This document shows, in pieces, positions 1 to 64,000 of a DNA stretch of 64,000 nucleotides; position 1 is the first letter of the stretch, and each line of letters starts with the position of its first letter. This stretch comes from Oryzias latipes. Its lineage: Eukaryota > Chordata > Actinopteri > Beloniformes > Adrianichthyidae. A model generated the notes under the pieces. It was not told the DNA's origin. It searched no databases and was given only the letters and a program-made list of their open reading frames with translations. A program made the translations under genes and the position numbers. The stretch lies in the NCBI RefSeq assembly GCF_002234675.1, contig NC_019859.2, positions 3,689,240-3,753,239 on the forward strand. Reading direction: 5' to 3'.

Positions 1-861
1 AACGGCTTCTCTTTAAGATTTCTTTAATTGCCAGTGATTAATCTTTTAGATACTTCCAGATTCATGACATCAAAGTAACGGCCTTTTTCCTTTGTGATGT
101 GATGAAACCTGACAGCCCGTGTCATGCAGTGGAGTTATTCTCTCCATATCTGCTGGCGTCTCAGTCTTCCCTGTTCTCTTCTGTTGTTTGTAAACATCCA
201 GTCGCACAGGAGAGAGCCGGATCGAGCTGGGAAGCTGGAGGCAACGGCACTGATCATTCAAACCTGAACAAAAGTGACTCAACATCACAGATTGTGATAC
301 TTCTCTGAAGCATTAGCGGTACTTTTTGGATGTCTTATTTTTGTACTTCCAGGGAGCCATACTGTCATAAATAACGTCGTTTTGGATACCATTTCCAAGC
401 TGTCTGAACAACTTGTACGAATTATTTTGGATGTTGACCATCTTAAGGGGATTTTAATAAACCTTTTCTTTAGTTTTGTTGCCTTTTAACTCTTACCAAC
501 AGAGTAAAAGGCAACAATAATTAATTAATTTCAATAACTACTAACGTTTTTTACAAAAACGTAGTGAAATTAGATTGAACAAATCTACTGCAATAAATTC
601 ATATTTCATCTTCTCTAGTAATTTTAAACAAACAGTTATTTTTCTAGGATTGAAACACCACATCTTGATCAGAGTTGAATAATTACAGCAAATAATATCA
701 GAAAAATGCCCCCAAAAACATGAAGAATAATATTTTTATGACAAAAATTTGGATACAGCCCCTTAAAATGAGGGGTTTTCTGAAAATGTTTAATGGAGTC
801 TTTTTAAATGTTGCATTTTTTATGAAAAGGAATGAACTGATGGATGAAGGAGGCAAAATCC
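1..861. other. AT-rich non-coding DNA, nothing recognised
   Basis: No long reading frame with coding character and no repeat that I can name. It presumably lies in an upstream intron of kcnh1, because the first visible exon of that gene starts mid-protein at 8072. Confidence 0.5.
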
Positions 862-905
862 AGTAGACCTGGGGGGTATTCCAGGAAGCATGTTTAAACT
901 ACCCT
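862..905 (+). repeat. Possible fragment of a Harbinger-like element end
   Basis: The motif GGGGGTATTCCAGGAAGCA resembles the ends seen at about 55297 and 55590 (GGCCTGTTTCAGAAAGGAGG when read on the minus strand). No partner end or target duplication was found, so this is only a tentative relic. Confidence 0.3.
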
Positions 906-1212
906 GACCGCGGCGTCCCCGGAGCAACAGTGTGTCACTGTTGTAGAAGGAAACTTCTGGCGTGCGCTTTTAAGTCACCGCTGCTCTTTTTTTCGGGTAT
1001 GTTTTTTTTAACCAGCCCTGTTACTACCATATTGCTGTCGGAGAGGAGAGCTGCTCTCTCGTTCTCCCCTCCTTCCGCTGCCAATCCCTGCTCCTTCTTA
1101 AACAGGCACGCGGTTTCAGCACATATATTATACTTCCTCAATCTACAACACAGTGTGGCGACCTGGGGGTTAGCCCCGCCTTAAGCCCCTAAGACTCATG
1201 GGAAGTGGGGAA

Positions 1213-2240
1213 TCTATCTATCTTCCCCTAAAATCTGGAGGAGCGGAGGCTCTCGACAGATTGCAGAACTGCTTAGCAGACATCAAGTCCTGGATGGAGC
1301 TGAACTTCCTCTGTCTCAACAAAAACAAGACAGAGGTGTTCGTTTTTGGAAAGTCTGACCTGCTGACAGGCTGCTGTAGTGCTGTTGGCCCCCTGGACCC
1401 TTCAGATGCTCCGTTCATTAGAAATCTTGGGGTAAACCTTGACAGGCATTTTAAATTTGACAAACAGGTCAGTCTTGTAGTCCAGTCTAGTTTTTATCAC
1501 TTGAGGCTAATTAGCAAAGTCAAGCCATATCTTCCTCCTCACGCTTTGCAACAAGTGATGCATGCTTTGATCTTTTCCAGACTGGACTACTGTAACTCTC
1601 TGTACAGTGGTATAGATCAGTCTCTGCTCCGCCGTCTCCAGCTGGTTCAAAATTCAGCGGCCCGCCTGTTAACGGGGACCAGACGATGTGAGCACATAAC
1701 ACCGATATTACGCTCACTTCATTGGCTGCCTGTGTCTTTTAGAATTACTTTTAAGATTCTACTTTTGGTTTTTAAATGTCTGAATGGTCTGGCACCTCAG
1801 TATCTTTCTGAGTTTTTGCATGTTTATCGTCCATGTCGAGTCCTAAGATCTGAAGATCAAATGCTTTTAGTGGTTCCCAGGACTCGGCTTGTGACTCGGG
1901 GAGACAGAGCCTTTTCAGTTGCAGGTCCTGAACTCTGGAATGCTCTTCCCTATTCTGTGAGGTTTGCTAGAACTGTCAGTAATTTTAAGACTCTTTTAAA
2001 AACACATCTTTTTACTCAGGCTTTTAACTCCAGTGAGCGTATCTAGTGGGACTTGTTCATTTTATTAATTTTATTCTTTTATTGTTTTGTTGCTTTTATT
2101 GTTCAATTGATTTTATTGTTTTATTGTTATTGTTTTTTTTATTGCATCATATTGTTTGTGATTTTATTGGATTTTATGTTAAGCACTTTGGTTGCCTTGG
2201 CTTTTATAAGTTCTATACAAATAATAAATTGATTGATTGA
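1213..2240 (+). mobile_element. 5'-truncated L2-type LINE, 3' part of reverse transcriptase ORF plus tail
   Basis: An open frame runs to the stop at 2046 and encodes the C-terminal part of an L2-clade reverse transcriptase. It begins just after where the YADD box would be (the IYLPLKSGG segment). It continues through the L2-typical pattern DIKSWMELNFL, a LDYCNSLY segment and LQLVQNSAARLLTGTRR. The 3' end is an AATTGATTGATTGA microsatellite at about 2226-2240, the usual signature of fish L2 elements. The 5' truncation removes the endonuclease and most of the polymerase. The remaining frame is still open over 280 codons, so the insertion is fairly young. Confidence 0.85.
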
Positions 2241-2384
2241 ATCGCGGGGGTAAATTTCCCGACTGAGGAACCTGTGAACAGAAGTGAGCTGCATGCTGTT
2301 TGGGAGATGTGGATGTGTTCAAATGAAAGAGTCGACGCTCTGTTAACTCCTCCCTCAGTGAGACAGAAGCCAGAAGTACAGTCT

Positions 2385-2541
2385 GCGGGTCAGGCTAAAC
2401 AATGACGGCCGAAAGTGGCGGTAACAACATGCGGCTTGTATACTGGTGCGGCTTGTGTGTGTAAATGGTCACGTAACTTCATTAAATTGGGTAGTTGCGG
2501 CTTTTAATCAGGTGCGCTCTATAACCCGTAAATTACGGTAG
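2385..2541. mobile_element. Short non-autonomous element with GCGGCTT repeats
   Basis: The stretch holds several GCGGCTTNTA-like direct motifs and ends in AACCCGTAAATTACGGTA. Read on the minus strand it gives the TACCGTAATTTACGGG type of end that is common in a widespread fish and vertebrate MITE family. The other end is not clear because an L2 copy lies just upstream. Confidence 0.45.
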
Positions 2542-2597
2542 TTTTGTGTTGGTTTCTTTATGTGTTCTCTCACAAGAATAGTATATTTCATAGCTAC

Positions 2598-2832
2598 ATC
2601 TGCACAGCTGCACAGTGGTTAGCTTTCTCGCCTCACAGCAAGAAGACCTGCATGTTCTCCATGTGCACGTGTGGGTTTTCTTGGGAACTCCAGTTCCTCT
2701 TACAGTCCAAATTGCCCATAGGTGTGCATGTGACACTGCAGCAGACTTGTTCAAGGTGTACCCCGCATTCGCCGAACAATTGCTGGGTTGACTCCAGAGA
2801 TTTAGTTGGTCCCGCAGATGGATGGATGAATT
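2598..2832 (+). repeat. Interspersed fish repeat (tRNA-like head plus conserved body), degraded
   Basis: The order is CACAGTGGTTAGC, GCCTCACAGCAAGAAG, TGCATGTTCTCC, GTGTGGGTTTTCT, a CAAGGTGTACCCC segment and a terminal GGATGGATGA. This is the same consensus order seen in many fish genomes. A minus-strand copy of the same body is at 9535-9725 and part of one is at 62050-62105. The copy is old, with many changes. Confidence 0.65.
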
Positions 2833-2841
2833 CTATGGTTT

Positions 2842-3928
2842 TAGTTTCTCAGTTTTTTCCCCTTTTATTTTCTGCATAATTGTGATGTTGTAGTCTAGTA
2901 ATGTTAATAAAACATTCTAATTGATATAAATCTGTTCATGTAATGAGTACTATAGGCTGTCACGTCTTCACGACCTTTTCTTCTGTGCCATCCACATGTT
3001 ACATAACTGCTGACAGTGAAGGGAGACAGACAGTATGTGGAAGTCTTCCAGAGCTCAGAGCACATGTATAGAAAAAGTCATTTCCTCACAGAGTCTAAGC
3101 ATGAAGAGCCTTAATGTTGACAATGTGTCTCCTTGATCGGAATCCACAGTCACATCGGGTTCCATCATGACCTGCAGTCTGTTGGTTTGGATCACAGTCA
3201 GACATCCAACCTCTCAGGAGACGCAGAAATCAAAAAGGAGGCTTACATTTCTATTTTAATGCCTCAATTTTTTTTTAAAGATGTAAATCAATGTTATTTT
3301 TTATTTCAAAAATGCACTGTTATTTTCTAACTTCTGTGGTTAAATGTACCTTCAAAGTAGATCAGGGGGGCACAGAGAGGCTTTTGAAAGTAAACTTCTG
3401 ACCTAGTTTCAGTGAAGCTAAACCGGACAGGGATTTCTCTCAACAGTTTATCCCTGCGGAGCTCCTATTAGAAACCTTCTCTGAGACAGTTTAAGGGCTG
3501 CAGTGCAGGCCTGATAAAAGCCTCTCCTTACTATTTAGATTTAGGAGGACACTCAAAGGAGGCTGAGTTTTGGTCCAAGCCCTCCTCACACACAGCCTCA
3601 TCTTCTTGGCTCTCAAAGTGGCTGTGAGCGGCTGGGGGCTGACAGGAATCTGTTGCCATGACAGCCAGCATCTGGGACCCGGGAAGAGAGTTTGGGTTAT
3701 TAGCATACTGTAGTGTGTGTAAGTGTTGTAATACTTGTTGTGACATTGGGATGGGCTCACATTAGGAAAATGTGGAAAATTAGGAATACATGGACAATTT
3801 TGCTCCTGAAACAAAAGCTTGTAAAACAAAATGCCTTAGTGGACCTAAAGTGTTCATCAGGATCTGCATTTAATATTTATCAAAACAATAAGAAATAAGG
3901 GTTGCATACATTGACTATATATGAAAAC
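2842..3928. other. Non-coding DNA, nothing recognised
   Basis: No coding-like frame with splice signals and no repeat family that I can identify. Confidence 0.4.
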
Positions 3929-3929
3929 T

Positions 3930-4205
3930 GGACTGAGTGACCCCTTTCAAACTGGAAGTACCCGCGGCCTCAGGAAGACTTCTATAGAGAAATTAACAGC
4001 TGTTACTTAGTCATTTTATTGCTCAGGATAACAATTCTTGCTCTTATACCTTTTTCAACATGTTCTGCATAATCCTCTGTTTTTTCGTGATATTTTTTCT
4101 GCACATTAATCAATTTAAAAACTGACCAATCAGATGCCCCTATAAAAAGAGGTGGTCTTGCATTGAATATTCTAAACATTTGATTGACAGATTCTCCTGA
4201 TTCTG
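3930..4205 (+). repeat. Unclassified interspersed repeat, inverted copy of the one near 28.9 kb
   Basis: The stretch opens with GGACTGAGTGACCCCT and ends with AACATTTGATTGACAGATT. Both blocks recur in reverse complement, in the matching order, at about 28885-28960. This shows a dispersed element of roughly 280 bp. I cannot assign a family. Confidence 0.5.
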
Positions 4206-4289
4206 CTTTCAAGATCTAGCCTTTTGTTTTTATACTTATTTTATATTTTACTGTTGTTGCCTTCTGCACTTGGAAAACGGGATAGCTTT

Positions 4290-4650
4290 TTAATTTCATT
4301 CAATTCAATTCCATACAATTTTATTTGTGTAGCCCAAAATCACAACAACAGTCGTCTCAATGGGCTTCGTACCGGTAATTGTTAAGTAAACATAAAATCA
4401 TAAGGATGATGAATGTAAAGAATTCAATAGGAAAAGTTCTAAACTGAATTAACTAAACAGACTAAACTAAACTGGACATCCCTGCCCTTAGAAACCTCAG
4501 GGGTGTCCACCTGAAGGAGGGATCCTCCCCCAGGACGGACAGGCGATGTACCAGAACTCTTAGAGAAGAATTAACTTATCAAACTCTACAACTACACGTT
4601 TAAAAACAGCAGATGGCTTCATCCAGAGGGAGTTGGGGGACGGCCGGTCA
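4290..4650 (-). mobile_element. L2-type LINE 3' tail
   Basis: CAATTCAATTC repeats followed by a TTTATTTGTGTAGCCC block and ACAACAGTCGTCTCAATGGG match the 3' UTR of the longer L2 copy at 40905-43760. They also match, inverted, the tail at 27510-27812. Only the 3' UTR is present. Confidence 0.75.
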
Positions 4651-4654
4651 TTCT

Positions 4655-4715
4655 GTCATTGTACAAGTGTGCAATGACAAATAAAGATAATTCCATTCTA
4701 ATCTATTCTATTGCA
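4655..4715 (+). mobile_element. Short LINE 3' end
   Basis: GTGCAATGACAAATAAAGAT followed by degenerate ATTCTATTCT repeats is a common fish LINE 3' terminus. Nothing upstream of it is preserved. Confidence 0.4.
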
Positions 4716-5088
4716 TTTTCTCATCTGCTTCAGATTCACAACTATTTGAATAAAGAAATACTCAGAAATGTAATTTTTAATCTGAATTTTCTTATATTTG
4801 TCCTCCATCATGAGAAAAATGAATCAAGAACATATTAAAAACATCATGATTTCCTTTGGAGTGTGTTTTTAAACAATAAACATGTCTGGATTATTTAGAA
4901 ATAATTAAAAAAAAGCAGGTTTAAAAGATAAAAAACATTTAATAATAAATCACTTGCCTAAAAATCATGTTGAGGGTGTAAAAACTAACAGGGAAAAGTG
5001 AGAAAAAAAACCGCGAAAATAATGTTTTTATTGTTTTGATGAAAAGAACAAGATCAAAGCAAGCCACTCGCCTCTCAGCAGTGGAGAT
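4716..5088. other. AT-rich non-coding DNA
   Basis: Rich in A and T with many short homopolymers. No feature recognised. Confidence 0.4.
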
Positions 5089-5214
5089 TCAGACTTGGCT
5101 GTGCTTCTGGTCCTGCTGCTGCTGGTTCAGCACCAGCTTGGCTCCACTGCTGTGCTGAGCGAGTGCAATACCTTTCTGAAGGTCACTCTTGGTCTTTTGT
5201 AACGACTGTGACAT
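5089..5214 (-). pseudogene. Short coding-like segment, 41 codons, origin unknown
   Basis: On the minus strand an ATG at 5214 opens 41 codons ending at 5089-5091. The product starts MSQSLQKTKSDLQKG and has a QQQQDQKHSQV tail. The base just before the ATG completes a CTGATTGCAG acceptor-like site. Upstream (5220-5375) a second frame is open with a proline/serine-rich product containing PPPPSQPGSS and MNRYLPLHQQQ. Adjoining open frames in two phases suggest a processed pseudogene or a terminal exon. I do not recognise the protein. The segment is GC-richer than its surroundings. Confidence 0.25.
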
Positions 5215-5740
5215 CTGCAATCAGCGCCACAATCTGAGCTGCTGTGTCTGCGCTCAGAGTACATGACAGCAGTGTTCTGCTGCTGATGGAGCGGCAGATA
5301 TCGATTCATTGTCCCCGTCTCCGTTGAGCTTCCAGGCTGTGATGGAGGTGGAGGCTTGTCAGTGACGGACTGCACTATTCTGTATTGATGCGCTGAGCTG
5401 GGGCTGTGAGGAGTAACGGTTAATCCGTCAATACTGACAAGGACACGGCGTGCACATTCATTAAACCTGCAACCAGAGATCTCTTACTATCAAACTCCTG
5501 AGAACAAAAGTGGCTGAGGGCTGTGAAAAATGACACTTTCTTGGAGTCAAGGGTTAACAGATAATCTAATCTATTGTACTCCAGTCAAGTTCTTGAATTA
5601 GGAATAATTTAGTCAGATTGTGTGTAGTGCAAAATAAGCTTTTTTAGAGCGAAAAAACAAATTAGAAAAACTAAAAACAATTTTCAAATGATCTACTGAA
5701 TAAAGCATTACACTGTTGTTAAAAATAGCTATTATACAAG

Positions 5741-5880
5741 TGGCGGCTGGTTTAGCTCGTGCTGGTTTGCAGCGCCTTCTGTCTATGAAACCTGGGTTCG
5801 ATTCCGGGCTGCTCCCTATTCCCTTCTCTGCTGCTGTGCCGGTCCCAAGTCCAGTTGGATTGAGAGGGTTGCCAAAAGTG
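5741..5880 (+). repeat. tRNA-derived SINE
   Basis: An A-box-like TAGCTCGTGCTGG at 5753-5765 and a perfect B box GGTTCGATTCC at 5795-5805 have the spacing of an RNA polymerase III promoter. They are followed by a non-tRNA body with GCTGTGCCGGTCCCAAGTCC. The arms do not pair as a cloverleaf and the body continues, so this is a SINE and not a tRNA gene. Confidence 0.7.
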
Positions 5881-5983
5881 AAAGAAAGATTCTAGTATTA
5901 TTTGAGAGATTATTTTGCTAGCATGCAAAAGTAATGGTGGTTTAAAATTGTAATAAGAGCTATAGTAATAACAGTTACTGTAG

Positions 5984-5987
<4 letters not shown>

Positions 5988-6024
<37 letters not shown>
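5988..6024. repeat. (TA)n microsatellite
   Basis: A pure TA run of about 37 bases. Confidence 0.95.
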
Positions 6025-6026
<2 letters not shown>

Positions 6027-6884
6027 CTGTTTTGTTGGATATGTTGTGTCTAATGAATGTAACTCACACCAGCAAAGTGTAAGAAATGTTCACGAGAGCT
6101 TGTATCCACCCATAGGGGCAGTTATGACTAAGGCTTGGTGTACTGTTTACTTGTGTCCTGGGAAAAAATATATTTTTGTCATCGTAACATGAAACTGATG
6201 CCCAATATTTTCAAAACATACAAAAATAAAAGCGTAGCCTTTGCCAGCGCAATCTGCTTTCAATGAAATCTGAAGACTCTGGATGAGAAAATAGCCTCTT
6301 TCATTTGGTTTTCTTTTCTTCTCCCCCTGCAACATCAGAGATTAACCTTTGTTCTGCACCAAAACAAAAAAAATTAAAAATATATCAAAAAATGGAAATG
6401 GCCTTTGCCACATAACTACAGATTGAATATTTTGTGGAAACTGTCAAAATCTATGCTTTTGAATTGTCGGGAGATTGTGTCGTCATGGAAAAGTGTGGCG
6501 TTGTAGACTGATTGCAGGAGGAAGCCCTGCTTTTAGAGGGTCTGCTTTCTGTAGGTTTTTTTGGCAGCTAAGAGGTTGGAATGGGTCCATCGTAAGTGTA
6601 AGGTTCAAGACCTCCAAGAGATTTCATGTTCAAATAGAGGCAAAGCGGGTTTTATCTGCACAGCACCTGACATTAGAAAGCTTTGCTGCATTCAGAAAAA
6701 AAAAAAGAAACTACAATGCAATCAAGGCACATTAAGAGTGCAGTGCTTTTAACAAAGGACTAAACTTAATCTAAATGCATGTAGTGAAAATTTGCGCTCA
6801 TCAGGCTGTTGTACGCTGGATAGAGCTACGTACAGACCGGGCATGTGATGCGCGTTCAAGAATGCATTGAAAGTGGGTTTTTCA

Positions 6885-7735
6885 AGATTCAAGATTCAAA
6901 GATTCAAAAGTTTATTCTCATATGAAGAAACAGGTTTCCCTGCACGATGAAATTCTTACTTTGCTGTCTGCCCCGAATGCCAAAAAAGTATACAGGAAAT
7001 TGAAAATTCACACAAAACATACACACACAAAAAAACACACAAGATGTCGTGCAAATTCTAAATGTGCAAAAACGGTGATGATAAACAGTAGCGAACAATG
7101 AGGATGTGCAAGCTGCAGTTTATTCTTCCAGACTCCTGTCAGCTGTTACGGAGTCTGATTGCTGAGGGAAAGCAAGAGTTCCTGAGTCTGGTGGTCCTGC
7201 ACTTCACACTCCTGTACCTCCGTCCCGAGGGGAGGAGAGTGAACAGACCTCGTTGCGAGTGGGTGGGGTCCTTGATGATGGAGGTAGCTCTCCTGCGGAT
7301 CTTACGTTTGTAGATGCTCTCCAGTGAGAACAAAGGAGTCCTGGTGATCTCTGACGCAGTGTTCACCACTCTCTGCAGGCCGTACTTCGCAGCTTTGTAC
7401 TCGGACTCATTGCCAGATGTAAATGCAGTGGAGTGAGCACGCAGCATGTGAAGTACGTGGCCGTTTATCCAGGGCTTCTGGTTAGGAAACTTCCTGACTT
7501 GGATGGTGGGCATGATGTTCTCCATCCACACAAGTGCTGATGTACCCGGTCACATAACCAGCATAATCCTGTATGCTGACAGAAGAGTCCTCCAGAGTGG
7601 CTGCAGCTTTAAACACATCCCAGTCTGTTGTCATGAAACAGTCCAGCAACGTGGTCTCAGTCTCAGGTGTCCAGAGCTGAACCTGTTTGGTGACTGGATT
7701 AGATCGTTTGAGTCTTTGTCTGTAGGCTGAAAGCT
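6885..7735 (-). mobile_element. Rex1/L2-like LINE 3' fragment
   Basis: On the minus strand the frame ending near 7139 encodes PNQKPWINGHVLHMLRAHS, then LFSLESIYKRKIRRR, and then LLPSGRRYRSVKCRTTRLRNS. The last part is the C-terminal pattern of a fish non-LTR retrotransposon ORF. The tail at 6885-6960 holds GATTCAA repeats and a conserved AACAGGTTTCCCTGCACGAT 3' UTR block. Large parts of the reverse transcriptase are missing between the preserved pieces. Confidence 0.65.
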
Positions 7736-8071
7736 GTAGCAGCAGTCCAGCCAGCTTGAAATGAAGGCATGAATCAGATCTTGGAGTCTCCCGTTTGTTT
7801 GAAACAGTTCAAAGCTGATTTAGTTTTGGTCTGGGTCCACTAAAATTTCAAGTGATCCTGTCTAAAGCCTAAGTGAAATCTGTTTAAGGCTAAATTCAGC
7901 AAAACAAAAAAAATCATCTTATGTCCGCAAAACTATCTGTCTAATCCTGGCTAATTTTTTTTTTAAGCTGTAATCCATTTTCTTTCTCTGTCTTCTTTCG
8001 AATTTATTAAATTGGCAGAAATACATGCAACAAATGAACTAAACCGCTGTTCATTCTCGTCTTGCTTGCAG

Positions 8072-8271
8072 CGTTGCTTTATGCGACTATCTTTGGTAAC
8101 GTCACCACCATCTTCCAGCAGATGTACGCCAACACCAACCGCTACCACGAGATGCTCAACAGTGTGAGAGACTTCCTCAAACTCTATCAGGTTCCCAAAG
8201 GCCTCAGTGAGCGAGTGATGGACTACATCGTATCCACCTGGTCCATGACCAGAGGCATCGACACTGACAAG
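8072..8271 (+). CDS. kcnh1: kcnh1 exon: end of S6 and C-linker
   Basis: This is the first visible exon of a voltage-gated EAG (Kv10.1) channel alpha subunit in the plasma membrane. It encodes [19 protein letters not shown], the cytoplasmic half of S6. The C-linker follows, with [17 protein letters not shown]. The acceptor is CTTGCTTGCAG ending at 8071 and the donor GT is at 8272. The exon enters after one base of a codon and leaves at phase 0, which fits the next exon exactly. Exons for the PAS domain, S1-S5 and the pore are not in the window. The sequence is closer to KCNH1 than to its paralogue KCNH5, judged mainly from the later exons. Confidence 0.95.
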
Positions 8272-8719
8272 GTTTGTGTGTGGAGGGAAAGTGTTTGAAA
8301 CTCTTTGTGTGACTGCTCATGGATGATCCTTGAGAGCTTCTTGATTAACTTTGTTTTCCTCCTGAGCCTAGAAATGAAAGAACTACTTTAAAGCTGAAGA
8401 ACCAGAAAATACAGAAGTAAAGCTTCAAAACTGGGATTTACTTTTGTGGCTTTGTCCGAATTCTCTCATAACTCCCTAACCCTAGGGAAACTATAGAGTT
8501 TGGGACTATCCAGTGCCCTGGATTTTAAGACAATACGAACACCATGCCTCCAATTTTTTTCTAACAGCAAATACCACGTCACCCATTTGTCAAAGTAAAA
8601 ACAAAAAACGAACATTTTTATATATATTTTTAAATCCACTGTGTGCTGCTGATGAAAACACGTACACAGCAAAAACTGGAGAGTTGAAATTTCGGTGTTA
8701 AACAAACCAGAGTTGATTT

Positions 8720-9030
8720 CCACTCTTGAAGTGTTATTTTAACACATTGCGATTCAAATGGTGTTCAGTGTTGGGGTTATTTATCAGTGTTACCCAAATT
8801 AGGCTAATTTAACACTACAGAGAGTCAATGCCCCTGGGCTTCTGCCTCGGAAACCCTGTGCAAGAAAGTACAAGGTGCTGACACTCTTGAAGTGTTATTT
8901 TAACACATTGCGATTCAAATGATGTTCAGTGTTGGAGTTATTTTGGCCAAGTGAAGTTCATTTGACACTATAGAGAGTCAAGGCCCCTGGGCTTTTGCCT
9001 CGGAAACCCTGTGCAAGAAAGTGCAACGTG
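8720..9030 (+). repeat. Left subterminal direct repeat, two ~150-bp copies
   Basis: Two copies start at about 8722 and 8882. Both begin with ACTCTTGAAGTGTTATTTTA, carry TGTTCAGTGTTGG and end with CCTCGGAAACCCTGTGCAAG. They contain GTGTTA/TTAACAC half-sites like those in the right-end array, as expected for transposase-binding subterminal repeats. Confidence 0.8.
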
Positions 9031-9399
9031 GTAATTTTCCATGAGCTGCGGCAATTTCATCAGTGCTGGAAAAAGTTCTTCACAAGCGGTAAGTTAAACT
9101 AATTTATGGGGAAAAAATACTGTTAAATGGCCCTTAGTATATACAATAATGTATCTAGAGAGAATTGTATAACTTTTCTACGCTTTTTTGTTGCTGTTAA
9201 GCTGCTTTCACGCAGCGGTTTCATCCAACCCGTCCGTGGCCTTCTGTAATGCACTACACGCACAAATGTTGTAAATGCAGCTTTACCTTAACAGCTAATG
9301 CTACACACACAGACTTCGAGTTTCAATGTTAAGTTAATGTAGAGGATCTGTGGCGCGATTTGAGCGCAGTGTGTTTTCAGCGGCGCGGCCTGAGTTTAA

Positions 9400-9417
9400 A
9401 AAAAAAAAAAAAAAAAA
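9400..9417. repeat. Poly-A run
   Basis: About 18 A residues inside the left non-coding part of the transposon. Confidence 0.9.
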
Positions 9418-9534
9418 GACCGTTGGCGAGGTTGTGGCTTTTAAACAATCTGGGACTCGTCTCTGGGACTTGACGTTTTCGGGGACTCGATTAGCAGGTG
9501 AAGTACAAATCCAAAATGGCGACTCAACGTCACA

Positions 9535-9725
9535 ATTCCATCCATCCGTCCATCCATCTTCTTAACCCGCTTTATCCCTTTCGGAGCAGCGGGGTTGCCG
9601 GAGCACGTCAGATTACTGTTAAGGAAAGGTGGGGGAAACCTTGGACAGGTCGCCAGTTTGTTCCACAGGGCCCATGGGGCTGGAGCGCTCCACATCCACC
9701 TTGGCGGACAGACAGACATGATAAA
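9535..9725 (-). repeat. Interspersed fish repeat, minus-strand copy
   Basis: CCATCCGTCCATCCATCTTC followed by AACCCGCTTTATCCC, GGAGCAGCGGGGTTGCCGG, CTTGGACAGGTCGCCAG and CACAGGGCCCATGGGGC is the reverse complement of the 3' body of the family seen at 2598-2832. It is an insertion within the transposon's left region. Confidence 0.7.
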
Positions 9726-10454
9726 GCCACCTGTTTGCTTAGGCCTACTCCCTTTCGAACTAATACAGGAACAGCAAGCCTTAACTTGGTCACAGACACA
9801 CGAAATTACGTTCTGTGTGAATGCAGTTAGGGGTTTTAGATAACTATTTTACATTTTAGGAAAATGTGTTTTCCTGCATTTATATAATTTTATTTATTTA
9901 CTATTTAGCAAGTTTCATGTATGCTTGAATCATGTAAAAAACTATTTTTGACTTTTAACCAGTTGTGGCATCCCTTAAAAAAACGTACTCAAAATTGCAT
10001 CTGTCCTGTGGAAGGAAGGAATTTTTTAGTGTCACTTTGCAAAAAGTTACTACATACTAAAAAACAAATTTTTACAGGTGGGACAAAATTTTAAGACAGA
10101 CACAACAGACACCCTTTCCTGCTCGCTGGATGTCATGTGAACGTAGATTATCCCAGAAATTAAATAGGGAATGTCGTTTTATTATACTCTGTATGTGTTG
10201 CAAAATGCATTTTACAAGCAAAATGTATACAAGTTTTTTTTTTTGTATTTTAATTGTTTTATTTAGAGCTATGGACAATGATTTAACCTAATATTTATGA
10301 AGTCTATCTTTGTGGGCTGGTAAGGGCTGTCAAATTTTTTTGTGTGGGTGGGGGGTTACTTAAGTATAATTGAATTTTATAACCCAACCTTGCTTTAATC
10401 AATATTTACACCACATTGTAAATGTAACTAAATTTTATAATCTAATTCTTGTAG

Positions 10455-10515
10455 GTCAATTGGTGTTGCTCTTCGGCTTCAGAGGGTCTCAGCTGGTAAA
10501 CCCTAAGTGAAGGAG
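10455..10515 (+). other. Possible 5' non-coding exon of the transposon gene
   Basis: A GGAG followed by a strong GTAAGT donor at 10516 lies upstream of the coding start, whose exon has a TTCAG acceptor at 10840. The 5' border is not determined. Confidence 0.35.
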
Positions 10516-10844
10516 GTAAGTCTTGATAGTCATGTTAGCAGTGTCAGCATGCCCCCCCTCCCTATTTTTTTGTTCTTTTATGGAAAGCTCACCCTAACAT
10601 ATACCAGACTTGGTGATTAGATAATTGACTTTGCATATTACATGGCTCACACACACACACCTCATTCTGGAACCCACTGCATGGGTTTTAAAAGTTTCAA
10701 AACTCTGTAGTGGATAACATAGTTGACAGGTTTATTACTGTGTCCATATGACTGTTTTTAATTTTAGCTTGAATTGTTTAAGTTGTATGCTAAAAAAATG
10801 CTTATTTCTGTCATGTTCTTTTCTTTTTGGTATGGTTCAGTAAA

Positions 10845-13800
10845 ATGCTGGTGCAGGTTTGCTACCGCCAACAGCAGAAATATGTAAAGCTGGATGAAGT
10901 TGATGGACAGTTTGATTTCATGCAACTGCATGAAAAAGGTTTGTTTTTAAATTTCGTTTGAAGAGGAAATACATTTTGTGTAGGTGATTTTGTATCCAAA
11001 TTAGTTTATTCATTTGTGAAGTGAGAATAGTGCTGGCTTAAAAGGTGCTCTCAGAAATATCTCATCTTTTCCAGTCATCGAGAGGTTTTGCCTGCCACCT
11101 GACGCAAAAGTAGTATACAAAGATGCAACAGGGACAGAAGTTGACGAAGACATTTTCAATGACCTTGTCAGCCAAGGCAGCGTTGTTTTAACAGTTTTCC
11201 CAAGTGATGGTGAGAAATGTAAAGGGTCAGTTACATGAAGCAATTCAGTGTCAAATGGTGGAACCTGAACTCTCAAATCAGTCTACAGAAAAAAAAAACA
11301 ATTTGTAGTATAATGTGGAATCCAACAAGATGCAATAAATGTTGCAACATTTGAACGAAGCTGTACATTTTTTTTTATTTCTGAAATTTATTTTTTCTCC
11401 TAGAGTTTACTGATTGCTCCTTGTCCTCTCCATCTGAATGGTCTGACTCAAGCTTCAGTTCAAGTGCAAGTGCATCAACTGTACTTCTAGATGAGATCCC
11501 AAGGAAAAAATCAAGAGTTGAAGGAACAATCAATGCAGTTTCTGCAAAAAAGGTTGGAACAAAGTTCAAATATCTCTGTCAACATTTTTTTTTGCCGTTT
11601 AATTACAATTTTTGTCTTCCCTAAGTTGATCGAAGCTGTACTTGGAGCCAGTTCAGGTGGTGAAGAGGTCCTTGAAGAATATCACGCATCACAGACTCTT
11701 AAAGATTCTACCAGAAGAAAGCTGGTCAATATAATAGTGGCCCACATGATTGATAAACATGGGTAATGTGCCCAGTTTTTGTAGACTTAAAAAAGAATCA
11801 AAACTGTTTATCTATTACTATAGTAATCCCAATTGACTCTCTTCCCAGACATCTCCCCACTAAAGCTGTTAGAGAAGAATATGCTCTTGGGATAGTGACA
11901 CTTTTTCCATCCCTGAAAGACCCATACTCCGAGAAAGGCTACGTATGTATAATTATTATTGTAATATTCGTTGAGATAGTATTTATGTTTTGTGTTGTTA
12001 GGTTCTGGGTGGGCATTTTGATTTCTGATATTCTTAAAAATGACAGACAATGCACTAAGTGTTAATGTATTTCCATTTCAGGAACACTTCTATGATGCTG
12101 CAAGCAGTACAGGATACATTTCTTGGCGTCTTAAGACCATCCAGAGAAAGATTCGACGAGAATCTACCACTTCAAATAGCCTCACTGGCCTTTCTCAAGG
12201 AGGAGGTAATACATCTGCAAACTGGTCATCTTATGTCAGCTAGTGTAGTAGAAGAGAGCAAAGATGGTTTTAGGTTTGTATGCTGTCACCTCTTTCACAA
12301 AAGTAGTTTGTATGTCTGACATTAGAAAGCCACTTTCCTCTTACTAGATTGGTTGAACAATCTCTTGGACTGATTTTTATTATATAATTTTTTTTGCATT
12401 TACCTATTAGCAACTAGGGCCTAATTTATTTAAAGTGTGTGTGTTCCTTTCTTCAGGGGGCCCTAAATTCCAGAGATCTGTTGTAGTTGAGGAGCAGCAG
12501 CTGGATGGAGATGCTTGTCAGGAGGCAATGTCTTTGCTCAATTATGCCACAGACACTACGCAAATTTTTCGAAAGATGAGAGAGACGTTTCAGCATCGGC
12601 AAAAACTCATCAATGACTCAGACAAAATGCTTGACATCCTGTCAATCTTCCCAAGATTCCTGGATACCAAAGGATTGGTAAGTATGCAATGATATTTTGA
12701 GATCTACTTGAAATGTGCAGAATGTGGTGATAGTATATTTTCTTTCTCATAGGTAAATCAAGACTTCATTCTCTTGTTTAATGACGAGGTATCCAACCGG
12801 CTGCTTCAGAAATGGGACCCGATCTTTAGATGCAACGTTATCAAAGAGGCCAAGCAGCTCACTTCAACACCAGAGCTTCGTCAGTTGTTGCATTCAGTGG
12901 AGAGTCCACAAGGAAGTGATGAGGCAATGAGTGAGTTTTGCTCTCTTGTGTTTACAATTCAATACTTTATTAACATAACTTTTTTTGTACTTTGCTTTGT
13001 GTAAGTCTTTAAAAGTTCAATGACCTAAAAGATCATGAAGTACATGAATTTGCAGTACATTTGAATGTAGGTTTGTTAAATCAGATTATTTGGGGCATAT
13101 CTAAGTTTCTCAGTTATTGCATCACCGCCAACTTATTTTAGCTGTCATTTTACTATTTATTGCGGCACATATCTACTTGAGACATGCAGAGTTTTAAATA
13201 TATGCAACGTTTTCAACAGAGTAATTGGTTTTTGCCCTTTTAATGATCATTGTTTTAAGTCTTTGCTGTTCATTCATTCTTTGTCCATAGCTTATGATGC
13301 AGAGATGGCCTCGCTTTTGTTGCTGTTATATCTCCTTCCACCACCACCTGGGGGACCAAAGTTTCCAAAAATCAGCGCTTCTGATGCAGTTGAAAAAGTT
13401 ATTGTCTTTCACAAGGTAATTTTACATTTGTTAATTTTGATCATGTGTAAAACTGGTAAAGAGTTAAATGAAACAAATTGTAGGCAAGTTTACTTTAACA
13501 TAGAATGCTTGTGTTCACTTGTGCAGTGCTATTTCTGACTTGAGTGTCCAATGTCCTTTTAAAACCTCAGTCTTGCTGCAGTTTGGAAGAACATCTTCAG
13601 AACCAGCAGAACCATCAGCCATACCTCCTAGCCGTTGGTCGCGAAAAGAGGAACATCGACAGATTCTACATCTCCATTGACAAGCGTCTCATCCCATGCC
13701 AGGCAAACCGCTCCCTTGGGGCATTTGATGAACTTTTTAAAGCTCATTTTGTTTTCAGTGTGTCTTATGATGGTGCACTTCTGAATTTCTACACCTTTTT

Positions 13801-13912
13801 GCAGACAACAGTTTATAACATTGATATGGGTAAAATGAAGGTGTCACCAAGAATTCGAGACATGAGAGCCAAACTCCTTAACCAGGAGGTGCTTCTCACA
13901 ACCCAGATTTAA
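10845..13912 (+). CDS. Spliced 532-codon transposon gene, PB1-like N-terminus, function unknown
   Basis: Ten coding exons join without a frame break: 10845-10938, 11075-11209, 11404-11552, 11626-11762, 11849-11942, 12082-12205, 12457-12677, 12753-12930, 13291-13415 and 13571-13912. Every intron is GT/AG and all phases agree, giving 1599 coding bases. Residues 1-76 look like a PB1/ubiquitin-like fold, with the acidic stretch VVYKDATGTEVDEDIF as an OPCA-like motif. A serine-rich linker follows. Next comes a helical segment with RKLVNIIVAHMIDKHG and GIVTLFPSLKDP, which recalls fish proteins annotated as SAMD3-like. The C-terminal part (RNIDRFYISIDKRLIP, FDELFKAHFVFSVSYD) is unassigned. It could be an accessory transposition protein or a passenger. 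The intron between exons 3 and 4 has a weak GTTGGA donor. Confidence 0.8.
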
Positions 13913-13943
13913 AGCCAGGACAATTAAAGGCATTTTGAGCAAA

Positions 13944-16220
13944 ATGCTCACATGTTTTCTGTGCAACAAAATTTTCCCCAGCAGTTGATTTCACATATAA
14001 GAGGTGAACATGGTTATTATCCTGGACCAAAGTTCAAGTTGTTTTGTTGTCAGCCAAGTTGTAGGCTTCAGTTTCAAACATATGCAGGCTTTAGAAAGCA
14101 CCTTAACATTATTCATAGCAACGTTGAACAAATTGTTCATACTTCAGCTGTTACTAATTTGCCTAGTGATCCAGTTTCACATGATTTGGAAGACCAATTT
14201 CATTCAACAGATCTTTCTCAAAGTTCATCCAGTGTTATTCTAGAGTCTAGTTCGTCCCATGTTCCAGAAAGTAGAGAAACTAGTGTTTCAGATTTTAGCA
14301 GGGATTCATCCAAAAAAATGTGCGCATCCATTGTGGCCAAACTGCAGGGTAGTGGCATTTCTAACAGTTTAGTATCTTCACTTGTGGGTGATTTGGAGGA
14401 ACTAACAAGCGAGCTTCGTTCAGAAGCAAAGCAAGCCATTATTTCTGCTTTACCTGCAACTGACCCCAACATATCTGTAATTAATGAATCTTTTGAAAAA
14501 TTGAAAAACCCATTCACTCATCTAAATACAGAATGGAAACGAAATAAATTCTTCAACCTAAAATGGGGAGTGGTAGAGCCCAGAGAAATAACACTGGGAG
14601 TGAGATACGACACCAGACGTAATCAAAAATCGGGTACTTATGATCAGGTACCTGTTAAGGATACTTTCATTTATGTCCCTGTTCTGGAATCTCTGAAGTT
14701 CATGTGTAAGAATCCAGAGATTTGTGCTCTCCTGAAGAGGGAGTGTAGGTCAGAGCCAGATGCGTATCATGACTTTTGTGATGGAAGTTACTTTAATACT
14801 CACCCCCTGTTTTCAGCCAAAAAGCATGCTTTACAAATTCAGCTATTCTATGATGATTTTGAAACGGCCAATCCCCTTGGGTCAAAACGTGGAATTCACA
14901 AAATTGGCTGCATTTATTTCATTTTAAGAAATCTACCTCCAAAATTTAATTCCATCTTGATGAACATTCATTTAGTATCTCTTTTCCACACACCAGATCT
15001 GCACAAGTACGGTTTTGATGTTATACTGGAACCACTGATAAGTGATTTGAAACAACTTGAAAGTCGAGGGATAAGTCTTCCATTTTCTGATGAGCCAATA
15101 TATGGAACAATTTCACAAATAACTGGAGATAATCTAGGGATGCATTCCATTCTTGGTTTTAACGAGTCATTCAACAGCCGACATTTTTGTCGCCTTTGTT
15201 TGGTTGAAAAAGATGATTGTCAAATAGTGTACACTGAGGATGATCCTAAAGTGGTCTTTCGTGAAAAGATGTGTTTACATGCATTGGCAGTCTCTTAAAG
15301 AAAATGTTAATTTAAAGTCACTGTATGGTATGAAAAGAAATTCTTCTCTAAATTCCTTGCAGTATTTCCATGTTTGCAGTAACTACTCTTTTGATATAAT
15401 GCATGATCTTCTTGAAGGTGTCGCTCAGTATGAGATCAAATTGCTATTTGAATATCTCACAAAACACTACATATCAGAACAAAACTTGCTTTCAAGGATC
15501 TATGGTTTTGACTATGGTTTTTTAGAAAGAAAAAATCGTCCCACTAAAATTATTTTGGATAGTCCAGGTAATGGCATTGGCTTGAACTCCATCCAGACAT
15601 TATGTCTCGTAAAAAACATTCCACTTATACTTATTCATTACCCGTCTTCAATTAGGAAAATTGGTCCCTTGTTGTTTTTCTGGTCTATGAGGTTTGAGGC
15701 TAAACATAAGTTGTTAAAAGATTGTTTCAAAAATTTCAAAAACATAACCAAATCACTCGCTAAAAAACATCAGATGGCCATTGCTTATCACTGGGAAACC
15801 TTAGCACTCAAACAGAAGGAATATGGGCCAATTAAATCATTTTCATTGAGAGAGGAAAATGTGGTAAACACTCAGATTCTTGAACAATCTAAAGATGTTT
15901 TCACAACAAGTTGGGTTAAAGTTAATGGTGTGGAGTACAGAGCTGGACTTGTTGTTTGCAGTTTGATGGAGGAAGAAATGCCTATCTTTATTCAAATACT
16001 TGACATTCTTTTAGTTAATGATGCCATTTTTTTATTGACTCAAAAATTATTTACGGAGTACTTTGATGAACATTACCATGCCTTTAAAGTGTCAAGTACT
16101 GAAGAAAAGTGTGTTATCAAAATAACAGAACTGAAATGTTACAAACCCTTTGATGTTCAAAGCTCATATGGAGCAACAGATGAAAGTTTTTTTGTTATTC
16201 CGTCATGTGTTATGTATTAA
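13944..16220 (+). pseudogene. Zinc-finger/transposase-like gene with two apparent frameshifts
   Basis: The gene begins MLTCFLCNKIFP, a C-x2-C knuckle, then changes frame in the TTTTCCCC run near 13980. It continues with HIRGEHGYYPGPK and a second finger, FCCQPSCRLQFQTYAGFRKH with LNIIH. The frame stays open to 15298. Near 15285 the reading changes again, from LCLVEKDDCQIVY to WQSLKENVNLKSLYG, and stays open to 16220. The core motif NYSFDIMHDLLEGVAQYE is typical of a fish transposase family. It may contribute a catalytic acidic residue, but I cannot place the full triad. No splice pair explains either shift well, so single-base indels or sequence errors are likely. It lies about 30 bases after the first gene. 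Confidence 0.7.
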
Positions 16221-16416
16221 TTGACTGCATGGGAGTAAAATATTAAATATGTTTGAAAATACATTTTTTGGGGAATTATTTCATTGCCGGTTATATAATT
16301 TCAACTATTGTATCGTATTGCAGTACTTGGTAAAACATTTTAGTTAATTGTTTAAAAAAACGCTTATTTGGGTAGTAGTTTTAGTGTCTAAATTTAGTGA
16401 GTTAAAAAGGAACTTT

Positions 16417-16910
16417 GACTCGGTGTTAATTTAACATATTTATTGAGTTAAACTATTGACTCTGACTCGGTGTTAATTTAACATATTTATTGAGTTAAAC
16501 TATTGACTCTGACTCGGTGTTAATTTAACATATTTATTGAGTTAAACTATTGACTCTGACTCGGTGTTAATTTAACATATTTATTGAGTTAAACTATTGA
16601 CTCTGACTCGGTGTTAATTTAACATATTTATTGAGTTAAACTATTGACTCTGACTTGGTGTTAATTTAACATATTTATTGAGTTAAACTATTGACTCTGA
16701 CTCGGTGTTAATTTAACATATTTATTGAGTTAAACTATTGACTCTGACTCTGTGTTAATTTAACATATTTATTGAGTTAAACTATTGACTCTGACTCGGT
16801 GTTAATTTAACATATTTATTGAGTTAAACTATTGACTCTGACTCGGTGTTAATTTAACATATTTATTGAGTTAAACTATTGACTCTGAATCGGTGTTAAA
16901 TGATTTAACT
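16417..16910 (+). repeat. 47-bp tandem array, 10 full units, right subterminal
   Basis: Units start at 16417, 16464, 16511, 16558, 16605, 16652, 16699, 16746, 16793 and 16840, with an eleventh partial unit at 16887. Each unit has GACTCGGTGTTAATTTAACA and ATTGAGTTAAACTATTGAC blocks. Units differ at only one or two positions. GTTAA/TTAAC half-sites occur in both directions in each unit. Confidence 0.95.
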
Positions 16911-17021
16911 ATTTTGAAAATGTTAATTTAACTCCGTAAAGTGTGGAGCTATATAAACCCTGAAAAAGTGTTGAAATTAACTCTGTGGGAGTTGAATCAA
17001 CACTCCACTTTTTGCTGTGTA

Positions 17022-18337
17022 TGATTTGAAGTATTTCCCCCTTATCAGGGACCAGAGACACCCGCGAATACAAATAACTACCTCCCACCCCCGCGGCCGA
17101 AAAATGTCCGCCACCAATCCTTCCTCATCAAAAACCCTACTGAAACATTTCCGATGCTCTGTAAAACATTGTGTAAAAGAACATCGCTCAGCATGAAGAG
17201 CTTTTCTTTTTTAATTCAGAACAATAGCCTGTTCCGTAGCATACTTTGTAACGCACATTAGAATTGTCACTCTGTGCCTTAAAACCAGGAGCCCGTGCTT
17301 CCTCCTTCATCAGTTAAGTGAGAGAGGGCATCTTGTTCCAGAATAGGCCATTTTCATCCATCATTCATTCATCCGGATAACAGTTATTCACCGCAGTTAT
17401 CTTCCTCAGCGTTTCAGGATATTTTTCGGCTTCTTCTGAGTCAGCTGATGCCATTTCTCCCTGCAGGGGGACAAACTTCGGTTATAGGGATTCAGGAGCC
17501 GGTGGAAATAACTGAAATATTTCTTAGCAATGTGCTCTTCATCTCCGCTCCCCTCCTTCGGACGCAAAAGTCTCATACAAGCGTCTTGAGTTAAGTTTCT
17601 TCTGTTGGATACGCGGGGGAACACTGTATAAAAAATCAATTAAAATCAGTATTTTTTCAAATGACAACTCGTTCAAAGGCAGTGCATTGTGGTCTACTGA
17701 GCATAGATGCAGACTGGCTTTTGAAGGGTTGAGACTTTTGGGAATTTTTTAGAGCAGTAGATTTTGGAATTGTAGATTTGGACAGCCTCAAAAATCAGAG
17801 AATGTCCTAAATAGAGAGTAAATTTGGACACAAGCATTTTTAAATCTTACCGTGATTTTTTTCCTTAAAGTCTTTAAATGCATTTCATAACTATAGTAAC
17901 ATAGTTTGAATATATAAGTAAAAAGTACTGTAGAAGAGCAAAAAGGTACAATTTAAAAAACTTGTATGGAATATAGATTAAATGGAAGCATTTGTTTTCT
18001 ATGGCTCTGGTGCAGTGGGCGCATTGGTCACTGCTGCAAGACTGATGCTGACCGGGCATCAGAATGTAAAGACTTCATTAAGTGAATGTCTGCTTCTTGG
18101 AAAGTGCGAGAAGGTTGAACATTTTATCACCTTTGAGTGACAGATCTTGACGCCCAGCCCAAACATAAAGTATTAACATGAAGTCACCTCAGCTGGGTGG
18201 GAGGAGAACATCCTTCAGTGTCAGCCAGGACATGTTTATGGAACAGTATGTTAAAGGAATTTTACCACATGACCACCCTTTGTGCCTCCTCAATCTGATC
18301 ACAACAGTTTTGCAGCATTTGGTGAAAGGGAGACTTA
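17022..18337. other. Intronic DNA without recognised features
   Basis: Flanks the right end of the 8.4-kb transposon. Short open frames here show no coding character. Confidence 0.4.
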
Positions 18338-18345
18338 TTTGATTC

Positions 18346-19343
18346 TAGGGGTGTAACGGTCCACTAAAATGTCAATTCAGTTCGGTTCAGAATTTCATAG
18401 GGCTCGGTTCGATACATTTTTGGTATTATTTCGGTTAAAAAATGGCAAAAAAAAGATTACTTGCCAAATGCATTTATTGGTTTTATATAACAATGATAAA
18501 ATTAACCTATGTAGCTGATCTGCTATACAAAAGAATACAACTGTTAGCTTTCAGGAACCAAAAACTTTGGATAATTAACACTGGCCTGAAAAAAAAAAGT
18601 AACTTGCACATTTTCTTTCTTGTAGACCCAATTTTTACAGCCGGGTGATGCCGGTTTAAGTTCGTTAACAGATTAGATGTGTAATCTGTGGCATACGCTA
18701 TCTTGGTGTAACAATAAAATGTCAAAACACAGCATTTGACGTATCCATGTGTCTTTTCCTTTCATCCAAACAAATCCAAAGTGTTCCCACACAGGAGAGC
18801 CTAAGGAGAATGGGGGGGGGGGGTCCGCATGATACTGTTGACATGCTCACTGTCACTTCAGTCACCGAATAGCTGTTGAACCTCCTGCAATGACGTTTCT
18901 GTCCGTGGTCGGAAAACGCAGGGGAGATCCTCTCCAGGGCCGAAGGTGGATCTTCCTTCGGGGTTCACTTCCTCCTTCGGACCCTCAGAGCCTCCAGAGC
19001 GGGTTAATAAAAGAACCGGTCTCCATTCTTTTAGAGGAAACCGTTTTTATTACTTTTCCGGCAAACTGAGCAGCACACCTTGAACATGCGCTCTCGCACA
19101 CACATTCTTGCGCTGCCACACTGTCCCCCCCCTCCTTCCTAAACGCGCGCGGGTGCAGACACCATTAAGCGTCTTGGCGGAAACTCGTGGTTAACATTAG
19201 TTCCGCCTCGGCGCAAAGTTAATACATTTGGGGGGGAAAACAAACAAACAAAAAAGAAAAACCGAAACGGTACAAAAGAGATCCGAACCGAAATTGTTGT
19301 ACCGAAACGGTTCGGTCCAACGACATGTACCGTTACACTCCTA
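18346..19343. mobile_element. Non-autonomous hAT-type element, ~1.0 kb
   Basis: The ends TAGGGGTGTAACGGT and, on the right, ACCGTTACACTCCTA form inverted repeats. The flanks TTTGATTC (18338-18345) and TTCGATTC (19344-19351) are an 8-bp target duplication with one mismatch. Subterminal GGTTCGGTT-like motifs occur near both ends. No transposase frame is present. Its middle (about 18820-19120) is related to a block at about 61400-61670. Confidence 0.85.
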
Positions 19344-19783
19344 TTCGATTCAGTTGCTTTTTTGTGAGATAAACCAGGGTCTGAATTAAAACACATTCAA
19401 AACCACAGAACACTTTTTAATTTAGGCTTTTTTGTCTTTATGTGACATTCTGACCTATAGTTACGAGAGCAAAAAGAACACAAAGTAATAGTCACAATAA
19501 TTCTTACAGGTGTCTGCAGGTGAAAAACGTTCGAACATGTTGAGGGGAAGCAGGAAATTTTAAGATTAAAGACTGCTCGGTGAGCTTATAGAGAGAAAAT
19601 GTTCACGCACGTTTCTACGGGCATAATGTGAGCGAAAGGTCGTCTTACTGTATCAACTGCAGCATTTGCGTGTAGCAGTGAGGAGCCAGTCCTCTGACCT
19701 TACTAACGACTAGAGGATGACCGCATCACCTGTACGTCACAAGTGGACAATTTTGCAGCTGCATCCCGAACAAGTGGAAGATT

Positions 19784-20036
19784 TTTTATGGAACTTTTAG
19801 GGCACGCTGCTAACAAAGAGTTACAGTAATCCAGTCTAGATGTGACAAATGCATGGATGAGTTTTTCCCCATTACTTTTAGAAAGTATATTTCTGATCTT
19901 AGCTATATTGCGCAGGTGAAAGCTGTCTCCCCCTCAAGCCTGTGATATTTGAGCCTTAAATAATAAATCCTGGTCAAATAAAAGCTCTAGGTTTCTAACT
20001 GCTGAATTGGAGGCAACACTTGCGCCATCCAGAGAC
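19784..20036 (-). mobile_element. L2-type LINE internal fragment
   Basis: GCTAACAAAGAGTTACAGTAA, GACAAATGCATGGATGAGTT and a GAAAGTATATTTCTGATCTT block match 42160-42430 of the long L2 copy at good identity. Both ends are truncated. Confidence 0.8.
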
Positions 20037-20329
20037 CTGCGAAACAAACAAGATGTGACCACTCCTCTCTACGACCCTCTTCAGGGCCGGATGACCCAAA
20101 AACCCGCAGCACCCGTATAGGTCATGTGATTAAGGCTAAAACTACAGTCAGGCCAAGTGATGTTTTGACTTCTGTAGATAAATGACATACTTTTTTAGCT
20201 TAAGTTCTGTTTTAAAAATAGGATTGCACATGTTGTTTCTCATCCAGATTCATTATAAAAAGAAAATATATGCATTTATTAGCTGGAGGCTGCTGAACTT
20301 CATTATCCTTTCAAGGTCATACAGGCTAG

Positions 20330-22183
<1,854 letters not shown>

Positions 22184-22560
22184 AGGCAAGGCAAGGCAAG
22201 TTTATTTGTATAGCACAATTCGTACTCAAAGTAATTCAAGGTGCTTCACAAAACAGGAAAAATGCATTAAAATCACAATACATCATAGAAATAATCAACG
22301 TAAAATTTACTTTAAAAGAAAAGAAACATTTTGAAAATTGATTTAAAAATCAAGGAAGGAAAGGAAGGAAAAGTGCAGATAGGACCTTCAGTCATATACA
22401 CGGCTAAACAGAAATGTTTTAAGTCGAGATTTGAACATGAACACAGAAGAGGCCTGTCTTAACAAAGGAAATGAAATCAGAAAACAGACAACAAAAACCG
22501 GTAAAACCGTAAATCCAAACCCAAAAAGACTACAAGGAAAGTAACACCTGAGTAAATGTA
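22184..22560 (-). mobile_element. LINE 3' UTR fragment
   Basis: AGGCAAGGCAAGGCAAG repeats, then TTTATTTGTATAGCACAATTC and AAAGTAATTCAAGGTGCTTC, form a widespread fish LINE tail read on the minus strand. No open reading frame remains. Confidence 0.65.
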
Positions 22561-24680
22561 TCCATTTAAGTCAGGTTTGTAATAAGAATATATAAGAGCT
22601 GAATTGATAAATGGACGGCTGTATGTTCATTCAAAAACATGAGAATCACTGTTTTTTGGTGAAAATCCTGCAGGGGAATTAAGCCTTAAGGGAGTCGGAG
22701 GGAACTTTAAAGGGCCGTCCAGTCTTTTCTACTTAACTACCAACCTGTGGTCTGACCTGAGAGTAGGATCCACGTGCCATTTAGCTGTGATGCTATTTTG
22801 GTTCTTCTGAGGCTAAAAAGATTTATGGTCCATTTCAGTTCTCCGGAGAAAAATCAAGCAGAACCCACAAAGGCTGAAGGATTAATGCTCCACCCCATAA
22901 TTACGCGCCCACAAGTTTTCACACAGGAATACTCAAATGAAAAGCAAACAAGAACATTGAAGTGAATTTAATGGCTAATCATGTGTTAATCTATGATGTG
23001 ATACGACAACACAATAGATGACAGGCTTAGTGGCAAACATTAGACGTCTTCCTCTCTATTGATGTGATTAGTTTAAGGCATATTTAGTCCACTGGCTATG
23101 ACTTTTATTTAGAAAACAGCTGTTTGGATTTGAGAGTTGAATGCTTACATCTGTGCAGTTGAATCAAATGTTTATGGGAGAGTAACTATTAAAACATTGA
23201 GTCCATTTAACAATTTCATAATTAATTTAATATCCATTTAATTTGTTTGTTTTAGATATGGGAACACACCTAGCAAAATTTTGGGTTTTTTTAAAGGTGG
23301 AAATTATTTCTATAGAATATGAAATCTTCCACAAAAAAACAAAAACGCTCCAAAAGCTGATTTTTGTGTTGAAAAATACAAATTACTTATAGAAACAGCC
23401 CTACTTAATGTTTAACTTTGAAACTAAAAGTGATAAATAACTCACCACAGGGAGAATTTTAATCAATTTCTTTGTTTTTTTATGTTGTTTTTCACATGTA
23501 ACTAAATCTATAGTTTGTGTTGTTTACACACATAGAAAAACTCATTGGTACCTTTCAGCTAATTACAGCAAAACTCACAATAGTCAAAGAAATAACTAGA
23601 TTCACAATAAATACAAATTCAATCAATTGTAACCAGTGAAAGTCTGACATTGCTTTTCAATCACGCTTCAATAGAATTATTTACACAAATAAAACAAATG
23701 CAGTAAAACACATAAAGTAACAGGTTAAAAGTGTTCTCTTATGTGAGTAAAGTCAGATTAAGTGAGAATCACATTCATGTTATGGAAAAACTTTTGATTG
23801 ACACAATTATCTCCATTTTTCTTCTTCTTGTTAAAGCAGGAATTCATCCCTTAGGCTGTGACTGTAACTTGACATGGAACAAGTCCTGTAAAAACATTTA
23901 ACTATCAATCAAAATTGTGTTAGCATATTCCACTCTGTCTCTATCTCAAAAACCTTTGGGAACTCAGAAGAAAGCAGAGATATCAAAACAAAGATTTTGA
24001 ACCAGATTTGGTTCCATCAGTCCGTTAGCAGCAGCCGCTCAGGAGCTGTCAGCATTAGGGCAAATCGGGGGTGAACACTGTCCATACTCTCAGTATTAAC
24101 ACATTTTTTTGTGTCATTTCATGTCAAAAGAGAGATGTTTTTGTGCAACCTTTCAAATATTTTAGTGTTTTGTGGATCTACAGAAACTCTGGAATTGTTG
24201 TTTACATGAGAAGTGTGTCGGGTCATTTAGTCTGGAGAAGCGTGGATTTATCTCTCTTAGGATCTGTGATCCTGCTGTTTGCTGTCTCTGCGGACATCAC
24301 AGCTCTTCATCCATCAAGAGCATTTTTTGAACACAAAAGGAGGATTTTTACAACCACCCACCCCCTGCACTGCTTTCCCTCCTCCTCTCCACCGAAGTCT
24401 CTGCCCGTGTTCAGATATGCTCTACTTCACTGCACAGGAGTTTTTATGCTCTCCGTTTCCCTGCTGTGTACAAATGTCAGTTTCAGTTTTCCTCCTTCAC
24501 TCATTTCATTTTCTAACTTCTCATGGATTTTCACTTCCTCACATGGCAGATGTTGGCTTCCCTTTTCACCATTTTCCCCAACGGCAGTTCCTGAAATGAT
24601 AACCTGTTGTTAGATATTCAGATATTTTTTGACTGTAGTTTCTAGTTTAAATTTACCACTAAAATTCCATCAGTATACAA
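22561..24680. other. kcnh1 intron, nothing recognised
   Basis: AT-rich non-coding DNA. A 180-codon open frame from 24071 has no homology I recognise and no supporting splice sites. Confidence 0.45.
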
Positions 24681-24689
24681 CTTGACACG

Positions 24690-24970
24690 TAGCTCGTTCA
24701 GCTGCAGTCTGCTGCAGCCCCTGAGCAAAAAGGAAAGCTACAGGAGCTCCTTTGTCCCAACAGCAGTTAGACTCTACAATGATACAGTGTAGGACTGCTG
24801 AAACTGCTGCTGTATTCACTTATTTACTTATGACATGTAATGTACTTTTACTACCATTTTTTATTTTTTACTACTATTTTTATTCTTACTCTTGGCATTT
24901 GTTTTTTCTAATTGTTATATTTCTCATTTGGCTGCTGTAACAACTCAATTTCCCCCGGGGATCAATAAAG
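24690..24970 (+). mobile_element. LINE 3' end (Rex1-like)
   Basis: The segment CTCCTTTGTCCCAACAGCAG corresponds to the SSFVPTAVRLYN-type C-terminus of a fish LINE ORF. A 3' UTR follows, ending TTTCCCCCGGGGATCAATAA. The tail runs directly into the pentanucleotide array. Confidence 0.6.
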
Positions 24971-25721
24971 TCCCACCCTACCCTACCCTACCCTACCCCA
25001 CCCTACCCTACCCTAGCCTAGCCTATCCTATCCTACCCTACCCTACGCTATCCTACCCTATCCTACCCTACGCTATCCTACCCTACCCTACTCTACCCTA
25101 CCCTACCCTACCCTACCCTACGCTACTCTATCCTACCCTACCCTACCCTACCCTACCCTACTCTATCCTACCCTACCCTACCCTACTCTATCCTACCCTA
25201 CCCTACCCTACGCTACTCTATCCTACCCTACCCTACCCTACGCTACTCTATCCTACCCTACCCTACCCTACTCTATCCTACCCTACCCTACCCTACTCTA
25301 TCCTACCCTACCCTACCCTACCCTACTCTATCCTACCCTACCCTACCCTACGCTACTCTATCCTACCCTACCCTACCCTACGCTACTCTATCCTACCCTA
25401 CCCTACCCTACGCTACTCTATCCTACCCTACCCTACCCTACGCTACTCTATCCTACCCTACCCTACCCTACGCTACTCTATCCTATCCTACCCTACCCTA
25501 CCCTACTCTATCCTACCCTACCCTACCCTACCCTACGCTACTCTATCCTACCCTACCCTACCCTACGCTACTCTATCCTACCCTACCCTACCCTACCCTA
25601 CTCTATCCTACCCTACCCTACCCTACCCTACGCTACTCTATCCTACCCTACCCTACCCTACCCTACGCTACTCTATCCTACCCTACCCTACCCTACCCTA
25701 CTCTATCCTACCCTACCCTAA
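24971..25721 (+). repeat. CCCTA pentanucleotide array with 30-bp higher-order unit
   Basis: About 750 bp of CCCTA units with variants CGCTA, CTCTA and TCCTA. From about 25200 to 25490 the variants follow a 30-bp (six-pentamer) order of CGCTA, CTCTA, TCCTA and three CCCTA units, repeated many times. The sequence lacks stops on the + strand, which produces a long but meaningless open frame. Confidence 0.95.
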
Positions 25722-26775
25722 CAAAAACAATAAAAAATAGCTACTGCTGCGGGCCATAATAAAGCCGCGAGAGGCATGGTTTGTCCTGCAGGTACTACTC
25801 ACCTTTGCTGCCCCCCTTTGACCCGCCCTCACTGGCAGAGGGGGTGCTACACTCACCTTAGTTCCCCCCCTCTGCCTCTGATACCCTGGTCAGAGCTGCA
25901 CCAAATGAAAAAAAAAAAAAAGTTTGATTCAAAATGGTGGCTGTTCTGTTTGTTTTTATCTCCATAGCAACTATTTTATATTTTGGTCGCCTGGGGCTGA
26001 CAAAGAGGTCTATGTAACTTTTAGAAGCATTTGCAAAGGTAAACTTTTGGATTTCCTTGGTAACTGAGGTTTTTTAGTTAACCACATCCACATTTTTTAT
26101 GTTTATATTGTAAAAAATATTGTTTGATTCATCTTGAGCCAACGATCCATGTATTAAATTTTCACAATATTCTGGTAGAAATGTGCGAGCAACACATTCC
26201 CACATTGTGCAGAAATGTAAAAATTGCCAAATTTCAGACTTTGCCTGTCAAGCCGTAGGTCCTGTGGCCATCCCATAATAACTTTAAAAGTTCCTTTGAT
26301 ATCCCCCACATTTGTGTTTTGGTTTCATTAGTAAATTTTGAAATATATATTTCCGAGCCCCATAAGAGGTTTTGTTCCCTTTAATGATTTTTTAAAGGTT
26401 TCTCCTGCTGTGATGTCATCATTTTTTGCAGGGGTGGTTGTCACTACACCCGAAATTCATTTTCACCGGGTACTAGCAGATTTTAAATGTGTGGCAACAT
26501 TTTTGTTCAAAGGTGCAGTAAGTAAAAATAAATTAAAAAACAATCTAGTCTATGCCTATATAGACTAGACAGGACGACATAGACAATAAAAAGGCTTTTG
26601 GTTACTGAGGTTCCTACATGGAAAACACAGCTTCATGCAAATGATGACACTGACCTCACTATGCCTCTGTTTCCTCCTAAAACCTTTTATTTGTGCTTGC
26701 TGAAGTTCATTTTGCAGATACGTTTGGCCTTGGTTACACAGTGACGTGTTTGTGTGTGTTTGTGTGTGTTTGCAG
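25722..26775. other. kcnh1 intron, nothing recognised
   Basis: Non-coding. A short TGTGTGTTTG repeat lies directly before the acceptor of the next exon. Confidence 0.5.
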
Positions 26776-26972
26776 GGAAAGGTGACGTTTTCGGGGACGT
26801 GTTCTGGAAGGAGATGACGCTGGCTCAGTCCTGCGCGAACGTCAGAGCGCTGACCTACTGCGACCTCCACGTCATCAAGCGCGACGAGCTGCAGAAGGTT
26901 CTGGAGTTCTACTCCAACTTTGCAAACCACTTTGCCAGAAACCTGGTGCTGACCTATAACCTGAGGAAGAGG
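26776..26972 (+). CDS. kcnh1: kcnh1 exon: end of CNBHD
   Basis: The exon encodes [20 protein letters not shown], then [18 protein letters not shown], and then [13 protein letters not shown]. The TYNL segment contains the YNL intrinsic-ligand motif that fills the nucleotide pocket in EAG channels. The acceptor TTTGCAG ends at 26775 and the donor GTGAGT is at 26973. The exon enters at phase 1 and leaves at phase 0, in agreement with its neighbours. Confidence 0.97.
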
Positions 26973-27339
26973 GTGAGTCAGAAAGCACTGACAACAGAGG
27001 GGGTCACCTCTTTCTTCATGGGGGGAAGCAAACACAAACAAGAACAGCTCTGGAATGTGCTTTACGATGCTAATGGTACCGATAGAGATATGATAGAGAT
27101 AGAGTCCAGTTATCGCAGCAGCTCATCTGGCATTAACTGCTTTAGTTGTCCAGCTACTTCAGAGAGAAACTGTCTGTCTGCAAGACCCACAAACAACAGC
27201 CCATAATGTCTTCGCTCAGACATGATGTAAAGGACTTTTGTTGAAGCTAACAAAATAAACAAAACAAAAAATAATTAAAAAGCCGTTTTATAATTAAAAA
27301 ATGTATGGCAGTGATGCAGCAGTACTGTGGTCGACCTAT

Positions 27340-27402
27340 GATCTGGAGATTATTGGTCTCATTCATTTGAATGAGAAGGTGTGTCCAAACATTTGGTCTG
27401 TA

Positions 27403-27462
<60 letters not shown>

Positions 27463-27475
27463 TACAGTACAGTAC
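27340..27475. mobile_element. Tc1-like terminal repeat relic with (TA)n
   Basis: GAAGGTGTGTCCAAACATTT followed by GGTCTGTACTGTATATA is the usual end of a fish Tc1-type element. A TA run of about 55 bases (27405-27459) and repeated ACAGT follow. No transposase sequence is present. Confidence 0.55.
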
Positions 27476-27509
27476 AGATATTGTACTGTATATATATGAC
27501 ACTTAAGTC

Positions 27510-27812
27510 CATTTGCTGGACTTTAAACATCGCCTGTCCGTCCTGGGGGAGGATCCCTCCTTCATGTGGACACCCCTGAGGTTTCTCTGTTTTTTTAGGA
27601 GTTTTTCCTTACCGCGAAGGGGGGGTCTAAGGGCTGGGATGTCTAGTTTAGTTTAGTCAGTTTAGTTAAAGTTTTAGTATTATCCTCTTGAATTCTATGC
27701 ATTTATGATCCTTTTTGTTTGTATGTTAACCTTACAATTATCCGCGAAAAGCCCATTGAGACGACTGTTGTTGTGAATTTGTTCTATACAAATAAAATTG
27801 AATTGAATTGAA
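27510..27812 (+). mobile_element. L2-type LINE 3' tail
   Basis: GTCCTGGGGGAGGATCCCTC, then CACCCCTGAGGTTTCTC, ACCGCGAAGGGGGGGTCTAA and CCCATTGAGACGACTGTTGT, ending AAATTGAATTGAATTGAATT. This is the same 3' UTR as at 40905-41590, in the opposite orientation. Only the tail is present. Confidence 0.85.
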
Positions 27813-28507
27813 TTAGTGTGTGACCAGAACCAAGGTGTTAGCGTAACGTACTAGAGAGGTCATGCAGACATGACACCAACACGTTAGTTTCAGCCTGTAT
27901 AATGATGGAGGCGTTTCTCTGAAGACAGCAGCAATTTTTGACAGATGAAAGGAATTAGATGAGTTGGGGGAAAAAGCTATTAAAAAATAATCTGTAATTC
28001 TGGCCACCAGCTTTTTCCCCTCTTTCTTCTGGATAGTTCATTGCCTTGGTCCATTCCCTCTGCTGTAAAATCGATTGGAAGGCCTCCGTGCCCTGTTCTG
28101 CTTGGCTGTGCACTGTAATGGTGGTGGAGAAAAGAAACGACCTGCCAGAGCAGCTCTCGCCTCCAAACCATCAGAGGGCTGTTTCTGCGCGGTCACGGCG
28201 CTCAGAGCCGCGTCAGGTCACACGTTACAGCAGCCGAATAAGAAGCAGCATCTGCCCTGACTTTAGACGCATAACATAGAAATACATTTCTAATTGTTTT
28301 GTAGTTTTAATTTTTTTGTAAGCATTCGCTGTTTTTGTTGATATTTTACAAATCCAGTCCATTGACTGTAGCTTAGATCTGAGCTGAGTGAATGTGACAT
28401 CATTCATTGAAAATGGTGTATTTCTGGCTTCAACCAAATGAAGTCAACTCATTCAGCATTTTCTTGCTTTCTGACGCCGCCATCATAGAGCCAGATGTCA
28501 TCAGTAA

Positions 28508-28720
28508 TCAAATCAAATCAAATCAACCTTTATTTATATAGCACTTTTACAACAATATATGTCACTCAAAGTGCTGTGCATAAAATACAATATACAATAA
28601 AATACAATAAAATTTAAAAACAAGATGACAAGACAAACAGTGCCGACATCCCCCCAACACACACACACGCACACACACACACATATACGCACACCATGAT
28701 AAAAAAGTGATAAAATGATG
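28508..28720 (-). mobile_element. LINE 3' tail with (CA)n
   Basis: ATCAAATCAAATCAAATCAA followed by CTTTATTTATATAGCACTTT is a common fish LINE terminus read on the minus strand. A CA-rich microsatellite (about 28657-28693) lies within it. Confidence 0.6.
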
Positions 28721-28879
28721 GAATGTGGAGACCTGGCTTCGTCCTGAAATGGGGAAACGATATTTTGGGGACCCCCCACCCAAGTAAACAGATTGGTCTG
28801 TGTCAGTCTGAGCCATCATTTCTATGGCAACCACTCTCACCAATCAGGAATGAGCCTGTTCGAAGTCCACACCCCTCCC

Positions 28880-28990
28880 ACTTGAAAGCGGGTTACCTGA
28901 AATCTGTCAATCAAATGTTCTAAACGTTGGATGTTGGGAGGGGTCACTCAGTCCAGACATGCTAAAAGACATAGACCTATACACTGGATA
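28880..28990 (-). repeat. Unclassified repeat, inverted relative to 3930-4205
   Basis: AATCTGTCAATCAAATGTTC and AGGGGTCACTCAGTCCAGAC are the reverse complements of blocks at about 4170-4195 and 3932-3950. Confidence 0.5.
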
Positions 28991-29584
28991 ATAATTTCTG
29001 ATATCTTTCATTGGATTCTAAATTAAAAACTTAAACCCGAAATTCCACATTGATCAGAGTTAGCTCCGCCCACCTCTACCATGTGCCGTAATACGCTGAT
29101 TGGGAGGGACAAACCAAAGTTAGAAGTTTGCTGAGCTTAACTGGCAATCAAAAACCACTTTTAGTACTTCTAATCAGATCCAAATGACCCCACCTACATT
29201 TGTCATCAATATAAAATGAATCAATCAACAGAAAAGGTCAATGAAGACAGGCTGTGTATGAGTTTAAATGAATTTTTTTTAAATAATAGTCAGTGGAGAG
29301 TTGTTCCTTTCTGACACCAGTGTTGGTGGTCTTTTGAGAACTAAAATATTAAGAACTTTCTTTCAGTTGGTAGGTCAAACTTGAAATCATAAGGTGCAGG
29401 CTTCGTGGTAACTGAATAAAGACCATTCAAACCCCGCCTCAGTTTGTTGACACTGAGGCTTACAGCAGGTTATTTTCTGTTTTTTTTTCATTGTGTTGCA
29501 TATTTGTAGGAACTTGATGTTTTGTAACGTTTAGGTCACTTTCTTTAGGTTTTGCAATGTTCATTTGGTCATTTTTTTCAACAG

Positions 29585-30430
29585 ATCATCTTCCGTAAAA
29601 TCGTTGATGTGAAACGTGAAGAGGAGGAAAAGCTGAAAAGAAAGGATGAAGCTCTTCTGAATCTTCCTCCTGACCACCCGGTCCGTCGGCTCTTCCAGCG
29701 GTTTCGGCAGCAGAGGGAGGCTCGGCTCGCCGCTGAGCGTGTCTGTCTGAGTAGCGGGGATGTGGAGAAAGGTGTGGCTCACCCGGAGCCCAGAGGGCCA
29801 CAAATACTAGCCTCCACCAGTATTACCATGGTAACTGAGAGCTCTGACACACCTACCACCTCCGCCTCATCTACAGCATCGCTCTCATGCAGGAGCGCCA
29901 ACCGAGTCGTTCACCAAACTTCTGTGGTCCAAAACGGTAACATAGCCGGATGCAAGTCTGTGGAGCCGCCCAAAGCTAAAGGCTGGGGACGGTTCAAGGA
30001 GGCGGTGGTGAAAGCTGAATCGTGGAGCAGCGTCTCCAAGGCGGAGTCCATGGAAACGCTGCCCGATAGAACTAAGTCTCAGGATGGAATGTCCCTGAAA
30101 AAAACCGACTCCTGTGACAGCGGCATCACAAAGAGCGACCTCCGCTTGGACAATGTCGGCGATGCTCGGACTCCTCAGGAGAGGAGTCCAGTCCAGTCTG
30201 AGGAGAAGAAGGTTTTCTGTTCCATACCAGAGCAAAGCGTGCAAGCCTCTTTCCTCGAGCTAAAACAGGAATTAAGAGCAGACATCAAATCTCTGAATAG
30301 CCGCATGGCGACGTTGGAGACTCAGCTTGCTGAGCTGCTTGGACTTCTCAAATCCAGGAAGTCGTCTGGCTGCTTCTTTGAAGCGTCTCGACCTCCTTCC
30401 CCAGATTCCGACAAAGACAGCCTATCTTAA
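29585..30430 (+). CDS. kcnh1: kcnh1 last coding exon: cytoplasmic tail
   Basis: The exon encodes 281 residues and a TAA stop. It opens with IIFRKIVDVKREEEEKLKR, and then PPDHPVRRLFQRFRQQREAR, the calmodulin-binding region of EAG1. The middle is variable, followed by the conserved VSKAESMETLPDRTKS, LKKTDSCDSGITKSDLRLDN and a SIPEQ segment. A coiled coil, LELKQELRADIKSLNSRMA with LETQLAELLGLL, acts in tetramer assembly in the family. It ends ASRPPSPDSDKDSLS. RLAAER, SMETLP and LDNVG identify KCNH1 over KCNH5. The acceptor CAACAG ends at 29584. Confidence 0.97.
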   Translation: MIFRKIVDVKREEEEKLKRKDEALLNLPPDHPVRRLFQRFRQQREARLAAERVCLSSGDVEKGVAHPEPRGPQILASTSITMVTESSDTPTTSASSTASLSCRSANRVVHQTSVVQNGNIAGCKSVEPPKAKGWGRFKEAVVKAESWSSVSKAESMETLPDRTKSQDGMSLKKTDSCDSGITKSDLRLDNVGDARTPQERSPVQSEEKKVFCSIPEQSVQASFLELKQELRADIKSLNSRMATLETQLAELLGLLKSRKSSGCFFEASRPPSPDSDKDSLS

Positions 30431-31498
30431 CACGGATGGGCTCCACCTTCCATGTGTACAGGGCTTGTTGACTCAAAATGGACCTGAAATCTGAGGGAAT
30501 CAAACGGAGTCTCCAGATGTCAACAAAGAACATCTGCTGATCACATGGAGGACAGCGACTCCTCTGATATTGTTGCACTCAACTGTTTGAACTGAAATGA
30601 CTATTGTTATTTTTGCGTTAGGAGTCGCCTCAGTTCTGCTTGCACCTTTACTTCTCAGGAGAGTTTGAGACTGTCCGACCTCCCCCTCTTATCAGCAATA
30701 AGTGTTGGCTTTACCGTAGTTTAGCTGGACTCTGGCACTGTGATGAAGGGCATTTTGTCATGACCGTTTATCGGATGCCTTTTTTTCTCTGATGAAGCCT
30801 GCTTAACTGTTCTCAACCTTCTGCTACTGAAGCAATGAAGCCTCCATCGCTGGTCAAGGTTAGCATTGTCGGACTTTTCCTCTTCACATCGGGTCATCTC
30901 ATTCACATTAGCGTCTCTTTGTGGTTTCCGTCCAAACCAACGTTATCTGAACATTTTGACTTCATACAAAGGATCACTGATGAATGTCCTTACTAGAGCT
31001 CAACACTGTGCACAGGCTTCAAAACCTTAACTTTTCACAGCGGTCTTGTTTTCTATTGCCAGTAAATGTGAAGGAACACACTGTGAGAAAGAAAAAAGCC
31101 AGTTCACGTCACTAAAGTGGAATTTGCGTTTCTTTTCAGAGCATTTGGGGAAGTTTAGCCTCGTACTGACTTTGCTGTTTGCTCTTTTCTTGCTCAGTCA
31201 TGAAATCATGCAAATATCTGTGAAAACAGCAGCAGCATTACAGGGTTTTTGAACAATCTATTATCCATTGTTACTGATTATCTTACAATGTAGATACTCT
31301 TACACTCACATGTACTAACATCTGTTTGTTTTTTTTGTCAAAGGCAGCCACTCTGACATTTGTGGTTTTGGTCATGTTTCACGGTTCCTTGGACCTGGTT
31401 CTTCTGCTTCCATATCAGGTTGATTTTTATGGCACATTTCCCATCCTGCTACCACTTTTCTTGGGCTCATCCAGGACTGGGCTGTGGGGCCAGCAGTG
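30431..31498 (+). other. Probable kcnh1 3' UTR and flank
   Basis: Unique-looking DNA directly after the stop. I could not choose a polyadenylation site with confidence, so the UTR end is undefined. Confidence 0.4.
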
Positions 31499-32220
31499 TA
31501 ACGCCTTAGACACATGCACACGTATTGGTGCTGTGGGTTTTTGGGTTTTCCAGGCCCGTGGACGGTCATAGAGTGGAGCAGCTGCATCTTAAGAGGCGCA
31601 CAGGTGAGCCTGGTAGTTCGTTTGAGGCTCGTACGATCATCTGGAAGGAACGTTGTAAAACTGGAATGTCGTGTGTGGCAAATAACCGTGAAGTATTTGT
31701 AAGGATAATGTACGTTGCAGGCACTTATGCCACACTCTAGTGGTTAGTAAGATGCAAATACATGGCGTGTGCAATACATAAGTGCCCTCATTACTAATAC
31801 TACGTCCATGTTCTTTATCGAGCTTTTAGCATATTGTGGACAAGCACTACTTGATCCTAGCGTATGTATCTACGGTTTGAGGAGGCTGGTGCGAAATGTC
31901 GTAGTGTCGCATATCTTTCTCAATGCTTTTAATTTCATTGATAGATGAAAAATTTCACGTCATAAAATTCCATCCGGGCACAAACTGCAATTTCTTCTCT
32001 ATAATCAAATTTCAAAGGGGTGGCACTTTCCAACAAAGTCCAAGTTCCCGTAAAACCCGAAAAACAAACTTTTAAACTTAAGTAGCTACGCGTGAACGCT
32101 TGGGTTTTGAACATAGAAGCCCGAAATGGACGTATACACGTGTTTACATACCTTTCATTGGAAGTGGAGGCTTTAACGCCCGTTTCCAATCTGGTGTGAA
32201 CGTAGTATAGCAGTCAGGCT
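31499..32220 (+). repeat. Unclassified ~700-bp interspersed repeat, copy 1
   Basis: Shared blocks with 35390-36770 include AGACACATGCAC, GGTGCTGTGGG, and GCCACACTCTAGT followed by a GATGCAAATAC-like segment. Shared blocks with 37255-37830 include GGGCACAAAC, TTCTCTATAATCAA and GGCACTTCC-like motifs. The family is not one I can name. Confidence 0.5.
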
Positions 32221-32544
32221 GCCGGCAAGAAGCACGCTCTTATCACGTACACAGCACTAAGGGCTCCCTGCACAGTCGCTGGGTTTGGGACGTTAAAGTA
32301 AAATATAACCGTGCTACATACCTGCAATTCAACTACTTCACCCTTACTTACCCGTACATGCTGGATAAGTGTTGGCTTCGACTTGTCACCCACAGCATGC
32401 CTGTAGACAAAAAAATGTACACAAGCATTTTCTACTGTACGGGCTCAATGAGAGGTCTATAATCTTAAAATGTCATGCAGGCCACCTGTGTATCCTGCAC
32501 AGGTTTGCCCACTTTTCACTCACAGACACTTGTGACTAACGCAA

Positions 32545-32760
32545 AAACAAAGATGCCCAGACTTCCCTCTTCCTGACCACTTCCTCCAGCTCCACAGGGT
32601 ACTCCAAGCCGTTCCCAGGCCAGTAGAGACACGTAGTTTCTCCAGCGTGTTCTGGGTCTTCCCCGAGGTCTCCACCCAGTGGGACATGCCTAGGGGGCCG
32701 GCTTAACTGGCTCCTCTCGATGTGGCTACCACTTTGAAAGACTTGTTGAACAACCAATGA
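32545..32760 (-). mobile_element. LINE ORF C-terminal fragment
   Basis: On the minus strand VELEEVVRKREVWASL and PPRHVPLGG match the C-terminal pattern of a fish non-LTR reverse transcriptase ORF. The frame changes more than once and everything upstream is missing. Confidence 0.6.
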
Positions 32761-32841
32761 AGTTACTAAATATGGAACACACTTTATGATGAAGAAACCG
32801 TGACAAAAAACAGCACACCATCAGTTCCTCTGTTTATTTAA

Positions 32842-33046
32842 CCCTTGTGCTATCTTAGATGACCCCACCCTTCCATTGACGTGTTCTCCCTACCAGGACA
32901 AAGGTGGATAAAGGTGGAAAGATTTCATGTAATCCATGGACACCAGTGAAGATCACAAATCATTGAAGAAAAAAGGTTCAGAGCACTGTCTAGTGGGTCT
33001 AGATGACCCAACTCCCAATGTTAAAGTGCCTAGGATAGCACAAGGG
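32842..33046 (+). mobile_element. TTAA-site MITE, copy 1
   Basis: The ends CCCTTGTGCTATCTTAG and CTAGGATAGCACAAGGG are inverted repeats. The left flank is TTAA and the right flank is TTAC. The body contains GGTGGAAAGATTTCATG, ATCCATGGACACCAGTGAAG and CACTGTCTAGTGGGTCTAGA. Length and target suggest a piggyBac-type non-autonomous element. Four more copies lie in the window. Confidence 0.8.
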
Positions 33047-34999
33047 TTACAGCACACTTCTTCTGTAAAGAAACTGTTTTCATTGGATCCACTTCCCGGC
33101 TTTCCAAATGCCAATATTTCTGATCCACACTGGGAACTTTTAACGGGAGTGTGTGTCTGCACTTAGGGCTCTCATATTCTTCCATGTCAGTAAAGTAGAT
33201 GAAGAGGAGACTCAGTTGACAGCCCCAAACCTTCTTGGTACCCACACCTGAAGGATGGAGGTGTTTGAAGCTGTGGGTGGAGTCACTAAAAAGCTGTTTG
33301 GGACAAAGTTAGTGTCATGATGACGCCGATGTGAGCAGATCGCCCCAGGAATTTCACTTCATATCTTCTCATTTATGGCATCCACGTGTTGCACATGGAA
33401 GAGCAGGGATTTTTTATCATTCTACACCTGTAGGTTACACCAACATGAACTTTAGACTTTGTTTTTTTTTTTCATGATGATCATTTATGGACCAAAATCT
33501 CCTTTAGTCAGAAAAAGGAAACTAAATTAATTAACATTTACACACAAACATATCACTTCATTCACAGCTTTTCTTTTTGGATTCTTTTTAAATAACATTT
33601 TATTTTTTTATTTAATAAAACAACAAAAAAGCCAACATGAGAACAGAGAAAAGCTTCCATAGAAACTGTAATGATCTAATGACATCACGCTGTATTTGTG
33701 TGAATAAGAGGAACTGTGCCCATGATTTCACATCTGTCTTTCCTGACACAGTTGTCATCTAGATGTGTGATAATGTGTTGTAATGATATGCAATTAATGC
33801 AACGAACCATCTCAGTGGAGAGCAGTTCTGGTTCAGCTGCATGACACTGAGGTTCAAAGACAGAAAACCTGCCTTGCCACTTCTTTTGCCCTCCTGCAGC
33901 CATTCAACCGTATGTCCTGAATGTTGTCTGCGCATGAAGAGCACTTCTGTGATATAACAGTATCCATGGTTACGACATATGCAGGGTTCAAATGTCTTGG
34001 CTTCAACCACTCTGATGTGCTTTCATTTTGAAATTACAGGAACAATTTTGACCACGTATTTGGAAAAGCATTATCCCTCTAAGTGAACATTTGTCTAACA
34101 CAAAAAAGCAGCTCTACAATGAGTTTGAAACACCAGAAATGTTGGTGTGACCGCATCATCAACAAATCACAGACTTTCATCTCCGTCAGGAGAAGTTCTA
34201 GCGGTCAAAAGTTATCTCCTACTTCATTCTTTGCAAAAGAACTCACAAAAAGACACAACTTCCCTACTTTCAACAGTCTTAAAGCAGCTGCTTGAGCCAC
34301 TTTTCAAAGCACTTATAACTGCAGGAATAATCTGCAAACTATGCTTCCAAATGAAGAGAGGAAAACCCATCGCTCATCTGGTAGACACCTCGCTCCACTC
34401 AGCTGCACAGAAACACACAATTGTCGTCGTCCACTAGCCATTTATGAAGCAAAAACAAAAGCTGCTCTGTGACTCAGTCTTTTCTTTTCATAAATCACAT
34501 TTAAATGGATCCATTTCCAGAAACATGAACGTAACATAAACCTGGGAAGCGGTGTGAGCTTCAGGCTGTAACTTTAAAATGAGAACGCACCAGTGTGGAT
34601 GAAGCTACTGCTTAAACGACGTTTGAATTCTCATTAGACAGGAAATCCGACTGTATCGAGATGAAGAAGATTTGCAAAAGAAAAATCAATAATAAACTTT
34701 TTATACTTTAACTTTTAGAACTTTTTTGACTCCTTCCCTTTGTTTCATTATTCCGCTTTCTAGAGAAACATTGCCTTCAGATCTGGAGATCAGGCTCACT
34801 ACAGCGAGGAGTGGCATCAGTGAGGAAAAAATACAACAATCACTGGGAGATGTGGCAGGGACTCTAGCATCAACTACAAAACCAACCTCGGAGTCTCTGA
34901 AGGCGACACCACTACAATGGAAGAACGCCATCTTTTTGTTGCCTTTTTTAGCCTCTACTATTGGCTCTGACACACCTGAGGCTCACAGCAGCGTTCCTC
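33047..34999. other. Non-coding DNA, nothing recognised
   Basis: AT-rich with several homopolymer runs. No supported gene and no clear repeat family. Confidence 0.4.
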
Positions 35000-35330
35000 T
35001 CACAGTCAGGAGAATGGGGTTAAGGCGTACGCTGAGGTCTATTGAACAAAGGAAGGCTACTAGACCAGATGGCAGAATGACAGCACAGAACATTTGGCAT
35101 TGGTCGTGTCCTCTCTACCATCATTTACCACCATTTCGCTTTCTGCTGTCCAACAATACAATACAATAAGCTACAAATTAAGGACTTCTTATTCCTATGA
35201 CTAAAGTCTGACACCATAGTGCCCCTGCCAAACAAATCCACCATCTCTAGCCTGAGTGTTTCTGTCACTCCAGCGGCGATGACGTGTTTTGAGAAACTTG
35301 TTTGGAGTCTCATTAAGTCCCTGCTGCCCC
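35000..35330 (+). mobile_element. Degraded LINE reverse-transcriptase fragment
   Basis: LRRTLRSIEQRKATRPDG matches the RSINPRKAAGPDG motif of fish LINEs. A nearby frame gives a remnant similar to the following PVPKK and LNDYRPVALTP region, around 35200-35300. The copy is old and broken in several places. Confidence 0.55.
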
Positions 35331-35628
35331 CAAAACCTTGGTTACAGAGGAGGGTGATCTAACCACCATCCTCCCTGACAAACTTAAGCCAAGACACATG
35401 CACCCAAATGGGGAGTTGACCTAAATGGGTGCTGTGGGATTGGGTGGTTTTTGAGGATTGTAGAGAGTAGAGGCCACACCTTTAGGTGAGCACAGCTATC
35501 TTATAGCTCCCTTGATGATTGTACGTTCACCTTAAGCAACGTCATGAAAATGAAACATACAGTTGTAGTGCGTGTGGTAAGTGTATTGTAAAGTATTCGT
35601 TAGGCTAATGTAAGTTACACACATTTAA

Positions 35629-35823
35629 CCCTTGTGCTATCTTAGATGACCCCACCCTTACATTGACGTGTTCTCCCTACCATGACAAAGGTGGAAAGAT
35701 TTCATGTAATCCATGGACACTAGTGAAGATCACAAATCATTGAAGAAAAAAGGTTCAGCGCACTGTCTAGTGGGTCTACATGACCCAACTCCCAATGTTA
35801 TAGTGCCTAGGATAGCACAAGGG
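35629..35823 (+). mobile_element. TTAA-site MITE, copy 2
   Basis: Same ends and body as the copy at 32842-33046, in the same orientation. The left flank is TTAA and the right flank TTAC. Differences from copy 1 are few, including a short deletion. Confidence 0.85.
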
Positions 35824-35875
35824 TTACAAGTACAGGTGATGCTGTTGTATGGTGTCCTTACGCCGCACTCTAGTC

Positions 35876-36718
35876 CAGTGTTTTTCAACACTAGTGTGCC
35901 GTGGGAAATTGCCTTCATTAACTGATCTTAAAACATTTCCCATCTCCAGGAAATCAGCTCTTTGTTCATCCAAACAGGCCCTGATAAAACACTGAGTAGT
36001 TAGGAATATAAAAATCATAAAATTATTTTTACTTTGTCTTTATTTGATTCTATTTAAGACATTTTGATGAGAATGACGGTACCGCGATTTAGCTGCATCT
36101 AAAGCTGTTTGCGGAAAAGTCCCGCCCCTTTAACTGTCTCCACCAATCATTCTTGACGGCTTGATCACATGTCATCAGTCTGACCAATCAGAAGTAGTTA
36201 AAGTCTTCACTTCCTTGTTTCGATTTAGCTCAAAAAGTCGCTCATTTCTAACAAAAATACCAGCTAAAGCTCGTCTTTAGCGGTGTAGCTTTCCATAGAA
36301 TCCGGTATCAGACCGTGGAATAAGTGAACAAAACAATGAAGCTCAGAGACGTTTGTCTGTCTACGGTCGGCGGATTTTCGGCACTACATCTCCCATGATG
36401 CATTGGGTTAAGTGACTGTCTTAGCTCACAATGAGTCTCTCCTCTTAACGTCTTAAAACAACAAACACACATCAAACAGTTTTTGAATATTTTAACTTAA
36501 CTTTTAATACATCTTTTAGAAAAAAAACAGCTGCAACTTCCAGCTTTTTCTGCAACAATTATCACAAAAATGCATGTGAGATTGCAGACGGACTGTAGAT
36601 CAAAACAGACTATGAGCCTTTTTTTTTTTTTTCTTTTTTTTTTATGGATGCTGATGTGCCGCCGGATTTTTTTCAAGGTTAAAGTGTGCCGTGGCTCAAA
36701 AAAGGTTGAAAAACACTG
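35876..36718. mobile_element. Non-autonomous hAT element, 843 bp, perfect 8-bp target duplication
   Basis: The left end is CAGTGTTTTTCAACACTAG and the right end is AAAAGGTTGAAAAACACTG. Both sides carry CTCTAGTC (35868-35875 and 36719-36726). Subterminal GTGTGCCGTGG occurs at both ends. No transposase frame is present. Confidence 0.92.
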
Positions 36719-36774
36719 CTCTAGTCATTACTGACGGCACGCAAATGCACACACTCATGGTGTACAGGTGACAG

Positions 36775-36965
36775 CAGTTTAGCTCAGGCAGTCGTCCAAC
36801 AACCGAAGGGTAGGCGCATTGATCCCCGCTCAGCTGTTGCACTCTGAGCGCGGCTAGTCTGCAGCTCACCGTTCCCCCAGGGATGGGTCAAAATGCGGAG
36901 AAGAATTTCCCTATTGTAGGATAAGTAAAGTATCAATAATTAATATTATTATTATTATTACTATA
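36775..36965 (+). repeat. tRNA-derived SINE with (ATT)n tail
   Basis: TAGCTCAGGCAGTCGTCCAA, CAACCGAAGGGTAGGCGCAT and GATCCCCGCTC are tRNA-like A and B box regions. The body ends with GAAGAATTTCCCTATTGT and AGTAAAGTATC, then an ATT microsatellite. Confidence 0.65.
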
Positions 36966-37254
36966 TGTAAGTTCCCATAGGATTCCCATGCAAACTACAG
37001 TCTGATTGTCTAATTTCCTCATTTCTAACAGTCACACTGAATGCACGGAGGGCACATTTATCATGGGAACAGCACTAACTGGTTCCTTGTGCAGGCTCCA
37101 GGATTTTGGGGGTTAAAAAAAGAAATATCAGAACGACACACTTGTGTTTCACTTACTTCTGTAGTGCCTGTGGAAAAAATCTGTATTCATATTTTCTCTC
37201 TACCGGTTCACCAAGTGGTCTACGGTCTTGATATATCCTGAAGGCCACCTGCAG

Positions 37255-37830
37255 CTCGCATTCACCCATAAGGACAGTTGTTACTTAGTCTTTGCCGGTC
37301 TAAAGCTACGCACACACTGGGCATGTGATGCGCATTGTTGAACGTACATTTAGCCCACGGTGTTCACACTGAAGAGGCAGGGAGGGGCTTCTTCTTTTTT
37401 TTTTTACTGTTTACTGGCGCGTGCCCCCCATTTACAGCTAAAAGAGGCTTGGTGCAAAATGTTGAAGTGGTGCAAACCTCGCGAATTTTGCTCAGAGTTT
37501 TTCTTTCACGCCTCTATTCCAACATATGAAAGACTTGTTGTCATATAATGCCAGTTGGGCACAAACCAGAATTATTAATTTCTCCTCTATAATCAATTTT
37601 CATATGGTCGGCACTTCCGTATATTAAAGGGGGACTCCAATCCATACGTGACTACAAAATTGGAGTCCTTGTTTAGTCAAAGTTCAACTTGCAACACGTG
37701 CTCAGTGGCCGTGAAAACACTCATGGAAACTTGTGTCCTGAGAGTTTTGAATGAGGAAACCCAAAACGCGCATGTGCACACATTTACGTACATAGACTTC
37801 CAATCGAGCGCAAACCTGAACCAGTCTACC
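37255..37830 (+). repeat. Unclassified interspersed repeat, copy 3
   Basis: It shares ACCCATAAGGACAGTT and GGGCATGTGATGCGCATT with blocks near 6107 and 6838. It shares GTTGGGCACAAACC, TCTCCTCTATAATCAA and TTACGTACATAGACTTCCAA with 31960-32165. Confidence 0.45.
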
Positions 37831-38271
37831 AGCTGATTGGAAGAATTTCTGACCAATTAGCATCAACCTTCATGTCTGTGATTGGCTGGCTTCCGTGGCA
37901 CATTTGCAACGCGTTGCCCTGCTCTGTTTCGAGCGCAGAAGAGAGAGAATTTCTATCGAGTGAACATTGTTTTTATTGTAAGTATTTTTGAACTTCAAGT
38001 GCTTTTTTCTGTTTCAGATGCAAAATTACTTTTTAAGCTCACAAAATTTTTAACGTTTACAATCAAAACAGTGAATGTTGCGCTTAGAATAATGGCACAA
38101 AAATCACTCCCTAAAAAACTTCTTATGGACCATCGGCAGAGGGTGGAGGCAGCCGGACATTCAGTCAGTCCTTGTGCCCAAAAGAGGATGGACTAAAATT
38201 TCTAGTTTGTAAATCTTAAAGCATATTATTTGGACTTAAAAAAATAGATCCAATATTAACCTCTTTGATGG

Positions 38272-38802
38272 TTGAATAAAAGTAAAAGCTACACGTTTAG
38301 TCAAGACAGCATCAATCCAAACAGCACCATACATATCACAGATGCATCAAGCTGCAGCCTTCGTCTGTTTCCAGCTGCATCTCTCATGTTCACATCAGCT
38401 GCTTCTCCTCATTCTAGATCTTTTCCATCCATCAGGGAATCCCTGAAACCTCCCCTTGGGTTTTCTGCAGAGCTCTTTCTCCTCCTCCCCCTCTCTCTCC
38501 TTTCTTCCGCCTCCTCATTTGACGATCTGCATTGCGGTGCCAGCCGTTGCCCCCCCCCCTCTCTCTTTTCCTCCAGGTTGATCTCTGCGGCACTGAACAA
38601 ACAGCAGCGCTTTCTCCTGTCAGAGAGGAAGCATGCCTCCTTCTGCCTCCTCCTCCTCCCTGCTCCTCCTCTGTGGTCCCCTGGTGCTACCACGCCCTCT
38701 ACAGTGCAGAAAACAAAGCACACTGAGCTGCCTGACATCTCTGATGATTTCTTCCTCCTGGCTAAAAGGTCTCCATCGTCATCAGGCCCCACAATGAACC
38801 CG
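38272..38802 (+). other. Possible first exon of an unidentified gene
   Basis: A pyrimidine-rich, relatively GC-rich stretch ends in ACAATGAACCCG followed by a good GTAAAC donor at 38803. An ATG at 38794 would give MNP at phase 0, which fits the phase-0 exon at 47079. This link across 8.3 kb is inference only, and further exons may lie between. Confidence 0.25.
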
Positions 38803-39251
38803 GTAAACATTTTTAATGTGAGAAATGAAGCAGAATTGAGTTTTATTGTAGCCTGCTGATGCACAGTTATGAAAGGGTCACGTCTCGGCAGAAAAGGTTG
38901 ACTATGAAAATAAGACTCCATTACCAGAGTCATTTACTCTTGAACTAATTTGTGGGCTAAATTTAACAGTAAATCTAACAGCAGGAAGGTATAGAGGGAG
39001 GATTGAGGGCTGAGCAGTTACAGCAGAGACATAAACTATTTACACCTCAGGGTAGAATAACCAGCACTTTGGAAAAAGAAAGACTGTTGACAGTTTGTTC
39101 CCATATATGGAACTAAATATGAGAACAAAAGGTTAGATATATATCCTATGGATGGAAAAATGCATCAAACCACTAATATTCCAAACTCACATTCATTTAG
39201 CATCTACTCAAAAGCAACAACATATTTTTTTCATCATTGAAAATAATTGCA

Positions 39252-39305
39252 CCGTGGCGCAGTGGTTAGCGCTCTTGCCTCACAGCAAGAAGGTTATAGG
39301 TTTTT
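39252..39305 (+). repeat. tRNA-derived SINE head
   Basis: ACCGTGGCGCAGTGGTTAGC and GCTCTTGCCTCACAGCAAGA form the 5' part of a common fish SINE or repeat. The B box and body are missing. Confidence 0.6.
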
Positions 39306-39419
39306 GAACTCTTGATGGGCTGCGCTTAAAGCTCAAATCGTTCCTCTGAAACCATCTGTACATTAACTTAACATTGAAACTGGATGCCCCGCTGACATTT
39401 GTAGGACATAAGTTGGTGC

Positions 39420-40785
39420 AACTTTCCTTTGCCTCACAAATACTACATTCGTTCCCCAGGGTTCGGTATACGGACCTCTGTTATTTTCAATTTACATGCT
39501 ACCACAGAAGGGAGATAATACGCTGACATAGCCTCAATTTTCATTTTTATGCTGATGACACTCAACTATACTTATCTTTTAAACCTGATGACATTGGTCT
39601 TCTAAAGAATCTCAATAGCTGCATTGCAGAAATTAAAACCTGGATGGTCAAAATTATCTGCAGTTGAATGTGGACAAAACTAATGTAATTACTTTTGGAT
39701 CAGTTGAGGCCCAAAGCGGTGTGGCTCAGAAATTGAAGTCTCTGTCTAAGAATGCTTTTACAAACTGGGGGTGATTTTTGATACTGATTTGAATTTGGAG
39801 ACACATGTCAAAGCGGTGTTTCTGGTAAATAATCAGATTATACAGGATAACCCCTCTCCTATCTAAAGGAATTCTTAAGATGGTGATTCCGTTTGGACTA
39901 TTGTAACACTCTACACATGCCTTTCAAAGCTGAGTGTGTATGAAAATCCAGTTAGTCCAAAATGCTGCCGCCAGACTCCTAGCCAAAACCAGAATGAGAG
40001 ATTGTATTACTCCAGTTTTAGTATCTCTGCACTGGCTCCCAGTCCATTTTAGAATAGATTTTAAGATTTCAATGATTGCTTTTAACCCTTGTCCTGTCCT
40101 AGGCACTTTAACATTGGGAGTTGGGTCAACTAGACCCACTAGACAGTGTGCTGAACCTTTTTTCTTCAATGATTTGTGATCTTCACTGGTGTCCATGGAT
40201 TACATGAAATCCTCTCCACCTTTATCATGGTAGGGGGGAACACGTCAATGGTCATCTTGACCCCATTGCATAGCACAAGGGTTAAAGCACGCTGTGGTCT
40301 GGCCCCTAAATATATCGCCGATCTCCTCGTTCCTTATGTACCTGGTCGCAATCTTAGATCTTCGGTAAAGGGCCTTTTAACAATCCCACAATCCAGATTG
40401 AAGACCAAGGGAGACAGAGGCCTTTGCTGTAAGAACCCCAACACTCTGGAACAGTCTCCCTGAAGAGATCAGACTCGCTGAGTCCCGACCAGTTTTTAAA
40501 TTTCTTTATAGGAGTGCTTTTAATGATTTTACTGGGTCTTAAATTTAAACTTATGATGTCATTGATTTTAGTGATTTGATTGATTTTAACTGCTATCGCT
40601 GTTTTGTGTGCATGTTGTGTTTTATTTTGTTGTACTGTCAAACACCTCGATACTGTTTTTAATCCTGGTCTTTGTCTTATGTTAATTGCACAGCACTTTG
40701 TAATCTTGATTTTGAAAAGTGCTATATAAAGTATATTATTATTATTATTATTATTATATTTATTATTATTATTATTACATGAACA
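39420..40785 (+). mobile_element. Degraded L2-type LINE with an inserted TTAA-site MITE
   Basis: Remnants run in order: a GSVYGPLLFSIYMLP-like segment near 39455, TTTTTATGCTGATGACACTC (the YADD region) near 39545, IAEIKTWM near 39630, [19 protein letters not shown] at 39940, and then the PLRSSVKG/DRGL region. The 3' end is GCTATATAAAGTATATTATT with an ATT microsatellite. The frame is broken many times. A MITE splits it at 40086-40281. Confidence 0.7.
40086..40281 (-). mobile_element. TTAA-site MITE, copy 3, inside an L2 relic
   Basis: Flanked on both sides by TTAA (40082-40085 and 40282-40285). It is inverted relative to copies 1 and 2. The L2 sequence resumes after it, so the MITE is the younger insertion. 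Confidence 0.9.
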
Positions 40786-40904
40786 ATTAGATTTGGCCGA
40801 AACCATGTCGGTGCAAACACCTATACACACACATAAACACGTGCCCTCAGTAGGTTTAATACAATAATGGTCAAAATGTACATTACAGATGAAAAAAAAG
40901 GATT

Positions 40905-43760
40905 AAAATTCAATTCAATTCAATTTTATTTGTATAGCCCAAAATCACAACAACAGTCGTCTCGATGGGCTTCGAAGTAAAACATGAAATCAAAAGGATC
41001 ACGAATACAAAGAGTTCAATAGAAAAATACTAAAATGAACTAACAAACTGACTAAGCTATACTGGCATCCCTGCCCTTAGACCCCCCTTCGCGGTAAGGA
41101 AAAACTCCCAAAAAAAACGGATTCCGGAAAAAACGAAGAAACCTCAGGGGTGCCCACATGAAGGAGGGATCCTCCCCCAGGACGGACAGGCGATTTACCA
41201 GAAATCTTAGAGAAGAATTAACTTATCTAAATCTACAACTACATATATAAAAGTCCAGCAGACGAGCTTCATCCAGCCGTGGTTATCGGGACAGTCAAAG
41301 GCGCGAGTCGAGCCGGAGACAGGAACCACAGCCAGGTGTAGGAGCAGGAGCAGAGACGAGGTACTCGGTCAGGCACAGAGCAGAGACGAGCCAGAGATGA
41401 GCCAGAGGCAGGATCCACAGCCAGGTGTAGGAGCAGGAGCAAAGGCGAGGTAAACGGTCAGGAACTGGAGCACGGATGAGCCAACTGGAGTCTGGAAGCA
41501 CTCCCACTCCCCAGGAGGGGAGAGGAAAAGAGGGACAATACATGAATCGCACTGCACCAAACAGAGGCATGGAGAACTAAATAATAAATTATGATCAAGA
41601 ATAGAGGAGAGGAAGGGTAGAAGTAAAAACAGGAAAGAGGACAGAACCCCAGTGCACCATAGTTACCCCAGCTTCAACTTATAGCAGCCTTTTAAAAGAA
41701 ATAGTTATTATTAAGTTTAATTTAAACAAATTAACATTAAGTTAAATAATCTCTGAATACCAACTAGTCTGACAATAAGCCTGTCCAAAGAGGAATGTTT
41801 TCAGTCTAGCTTTGAATGTAGAAACTGAGTCGGCCTCTCTTACATAAGCTGGGAGTTTATTCCATAAGACAGGGGCTTGGTGGCTAAACGCTCTACCTCC
41901 AACCGTACTTTTACTAATTCTAGGAACCACAAGCAGTCCTGCATTTTGCGAGCGAAGTGTTCTCATTGGATGGTAAGGGACTACGAGGTCCTTAATATAG
42001 GACGGGGCCATTCCATGTAAGGCCTTATAGGTTAACAGGAGGAACTTGAACTTGATTCTGGAATCAACTGGGAGCCAATGGAGCGAAACTAACACAGGAG
42101 TGATGTGATCTCTTCTGCTGGTTCCAGCTAACAATCTAGCTGCTGCGTTCTGAACAAGCTGGAGACTTCTTAAGGAACTCTTAGGACACGCTGCTAACAA
42201 GGAGTTACAGTAATCCAGCCTCGACGTAACAAATGCATGGATGAGTTTTTCAGCATCACTCTTAGAAAGTATATTTCTGATCTTAGCAATATTCCGCAGG
42301 TGAAAAAAGGCAGTTCTGCACGCCTGAGATATGTGAGCCTTAAATGATAAATCCTGGTCAAGTAAAACCCCAAGGTTTCTAACTGTGGAATTGGGGGCTA
42401 TACTTATGCCATCCAGGGAGACTATCTGAGCAGACAGAGTATCTCTGAGGTTTTTAGGACCAAGTATAATGACCTCAGTTTTTTCTGGGTTCAAGAGGAG
42501 GTAATTAATTGTCATCCAGGTCTTGATGTCACTGATGCAGGCGTTCAGTTTCTCTATCTGGTCATTCTGGTCAGGCTTCATGGATAAATACAACTGCGTA
42601 TCGTCGGCATAACAATGAAAATTAATGCTGTGTTTCCTGATTATGTTTCCTAGGGGTAGCATATAAAGCGTAAACAGGATCGGTCCCAAGACTGAGCCCT
42701 GTGGGACTCCATAGTTGACTCGAGTGCACTGAGAGGAATGGCCATTTACATTAACGAACTGATACCTATCGGACAGATAGGATTTAAACCACTGGAGAGC
42801 AGATCCTCTGATCCCTATGTCCTGCTCTAATATATGGAGTAAAATACCGTGGTCGATAGTGTCAAAGGCTGCACTGAGGTCCAACAGGACCAGAATAGAA
42901 AGTAGTCCCTTTTCTGAGGCCAATAACAAGTCATTAGAGACTCTAACTAGTGCAGTTTCCGTACTGTGGTGAGGTCTAAACCCCGACTGAAAGTCTTCAA
43001 AGTGGCTGTTGTCCTGTAGGTGGCAGTAAAGCTGCTTAACTACAACTCTTTCTAGGATTTTAGAAATAAAGGGCAGGTTTGATATCGGTCTATAGTTGGC
43101 CAAGATGCTAGGATCCAAACTGGGCTTTTTCAGAAGAGGTTTAACAACTGCATATTTAAAAGACTGTGGCACGTAACCCGTTTCCAGAGAGGCATTTATC
43201 ATTGTTAATATGGGATCATTAATTAGGGGAAAAGTTTCTTTAAAAAGTCTAGTGGGAATTGGGTCTAACAGAGAAGTTGAGGATTTGGAGGACGTAATAA
43301 TTGATGTTATTTCCGCTTGATCCACAGCAGTGAAGCAGTCCAATGTTACAGAGGTTTCTATGGATGCCTCCATTTCTACCGCTTCAGCCTGTTCTGGGCT
43401 GATAGTAGGAATAACTTGATTTAACTTATGTCTAATATTTGAGATTTTACTATCAAAAAATGTAAGAAAATCATCAGAGCTGAGAGAAACAGGAACATGT
43501 GGTTCTACTGAGCTCTGACTGCGAGTTAATTTAGCAATAGTGCCAAAAAGAAATCTTGGATTATTTCCATTCTCTGATATTAAGGTTGAATAGTACTGGC
43601 TTCTAGCTCTACGCAGGGCTTTTTTATAATTTAAAAGGCTATGTTTCCAGGTATTCAGAGACTGCTCTGAACCGGAGCGGCGCCATTCCCTTTCCAACTT
43701 ACGGGTTTCTTGTTTAAGAGAACGAGTTTCAGCGTTAAACCACGGTGCTACTCGGTTTTG
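40905..43760 (-). mobile_element. 5'-truncated L2-type LINE, ~2.85 kb
   Basis: The 3' UTR lies at 40905-41740 and ends, on the minus strand, in AATTGAATTGAATTG repeats. The ORF lies upstream on that strand. The 5' truncation near 43757 leaves no endonuclease domain. Fragments of the same family are at 4290, 19784, 27510 and 49070, so this copy is the reference for them. Confidence 0.9.
41742..43757 (-). CDS. L2-clade reverse transcriptase, N-terminally truncated, long open frame
   Basis: The frame, starting within the AT-rich flank at 43814, is open for 690 codons. Element sequence begins near [17 protein letters not shown] (about codon 20). Reverse transcriptase motifs are complete. They are [17 protein letters not shown] (about 239-255), [16 protein letters not shown] (310-325, first catalytic aspartate), [16 protein letters not shown] (369-384) and [11 protein letters not shown] (399-409, catalytic YADD). 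The C-terminus has [31 protein letters not shown] and [12 protein letters not shown]. The endonuclease domain that precedes this in a full ORF is absent, so the copy cannot act alone. There is no stop in the remaining frame, which points to a young insertion. Confidence 0.9.
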
Positions 43761-43799
43761 TTGATTTAATTGAAAATAAATTGAAGTTAAATAAATAAA

Positions 43800-44570
43800 T
43801 ACACAAATAAACATGATATGAATATTTTAAAAATAGATTTCCACAAACATGTCTTTAGATCACGGGTCCAAATTATCCACTCTACCAAACCCCCAAAATA
43901 GGAAAAGTATTTGAATTTTCATCTAAAATCTATTGTGTCACACAATACAAAAAGATGGTCACTGGTGAACATTATTACCCTTTTTTTCAACACAAACCAA
44001 CTGTTATTATAGTTTTATTTCACACAATAAAGGCTCATTATCGCTAGTACATGTGATTACTTCTGTTAATTACAATAAAACAGAAAAAAACTGTCAATCT
44101 GGATTTTATATTTGTTATCAATTTATTCTTATTGCAGAAAAGTATTTTAAGGCTAAAACTTCTTATTTTAATTTTAAAATATAGGCACCAAGGTTAAAAA
44201 AAAAATCCACATTTGTGTACCGGCAAAAATACTTATTAAAATAAGCAGAAAGATTGATCTTTTAACATCTCTCCTTCAGAAAGTCATTTTAATGGACAAT
44301 TTGACCAACAGCTGTTTTCATTTATGTTTTCTCCTCCTTTTTTTCTGTTAAAATTGTATCAAAATATGATGTTTATACTTTTTAGATAGATTTCTTGAAA
44401 CTAAACACCTTTCTTTAAAGTTGACTCTTTCTCTGCATTTTTGGGGGCAAAACATTGATTTTGTGAGTTGTAGAAGTGCTGGACTGTACATGTTCTTCAG
44501 CTGGGTTTGAACTTTTCCTCAGTAATTCTGAGTGAGGGGTTCAAACAGGACGGGCCGTTGCTGTGCAGTG
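43800..44570. other. AT-rich non-coding DNA
   Basis: Nothing recognised beyond homopolymer runs. Confidence 0.4.
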
Positions 44571-46250
44571 GGGGCCTGAAGTGGCAGAGTTGGCTGTTTG
44601 TGCCGGGACGGCTCTCTGCGGCGGTCAGAACTGCTGAGTGGACCCTCTCTTTTTAAAAGGTCTGGCCCCGCCCTTCCTCTCCCCACCCGAACGCTTCATG
44701 GCCTCCTATTATTTAGCAGATTTGTTTTTGCATCCTGGCTGAACTTTCTAGCGCTCGGGGAAAAAATTGCAGTGGGGATCATATATGTGCCTCTGCAGGG
44801 ACGACGGGGGCATAACCTAACAAATGTGTGGGGTCAATTGGTAAGGACTGCTTTCTGTTGTGTTCCTTGGGCAGAGATAGGGAGTACTGCTAAGTTGTGC
44901 GCTGAGGTGAAGAGTGGAGGAGACAGGAAAATGGATTTGGAAACATCTATCGGGACTCCTCCTTTAAACCGCTAACTTTTAAACTCGATGTATTTCAGAG
45001 CCTCACAGTGAGAACTTGGACTCCTGATGAATTTGGGGCAAGTGTTTTTTGTTTTTTTTATATTTATAGATCTGATTTGACCCACTTGAACAACTTAGTA
45101 GTACCTCTACTCTCCGATATTTGAGAGTGGCTGTAAAAATAAACTTCTCCCCTGGATTACTACGTTTTGGGATGAATGGTTATTTTGATGCTGGAGCAAA
45201 CGTCACATTGCTGATGATGGACTGCCAGGTTGTTTATTAGGCCACTGGCTTATTAAGAATGCTGCTGCAGGGCGGACTGACGAGGAGAATGTCAAAGTTA
45301 GCTGGTTCCTCTGAAGCTTTGGAGATCCGACATCGGTCAGTACAAGAAGAAATCAGCAGGGGTCCATCAGGGAGATGTTGGTTTCTCTTAGAGAAGAATA
45401 AAAATATAAATATAAATATATATAGAAAGGAAAATAATTGAAAATGCAAAAAAAAAAAATTCCTTTATCAAACTGGTAGAAGGTAAGGCGCCGGTTTTGT
45501 TTGATGGATCGTTTCAAGAAGCTAAAGCTCAAGAATATGAAGTGGAATAAAAAACCAAGGGATGGTTTTTGGATTCTGGACTGAGGAGGATTTGAAGCTG
45601 GGATCTGATAGCCACATCCGACATAAAGCAAACAAAAATCAAGATGTAGAGTTTGAACCCCGAGGAAAAGTTCAAGTGGAAGCCCCTCCAGTGAGGCCAA
45701 TGAAAGGGAAGGGGAGGGAGTGTGCTGGGGGGTTCAGGTTCAGCTACGCAAACAATGTTACCCTCGGTACATTTAACATGGAGCCCAGCGGGCGACAACA
45801 ATAGCATCAGCAAAGGCCCTTCCACCTCTGCACAGTGCTAGATTGCTCTCTGGCTGGTTTCAGTTTGTTGGAACAGCACTGAGTCCAAACAATTGAGAGG
45901 TTCTCCCGTTTCCATCGGGCCCAGAAGGTCTTGTAGAGAGACGAAGCGGTCGCTGCTTCTCAAAAGCTGCTGCCGGTTGAGGAGTTTGTGTTCGAAGGAG
46001 GCGGAGAGCGAGATGACACTCCGATTTTCTCTGTCAAACTTGGGAATGACTATTGTCAGAGGCTGAGTGTCTTGGTGCGTAGAAAGGAGTTTACTGGAAG
46101 TAGAGTTAAGTAAACTCCTAGGGCATGTCAGAGGTATGGTGATGTAAACCTCTTTGTCTTTAAAGTTAGTCTGTCTTGTTATTTATACATTTGTGAAGAA
46201 AATAACAGAAAAGCAAATCCAGAAAGGGAACAAAGGACTGCAAAGAACTT
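44571..46250 (+). other. Unresolved, possibly transcribed region
   Basis: Several short open frames on the + strand have mixed coding character, for example 45562-45804. A good GTAAGG donor stands at 45483. I cannot build a consistent gene model from them. Confidence 0.2.
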
Positions 46251-46267
46251 TAACATCTCTGATGAGA

Positions 46268-46379
46268 GGATGGATGGATGGATGGATGGATGGATGGATG
46301 GATGGATGATGGATGGATGGATGGATGGATGGAGGATGGATGGATGGATGGATGATGGATGGATGGATGGATGGATGGA
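46268..46379. repeat. (GGAT)n microsatellite
   Basis: GGAT units with a few single-base interruptions over about 112 bases. Confidence 0.95.
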
Positions 46380-47078
46380 CCATTCTTCCTCCATTCTGAG
46401 GTTGAACTGTGTGAAACCTTTGTATCATGAATGAGCTGTAGGTAACAGAATAAAATCTTTGAAACACAATTTATTGTTAAAAACGTTTTAAAATCCTCTT
46501 TCAGAAATTTCGCTGATGTTTAGCTTCCGATGTTTATTAGGTTGTTTTCTGTCTATTTTCCCAGACCAACCAAACAGATGGATTGGTGGTTCCTGTTCTT
46601 ATTAATTCAACTCTTATTTTGAAAATATTGCTTTACTAATGCCTAGCAAAGCACTGTTTATATTCCAGTCTAAAATAAAAGTAATACATTTTTATGAATC
46701 ACACATCTGTCACTCTATTAAGAGACAATGCCACCATGAACTGCCAGCAGTCTGCATGTAGATTCAACCATTTTAATATCATTGTTGTAGATGGTAGTTT
46801 CGATGATTTCTTGTCCTTATTTCCCTTAGGTTAAGCTTGGTAATGGTATTATTACTTTTCTTTTTTCTTTATTTTTGAAATAAACATTTTGAAATAATGA
46901 TATTAAAATGTCTTCAGCTAAGTACGCTTCACGCTACGAGCTACTGTAACGTACATTTTTAGCTGTTTTTTCTAAAGAAAAGAATCTCAAACTGGTTTTG
47001 AGTTCAAACTGTGCCTTCCTGGTTTTTGTCACAAGTTGCGTAAGAAACATTTAAACGTTTCCTTCTGTCTGCTTGCAG

Positions 47079-47226
47079 GTTTCCCAAGGGGACGCTACTG
47101 AGAAGCTGGCTCACCAAGTCGCGGCCCAGGTTGCTGCTGCTGATCGCGGGGTTGAAGAGGCCTCAGGTGACCCTCATGAGGAGGAAAAGGATGAAGCGCA
47201 CAAAAGTAGCAAAGGCCACGTAAGCG
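47079..47226 (+). CDS. Internal coding exon of an unidentified gene
   Basis: A CTGCTTGCAG acceptor ends at 47078. The frame reads VSQGDATEKLAHQVAAQVAA, then VEEASGDPHEEEKDEAHKSS and KGHVS. A GGTAAATA donor follows 47226. The exon leaves at phase 1 and joins exactly to an open frame in the exon at 47693. An alternative donor at 47220 (GTAAGC) would lead to an early stop. The product is acidic and probably disordered, and I do not recognise the family. Confidence 0.5.
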
Positions 47227-47692
47227 GTAAATATGGCTTATGTTGCATGGATGGATGCTGAACCCCCCCATCAATGAAAACAATGGGCTTGTATGACCAA
47301 AAAACAACTTTCCTTTCCATATTATCCGTTCATAAAGTCTGCTGAATTACACATTTTTTTAATCACAGAAAATTTTCAGAAGAATTTGTCTTTTATTAAT
47401 TATACTATTTCTCAATACATTTAAATGTTACTGTGCAGTAAATGTAAAGCGACATTTGCACAGACGTGTTTCTAAGTGACTGAAACACATTGAATGAAGT
47501 AAGGTGCAGATTTCTTCTACTGGACATCAGTACACTGAAGCTGATGGGGGTTTGTGCTCAGCGAGCGCTTGTGGATCACTAAACTGTCCAAACAACGCCG
47601 CCTCTTCGTCAGTGTGGATGCTTTTCCTCGCTCAGAGTGAAAAGACGAACTGTAATGTGGTCCATCCGATGTCCCCTCTCCTCCTCCTACAG

Positions 47693-47862
47693 AACCTGCA
47701 GCCGAATGCCCCACTTCACTTGAGTCGATTGCACAGACGACCTGCTCATTAGGAATGGAAGAGGACCTGTGTGCACCACCTCTGCTCCGACAAAGAACTA
47801 CACTCCAACAAAAGAAAATGAAGCTGGAAAATGAACCACAGAGATTAAAACCTCCAGATTAA
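47693..47862 (+). CDS. Terminal coding exon of the same unidentified gene
   Basis: After a CTCCTCCTACAG acceptor the phase-1 frame reads PAAECPTSLESIAQTTCSLG, then MEEDLCAPPLLRQR and QQKKMKLENEPQRLKPPD, with a TAA stop at 47860-47862. AATAAA polyadenylation-type signals lie at about 48210 and 48246, which fits a short 3' UTR. Confidence 0.5.
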
Positions 47863-48474
47863 CCCCGGATCGCATCCAGACCTGCACAACCAGATCCAGC
47901 CTTGCCTTCAGCTCCATCTGTCATGACTGTGGCCTGTACATGATTCCTATCCAAAGACAAAGTGTTGAAAACGGCTCCCACTGTCTCCTTGTTCTCAGTT
48001 TGAGAATTTTCAGGTTTGAGGAGAGCTCAAACCAGCTGCTGATTAAACTCTCTGCATCTGCCGCCTGCTGCTGCTGGATTTTCTGCCACATCCAAGCTTC
48101 TGAAAGAGCACTTCCACCAAAACCAAAGCTTTACATGACACACGCAAAATGTAAACCAAAGCACATTAAAGACAACAAGAACTTGTAATGTCATGGTATG
48201 CATATAGACAAAGAATAAAGTTGCCAGTTATGGCGATATGTGCAATAAAAACTGATTTAGCTTTCTTTTGTGTGATGCTGCTGTGGGGGGAAAAAAATTG
48301 CACCTTAAACTTTTTAAATGTCTTTTTTTTCATAAATATTTTAAATATATTTACACATAACTGAAAACAAAAACAAAAAATGAATGAAATGAAAAGCAAG
48401 GTGCTTATTTCTGAAATCATTTTTTCAATAAAATGTATTGTTCTGAAATTATAATTGGCTACATTAAAGCTCAA

Positions 48475-48620
48475 CCCTTGTGCTATCCTATGACCCCACC
48501 TTTACATTGACGTGTTCTCCCTACCATGACAAAGGTGGATAAAGGTGGAAAGATTTCATGTAATCCATGGACACCAATGAAGATCACAAATCATTGTCTA
48601 GTGTGTACATGTTGACATGT
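48475..48620 (+). mobile_element. TTAA-site MITE, copy 4, truncated
   Basis: It begins CCCTTGTGCTATCCTATGAC and keeps the GGTGGAAAGATTTCATG and ATCCATGGACACCAATGAAG blocks. It has an internal deletion and no recognisable right end. The left flank is TCAA. Confidence 0.7.
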
Positions 48621-49069
48621 GGACATTTTTGCAGCTAGCAGGTATGTTGATAACATTTCAGTGTGTGTGTGGACAGGCCCCGCCCTTTTTGTACTACATT
48701 TTAACCTTACCGTAATGATAAACAACCAGTAAACCTGTCTATGCTGCTTCATGGTCCCCCCCCCCCTCACTGTCATCCCCCCCTTTCTCTAACATCCCTC
48801 TCTTCTTCCCTTCTTTCCTTTTCCGTCCAGTCCAACACCCGACATTTTCAAACATGGTTGAAATTTTTTATTCAGACATACCTTTGGTTTGTCTGAAGAT
48901 TAATAACCCCTCTTGTTAAAGTAAAATATGTCCAACACAATAGGCCCTCAGCTCTCATCTGCCTGCCTAGCTGTTGGACAGGACAAGTTAAAAAAAATAA
49001 AAAAAAACGTGGCAAATAACTCTGGGGAATAACGCCTGGCGAATATTCGTCCCGGTGTGTACGGGCCTG

Positions 49070-49500
49070 AAGGGTAGAAGTAGATGAGAAAAGAGGACAG
49101 AACCCCGGAGCACCATAGTTACCCCAGCTTCAACTTCTAGCAGCCTTTTAAAACAAAAAGTTATTGTTATTAAGTTTAATTTAAACACATTAACATTAAG
49201 TTAAATAATCTCTGAATACTAGCTAGTCTGACAATAAGCCTGTCCAAAGAGGAATGTTTTCAGTCTAACTTTGAATGTAGAAACTGAGTCGGCCTCTCTT
49301 CCATGAGCTGGGAGCTTTTTCCATAAAACGGGCTTGGTGGCTAAACGCTCTACCTCCAACCGTACTTTTACTAATTCTAGGAACCACAAGCAGTCCTGCA
49401 TTTTGTGAGCGAAGTGTTCTTATCGGATGGTAAGGGACTATGAGGTCCTTAATATAGGACGGGGCCAGTCCATGTAAGGGCTTATAGGTTAACAGGGGGA
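49070..49500 (-). mobile_element. L2-type LINE 3' fragment
   Basis: It matches 41615-42045 of the long L2 copy: GAGGACAGAACCCCGGAGCA, ACCCCAGCTTCAACTTCTAG, and an ORF end with [20 protein letters not shown] and [17 protein letters not shown]. The ORF part carries frame breaks. Confidence 0.85.
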
Positions 49501-50060
49501 TCTGCAGGATTCTGCATCTCTTTCTGTGTATCAAAAGATTAGTGACACAGTGGCCTGGTGACAGCAGGCTTGTGCTAATCTTTCATTTCTTTTGACCTTT
49601 TTCTTTTTTTGTTGAAATTCGGTTTTTTAATCAGCTGCCATCTTTGTGTTAGTTGTAACATTCAATTCTATTTTTTACAGAATGAAAAACAGGAAATCTC
49701 TCATATCAGTTTAAGCAAAATTAAGAACATGTTCACCAATTATAAACATATTTTTGACAAAGTTTGAATGTTTTTTAAACATCCAAGGACATAAAATAGT
49801 AGCTAAAGTCGCTCAGCAGCGCTCAGCTTTCGGAGGTTTGGGTGACCTTTGAAGGCTCCATTAGGAAACTACAGATGGATTCAGAGCTGGACATGAGCTG
49901 AAACTCAAGAGAATCTTGTCCGCTGTCGGTTTGTTCATCCAGAGTTTTTGGTGTTGCTCCAAAACCGATTATTTACTCTTTTATCTCGAGGAAGAAAACT
50001 CAAGTTCCGCAATTCCTCCTGCACGCGCGCGCCGCCTCTGCTTGAGTCTCCGCGGTTCTC
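49501..50060. other. Intergenic flank of the H1 gene
   Basis: No repeat recognised. The last ~200 bases are the H1 upstream region. Confidence 0.4.
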
Positions 50061-50068
50061 ATGGTGTG

Positions 50069-50076
50069 TTTAAATA
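50069..50076 (+). promoter_or_regulatory. H1 TATA-like box
   Basis: TTTAAATA about 45 bases before the H1 start codon, a spacing usual for replication-dependent histone genes. Confidence 0.6.
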
Positions 50077-50120
50077 CAGCGTCAGCGTTGATCAGCGACA
50101 AACTAGACAGCAAAACAAAC

Positions 50121-50645
50121 ATGGCAGAAGTAGCTCCAGCTCCCGCCGCCGCTCCGGTCAAAGTCGCCAAGAAGAGGACTTCCAGGCCGAAGAAGGCCGG
50201 TCCCAGCCTCAGCGAGCTGATCGTCAAATCAGTGGCCGCTTCCAAGGAGCGCAGCGGCGTGTCTGCCGCCGCCCTGAAGAAGGCTCTGGCGGCCGGAGGC
50301 TACGATGTGGACAAGAACAAAGCCCGCGTCAACACCGTCATCAAGGGCCTGCTGACCAAGGGGACTCTGGTCCACACCAAAGGCACCGGCGCTGCCGGCT
50401 CCTTCAAGGTGAGCAAGACGAGCGAAAGCACGAAGCCCAAGAAGCCTGCAGCAAAGAAAGCCGCTCCTAAAGCCAAGAAACCCGCAGCGGCTAAGAAGTC
50501 TCCCAAGAAGGTCAAGAAACCCGCAGCAGCGCCCAAGAAAGCAGCCATGAGCCCCAAGAAGGCCACGAAGAGCCCCAAGAAGGCGGTGAAGAAGCCCCCG
50601 CAGCCAAGAAAGCTCCTGCTAAGAAGGCAGCCAAGCCCAAAGTGA
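50121..50645 (+). CDS. Linker histone H1 with C-terminal frameshift
   Basis: H1 binds linker DNA at the nucleosome entry and exit site. The start [19 protein letters not shown] is canonical. An in-frame ATG at 50061 lies upstream of the TATA box and is rejected. The winged-helix globular domain is complete: [35 protein letters not shown], and then [18 protein letters not shown]. The lysine/alanine/proline tail follows. After AVKK the frame turns to [16 protein letters not shown] and stops at 50645. In the next frame the same DNA reads [17 protein letters not shown] and ends KKK at 50671, the expected H1 tail. A one-base deletion near 50597 would explain this. It may be real or a sequence error. 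Confidence 0.9.
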
Positions 50646-50702
50646 AGAAGACAGCAGCCAAGAAGAAGTGAAGAAACATCATCAGAATCCTGTAGAACCA
50701 AA

Positions 50703-50718
50703 GGCTCTTTTAAGAGCC
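50703..50718 (+). terminator. H1 3' histone stem-loop
   Basis: GGCTCTTTTAAGAGCC, a six-base-pair stem with four-base loop. It is the SLBP-binding 3' end signal of replication-dependent histone mRNA, 32 bases after the tail-frame stop at 50671. Confidence 0.95.
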
Positions 50719-51671
50719 AACACTTATTCTGTCAGCAACTCATTCCTCTGATCAGATTTGGAATAAATCACTTCAAACTGCTTCATTAGCAGATGGATAC
50801 GTGAGGGGAACAAATGCTGAGGGGTGAATTCCTAAAGTAACTTAAGAAATCTGAACATCAACACGTACAAAATCTCAACTCCAAAAGAATAAAACGTTTC
50901 AGAAAGCACGACAGACCAACGTCATAATCCCAGTCACAAAAATGCAAATTTAGTGTCCAGATATCAAATCTTTTTAGAACTTCTCTTAAAAGTTTAGATT
51001 TATAAAAAGTTTTGCTTTTTTTAATTGACGTTTATGTTACGTTAATGCATAGAGGGATTTGTACATTCAGGGCCACCGTAAGAAAATGTAACTGCAGCAG
51101 GACGTGTTCACACCTAAGATGCCAAGCAACGAATTATATTTCACAAATTAGACAGCGTTTCATTTCCAACTCCGTCGAGATCACAAGGTGTTGCAATCTT
51201 ATCTATCCTCCTGAAAACCGAGGAAAAGTCTTACATTTTGTTTTTGCGTATCTAAAAAACCTTACAATTTCATTTTTTGTGGATATTTTATTTTAAGTTA
51301 CAACAGGTCCTTTGTAGAGGACAACAGGACAATATTCCTTTGAAAACAGAACTCAATTTGGGAAAGCAGAAAAAAAAGGATCAGATATTTAGATCTTTAG
51401 AGTGATATTCACCCAAAAAAACATTAAATGTGTTCTCAAACTCTAACCATCCTTTTACTTGGACCATCTGCCACAGAGGAAGATCGACCGGAAAATTGAG
51501 AGCTTTTATTGGCTGAGCTCTCTTCACCGCAACAGACCAGTAGAATCCTCTGCTTCACTTTTTTCTCCTAAAGATAATGCGCAGACATTAAACTGGTTCT
51601 GGTGTCTACTACAGTTGACATTCATTAAATGTCTGTCATCACGTGACACATCACTGGAAAGCCCATATATC
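50719..51671. other. Intergenic, nothing recognised
   Basis: AT-rich DNA between the H1 stem-loop and the hAT element. No supported gene. Confidence 0.4.
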
Positions 51672-51679
51672 CTCTATAG

Positions 51680-52091
51680 CAAGTGTCAAACTCAAGGCCT
51701 GGGGGCCAAATGTGGCCCTCCATGTCATTTTATGTGGCCCGCGAGAGCATACAATTTTTAATTTCTTAAAATAAAGAATCAAAATTGGTGTGTATTCATA
51801 TCTAGGGAGAATCAGACTTGAAATATCAGATTGGGCAACTTTACATTGGGACTTAAACACTGTCCATATAACCTGACTGAATCAAATGTAAACGGATTTA
51901 TTCTAGAGAAACAAACTTTTTCTATGCAGCTGTATTTGTCATTTAAGACGTTACAATAAATAATGAGTTAACATTGAGAGGTTACGTTTGTTTTTCATTA
52001 CATTCAGTTACATGTTTAAGTTATGTCTGGCCCTTTGAGGACAACCACTATACTGATGTGGCCCTCAGTGAAAAGGAGTTTGACACCCCTG
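51680..52091. mobile_element. Non-autonomous hAT-type element, 412 bp
   Basis: The left end is CAAGTGTCAAACTCAAGGCC and the right end is AAGGAGTTTGACACCCCTG. Subterminal TGTGGCCCTC motifs occur on both sides. The flanks CTCTATAG (51672-51679) and CTCTACAG (52092-52099) are an 8-bp duplication with one mismatch. Confidence 0.9.
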
Positions 52092-52250
52092 CTCTACAGA
52101 GTAGAGTAGGATCTGGAAAAGTATCCATTAATTCTTTACAAGTACACTGGTGAAATAAAACATTTCACGTATAATGGACATAAAACGCATGGGCCGAGTC
52201 TCAGGAGATTTTCAGTAATTTCAAGTCAACTTTTCTTCAGAACTTTGGGT

Positions 52251-52266
52251 GGTCCTTAGAAGGACC
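52251..52266 (-). terminator. H4 3' histone stem-loop, variant stem
   Basis: On the minus strand GGTCCTTCTAAGGACC, a perfect six-base-pair stem with loop TCTA, 30 bases after the H4 stop. It differs from the GGCTCT/AGAGCC stem of all other histones here but keeps U at loop positions 1 and 3. Confidence 0.85.
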
Positions 52267-52296
52267 TTTGGTTACTTGGACACTCATGACAATATT

Positions 52297-52641
<345 letters not shown>

Positions 52642-52669
52642 TCAATCTGGAGAGTTCTGCTTTTTATCC

Positions 52670-53230
52670 GTAGTTCGAGGACGTGTTTGAAGACAGAGGC
52701 GGGAGTTTTCTTCTTCGATTTTATGTTCGCTCTGAAGTTTTGTATTACGAAAACCGGCACTTTGACGCCACCATGTGACCAATAATAAAAATGCGGTTCA
52801 ATTCCAAAGCTGCGTTATACTGCAAATAAAATACCCGTTAGATTTCAGTTCTATCATTGGTAACTTGACGACTGAAACGCAGTCCATACAGACATTTAAA
52901 GGAAATCTGCTGCAGATCTGAACCGACAGTGTTTTTATTATTTTAAAGGTGCTTACTGTTTAAACTAAAATGTTGACATTGATACATATATGCTGTAATT
53001 TTGTTGTGAAATAATTTCCTGAATTAATGGCCATTCATTTTTAAGCACTAAAGTAGGGTTTTATCACTCTCCTTGGACTCTAATGTATGATGTTGCAGAC
53101 CCTCGATAGGCACAGAGTCTAATTAAACCGCTTTAGATGAAAAATACAAAAAAGGCATTTAGGATTTATTTGTATTTATTTGTTTTTTTTTATTTTACAA
53201 CAATTAATACGAAGTTCTGTATGGTGTCAA
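52670..53230. other. Intergenic, H4 upstream flank
   Basis: A minus-strand CCAAT-like element (ATTGG) near 52855 is too far from the start to assign safely. Nothing else recognised. Confidence 0.4.
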
Positions 53231-53239
53231 TTTAGCATC

Positions 53240-53480
53240 TAAAGAATTGCGCATCAAAACCATAAAACCGCACATCAAAACCCCAAATCTGCGAATCAAA
53301 ATGCATAAATTGAGAACCAAAACCTATAACTTGCAACCCTAAGCTATAACTCAAAGCACAATTATATTTCTCTGTTGCCGATTTGTTTTCTTGCCATTCT
53401 GAAATCCTGATTTTGAGTTGCAGTTTTATTTTGACACCGTCTTTTTGAGTTGTGCTTTTATATTTTGCGGTTTTGATTCT
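53240..53480 (-). repeat. Degenerate ~21-bp tandem repeat and AT-rich flank
   Basis: On the minus strand a frame shows four successive degenerate seven-residue units, IGFGSQF, MHFDSQI, WGFDVRF and YGFDAQF. These reflect a 21-bp DNA repeat with CAAAACC and GC(A/G)CATC-like motifs. Coding is unlikely. Confidence 0.5.
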
Positions 53481-54600
53481 AAAACCTGTCGACAAGTAAA
53501 AACACTGTGAAGTCAGTCAAGGGGAGGGGAGGGTAGGCGAGACATTCCCAACATCCAGAAGCTCATTGGCTACCGAATAACTCCAAGTCTTATGTCAACA
53601 TACCAGTTTCTTAGGCTGAGTCCTTCATGTTTTTCAAATCTTTTATGATATTAAACGATCAAACGTGTACTTTATGTAACCAGAGGACGTCAGCACAGTC
53701 AGACGAGGAGCTCCACCAGTAGCTGCTCGTGAAAAAAGATGTTAGAAAGTAAGGCGTAGTAGTAGTAAAAGCTATCGCCATTCATTGTTCATACCCATAG
53801 TTCTGCAACAAAGGACAGAAACATCATTCCTCGCTGGAAAGCCAGATATTCCAGCTGAATTACGGAATCCAAATTTGCCAACTACAATGAGTTACTTTTA
53901 TTGGTAACAAGTAATTGAGTTACATTTATTCAACCTAATTTCTTCCGTCCATCAAACTCATTTAGTGTTTATACAAGTCAAATTTACATAGTTAACTAAA
54001 TGTCACATTAATCAAATTCAATTACATGATTTTCCATCTTAATTTATTGTACTTCTTGAACTTTTATATGTCTGAGTTTGAGCCTGTAGATATACTCATT
54101 TTTATAACAATAAAAAAAAGAAAACAATATAGACTTATAGAATGAAAACATTTACCATTTCTCCAACTTTATCAGTACACCGCTACACAGTATGGGTGCT
54201 ACATAAACTCATCATCCTCTCCCTCACTCTCACTCAAACCTCATATTGGCTGTAATAACTTTTTAAATAGAGTAAGGTGTGAAATAAAAAATGGCGATAT
54301 TTAGGTGTACTTTTGAAGTGTTATTCCTGGTGTAATTGCATGAAATGCTGCATAGTGTACAGAACCAATCTGGGGGAAAATGCATTTAACATTGATAATG
54401 TTTAGAGGACTTTTTTGTTAACCTTCCCCTCTTGCAAACGTTGGTCGGTTTAATATTAATACATGCAATTGTGTTTTTCAAAGGGAACTTTTGTCTACCC
54501 TTGTATTGATCAAGTGGTATAGGTTTATATGGGATTAAGAAAGTAAGCAGTACTAGCAAATTGTGTTTCCAAAAAGTAATTGTTCCATTAATTTGATTCA
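53481..54600. other. Intergenic, nothing recognised
   Basis: AT-rich non-coding DNA. Confidence 0.4.
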
Positions 54601-54626
54601 ATGTCCCTGATTTCATTTTCATGTAG

Positions 54627-55297
54627 ATGCAATCCTGCAGGAATTAAAAGAACATGGCAGCAGCTAAAAATGAAGTATAAAAACATAATTCAATCAGGTC
54701 AAATTAGAGCATGTCATGGATGTAGGCTTTGTTGACAATATTTGACATATGAAACATCTACATAGCAATACCTAATGTTGTTTTCATTTTGTATATGTAA
54801 TTGACTGCAACGAAAAACGGTAACGCTCAAACAAAAACGTATGGGGAAATGACAATAAATCGAGTATAGTTCTCAAAATCCTCGCACGACGTAAATGTAA
54901 TTCTCTACGAATTAATGCAGCCTCCTCATCTATTGGGTCCTCCAAAAAAGGACAAGCCATTCTTGTCACTTAGACCGTCTCTGTGTGACGGAAATGTGGG
55001 CAATGAAGGTTAAAGCGAAAAATACCGCTTCGTCTTTAAAAAGGGGAGGGGACCGGCAGAAACCTTGAGTTTAGAGAATAAAACCTGCTCCCGACCAAGT
55101 TAGGTTCACAGCATAAGTAACCATGGACACTGACTCCGAGTATAAGTTACCTCTCTTTCAGAAACGGGTTTGACTTACTCTGCTTTCTCTGGTTTAACAA
55201 ACCTCCCATTCTGAAACGGAAAACCCAGGGTTTCCCTGATTTCAGGGTTAACGCACTCAGAGTTTACACTTAACCTCCTTTCTGAAACAGGCCCCTG
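54627..55297 (-). mobile_element. Harbinger-type relic with remnants of both genes
   Basis: On the minus strand an ATG at 54960 starts MACPFLEDPIDEEAALIRRE, continuing to LFERYRFS. This is the typical N-terminus of a HARBI1-like transposase, cut off at 54784. On the + strand at about 54650-54715 a frame reads QQLKMKYKNIIQSG, as in the Myb/SANT-like second protein of Harbinger elements. The right end, read on the minus strand, is GGGGCCTGTTTCAGAAAGG at 55297. The other end was not found. A large internal deletion seems to have fused the 5' parts of both genes. Confidence 0.7.
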
Positions 55298-55345
55298 GAT
55301 TTCTCCTTCGGGAGATTAATAAAGTTTATATCTATCTAGCAAATA
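55298..55345 (+). mobile_element. Very short LINE 3' tail
   Basis: TTTCTCCTTCGGGAGATTAA followed by TAAAGTTTATATCTATC is a common fish LINE terminus, placed directly at the Harbinger end. Confidence 0.5.
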
Positions 55346-55534
55346 ATTAAGTTAGATCAATGTAAAATGTTTATTTTTCCAACATCTATTTGTGGTCTTA
55401 TCACCCTCTCACAGTGGAAAAAGTATTATTTGAGCTTCTTCATAAACTAAATATTCAAATGGACACACCATGCTGCTTCACCTCTTCACCTCAACATACC
55501 CTGAAACATACCTCCAATTCTGGAACCAAAAGCT

Positions 55535-55612
55535 GAGGTTATAATCTTCCTTAACCTCAAACTCACCGTGGTTACTAGCATATCCTACTTTCTGGAATTC
55601 GCCCCTGGACTC
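55535..55612 (-). mobile_element. Second Harbinger-like terminus
   Basis: Read on the minus strand it begins CCAGGGGCGAATTCCAGAAA and continues GTAGGATATGCTAGTAACC. This is similar in layout to the end at 55297, but no interior survives. Confidence 0.35.
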
Positions 55613-55647
55613 TGTTTAATTGTTTTTGTTGTGTACTTTAGTACTTG

Positions 55648-55650
<3 letters not shown>

Positions 55651-55705
<55 letters not shown>

Positions 55706-55722
55706 CACATACACACACAAAG
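55651..55722. repeat. (TA)n/(CA)n microsatellite
   Basis: About 49 bases of TA followed by a mixed ATAC/ACAC stretch. Confidence 0.95.
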
Positions 55723-56082
55723 TTTTACATGTTTTTTACAGTTAAAATGTTTGTTTTTTACACTTTTGCAGCTGCATTTAACATTCAATGAATGTAATTG
55801 GTCTCTTTTTGCAGTCATTTCTGAATGTCGTTGCCACAGATAAATCAATTTCCCCATCGTGGCATCAAAGTGATCCAATTTAACGAATGAACCACTTGAT
55901 TCAAATCACAACCATTTGGTGTATATATATATATTCTTTAGATCCACAAAACTTATTCATGTCTCAGACATGTTCACTTGTGACAGAAGGTTTATAGCTT
56001 AATGCAGTCAAAGCCTCAAATCAGAATTTGTATCCAACCTATATAATCCAGAGAATTGACCAGCTCCTTAGATAAATTGTGT

Positions 56083-56098
56083 GGCTCTGAAAAGAGCC
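56083..56098 (-). terminator. H2B-1 3' histone stem-loop
   Basis: On the minus strand GGCTCTTTTCAGAGCC, the canonical stem-loop, 29 bases after the stop. Confidence 0.95.
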
Positions 56099-56127
56099 GT
56101 TTGTTTGTGTGGATCACATCAGTCCGT

Positions 56128-56607
<480 letters not shown>

Positions 56608-56993
56608 GCCGATCGTCTCGGCTGCATAATAGGGTCCTGCTTCTTTGTTGGAAACAGCAGATGACAGCAGAGAAGTGCCTAAAATTATCTTTTTAAATGC
56701 ATTTTAACTGTAATGTTCTCTGCTTAAAATAGCTTTATTGCGTTTAAAATAGTGGTTACATGTGTCCAATACATTTAAACTACTGTAATGATTATTCTAA
56801 ATTAATAAACAAATACAATCATAGTGGAGTAAATAAAAAAGGAAGATCAATACATTTCAACGGAGAATTTATTTAATTTCACAATGAAAACTTCTGACAA
56901 ACTATACCAAGCTGAGAGTCATCCTGTATCTAAAATACACAATTTCCATCACATATTTCACATTTTAACATGCATATCATTATCAACTGAACC

Positions 56994-57045
56994 AGGGGTT
57001 GGCAACCTGGGGCACACAGACGGTTGGCATGCAGAGGGAAAGACA
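56994..57045. mobile_element. Possible hAT element end
   Basis: CAGGGGTTGGCAACCTGGGG resembles the end of a fish hAT family. No matching opposite end or target duplication was found. Confidence 0.35.
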
Positions 57046-57049
57046 GTGG

Positions 57050-57560
57050 TAAAGGAACAGTTAAGGAGAAAATTTGGAATTAGCACCTAGATGTAATTTT
57101 TGGACAACTTCTGCTTCTTAAGTGCTGCGACTAATAAAGTTTTGCTAAATGCTTTGATACTTAAATTAAGTCTAGATATGACTGTCGTGAATTAGAGTCA
57201 AAAAGATGGAATGTGAGGCTAAAACTAGTCTTTGTTGCACGTAGATGTAGAACAATCAGAAAGTGTTTTCAGGAGCTATGGAATAGAATGTAATTTATCT
57301 TGACTTGCATTTCATGCTTTGTACTTTAGAACAAACCGTTCTATGCTGGTTATCAAAAATGTATCTAGATTATAAATCTTCAGTGTGGGCCTTTGAGCGT
57401 GGAATGGTCAGGTAATGACAAATGGAGGGATTGTAAAGAGGCCATGCTCTTATATTTGCCGTTGCCCACAAACCAACCTAAAAATGTATGCACATTTATC
57501 ATCTTGACAGAAGAACATTTATTCTAATTTTTAATAGAGAAAATGATCTGAATGAGAGAC
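57050..57560. other. Intergenic, nothing recognised
   Basis: Non-coding DNA between H2B-1 and H2A. Confidence 0.4.
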
Positions 57561-57566
57561 GTGTGT

Positions 57567-57582
57567 GGCTCTTAAAAGAGCC
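57567..57582 (-). terminator. H2A 3' histone stem-loop
   Basis: GGCTCTTTTAAGAGCC on the minus strand, 25 bases after the H2A stop. Confidence 0.95.
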
Positions 57583-57607
57583 GTTGTGTTGTTGGTGGAT
57601 CGTTGAT

Positions 57608-58015
<408 letters not shown>

Positions 58016-58054
58016 CTACAGAGAAGAGAAAGTGAGCTGCAGAGTCGCTCTGCC

Positions 58055-58290
58055 TGCTTTAAATGGTCGCGAGCGCGGGTCGGTTTCCTGCCAGACCAAT
58101 CAGAGGACAGGCTTCCAGCAGAGCAGCGGGAGGAGACCGCTCTGTAAATCAGCGGTCTTTTTGAACGGATCTGGGTCCAATCAGCGGCTCTCATTCGGGC
58201 GCGAGGCGTCTCGTTGAGCTGCAGGAGGAGCCGCTGTCCAATCAGGATCCAGATCTGTTAAGCTGCGTCAGTTTCTCGGCGGCTTTAAGA
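58055..58290. promoter_or_regulatory. Bidirectional H2A/H3 promoter
   Basis: For H2A (minus strand) a TTTAAA box lies at 58058-58063. For H3 (+ strand) a CTTTAAGA box lies at 58283-58290. Between them are three CCAAT boxes, each CCAATCAG, starting at 58096, 58177 and 58238, all in + orientation. Confidence 0.75.
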
Positions 58291-58320
58291 GCAGCGAGAC
58301 TCCGCTACTGAAGCAGATGA

Positions 58321-58758
<438 letters not shown>

Positions 58759-58785
58759 ACACCCCGTAACTCGAAGTAACACAAC

Positions 58786-58801
58786 GGCTCTTTTAAGAGC
58801 C
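58786..58801 (+). terminator. H3 3' histone stem-loop
   Basis: GGCTCTTTTAAGAGCC, 27 bases after the H3 stop. Confidence 0.95.
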
Positions 58802-59709
58802 ACTAACGCATCTCCTGACGAGCTTGAGTCCAATACACCCACATTGAAATGCATAAGTATCGCAAGTGTTGTAAAACAGTTACTCCAGTTCAAATGTCTA
58901 ATTATTTTCTCTAATAAAATGTCCAAAAGGCAAAGTCTTTCCACAACACTTTAGCTTTGAATTGAGCTTTTGGAGCAAGTTAAAATTGAAATACCGGTAC
59001 AGTTTGTGATTTGATTTGAAATGGGTTTATTTAAAGTCATCAAATAATGGTACACAAAAACATTAATCAGTCATAGATTCAGACAACGATTTATCAGACT
59101 TAAGATAATTAGACAAAATTAAATATTGCTTGAAAGTAAGTGAATTTCTATAATCCCACCCAGTTATACTGTGACCATTTTATGACATGATTTATCCACA
59201 TGGCAGATGCAGATCAGTTATCTAAAATGTATGCAAATGATGTTATCAAAATCATGCATATGATAAAAAAAAAAAAAAAAAAACTAATACTATATCAGTA
59301 AAATAGACAACACTGTTTGAAAAATCTTCATAGCAATAACTGTTCAAGTATCGAAAGTTAAAAATATGTGCAAATTATGTTTCAATAGGAAAAATCATGA
59401 ATATATTTTAGGGCAAGTGAAGTAATATTAAAAATCAATCAATTTAGTCATCAATAAATGATTAAGAATTTATGTTTTAATAAAAAGGTAATGCTGAAAT
59501 ATAAAAAGGGTCCATATTCTGTCCAAAGTCCAAGGTGGTGTTCCCTTTCTGCTGATTAACAGCCGTTCCTCTGGGTTTAAACAGAGTTTATAGTTCTTTT
59601 CACTGTTATGTCTGCAGACAATAGATGAAGGTCCGTATCCTTCTTCGGCTTTTAACATTGGTTGAAATTCTTGATGAAAACGGATGAGTTCCTATGGGGA
59701 AAAAAAGAC
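58802..59709. other. Intergenic, nothing recognised
   Basis: AT-rich, with a poly-A run at about 59265-59283. Confidence 0.4.
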
Positions 59710-59711
59710 TA

Positions 59712-60690
59712 CAGTCCCTGACAAAAGTCTTGTCGCTTATCCATTTTGTAGAAACAAAAGCGTATAACCTCACTATTAATGAATCCATTGGTTTAGGAAC
59801 TGTCTCATATGAAAGCTAAAACCCTCCCAAATTATGTTCAACATAGTAAAATAAAATTGCTTCACTGAAGAAAGATTGATCATTTAATGAACACTGAAAG
59901 GTCACATTTTGGCAAGACAAAAGTTTTGTCGCCTACAGAGAGTAATGTGAAAATTTAACAAATAATTTACTTCAAAAACAAAAACATGTTGCATAACATC
60001 AGTGAAATAAGTAGTGCTACTGTGAGATCCATATTTAATATCTTGTATGACTTCCATGAGCTTGAAGGACAGCATCCATGCGGTTTGACAATGATTCTTA
60101 CAATTTATCAATGAAGTCATCAGGAATAGCAAAGAAAGCAGTCTTCCATGCCTCCCAGAGTTCATCAAGATTCTTTGGTTTGGTCTTCCATGCTTCCTCT
60201 TTCATTCTACCCCAGACATGCTCAATGATGTTCATGTCTGGTGACTGGGCTGGCCAGTCCTGGAGCACCTTGATCTACTTCGCCTTGAGGAACTTTGATG
60301 TAGAGATGGAAGTATGCGATGGAACACCATCCTGCTGCAGAATTTGACCCCTTTTATGGATGGGAATGTAAGAGGTAGCTAATACTTCATGATATTTAAG
60401 GCTATTGATATTGCCTTCCACCCTGCAAATGTTTCACACACCCCCATACTGGATGTAACCCCAGACCATGATTTTTCCACCACCGAACGTAACTGTTTTC
60501 TGGGTTAATCTTGGGTCCATGCGGGCTCCAGTTGGTCTCCTGCAATATTTGTGGCGGCTGGGATGTAATTCAACTGAAGACTCATCTGAGAAATCCACCT
60601 TCTGCCACTTTTCCAGCGTCCATCCTTTAAGCAGGCTGTGGACCTTGGCAAATGCCACACGTTTTTTCAATTGCCTTTTGTTTATTAAAC
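59712..60690 (-). mobile_element. Tc1-like transposon relic, truncated
   Basis: The left end CAGTCCCTGACAAAAGTCTT follows a TA. On the minus strand the frame ending at 60434 encodes KKRVAFAKVHSLLKGWTLEK, then KVDFSDESSVEL and GGKIMVWGYIQYGG, the central Tc1 transposase region with FSDES. Further C-terminal pieces follow down to about 60090 in shifted frames. The helix-turn-helix N-terminus and the right terminal repeat are missing. Confidence 0.8.
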
Positions 60691-60734
60691 ACCTGTTCAC
60701 AATGACATTAACACTTCGGGACAATTTAGAGTAA

Positions 60735-62043
60735 CCCTTGTGTTATCCTAGGCACTTTACCATTGGGAGTTGGGTCATCTAGACCCACTAGACAGTGCTC
60801 TGAACCTTTTTTCGTCAATGATTTGTGATCTTCACTGGTGTCCATGGATTACATGAAATCTTTCCACCTTTCCACCTTTATCCACCTTTGTCATTGTTGA
60901 GTGAACACGTCAAAATAAGAGTGGGGTCATCGAAGGCCGCCTTTACACTGCATGGTTCAAGTGACCCAATTCCGATTTTTTCCTCTCCTGTGGCACAGAT
61001 CGGATATGATCGGTGAATGTGTAAGCAGGACAAAAGCGCATGGATTCAGTTTTTCTCAAATAGGATACAGGCCTCTCTCATATGTGGAAATAAACCGGAA
61101 ACGAATCGGATACGTGCATTTGTGTTTGCCATGTAAGCAAACCAATCGGATATTCCCCAGTAAATGCGAGTCGTACCTCAGTGACATCAATTCAGGACAC
61201 CACCAACTGAGATCACATGACTAAGGTGCTTTTGTGCTGATTTTGCTGTCAGCGTGTTACCTTTCAGCCTCAGGCTTCACACCGTAGTTGGAAACCGCTG
61301 TTATGTCCGGTCCGGTCCCGGTCGGGACGCAAACAGTAACTAATGAAGCGGGACACCGTTGCTATGGAACAGGCTAGAAGCCGTTTATTTCTTTGGGGGG
61401 CGTGTATGGGGACCGTGTGTGTGAGCGCGTGTACTTGCGTGTGTGTGTAACGAGAGCGGGTGTGACCGCGGAGCGGGGGACTGTCGGAGAACCGTAAATT
61501 AAAAATAAGGTGTCTCCCCCAAAAGTTTTGGAGTCTTTCTTAACCCCCTCTGGAGGCTGAGGGTTCAGAATGGAAAAGTGAACACTGAGGAAATCTCCCG
61601 TGCGTTTCTGACTACGGTCGGCAAAGAGAAGTCATCGCGCAGGAAAGGTTCAACACTTGGATCAAACTGTTAGTACAGCACTTCTGCAAACACTTCTTCA
61701 TTCAAAACTCAGAGAGAGCCGAGCAGCCCTCCCTTTTCCTCTCCCGTGCATCCCCTCAGGAGCGCCCAAGGCAACGCCTCCTTCTGTCGCCGCCTTGCCT
61801 CCATGACAACCGCAATCACAAAAGTCCGTAAAAGGTCCACGGAAGGTGGAAATACTGCTACGTAGTCCTCAGAACGTTTACGTTTGATAGTTCAGCATTG
61901 TATAGTGTAAATGCAGTAAATGATATGGGTCACTTTTAAAAGATGATGTAAGCGGGTCGTCAAAAAAATTGGATATAGTCAGAAAATGGGATTTGTAGGC
62001 ATAAAGACCTGCAGTGTAAATGCGGCCTAAGATAGCACAGGGG
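60735..62043 (-). mobile_element. TTAA-site MITE, copy 5, split by a later insertion
   Basis: The left end is CCCTTGTGTTATCCTAGG and the right end is AAGATAGCACAGGGG. Body blocks on the left match the other copies in inverted order. The last 16 bases are separated from the rest by the element at 60935-62027. The flanks are no longer a clean TTAA. Confidence 0.85.
60935..62027. mobile_element. Harbinger-type non-autonomous element nested in the MITE
   Basis: The ends GGCCGCCTTTACACTGCA and TGCAGTGTAAATGCGGCC are inverted repeats with one mismatch. The flanks are GAA (60932-60934) and TAA (62028-62030), where the undisturbed MITE copies show a single TAA. This fits the 3-bp TWA target of Harbinger elements with one later change. 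No transposase is present. The middle (about 61400-61670) is related to a block in the hAT element at 18346-19343. Confidence 0.8.
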
Positions 62044-62049
62044 TTTTAA

Positions 62050-62105
62050 AACACCCGTTCACACTCACATTCACACCTAGGGACAATTTAGATAAACCAA
62101 TGTCC
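62050..62105 (-). repeat. Fragment of interspersed fish repeat
   Basis: TTCACACTCACATTCACACC and TAGGGACAATTTAGATAAAC are the reverse complement of the middle of the family seen at 2598-2832. A related block is at 60685-60731, on the other side of the MITE. Confidence 0.5.
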
Positions 62106-62109
62106 GCTA

Positions 62110-63165
62110 ATGCCCCATCATCCCATCAACATTGGAGCTCTTCAGTCGTACAGTTCTGAACCAGATGCCAGCTTGGATGAGGAAAACAAAAATGTAAATG
62201 AATCTATTGTCTGCAAGTTGATGAGTCAGAACAGAGTAGAGAGATACTCGGAAACAGTTATGATCCTAAATAATTTTATGTCCTCCATCATTAGAAAAGT
62301 GCTACAAGAACACGTTAAAACCACCAAAAACGTGATTTTCATTGGAGTTGGTCCTTAAGAGATTTAAAAACGAAACTGGAGAAAAGTCAGTACACAACCT
62401 AACCACTATAGGGGACAAAAAACCCAATATACAATTTAAAGTCTGTAACTTGCCTGGGAATATCACAAGTTTTATTTCTAAAAGTTTTCATATTAGTTGA
62501 AGATGTACCCAGGTAGTTATTTTACCGCCAGTTTATTACAATGACATTTGATGCAACACATTTACACACAATTTAAAAAATATTTTCTTTCCCCAAAAAG
62601 TGATTTATAGAAATTTTTGTTTATGCCAAAGCAACTGCAATTATTGAAAAACAATGCAATGACCCGCCTAAACAATTTTACACAAAAGATTGACATGTTC
62701 CAAGTTTGTTCTTAAGTTTTAAAAGAAAAAAATTGTTAAATGTACCAATGTTTTGATTTGATAAATTATTTTCAACTTTGTTTAAATGCATCTGTTGGCC
62801 ACTTAACTATAATCTGGTTTATTACTTTTATTCAAACCTGACTTCAGAGCTCGCTTAAAGTCTGTACCATGTTTGTGCTTGTGCTAAACAGCAACGCTGT
62901 AACAGACGCTTTAACCCGATGCATCATGGGAAGTATAGTGCACCGAAGCAGAACGACTCACATCTCCCAAGTTTTATTTCAATTCCAGTTGATTTAGGGT
63001 AATTAGGAGACAAGTCAAAACAATTCGACAGACCCACTAGAATGATCATTTTTGCTTTCAACATATTCTTGCAGCATGGTTTAGTGTATATATACAGAAG
63101 AAATACTACTGTATATTGAGAACATTTAACAGTTTCTATTCTTCCACATAGAGGAATGAGACTCG
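62110..63165. other. Intergenic, nothing recognised
   Basis: An 82-codon open frame at 62110-62358 has no family I recognise and no promoter or splice support. The rest is AT-rich. Confidence 0.4.
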
Positions 63166-63180
63166 TCAGATCAGGTGTGT

Positions 63181-63196
63181 GGCTCTGAAAAGAGCC
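63181..63196 (-). terminator. H2B-2 3' histone stem-loop
   Basis: GGCTCTTTTCAGAGCC on the minus strand, 25 bases after the stop. Confidence 0.95.
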
Positions 63197-63221
63197 GTTT
63201 GTGTGGATCACATCAGTCCGT

Positions 63222-63632
<411 letters not shown>

Positions 63633-63644
63633 CTACCGAGATTC

Positions 63645-63731
63645 CTTATTTATCCCCTTTGTAAGCAAAGCCAACTGTGCTGTTGCAGCGTCCTGATTGG
63701 CCACTGTGCGTCGTTGCTCGTATTTAATTGG
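63645..63731 (-). promoter_or_regulatory. H2B-2 promoter elements
   Basis: TATA-like GGATAAATAAGG (63645-63655) and two CCAAT boxes (63696-63700 and 63727-63731), all on the minus strand. Confidence 0.7.
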
Positions 63732-63739
63732 CCGGTCTT

Positions 63740-64000
63740 GGTAGTTCGGTCCTGTCGAACTGCTGAATTCGTTACCTTGTGAGTTGATCAAATGCCACAA
63801 TTTAACCGAAACGTATCTTTGTTGCATTGAAGTAGCAACAATATATATCCACGTTAATCCACCAAGAGGGGTAAAAATGAGTCCCGAGACCGAAAAAGGG
63901 TAAAATAAAGGCCTCAGACCACTCTCTCCGAGGACGTGACAGAAAACAGGGGCAGAGCATTCGCTTTTTCGTTTAGGTTTTAGAGCTGGACAGCTCCCTA
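63740..64000. other. Window end, nothing recognised
   Basis: Upstream flank of H2B-2. No further histone gene begins before the window ends. Confidence 0.5.

Follow-up and report, generated by a model that had tools for sequence, protein, structure and literature searches.

Plants provide the best-known CACTA elements with two proteins. In En/Spm, according to the accounts cited here, TNPA binds the subterminal repeats and is required together with TNPD for transposition (PMC2613891, PMC1636069). Among animals, SmTRC1 is described as encoding a Transposase_21-type protein and further domain-less proteins, for which its authors propose a TNPA-like part; related transposases are reported in Danio rerio, and the authors report finding no protein related to the second one among other elements of animals or fungi (PMC1636069). 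The Kol0 lineage of Kolobok, with its KolX protein, is a two-gene animal DNA transposon that includes vertebrates among its hosts (PMC9587614).

Here, we analyse a two-gene element in a stretch of 64,000 nucleotides of Oryzias latipes DNA, called the window below. As in the descriptions of En/Spm and plant CACTA elements, two proteins per element, terminal repeats of short length, repeated motifs next to them and defective deletion derivatives are found together, with a transposase that resembles the Tnp2 type at a sub-threshold level. Unlike En/Spm, the element has CACAG rather than CACTA termini, a 2-bp target-site duplication, an accessory gene that lies upstream and has ten coding exons of its own, and a transposase that begins with a C2H2 zinc finger; the likeness to TNPA considered here is one of anatomy. 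SmTRC1, as published, is likewise an animal CACTA-like element with a Transposase_21-type protein and a second protein, but here the accessory protein is conserved across several families of one genome. Kolobok Kol0, compared by its description only, belongs to another superfamily and has another accessory protein. In the literature titles and abstracts searched, no description of the accessory gene was found; an earlier description, in a subscription journal or in Repbase, where the element may be listed, is possible.

Boundaries and subterminal repeats of the element

The features of the window copy are collected in Table 1. Both ends were read in six elements (the window copy, L010, L011, L012, L013 and L017), and a matched 2-bp duplication flanks all six, TA in four cases and TT in two. 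Hence, the TA belongs to the target and not to the element. In the window copy and its siblings the termini have the form 5'-CA..TG-3', which is described for the CMCT clade (CACTA/EnSpm-Mirage-Chapaev-Transib; PMC12730594), and the 2-bp duplication lies within the 2-5 bp of that clade. CACTA elements in the strict sense have termini beginning CACTA (PMC1636069); here they begin CACAG, and we therefore do not class the element as a strict CACTA.

Table 1 Features of the window copy (positions in the window)
Feature	Position	Strand	Remarks
Left target-site duplication, TA	8663-8664	.	Identical 2 bp on both sides
Whole two-gene DNA transposon, 8,355 bp	8665-17019	+	CACAGCAAAAA../..TTTTTGCTGTG termini; same ends in siblings
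Left terminal inverted repeat	8665-8687	+	25-nt arms including TA, 92% complementary
Left subterminal region	8695-9030	.	Tandem duplication 8721-8877 / 8882-9030, 85% self-match
Likely non-coding 5' exon (start undefined)	9035-9088	+	Donor GTAAGT; sequence and donor in 9 copies searched out
Likely second non-coding 5' exon	10455-10516	+	10 copies; donor GTAAGT in 9, GTAGGT in 1
Accessory coding exon 1	10845-10938	+	AG acceptor directly 5' of ATG
Accessory exon 2	11075-11209	+	With exon 1, beta-grasp-like, CIDE-N-like start, sub-threshold
Accessory exon 3	11404-11552	+	Serine-rich linker
Accessory exon 4	11626-11762	+	Spliced reading frame
Accessory exon 5	11849-11942	+	Spliced reading frame
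Accessory exon 6	12082-12205	+	One exon with exon 7 in C5, C24 and C13 relatives
Accessory exon 7	12457-12677	+	Spliced reading frame
Accessory exon 8	12753-12930	+	Spliced reading frame
Accessory exon 9	13291-13415	+	Spliced reading frame
Accessory exon 10 and stop	13571-13912	+	51-60% identity to 12 relatives of other families
Transposase gene, broken in window copy	13944-16220	+	Compared with open 825-codon sibling
Right subterminal array	16412-16899	.	47-bp unit x 10.4; palindrome GTGTTAATTTAACA, 10 exact copies
Right terminal inverted repeat	16997-17019	-	Complementary to left arm
Right target-site duplication, TA	17020-17021	.	Pairs with left TA

The motif GTGTTAA/TTAACAC is found four times in the left 420 bp (at 8695, 8739, 8809 and 8900), once in the 7.3-kb middle and 11 times in the right 640 bp, where the copies sit in one tandem array and hence are not independent. 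In a subfamily of copies that lack the transposase, the array is built mostly from a 43-bp rather than a 47-bp unit, but the palindrome GTGTTAATTTAACA is kept, with 1 to 13 exact copies in its eight members.

The element is inserted into an intron of a potassium channel gene of the EAG type, and a piece at about 8089-8277 matches KCNH1 (E 9.1e-36).

The ten-exon accessory gene

The original prediction described ten exons that join through GT/AG introns with agreeing phases into 532 codons without a stop, all of which was borne out: the joined coding exons measure 1,599 nt with the stop codon, and 9/9 introns are GT..AG. The G+C content of exons 1-9 is 0.40-0.46, as against 0.29-0.34 in the introns. 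In four sibling copies (L009-L012), the open frame and the splice dinucleotides of all nine introns are intact. Given this conservation and the spliced homologues in other families, the ten-exon structure is not due to chance. In addition, two likely non-coding 5' exons, absent from the prediction, precede coding exon 1. An ATTAAA at 13923, between the accessory stop and the transposase gene, leaves room for separate mRNAs of the two genes.

The PB1-like start proposed for the protein found no counterpart in Pfam. For the first 78 residues no PB1 match was listed at E<=10, and CIDE-N was the sole family listed (E 0.019, under the curated cut-off). The weak CIDE-N match corresponds to a GTEVDEDxF stretch; the C24-family protein gave E 0.091, and the start of the C5 relative matched neither CIDE-N nor PB1. 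The only solved chain listed for the start was 7v6e (DNA fragmentation factor-related protein 3; E 1.2). Overall, residues 1-75 resemble a beta-grasp domain from the class that includes the CIDE-N and PB1 oligomerisation domains, with every match below its curated cut-off.

As to the segment suggested to resemble fish SAMD3-like proteins, no SAM domain was listed by Pfam for the accessory protein at E<=1, nor by pieces at E<=10. Pfam recognised no DNA-binding domain in the protein, and no enzyme family above cut-off. Among solved structures no convincing relative was found, matches at E 1.4 being taken as chance. Structure predictions were too weak for use (pLDDT 56 for exon 10, and 41 for exons 6-8 of a relative). 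No relative was confirmed in viral contigs or prokaryote genomes.

The transposase gene

The neighbouring gene had been described as transposase-like with two frame breaks. Both frame changes are real against intact siblings (about 13985 and 15268-15279, near residues 14 and 444-449), but a third defect had been overlooked, the in-frame loss of residues 567-629 (63 codons) at about 15632. The lost residues include a stretch read by eye as the CMCT-clade H(3-4)H motif. In the open 825-residue sibling the motifs, also read by eye, with a choice of D and E that is not computed, are GDNLG .. CRLC .. KHHFMIH .. RFEAKH. This intact transposase starts 31 nt past the accessory stop. The Pfam family Transposase_21 (PF02992) matches the window piece with E 1.7e-4 and siblings with E 6.7e-4 and 6.2e-4, at 19-21 bits against a cut-off of 28.6, and the sibling N-terminus carries a C2H2 zinc finger (zf-met, E 4.5e-5, above cut-off). 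Judged from its sequence, the neighbouring gene is a CACTA/EnSpm-like transposase of the DDE type.

Copies in the genome and selection on the two genes

A search of the window's own genome (734 Mb) with 186 bases of exon 10 gave at least 15 matches, window included, and five of these sequences, that of the window copy being one, are identical; the element's left end lies at no fewer than 20 places, and all such counts are lower bounds. Six of the 15 copies are of the full-length type (the window and L009-L013, with an insertion within the transposase of L009), eight lack the transposase (L014-L019, L021 and L022), and L020 is a fragment as far as read. Six of the eight transposase-less copies share a junction from about 14137 to 16184. 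The introns of the full-length-type copies diverge from those of the window by 0.7-1.1%, so the family moved recently. The transposase is open (824-825 codons) in half of the full-length-type copies (3/6). Hence, the "decaying element" of the original prediction was a misreading at the family level: as its copies attest, the family is young and recently active.

The accessory frame is open in five of the six full-length-type copies, with one stop in L013, and in one of the eight transposase-less copies. L013 is thus the reverse of the window copy, with the accessory gene and not the transposase broken. The prediction had set an intact passenger against a decaying element and named, as a refutation, many copies in which the gene is broken as often as the transposase; among the copies, the accessory gene is broken in 1/6 of the full-length type and in 7/8 without transposase, set against a transposase open in 3/6. 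Since genes of either state, intact or broken, are mixed across the copies, nothing sets the window copy apart, and its combination of an intact accessory gene with a broken transposase is, on this showing, an accident of a single copy. Three near-identical transposase-less copies (L015, L016 and L018) have in common a lost accessory start codon and frameshifts. They multiplied with a broken accessory gene and therefore were probably moved by proteins made elsewhere, which fits action in trans but shows that an intact gene is not required in cis.

In the accessory gene of the six full-length-type copies, 0-3 synonymous and 1-7 non-synonymous changes were counted per pair, close to the neutral ratio. 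In the transposase of the three open copies, the synonymous and non-synonymous codons number 7/14, 1/7 and 6/16. The ratios are similar, so that the two genes are without visible difference among recent copies, both being near neutral; the prediction had suggested comparing the dN/dS of the two. Between the full-length and the transposase-less subfamilies, the accessory dN/dS is 0.35-0.36 in three pairs (95% CI about 0.22-0.57) and 0.33-0.43 over another set of pairs, and dS (0.106) exceeds intron divergence (0.07), which exceeds dN (0.038). Within the transposase-less subfamily, two pairs gave 0.61 (CI 0.33-1.32) and 2.0 (CI 0.6-5.7). Constraint on the accessory gene is visible across the element's longer history, but no longer once the transposase has been lost.

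Relatives upstream of related transposases

A transposase piece and accessory exon 10, each searched against this genome, gave 128 and 54 rows, which were merged by hand to 76 and 50 loci, second pieces of one locus being dropped. A same-strand transposase match lies at most 8 kb downstream of 23 of the 50 accessory loci and is absent from the other 27 with the C-terminal transposase query. Five of these 27 (L043, L049, L054, L059 and L060) do have an N-terminal transposase piece, missed because the query was C-terminal. Conversely, of the 35 transposase loci whose identity reaches 40% or more, 21 have the accessory gene beside them, against only 2 of the 41 below 40%, the remaining 39 having no recognisable accessory gene. 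No distant accessory gene near these less similar transposases came from a second query (C13 exon 10), which returned essentially the same loci.

In several families, a homologue of the accessory gene precedes a related transposase (about 40-55% identity). Spliced relatives have 43-50% protein identity (C5 244/492, C24 218/506 and, in part, C13 177/393) and no stops, as obtained with our own splice-aware aligner, whose penalty on stops may lead it to mask a few of them with spurious introns, an extra intron being present in L051 and L053; whole-locus tblastn read through introns and was not used for the identities. Their exon boundaries mostly match those of the window gene, apart from the fusion of exons 6 and 7 (Table 1). 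Among the remaining spliced loci, L044 is a relative with a stop. Upstream DNA was added for C5, C20, C24, C13 and C7, and the gene was followed from its first codon only in C5 and C24.

The two genes diverge to nearly the same extent. In the C5 family, identity is 54% for the accessory protein (149/276) and 55% for the transposase (275/496); the corresponding values are 47% (129/274) and 48% (226/472) in C24, and 45% (124/278) and 47% (212/455) in C13. Over seven loci, which include two pairs of close relatives and from which an eighth was dropped with too short a transposase piece, the pairwise identities of the two genes correlate with a Spearman coefficient of 0.65 (25 of 5040 permutations as high). 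When each family is represented by a single locus (five loci), the coefficient is 0.63 (7 of 120 permutations as high), a weak result from few loci.

The distance from accessory stop to transposase ATG was measured at 12 loci plus L011 and amounts to 8, 22, 24, 31, 44 and 100 nt in six families. Of the other loci, four have no readable start, a broken one gave 178 nt, and L059 is a C5-type deletion derivative. L043, L047 and L053 have about 1.2-1.3 kb between the accessory stop and the beginning of the transposase match, through either an insertion or a longer spacer, so that close spacing is not universal. At L054, L059 and L060, accessory loci of other families, the transposase is truncated or deleted, and L059 and L060 also lack a large part of the accessory coding sequence.

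Because homologues lie upstream of related transposases, with equal divergence and short gaps, the intact ten-exon gene is, on comparative grounds, a regular accessory gene of a two-gene cut-and-paste transposon family. The "accessory protein" of the original prediction is thus upheld, with the two genes co-linear in several families and diverging at about the same rate. In this animal genome, a ten-exon partner gene is a constant component of one clade, beside subterminal repeats like the targets of plant TNPA.

Proposed role and alternative explanations

We read the ten-exon gene as the upstream gene of a CACTA/EnSpm-like (CMCT-clade) transposon whose product acts with the transposase as the counterpart of TNPA, and assign this reading a probability of about 0.72. 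By analogy with En/Spm, a TNPA-like role in binding the subterminal repeats is what we infer as best supported, and the model fits a partner as conserved as the transposase and palindromes clustered at both ends. The accessory protein would act in trans alongside the transposase; its beta-grasp-like (CIDE-N/PB1-class) start would mediate self-association, and the protein would bind the palindromic repeats of both element ends. It could thereby bring the ends together, regulate the element promoter, presumed to lie near the left repeats, or do both. Given gaps of only 8-100 nt in six families, the two genes may share a transcription unit, expressed by way of a two-cistron mRNA or alternative splicing. 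Against the accessory model stand the failure to recognise a DNA-binding domain or a solved relative of the protein, the 39 of 41 transposase loci under 40% identity that have no recognisable accessory gene, the 27 of 50 accessory loci without a downstream C-terminal transposase match, the wide spacing at L043, L047 and L053, and the multiplication of L015, L016 and L018 with a broken accessory gene.

The protein might instead be an enzyme or face the host, for instance against silencing, and never contact the transposon ends. We regard such a role as unlikely. No DNA-binding domain was recognised, and the published descriptions of Kolobok (PMC9587614) and of TET/JBP genes (PMC12730594) portray the accessory proteins of DNA transposons as very diverse, but Pfam gave no enzyme family above cut-off, and divergence at the rate of the transposase is what a direct partner would show. 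It is quite improbable that the gene is self-serving and spreads transposase-less derivatives as a hyperparasite or repressor of the full element. Such a gene could leave what is found in 8/15 copies, which keep the accessory region without the transposase, 6/8 with the common junction, and at the accessory loci with truncated or deleted transposase in other families. However, only one of the eight copies has an open accessory gene, the values of 0.61 and 2.0 within that subfamily are compatible with no constraint, and L059 and L060 lost much of the accessory coding sequence too.

The original prediction had also offered, as the other option, a host gene captured by the transposon and kept by selection, and had seen a candidate for domestication. 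A recent capture, with the gene now a passenger or undergoing domestication at the window locus, agrees with the multi-exon structure and real splice sites, with an intact gene beside a broken transposase and with a dN/dS below 1 between subfamilies. It nevertheless appears very improbable, as the gene holds the same place and order in several families, with introns mostly the same where read, recent copies diverge near neutrally, and the window copy has its own terminal repeats and target duplication. Among the loci opened from the lists of three queries, which leave aside diverged C4 and C22 matches, no separate single-copy host ancestor was recognised; L066 (contig C18), considered as a possible single-copy diverged relative, resembles by eye a piece of the C11 (L048) type rather than a clear host gene. 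Capture was rejected because of the copy number, the terminal repeats and an architecture that recurs between families. The claim of domestication was withdrawn, given at least 15 exon-10 copies, in elements with terminal repeats and duplications, and near-neutral recent changes.

Returning to the TNPA-like reading, a wider version of it is tentative and, taken as a whole, rather doubtful. The protein would represent a new accessory family of vertebrate CACTA-like elements, self-assembling through a CIDE-N/PB1-class domain, coating the subterminal palindromes of both ends and building the transposition complex together with the transposase; transposase-less derivatives that kept the accessory gene would act in trans to modulate the full element, and the fish proteins annotated as "SAMD3-like" would largely be the same gene. 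Gene predictions of the accessory-gene type may be transposon genes, which calls for caution. A two-protein system with young copies offers a way to test the movement of an animal CACTA-like element.

Transposase-less derivatives of the element

A subfamily that lacks the transposase has members in at least eight places in the Oryzias latipes genome (L014-L019, L021 and L022), as against six copies of the full-length type, the window copy among them. A single junction is common to six of these eight genomic copies, and the accessory frame is open in one of the eight. Two further elements of the related C5 type, L059 (contig C20) and L060 (contig C21), have internal deletions that affect the accessory gene as well as the transposase; they apparently represent a second transposase-less derivative, of independent origin.

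Intron 6 of the accessory gene

The window family has an intron 6 that the C5, C24 and C13 relatives lack; in these, exons 6 and 7 are fused. The difference is the gain or loss of an intron inside a transposon gene. Within the intron, about 107 bp are missing in three of the five full-length-type siblings of the window copy (L009-L013).

Related loci elsewhere in the genome

Many of the 41 transposase loci below 40% identity have open frames of about 880-930 residues, and our searches of this genome found no recognisable accessory gene beside most of the 41. A 250-kb stretch of contig C8 (14.74-14.99 Mb) holds three to four elements related to the one in the window, with matches of 57 to 93% identity or lower; this cluster is perhaps a local duplication.

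Surroundings of the element in the window

The transposon is intronic and lies on the same strand within an EAG-type potassium channel gene (KCNH1/KCNH5). The repeat-rich open frame listed below is probably a simple-sequence stretch.

Features in and around the transposon (window coordinates)
Feature	Position	Strand	Remarks
Channel gene, piece 1	8089-8277	same as transposon	KCNH1 match, E 9.1e-36
Accessory gene, intron 6	12206-12456		between exons 6 and 7
Channel gene, second recognised exon	~20376-20650	same as transposon	recognised by eye only
Open frame, 299 residues	24841-25740		mostly short repeat YPTLPYPTLPY..
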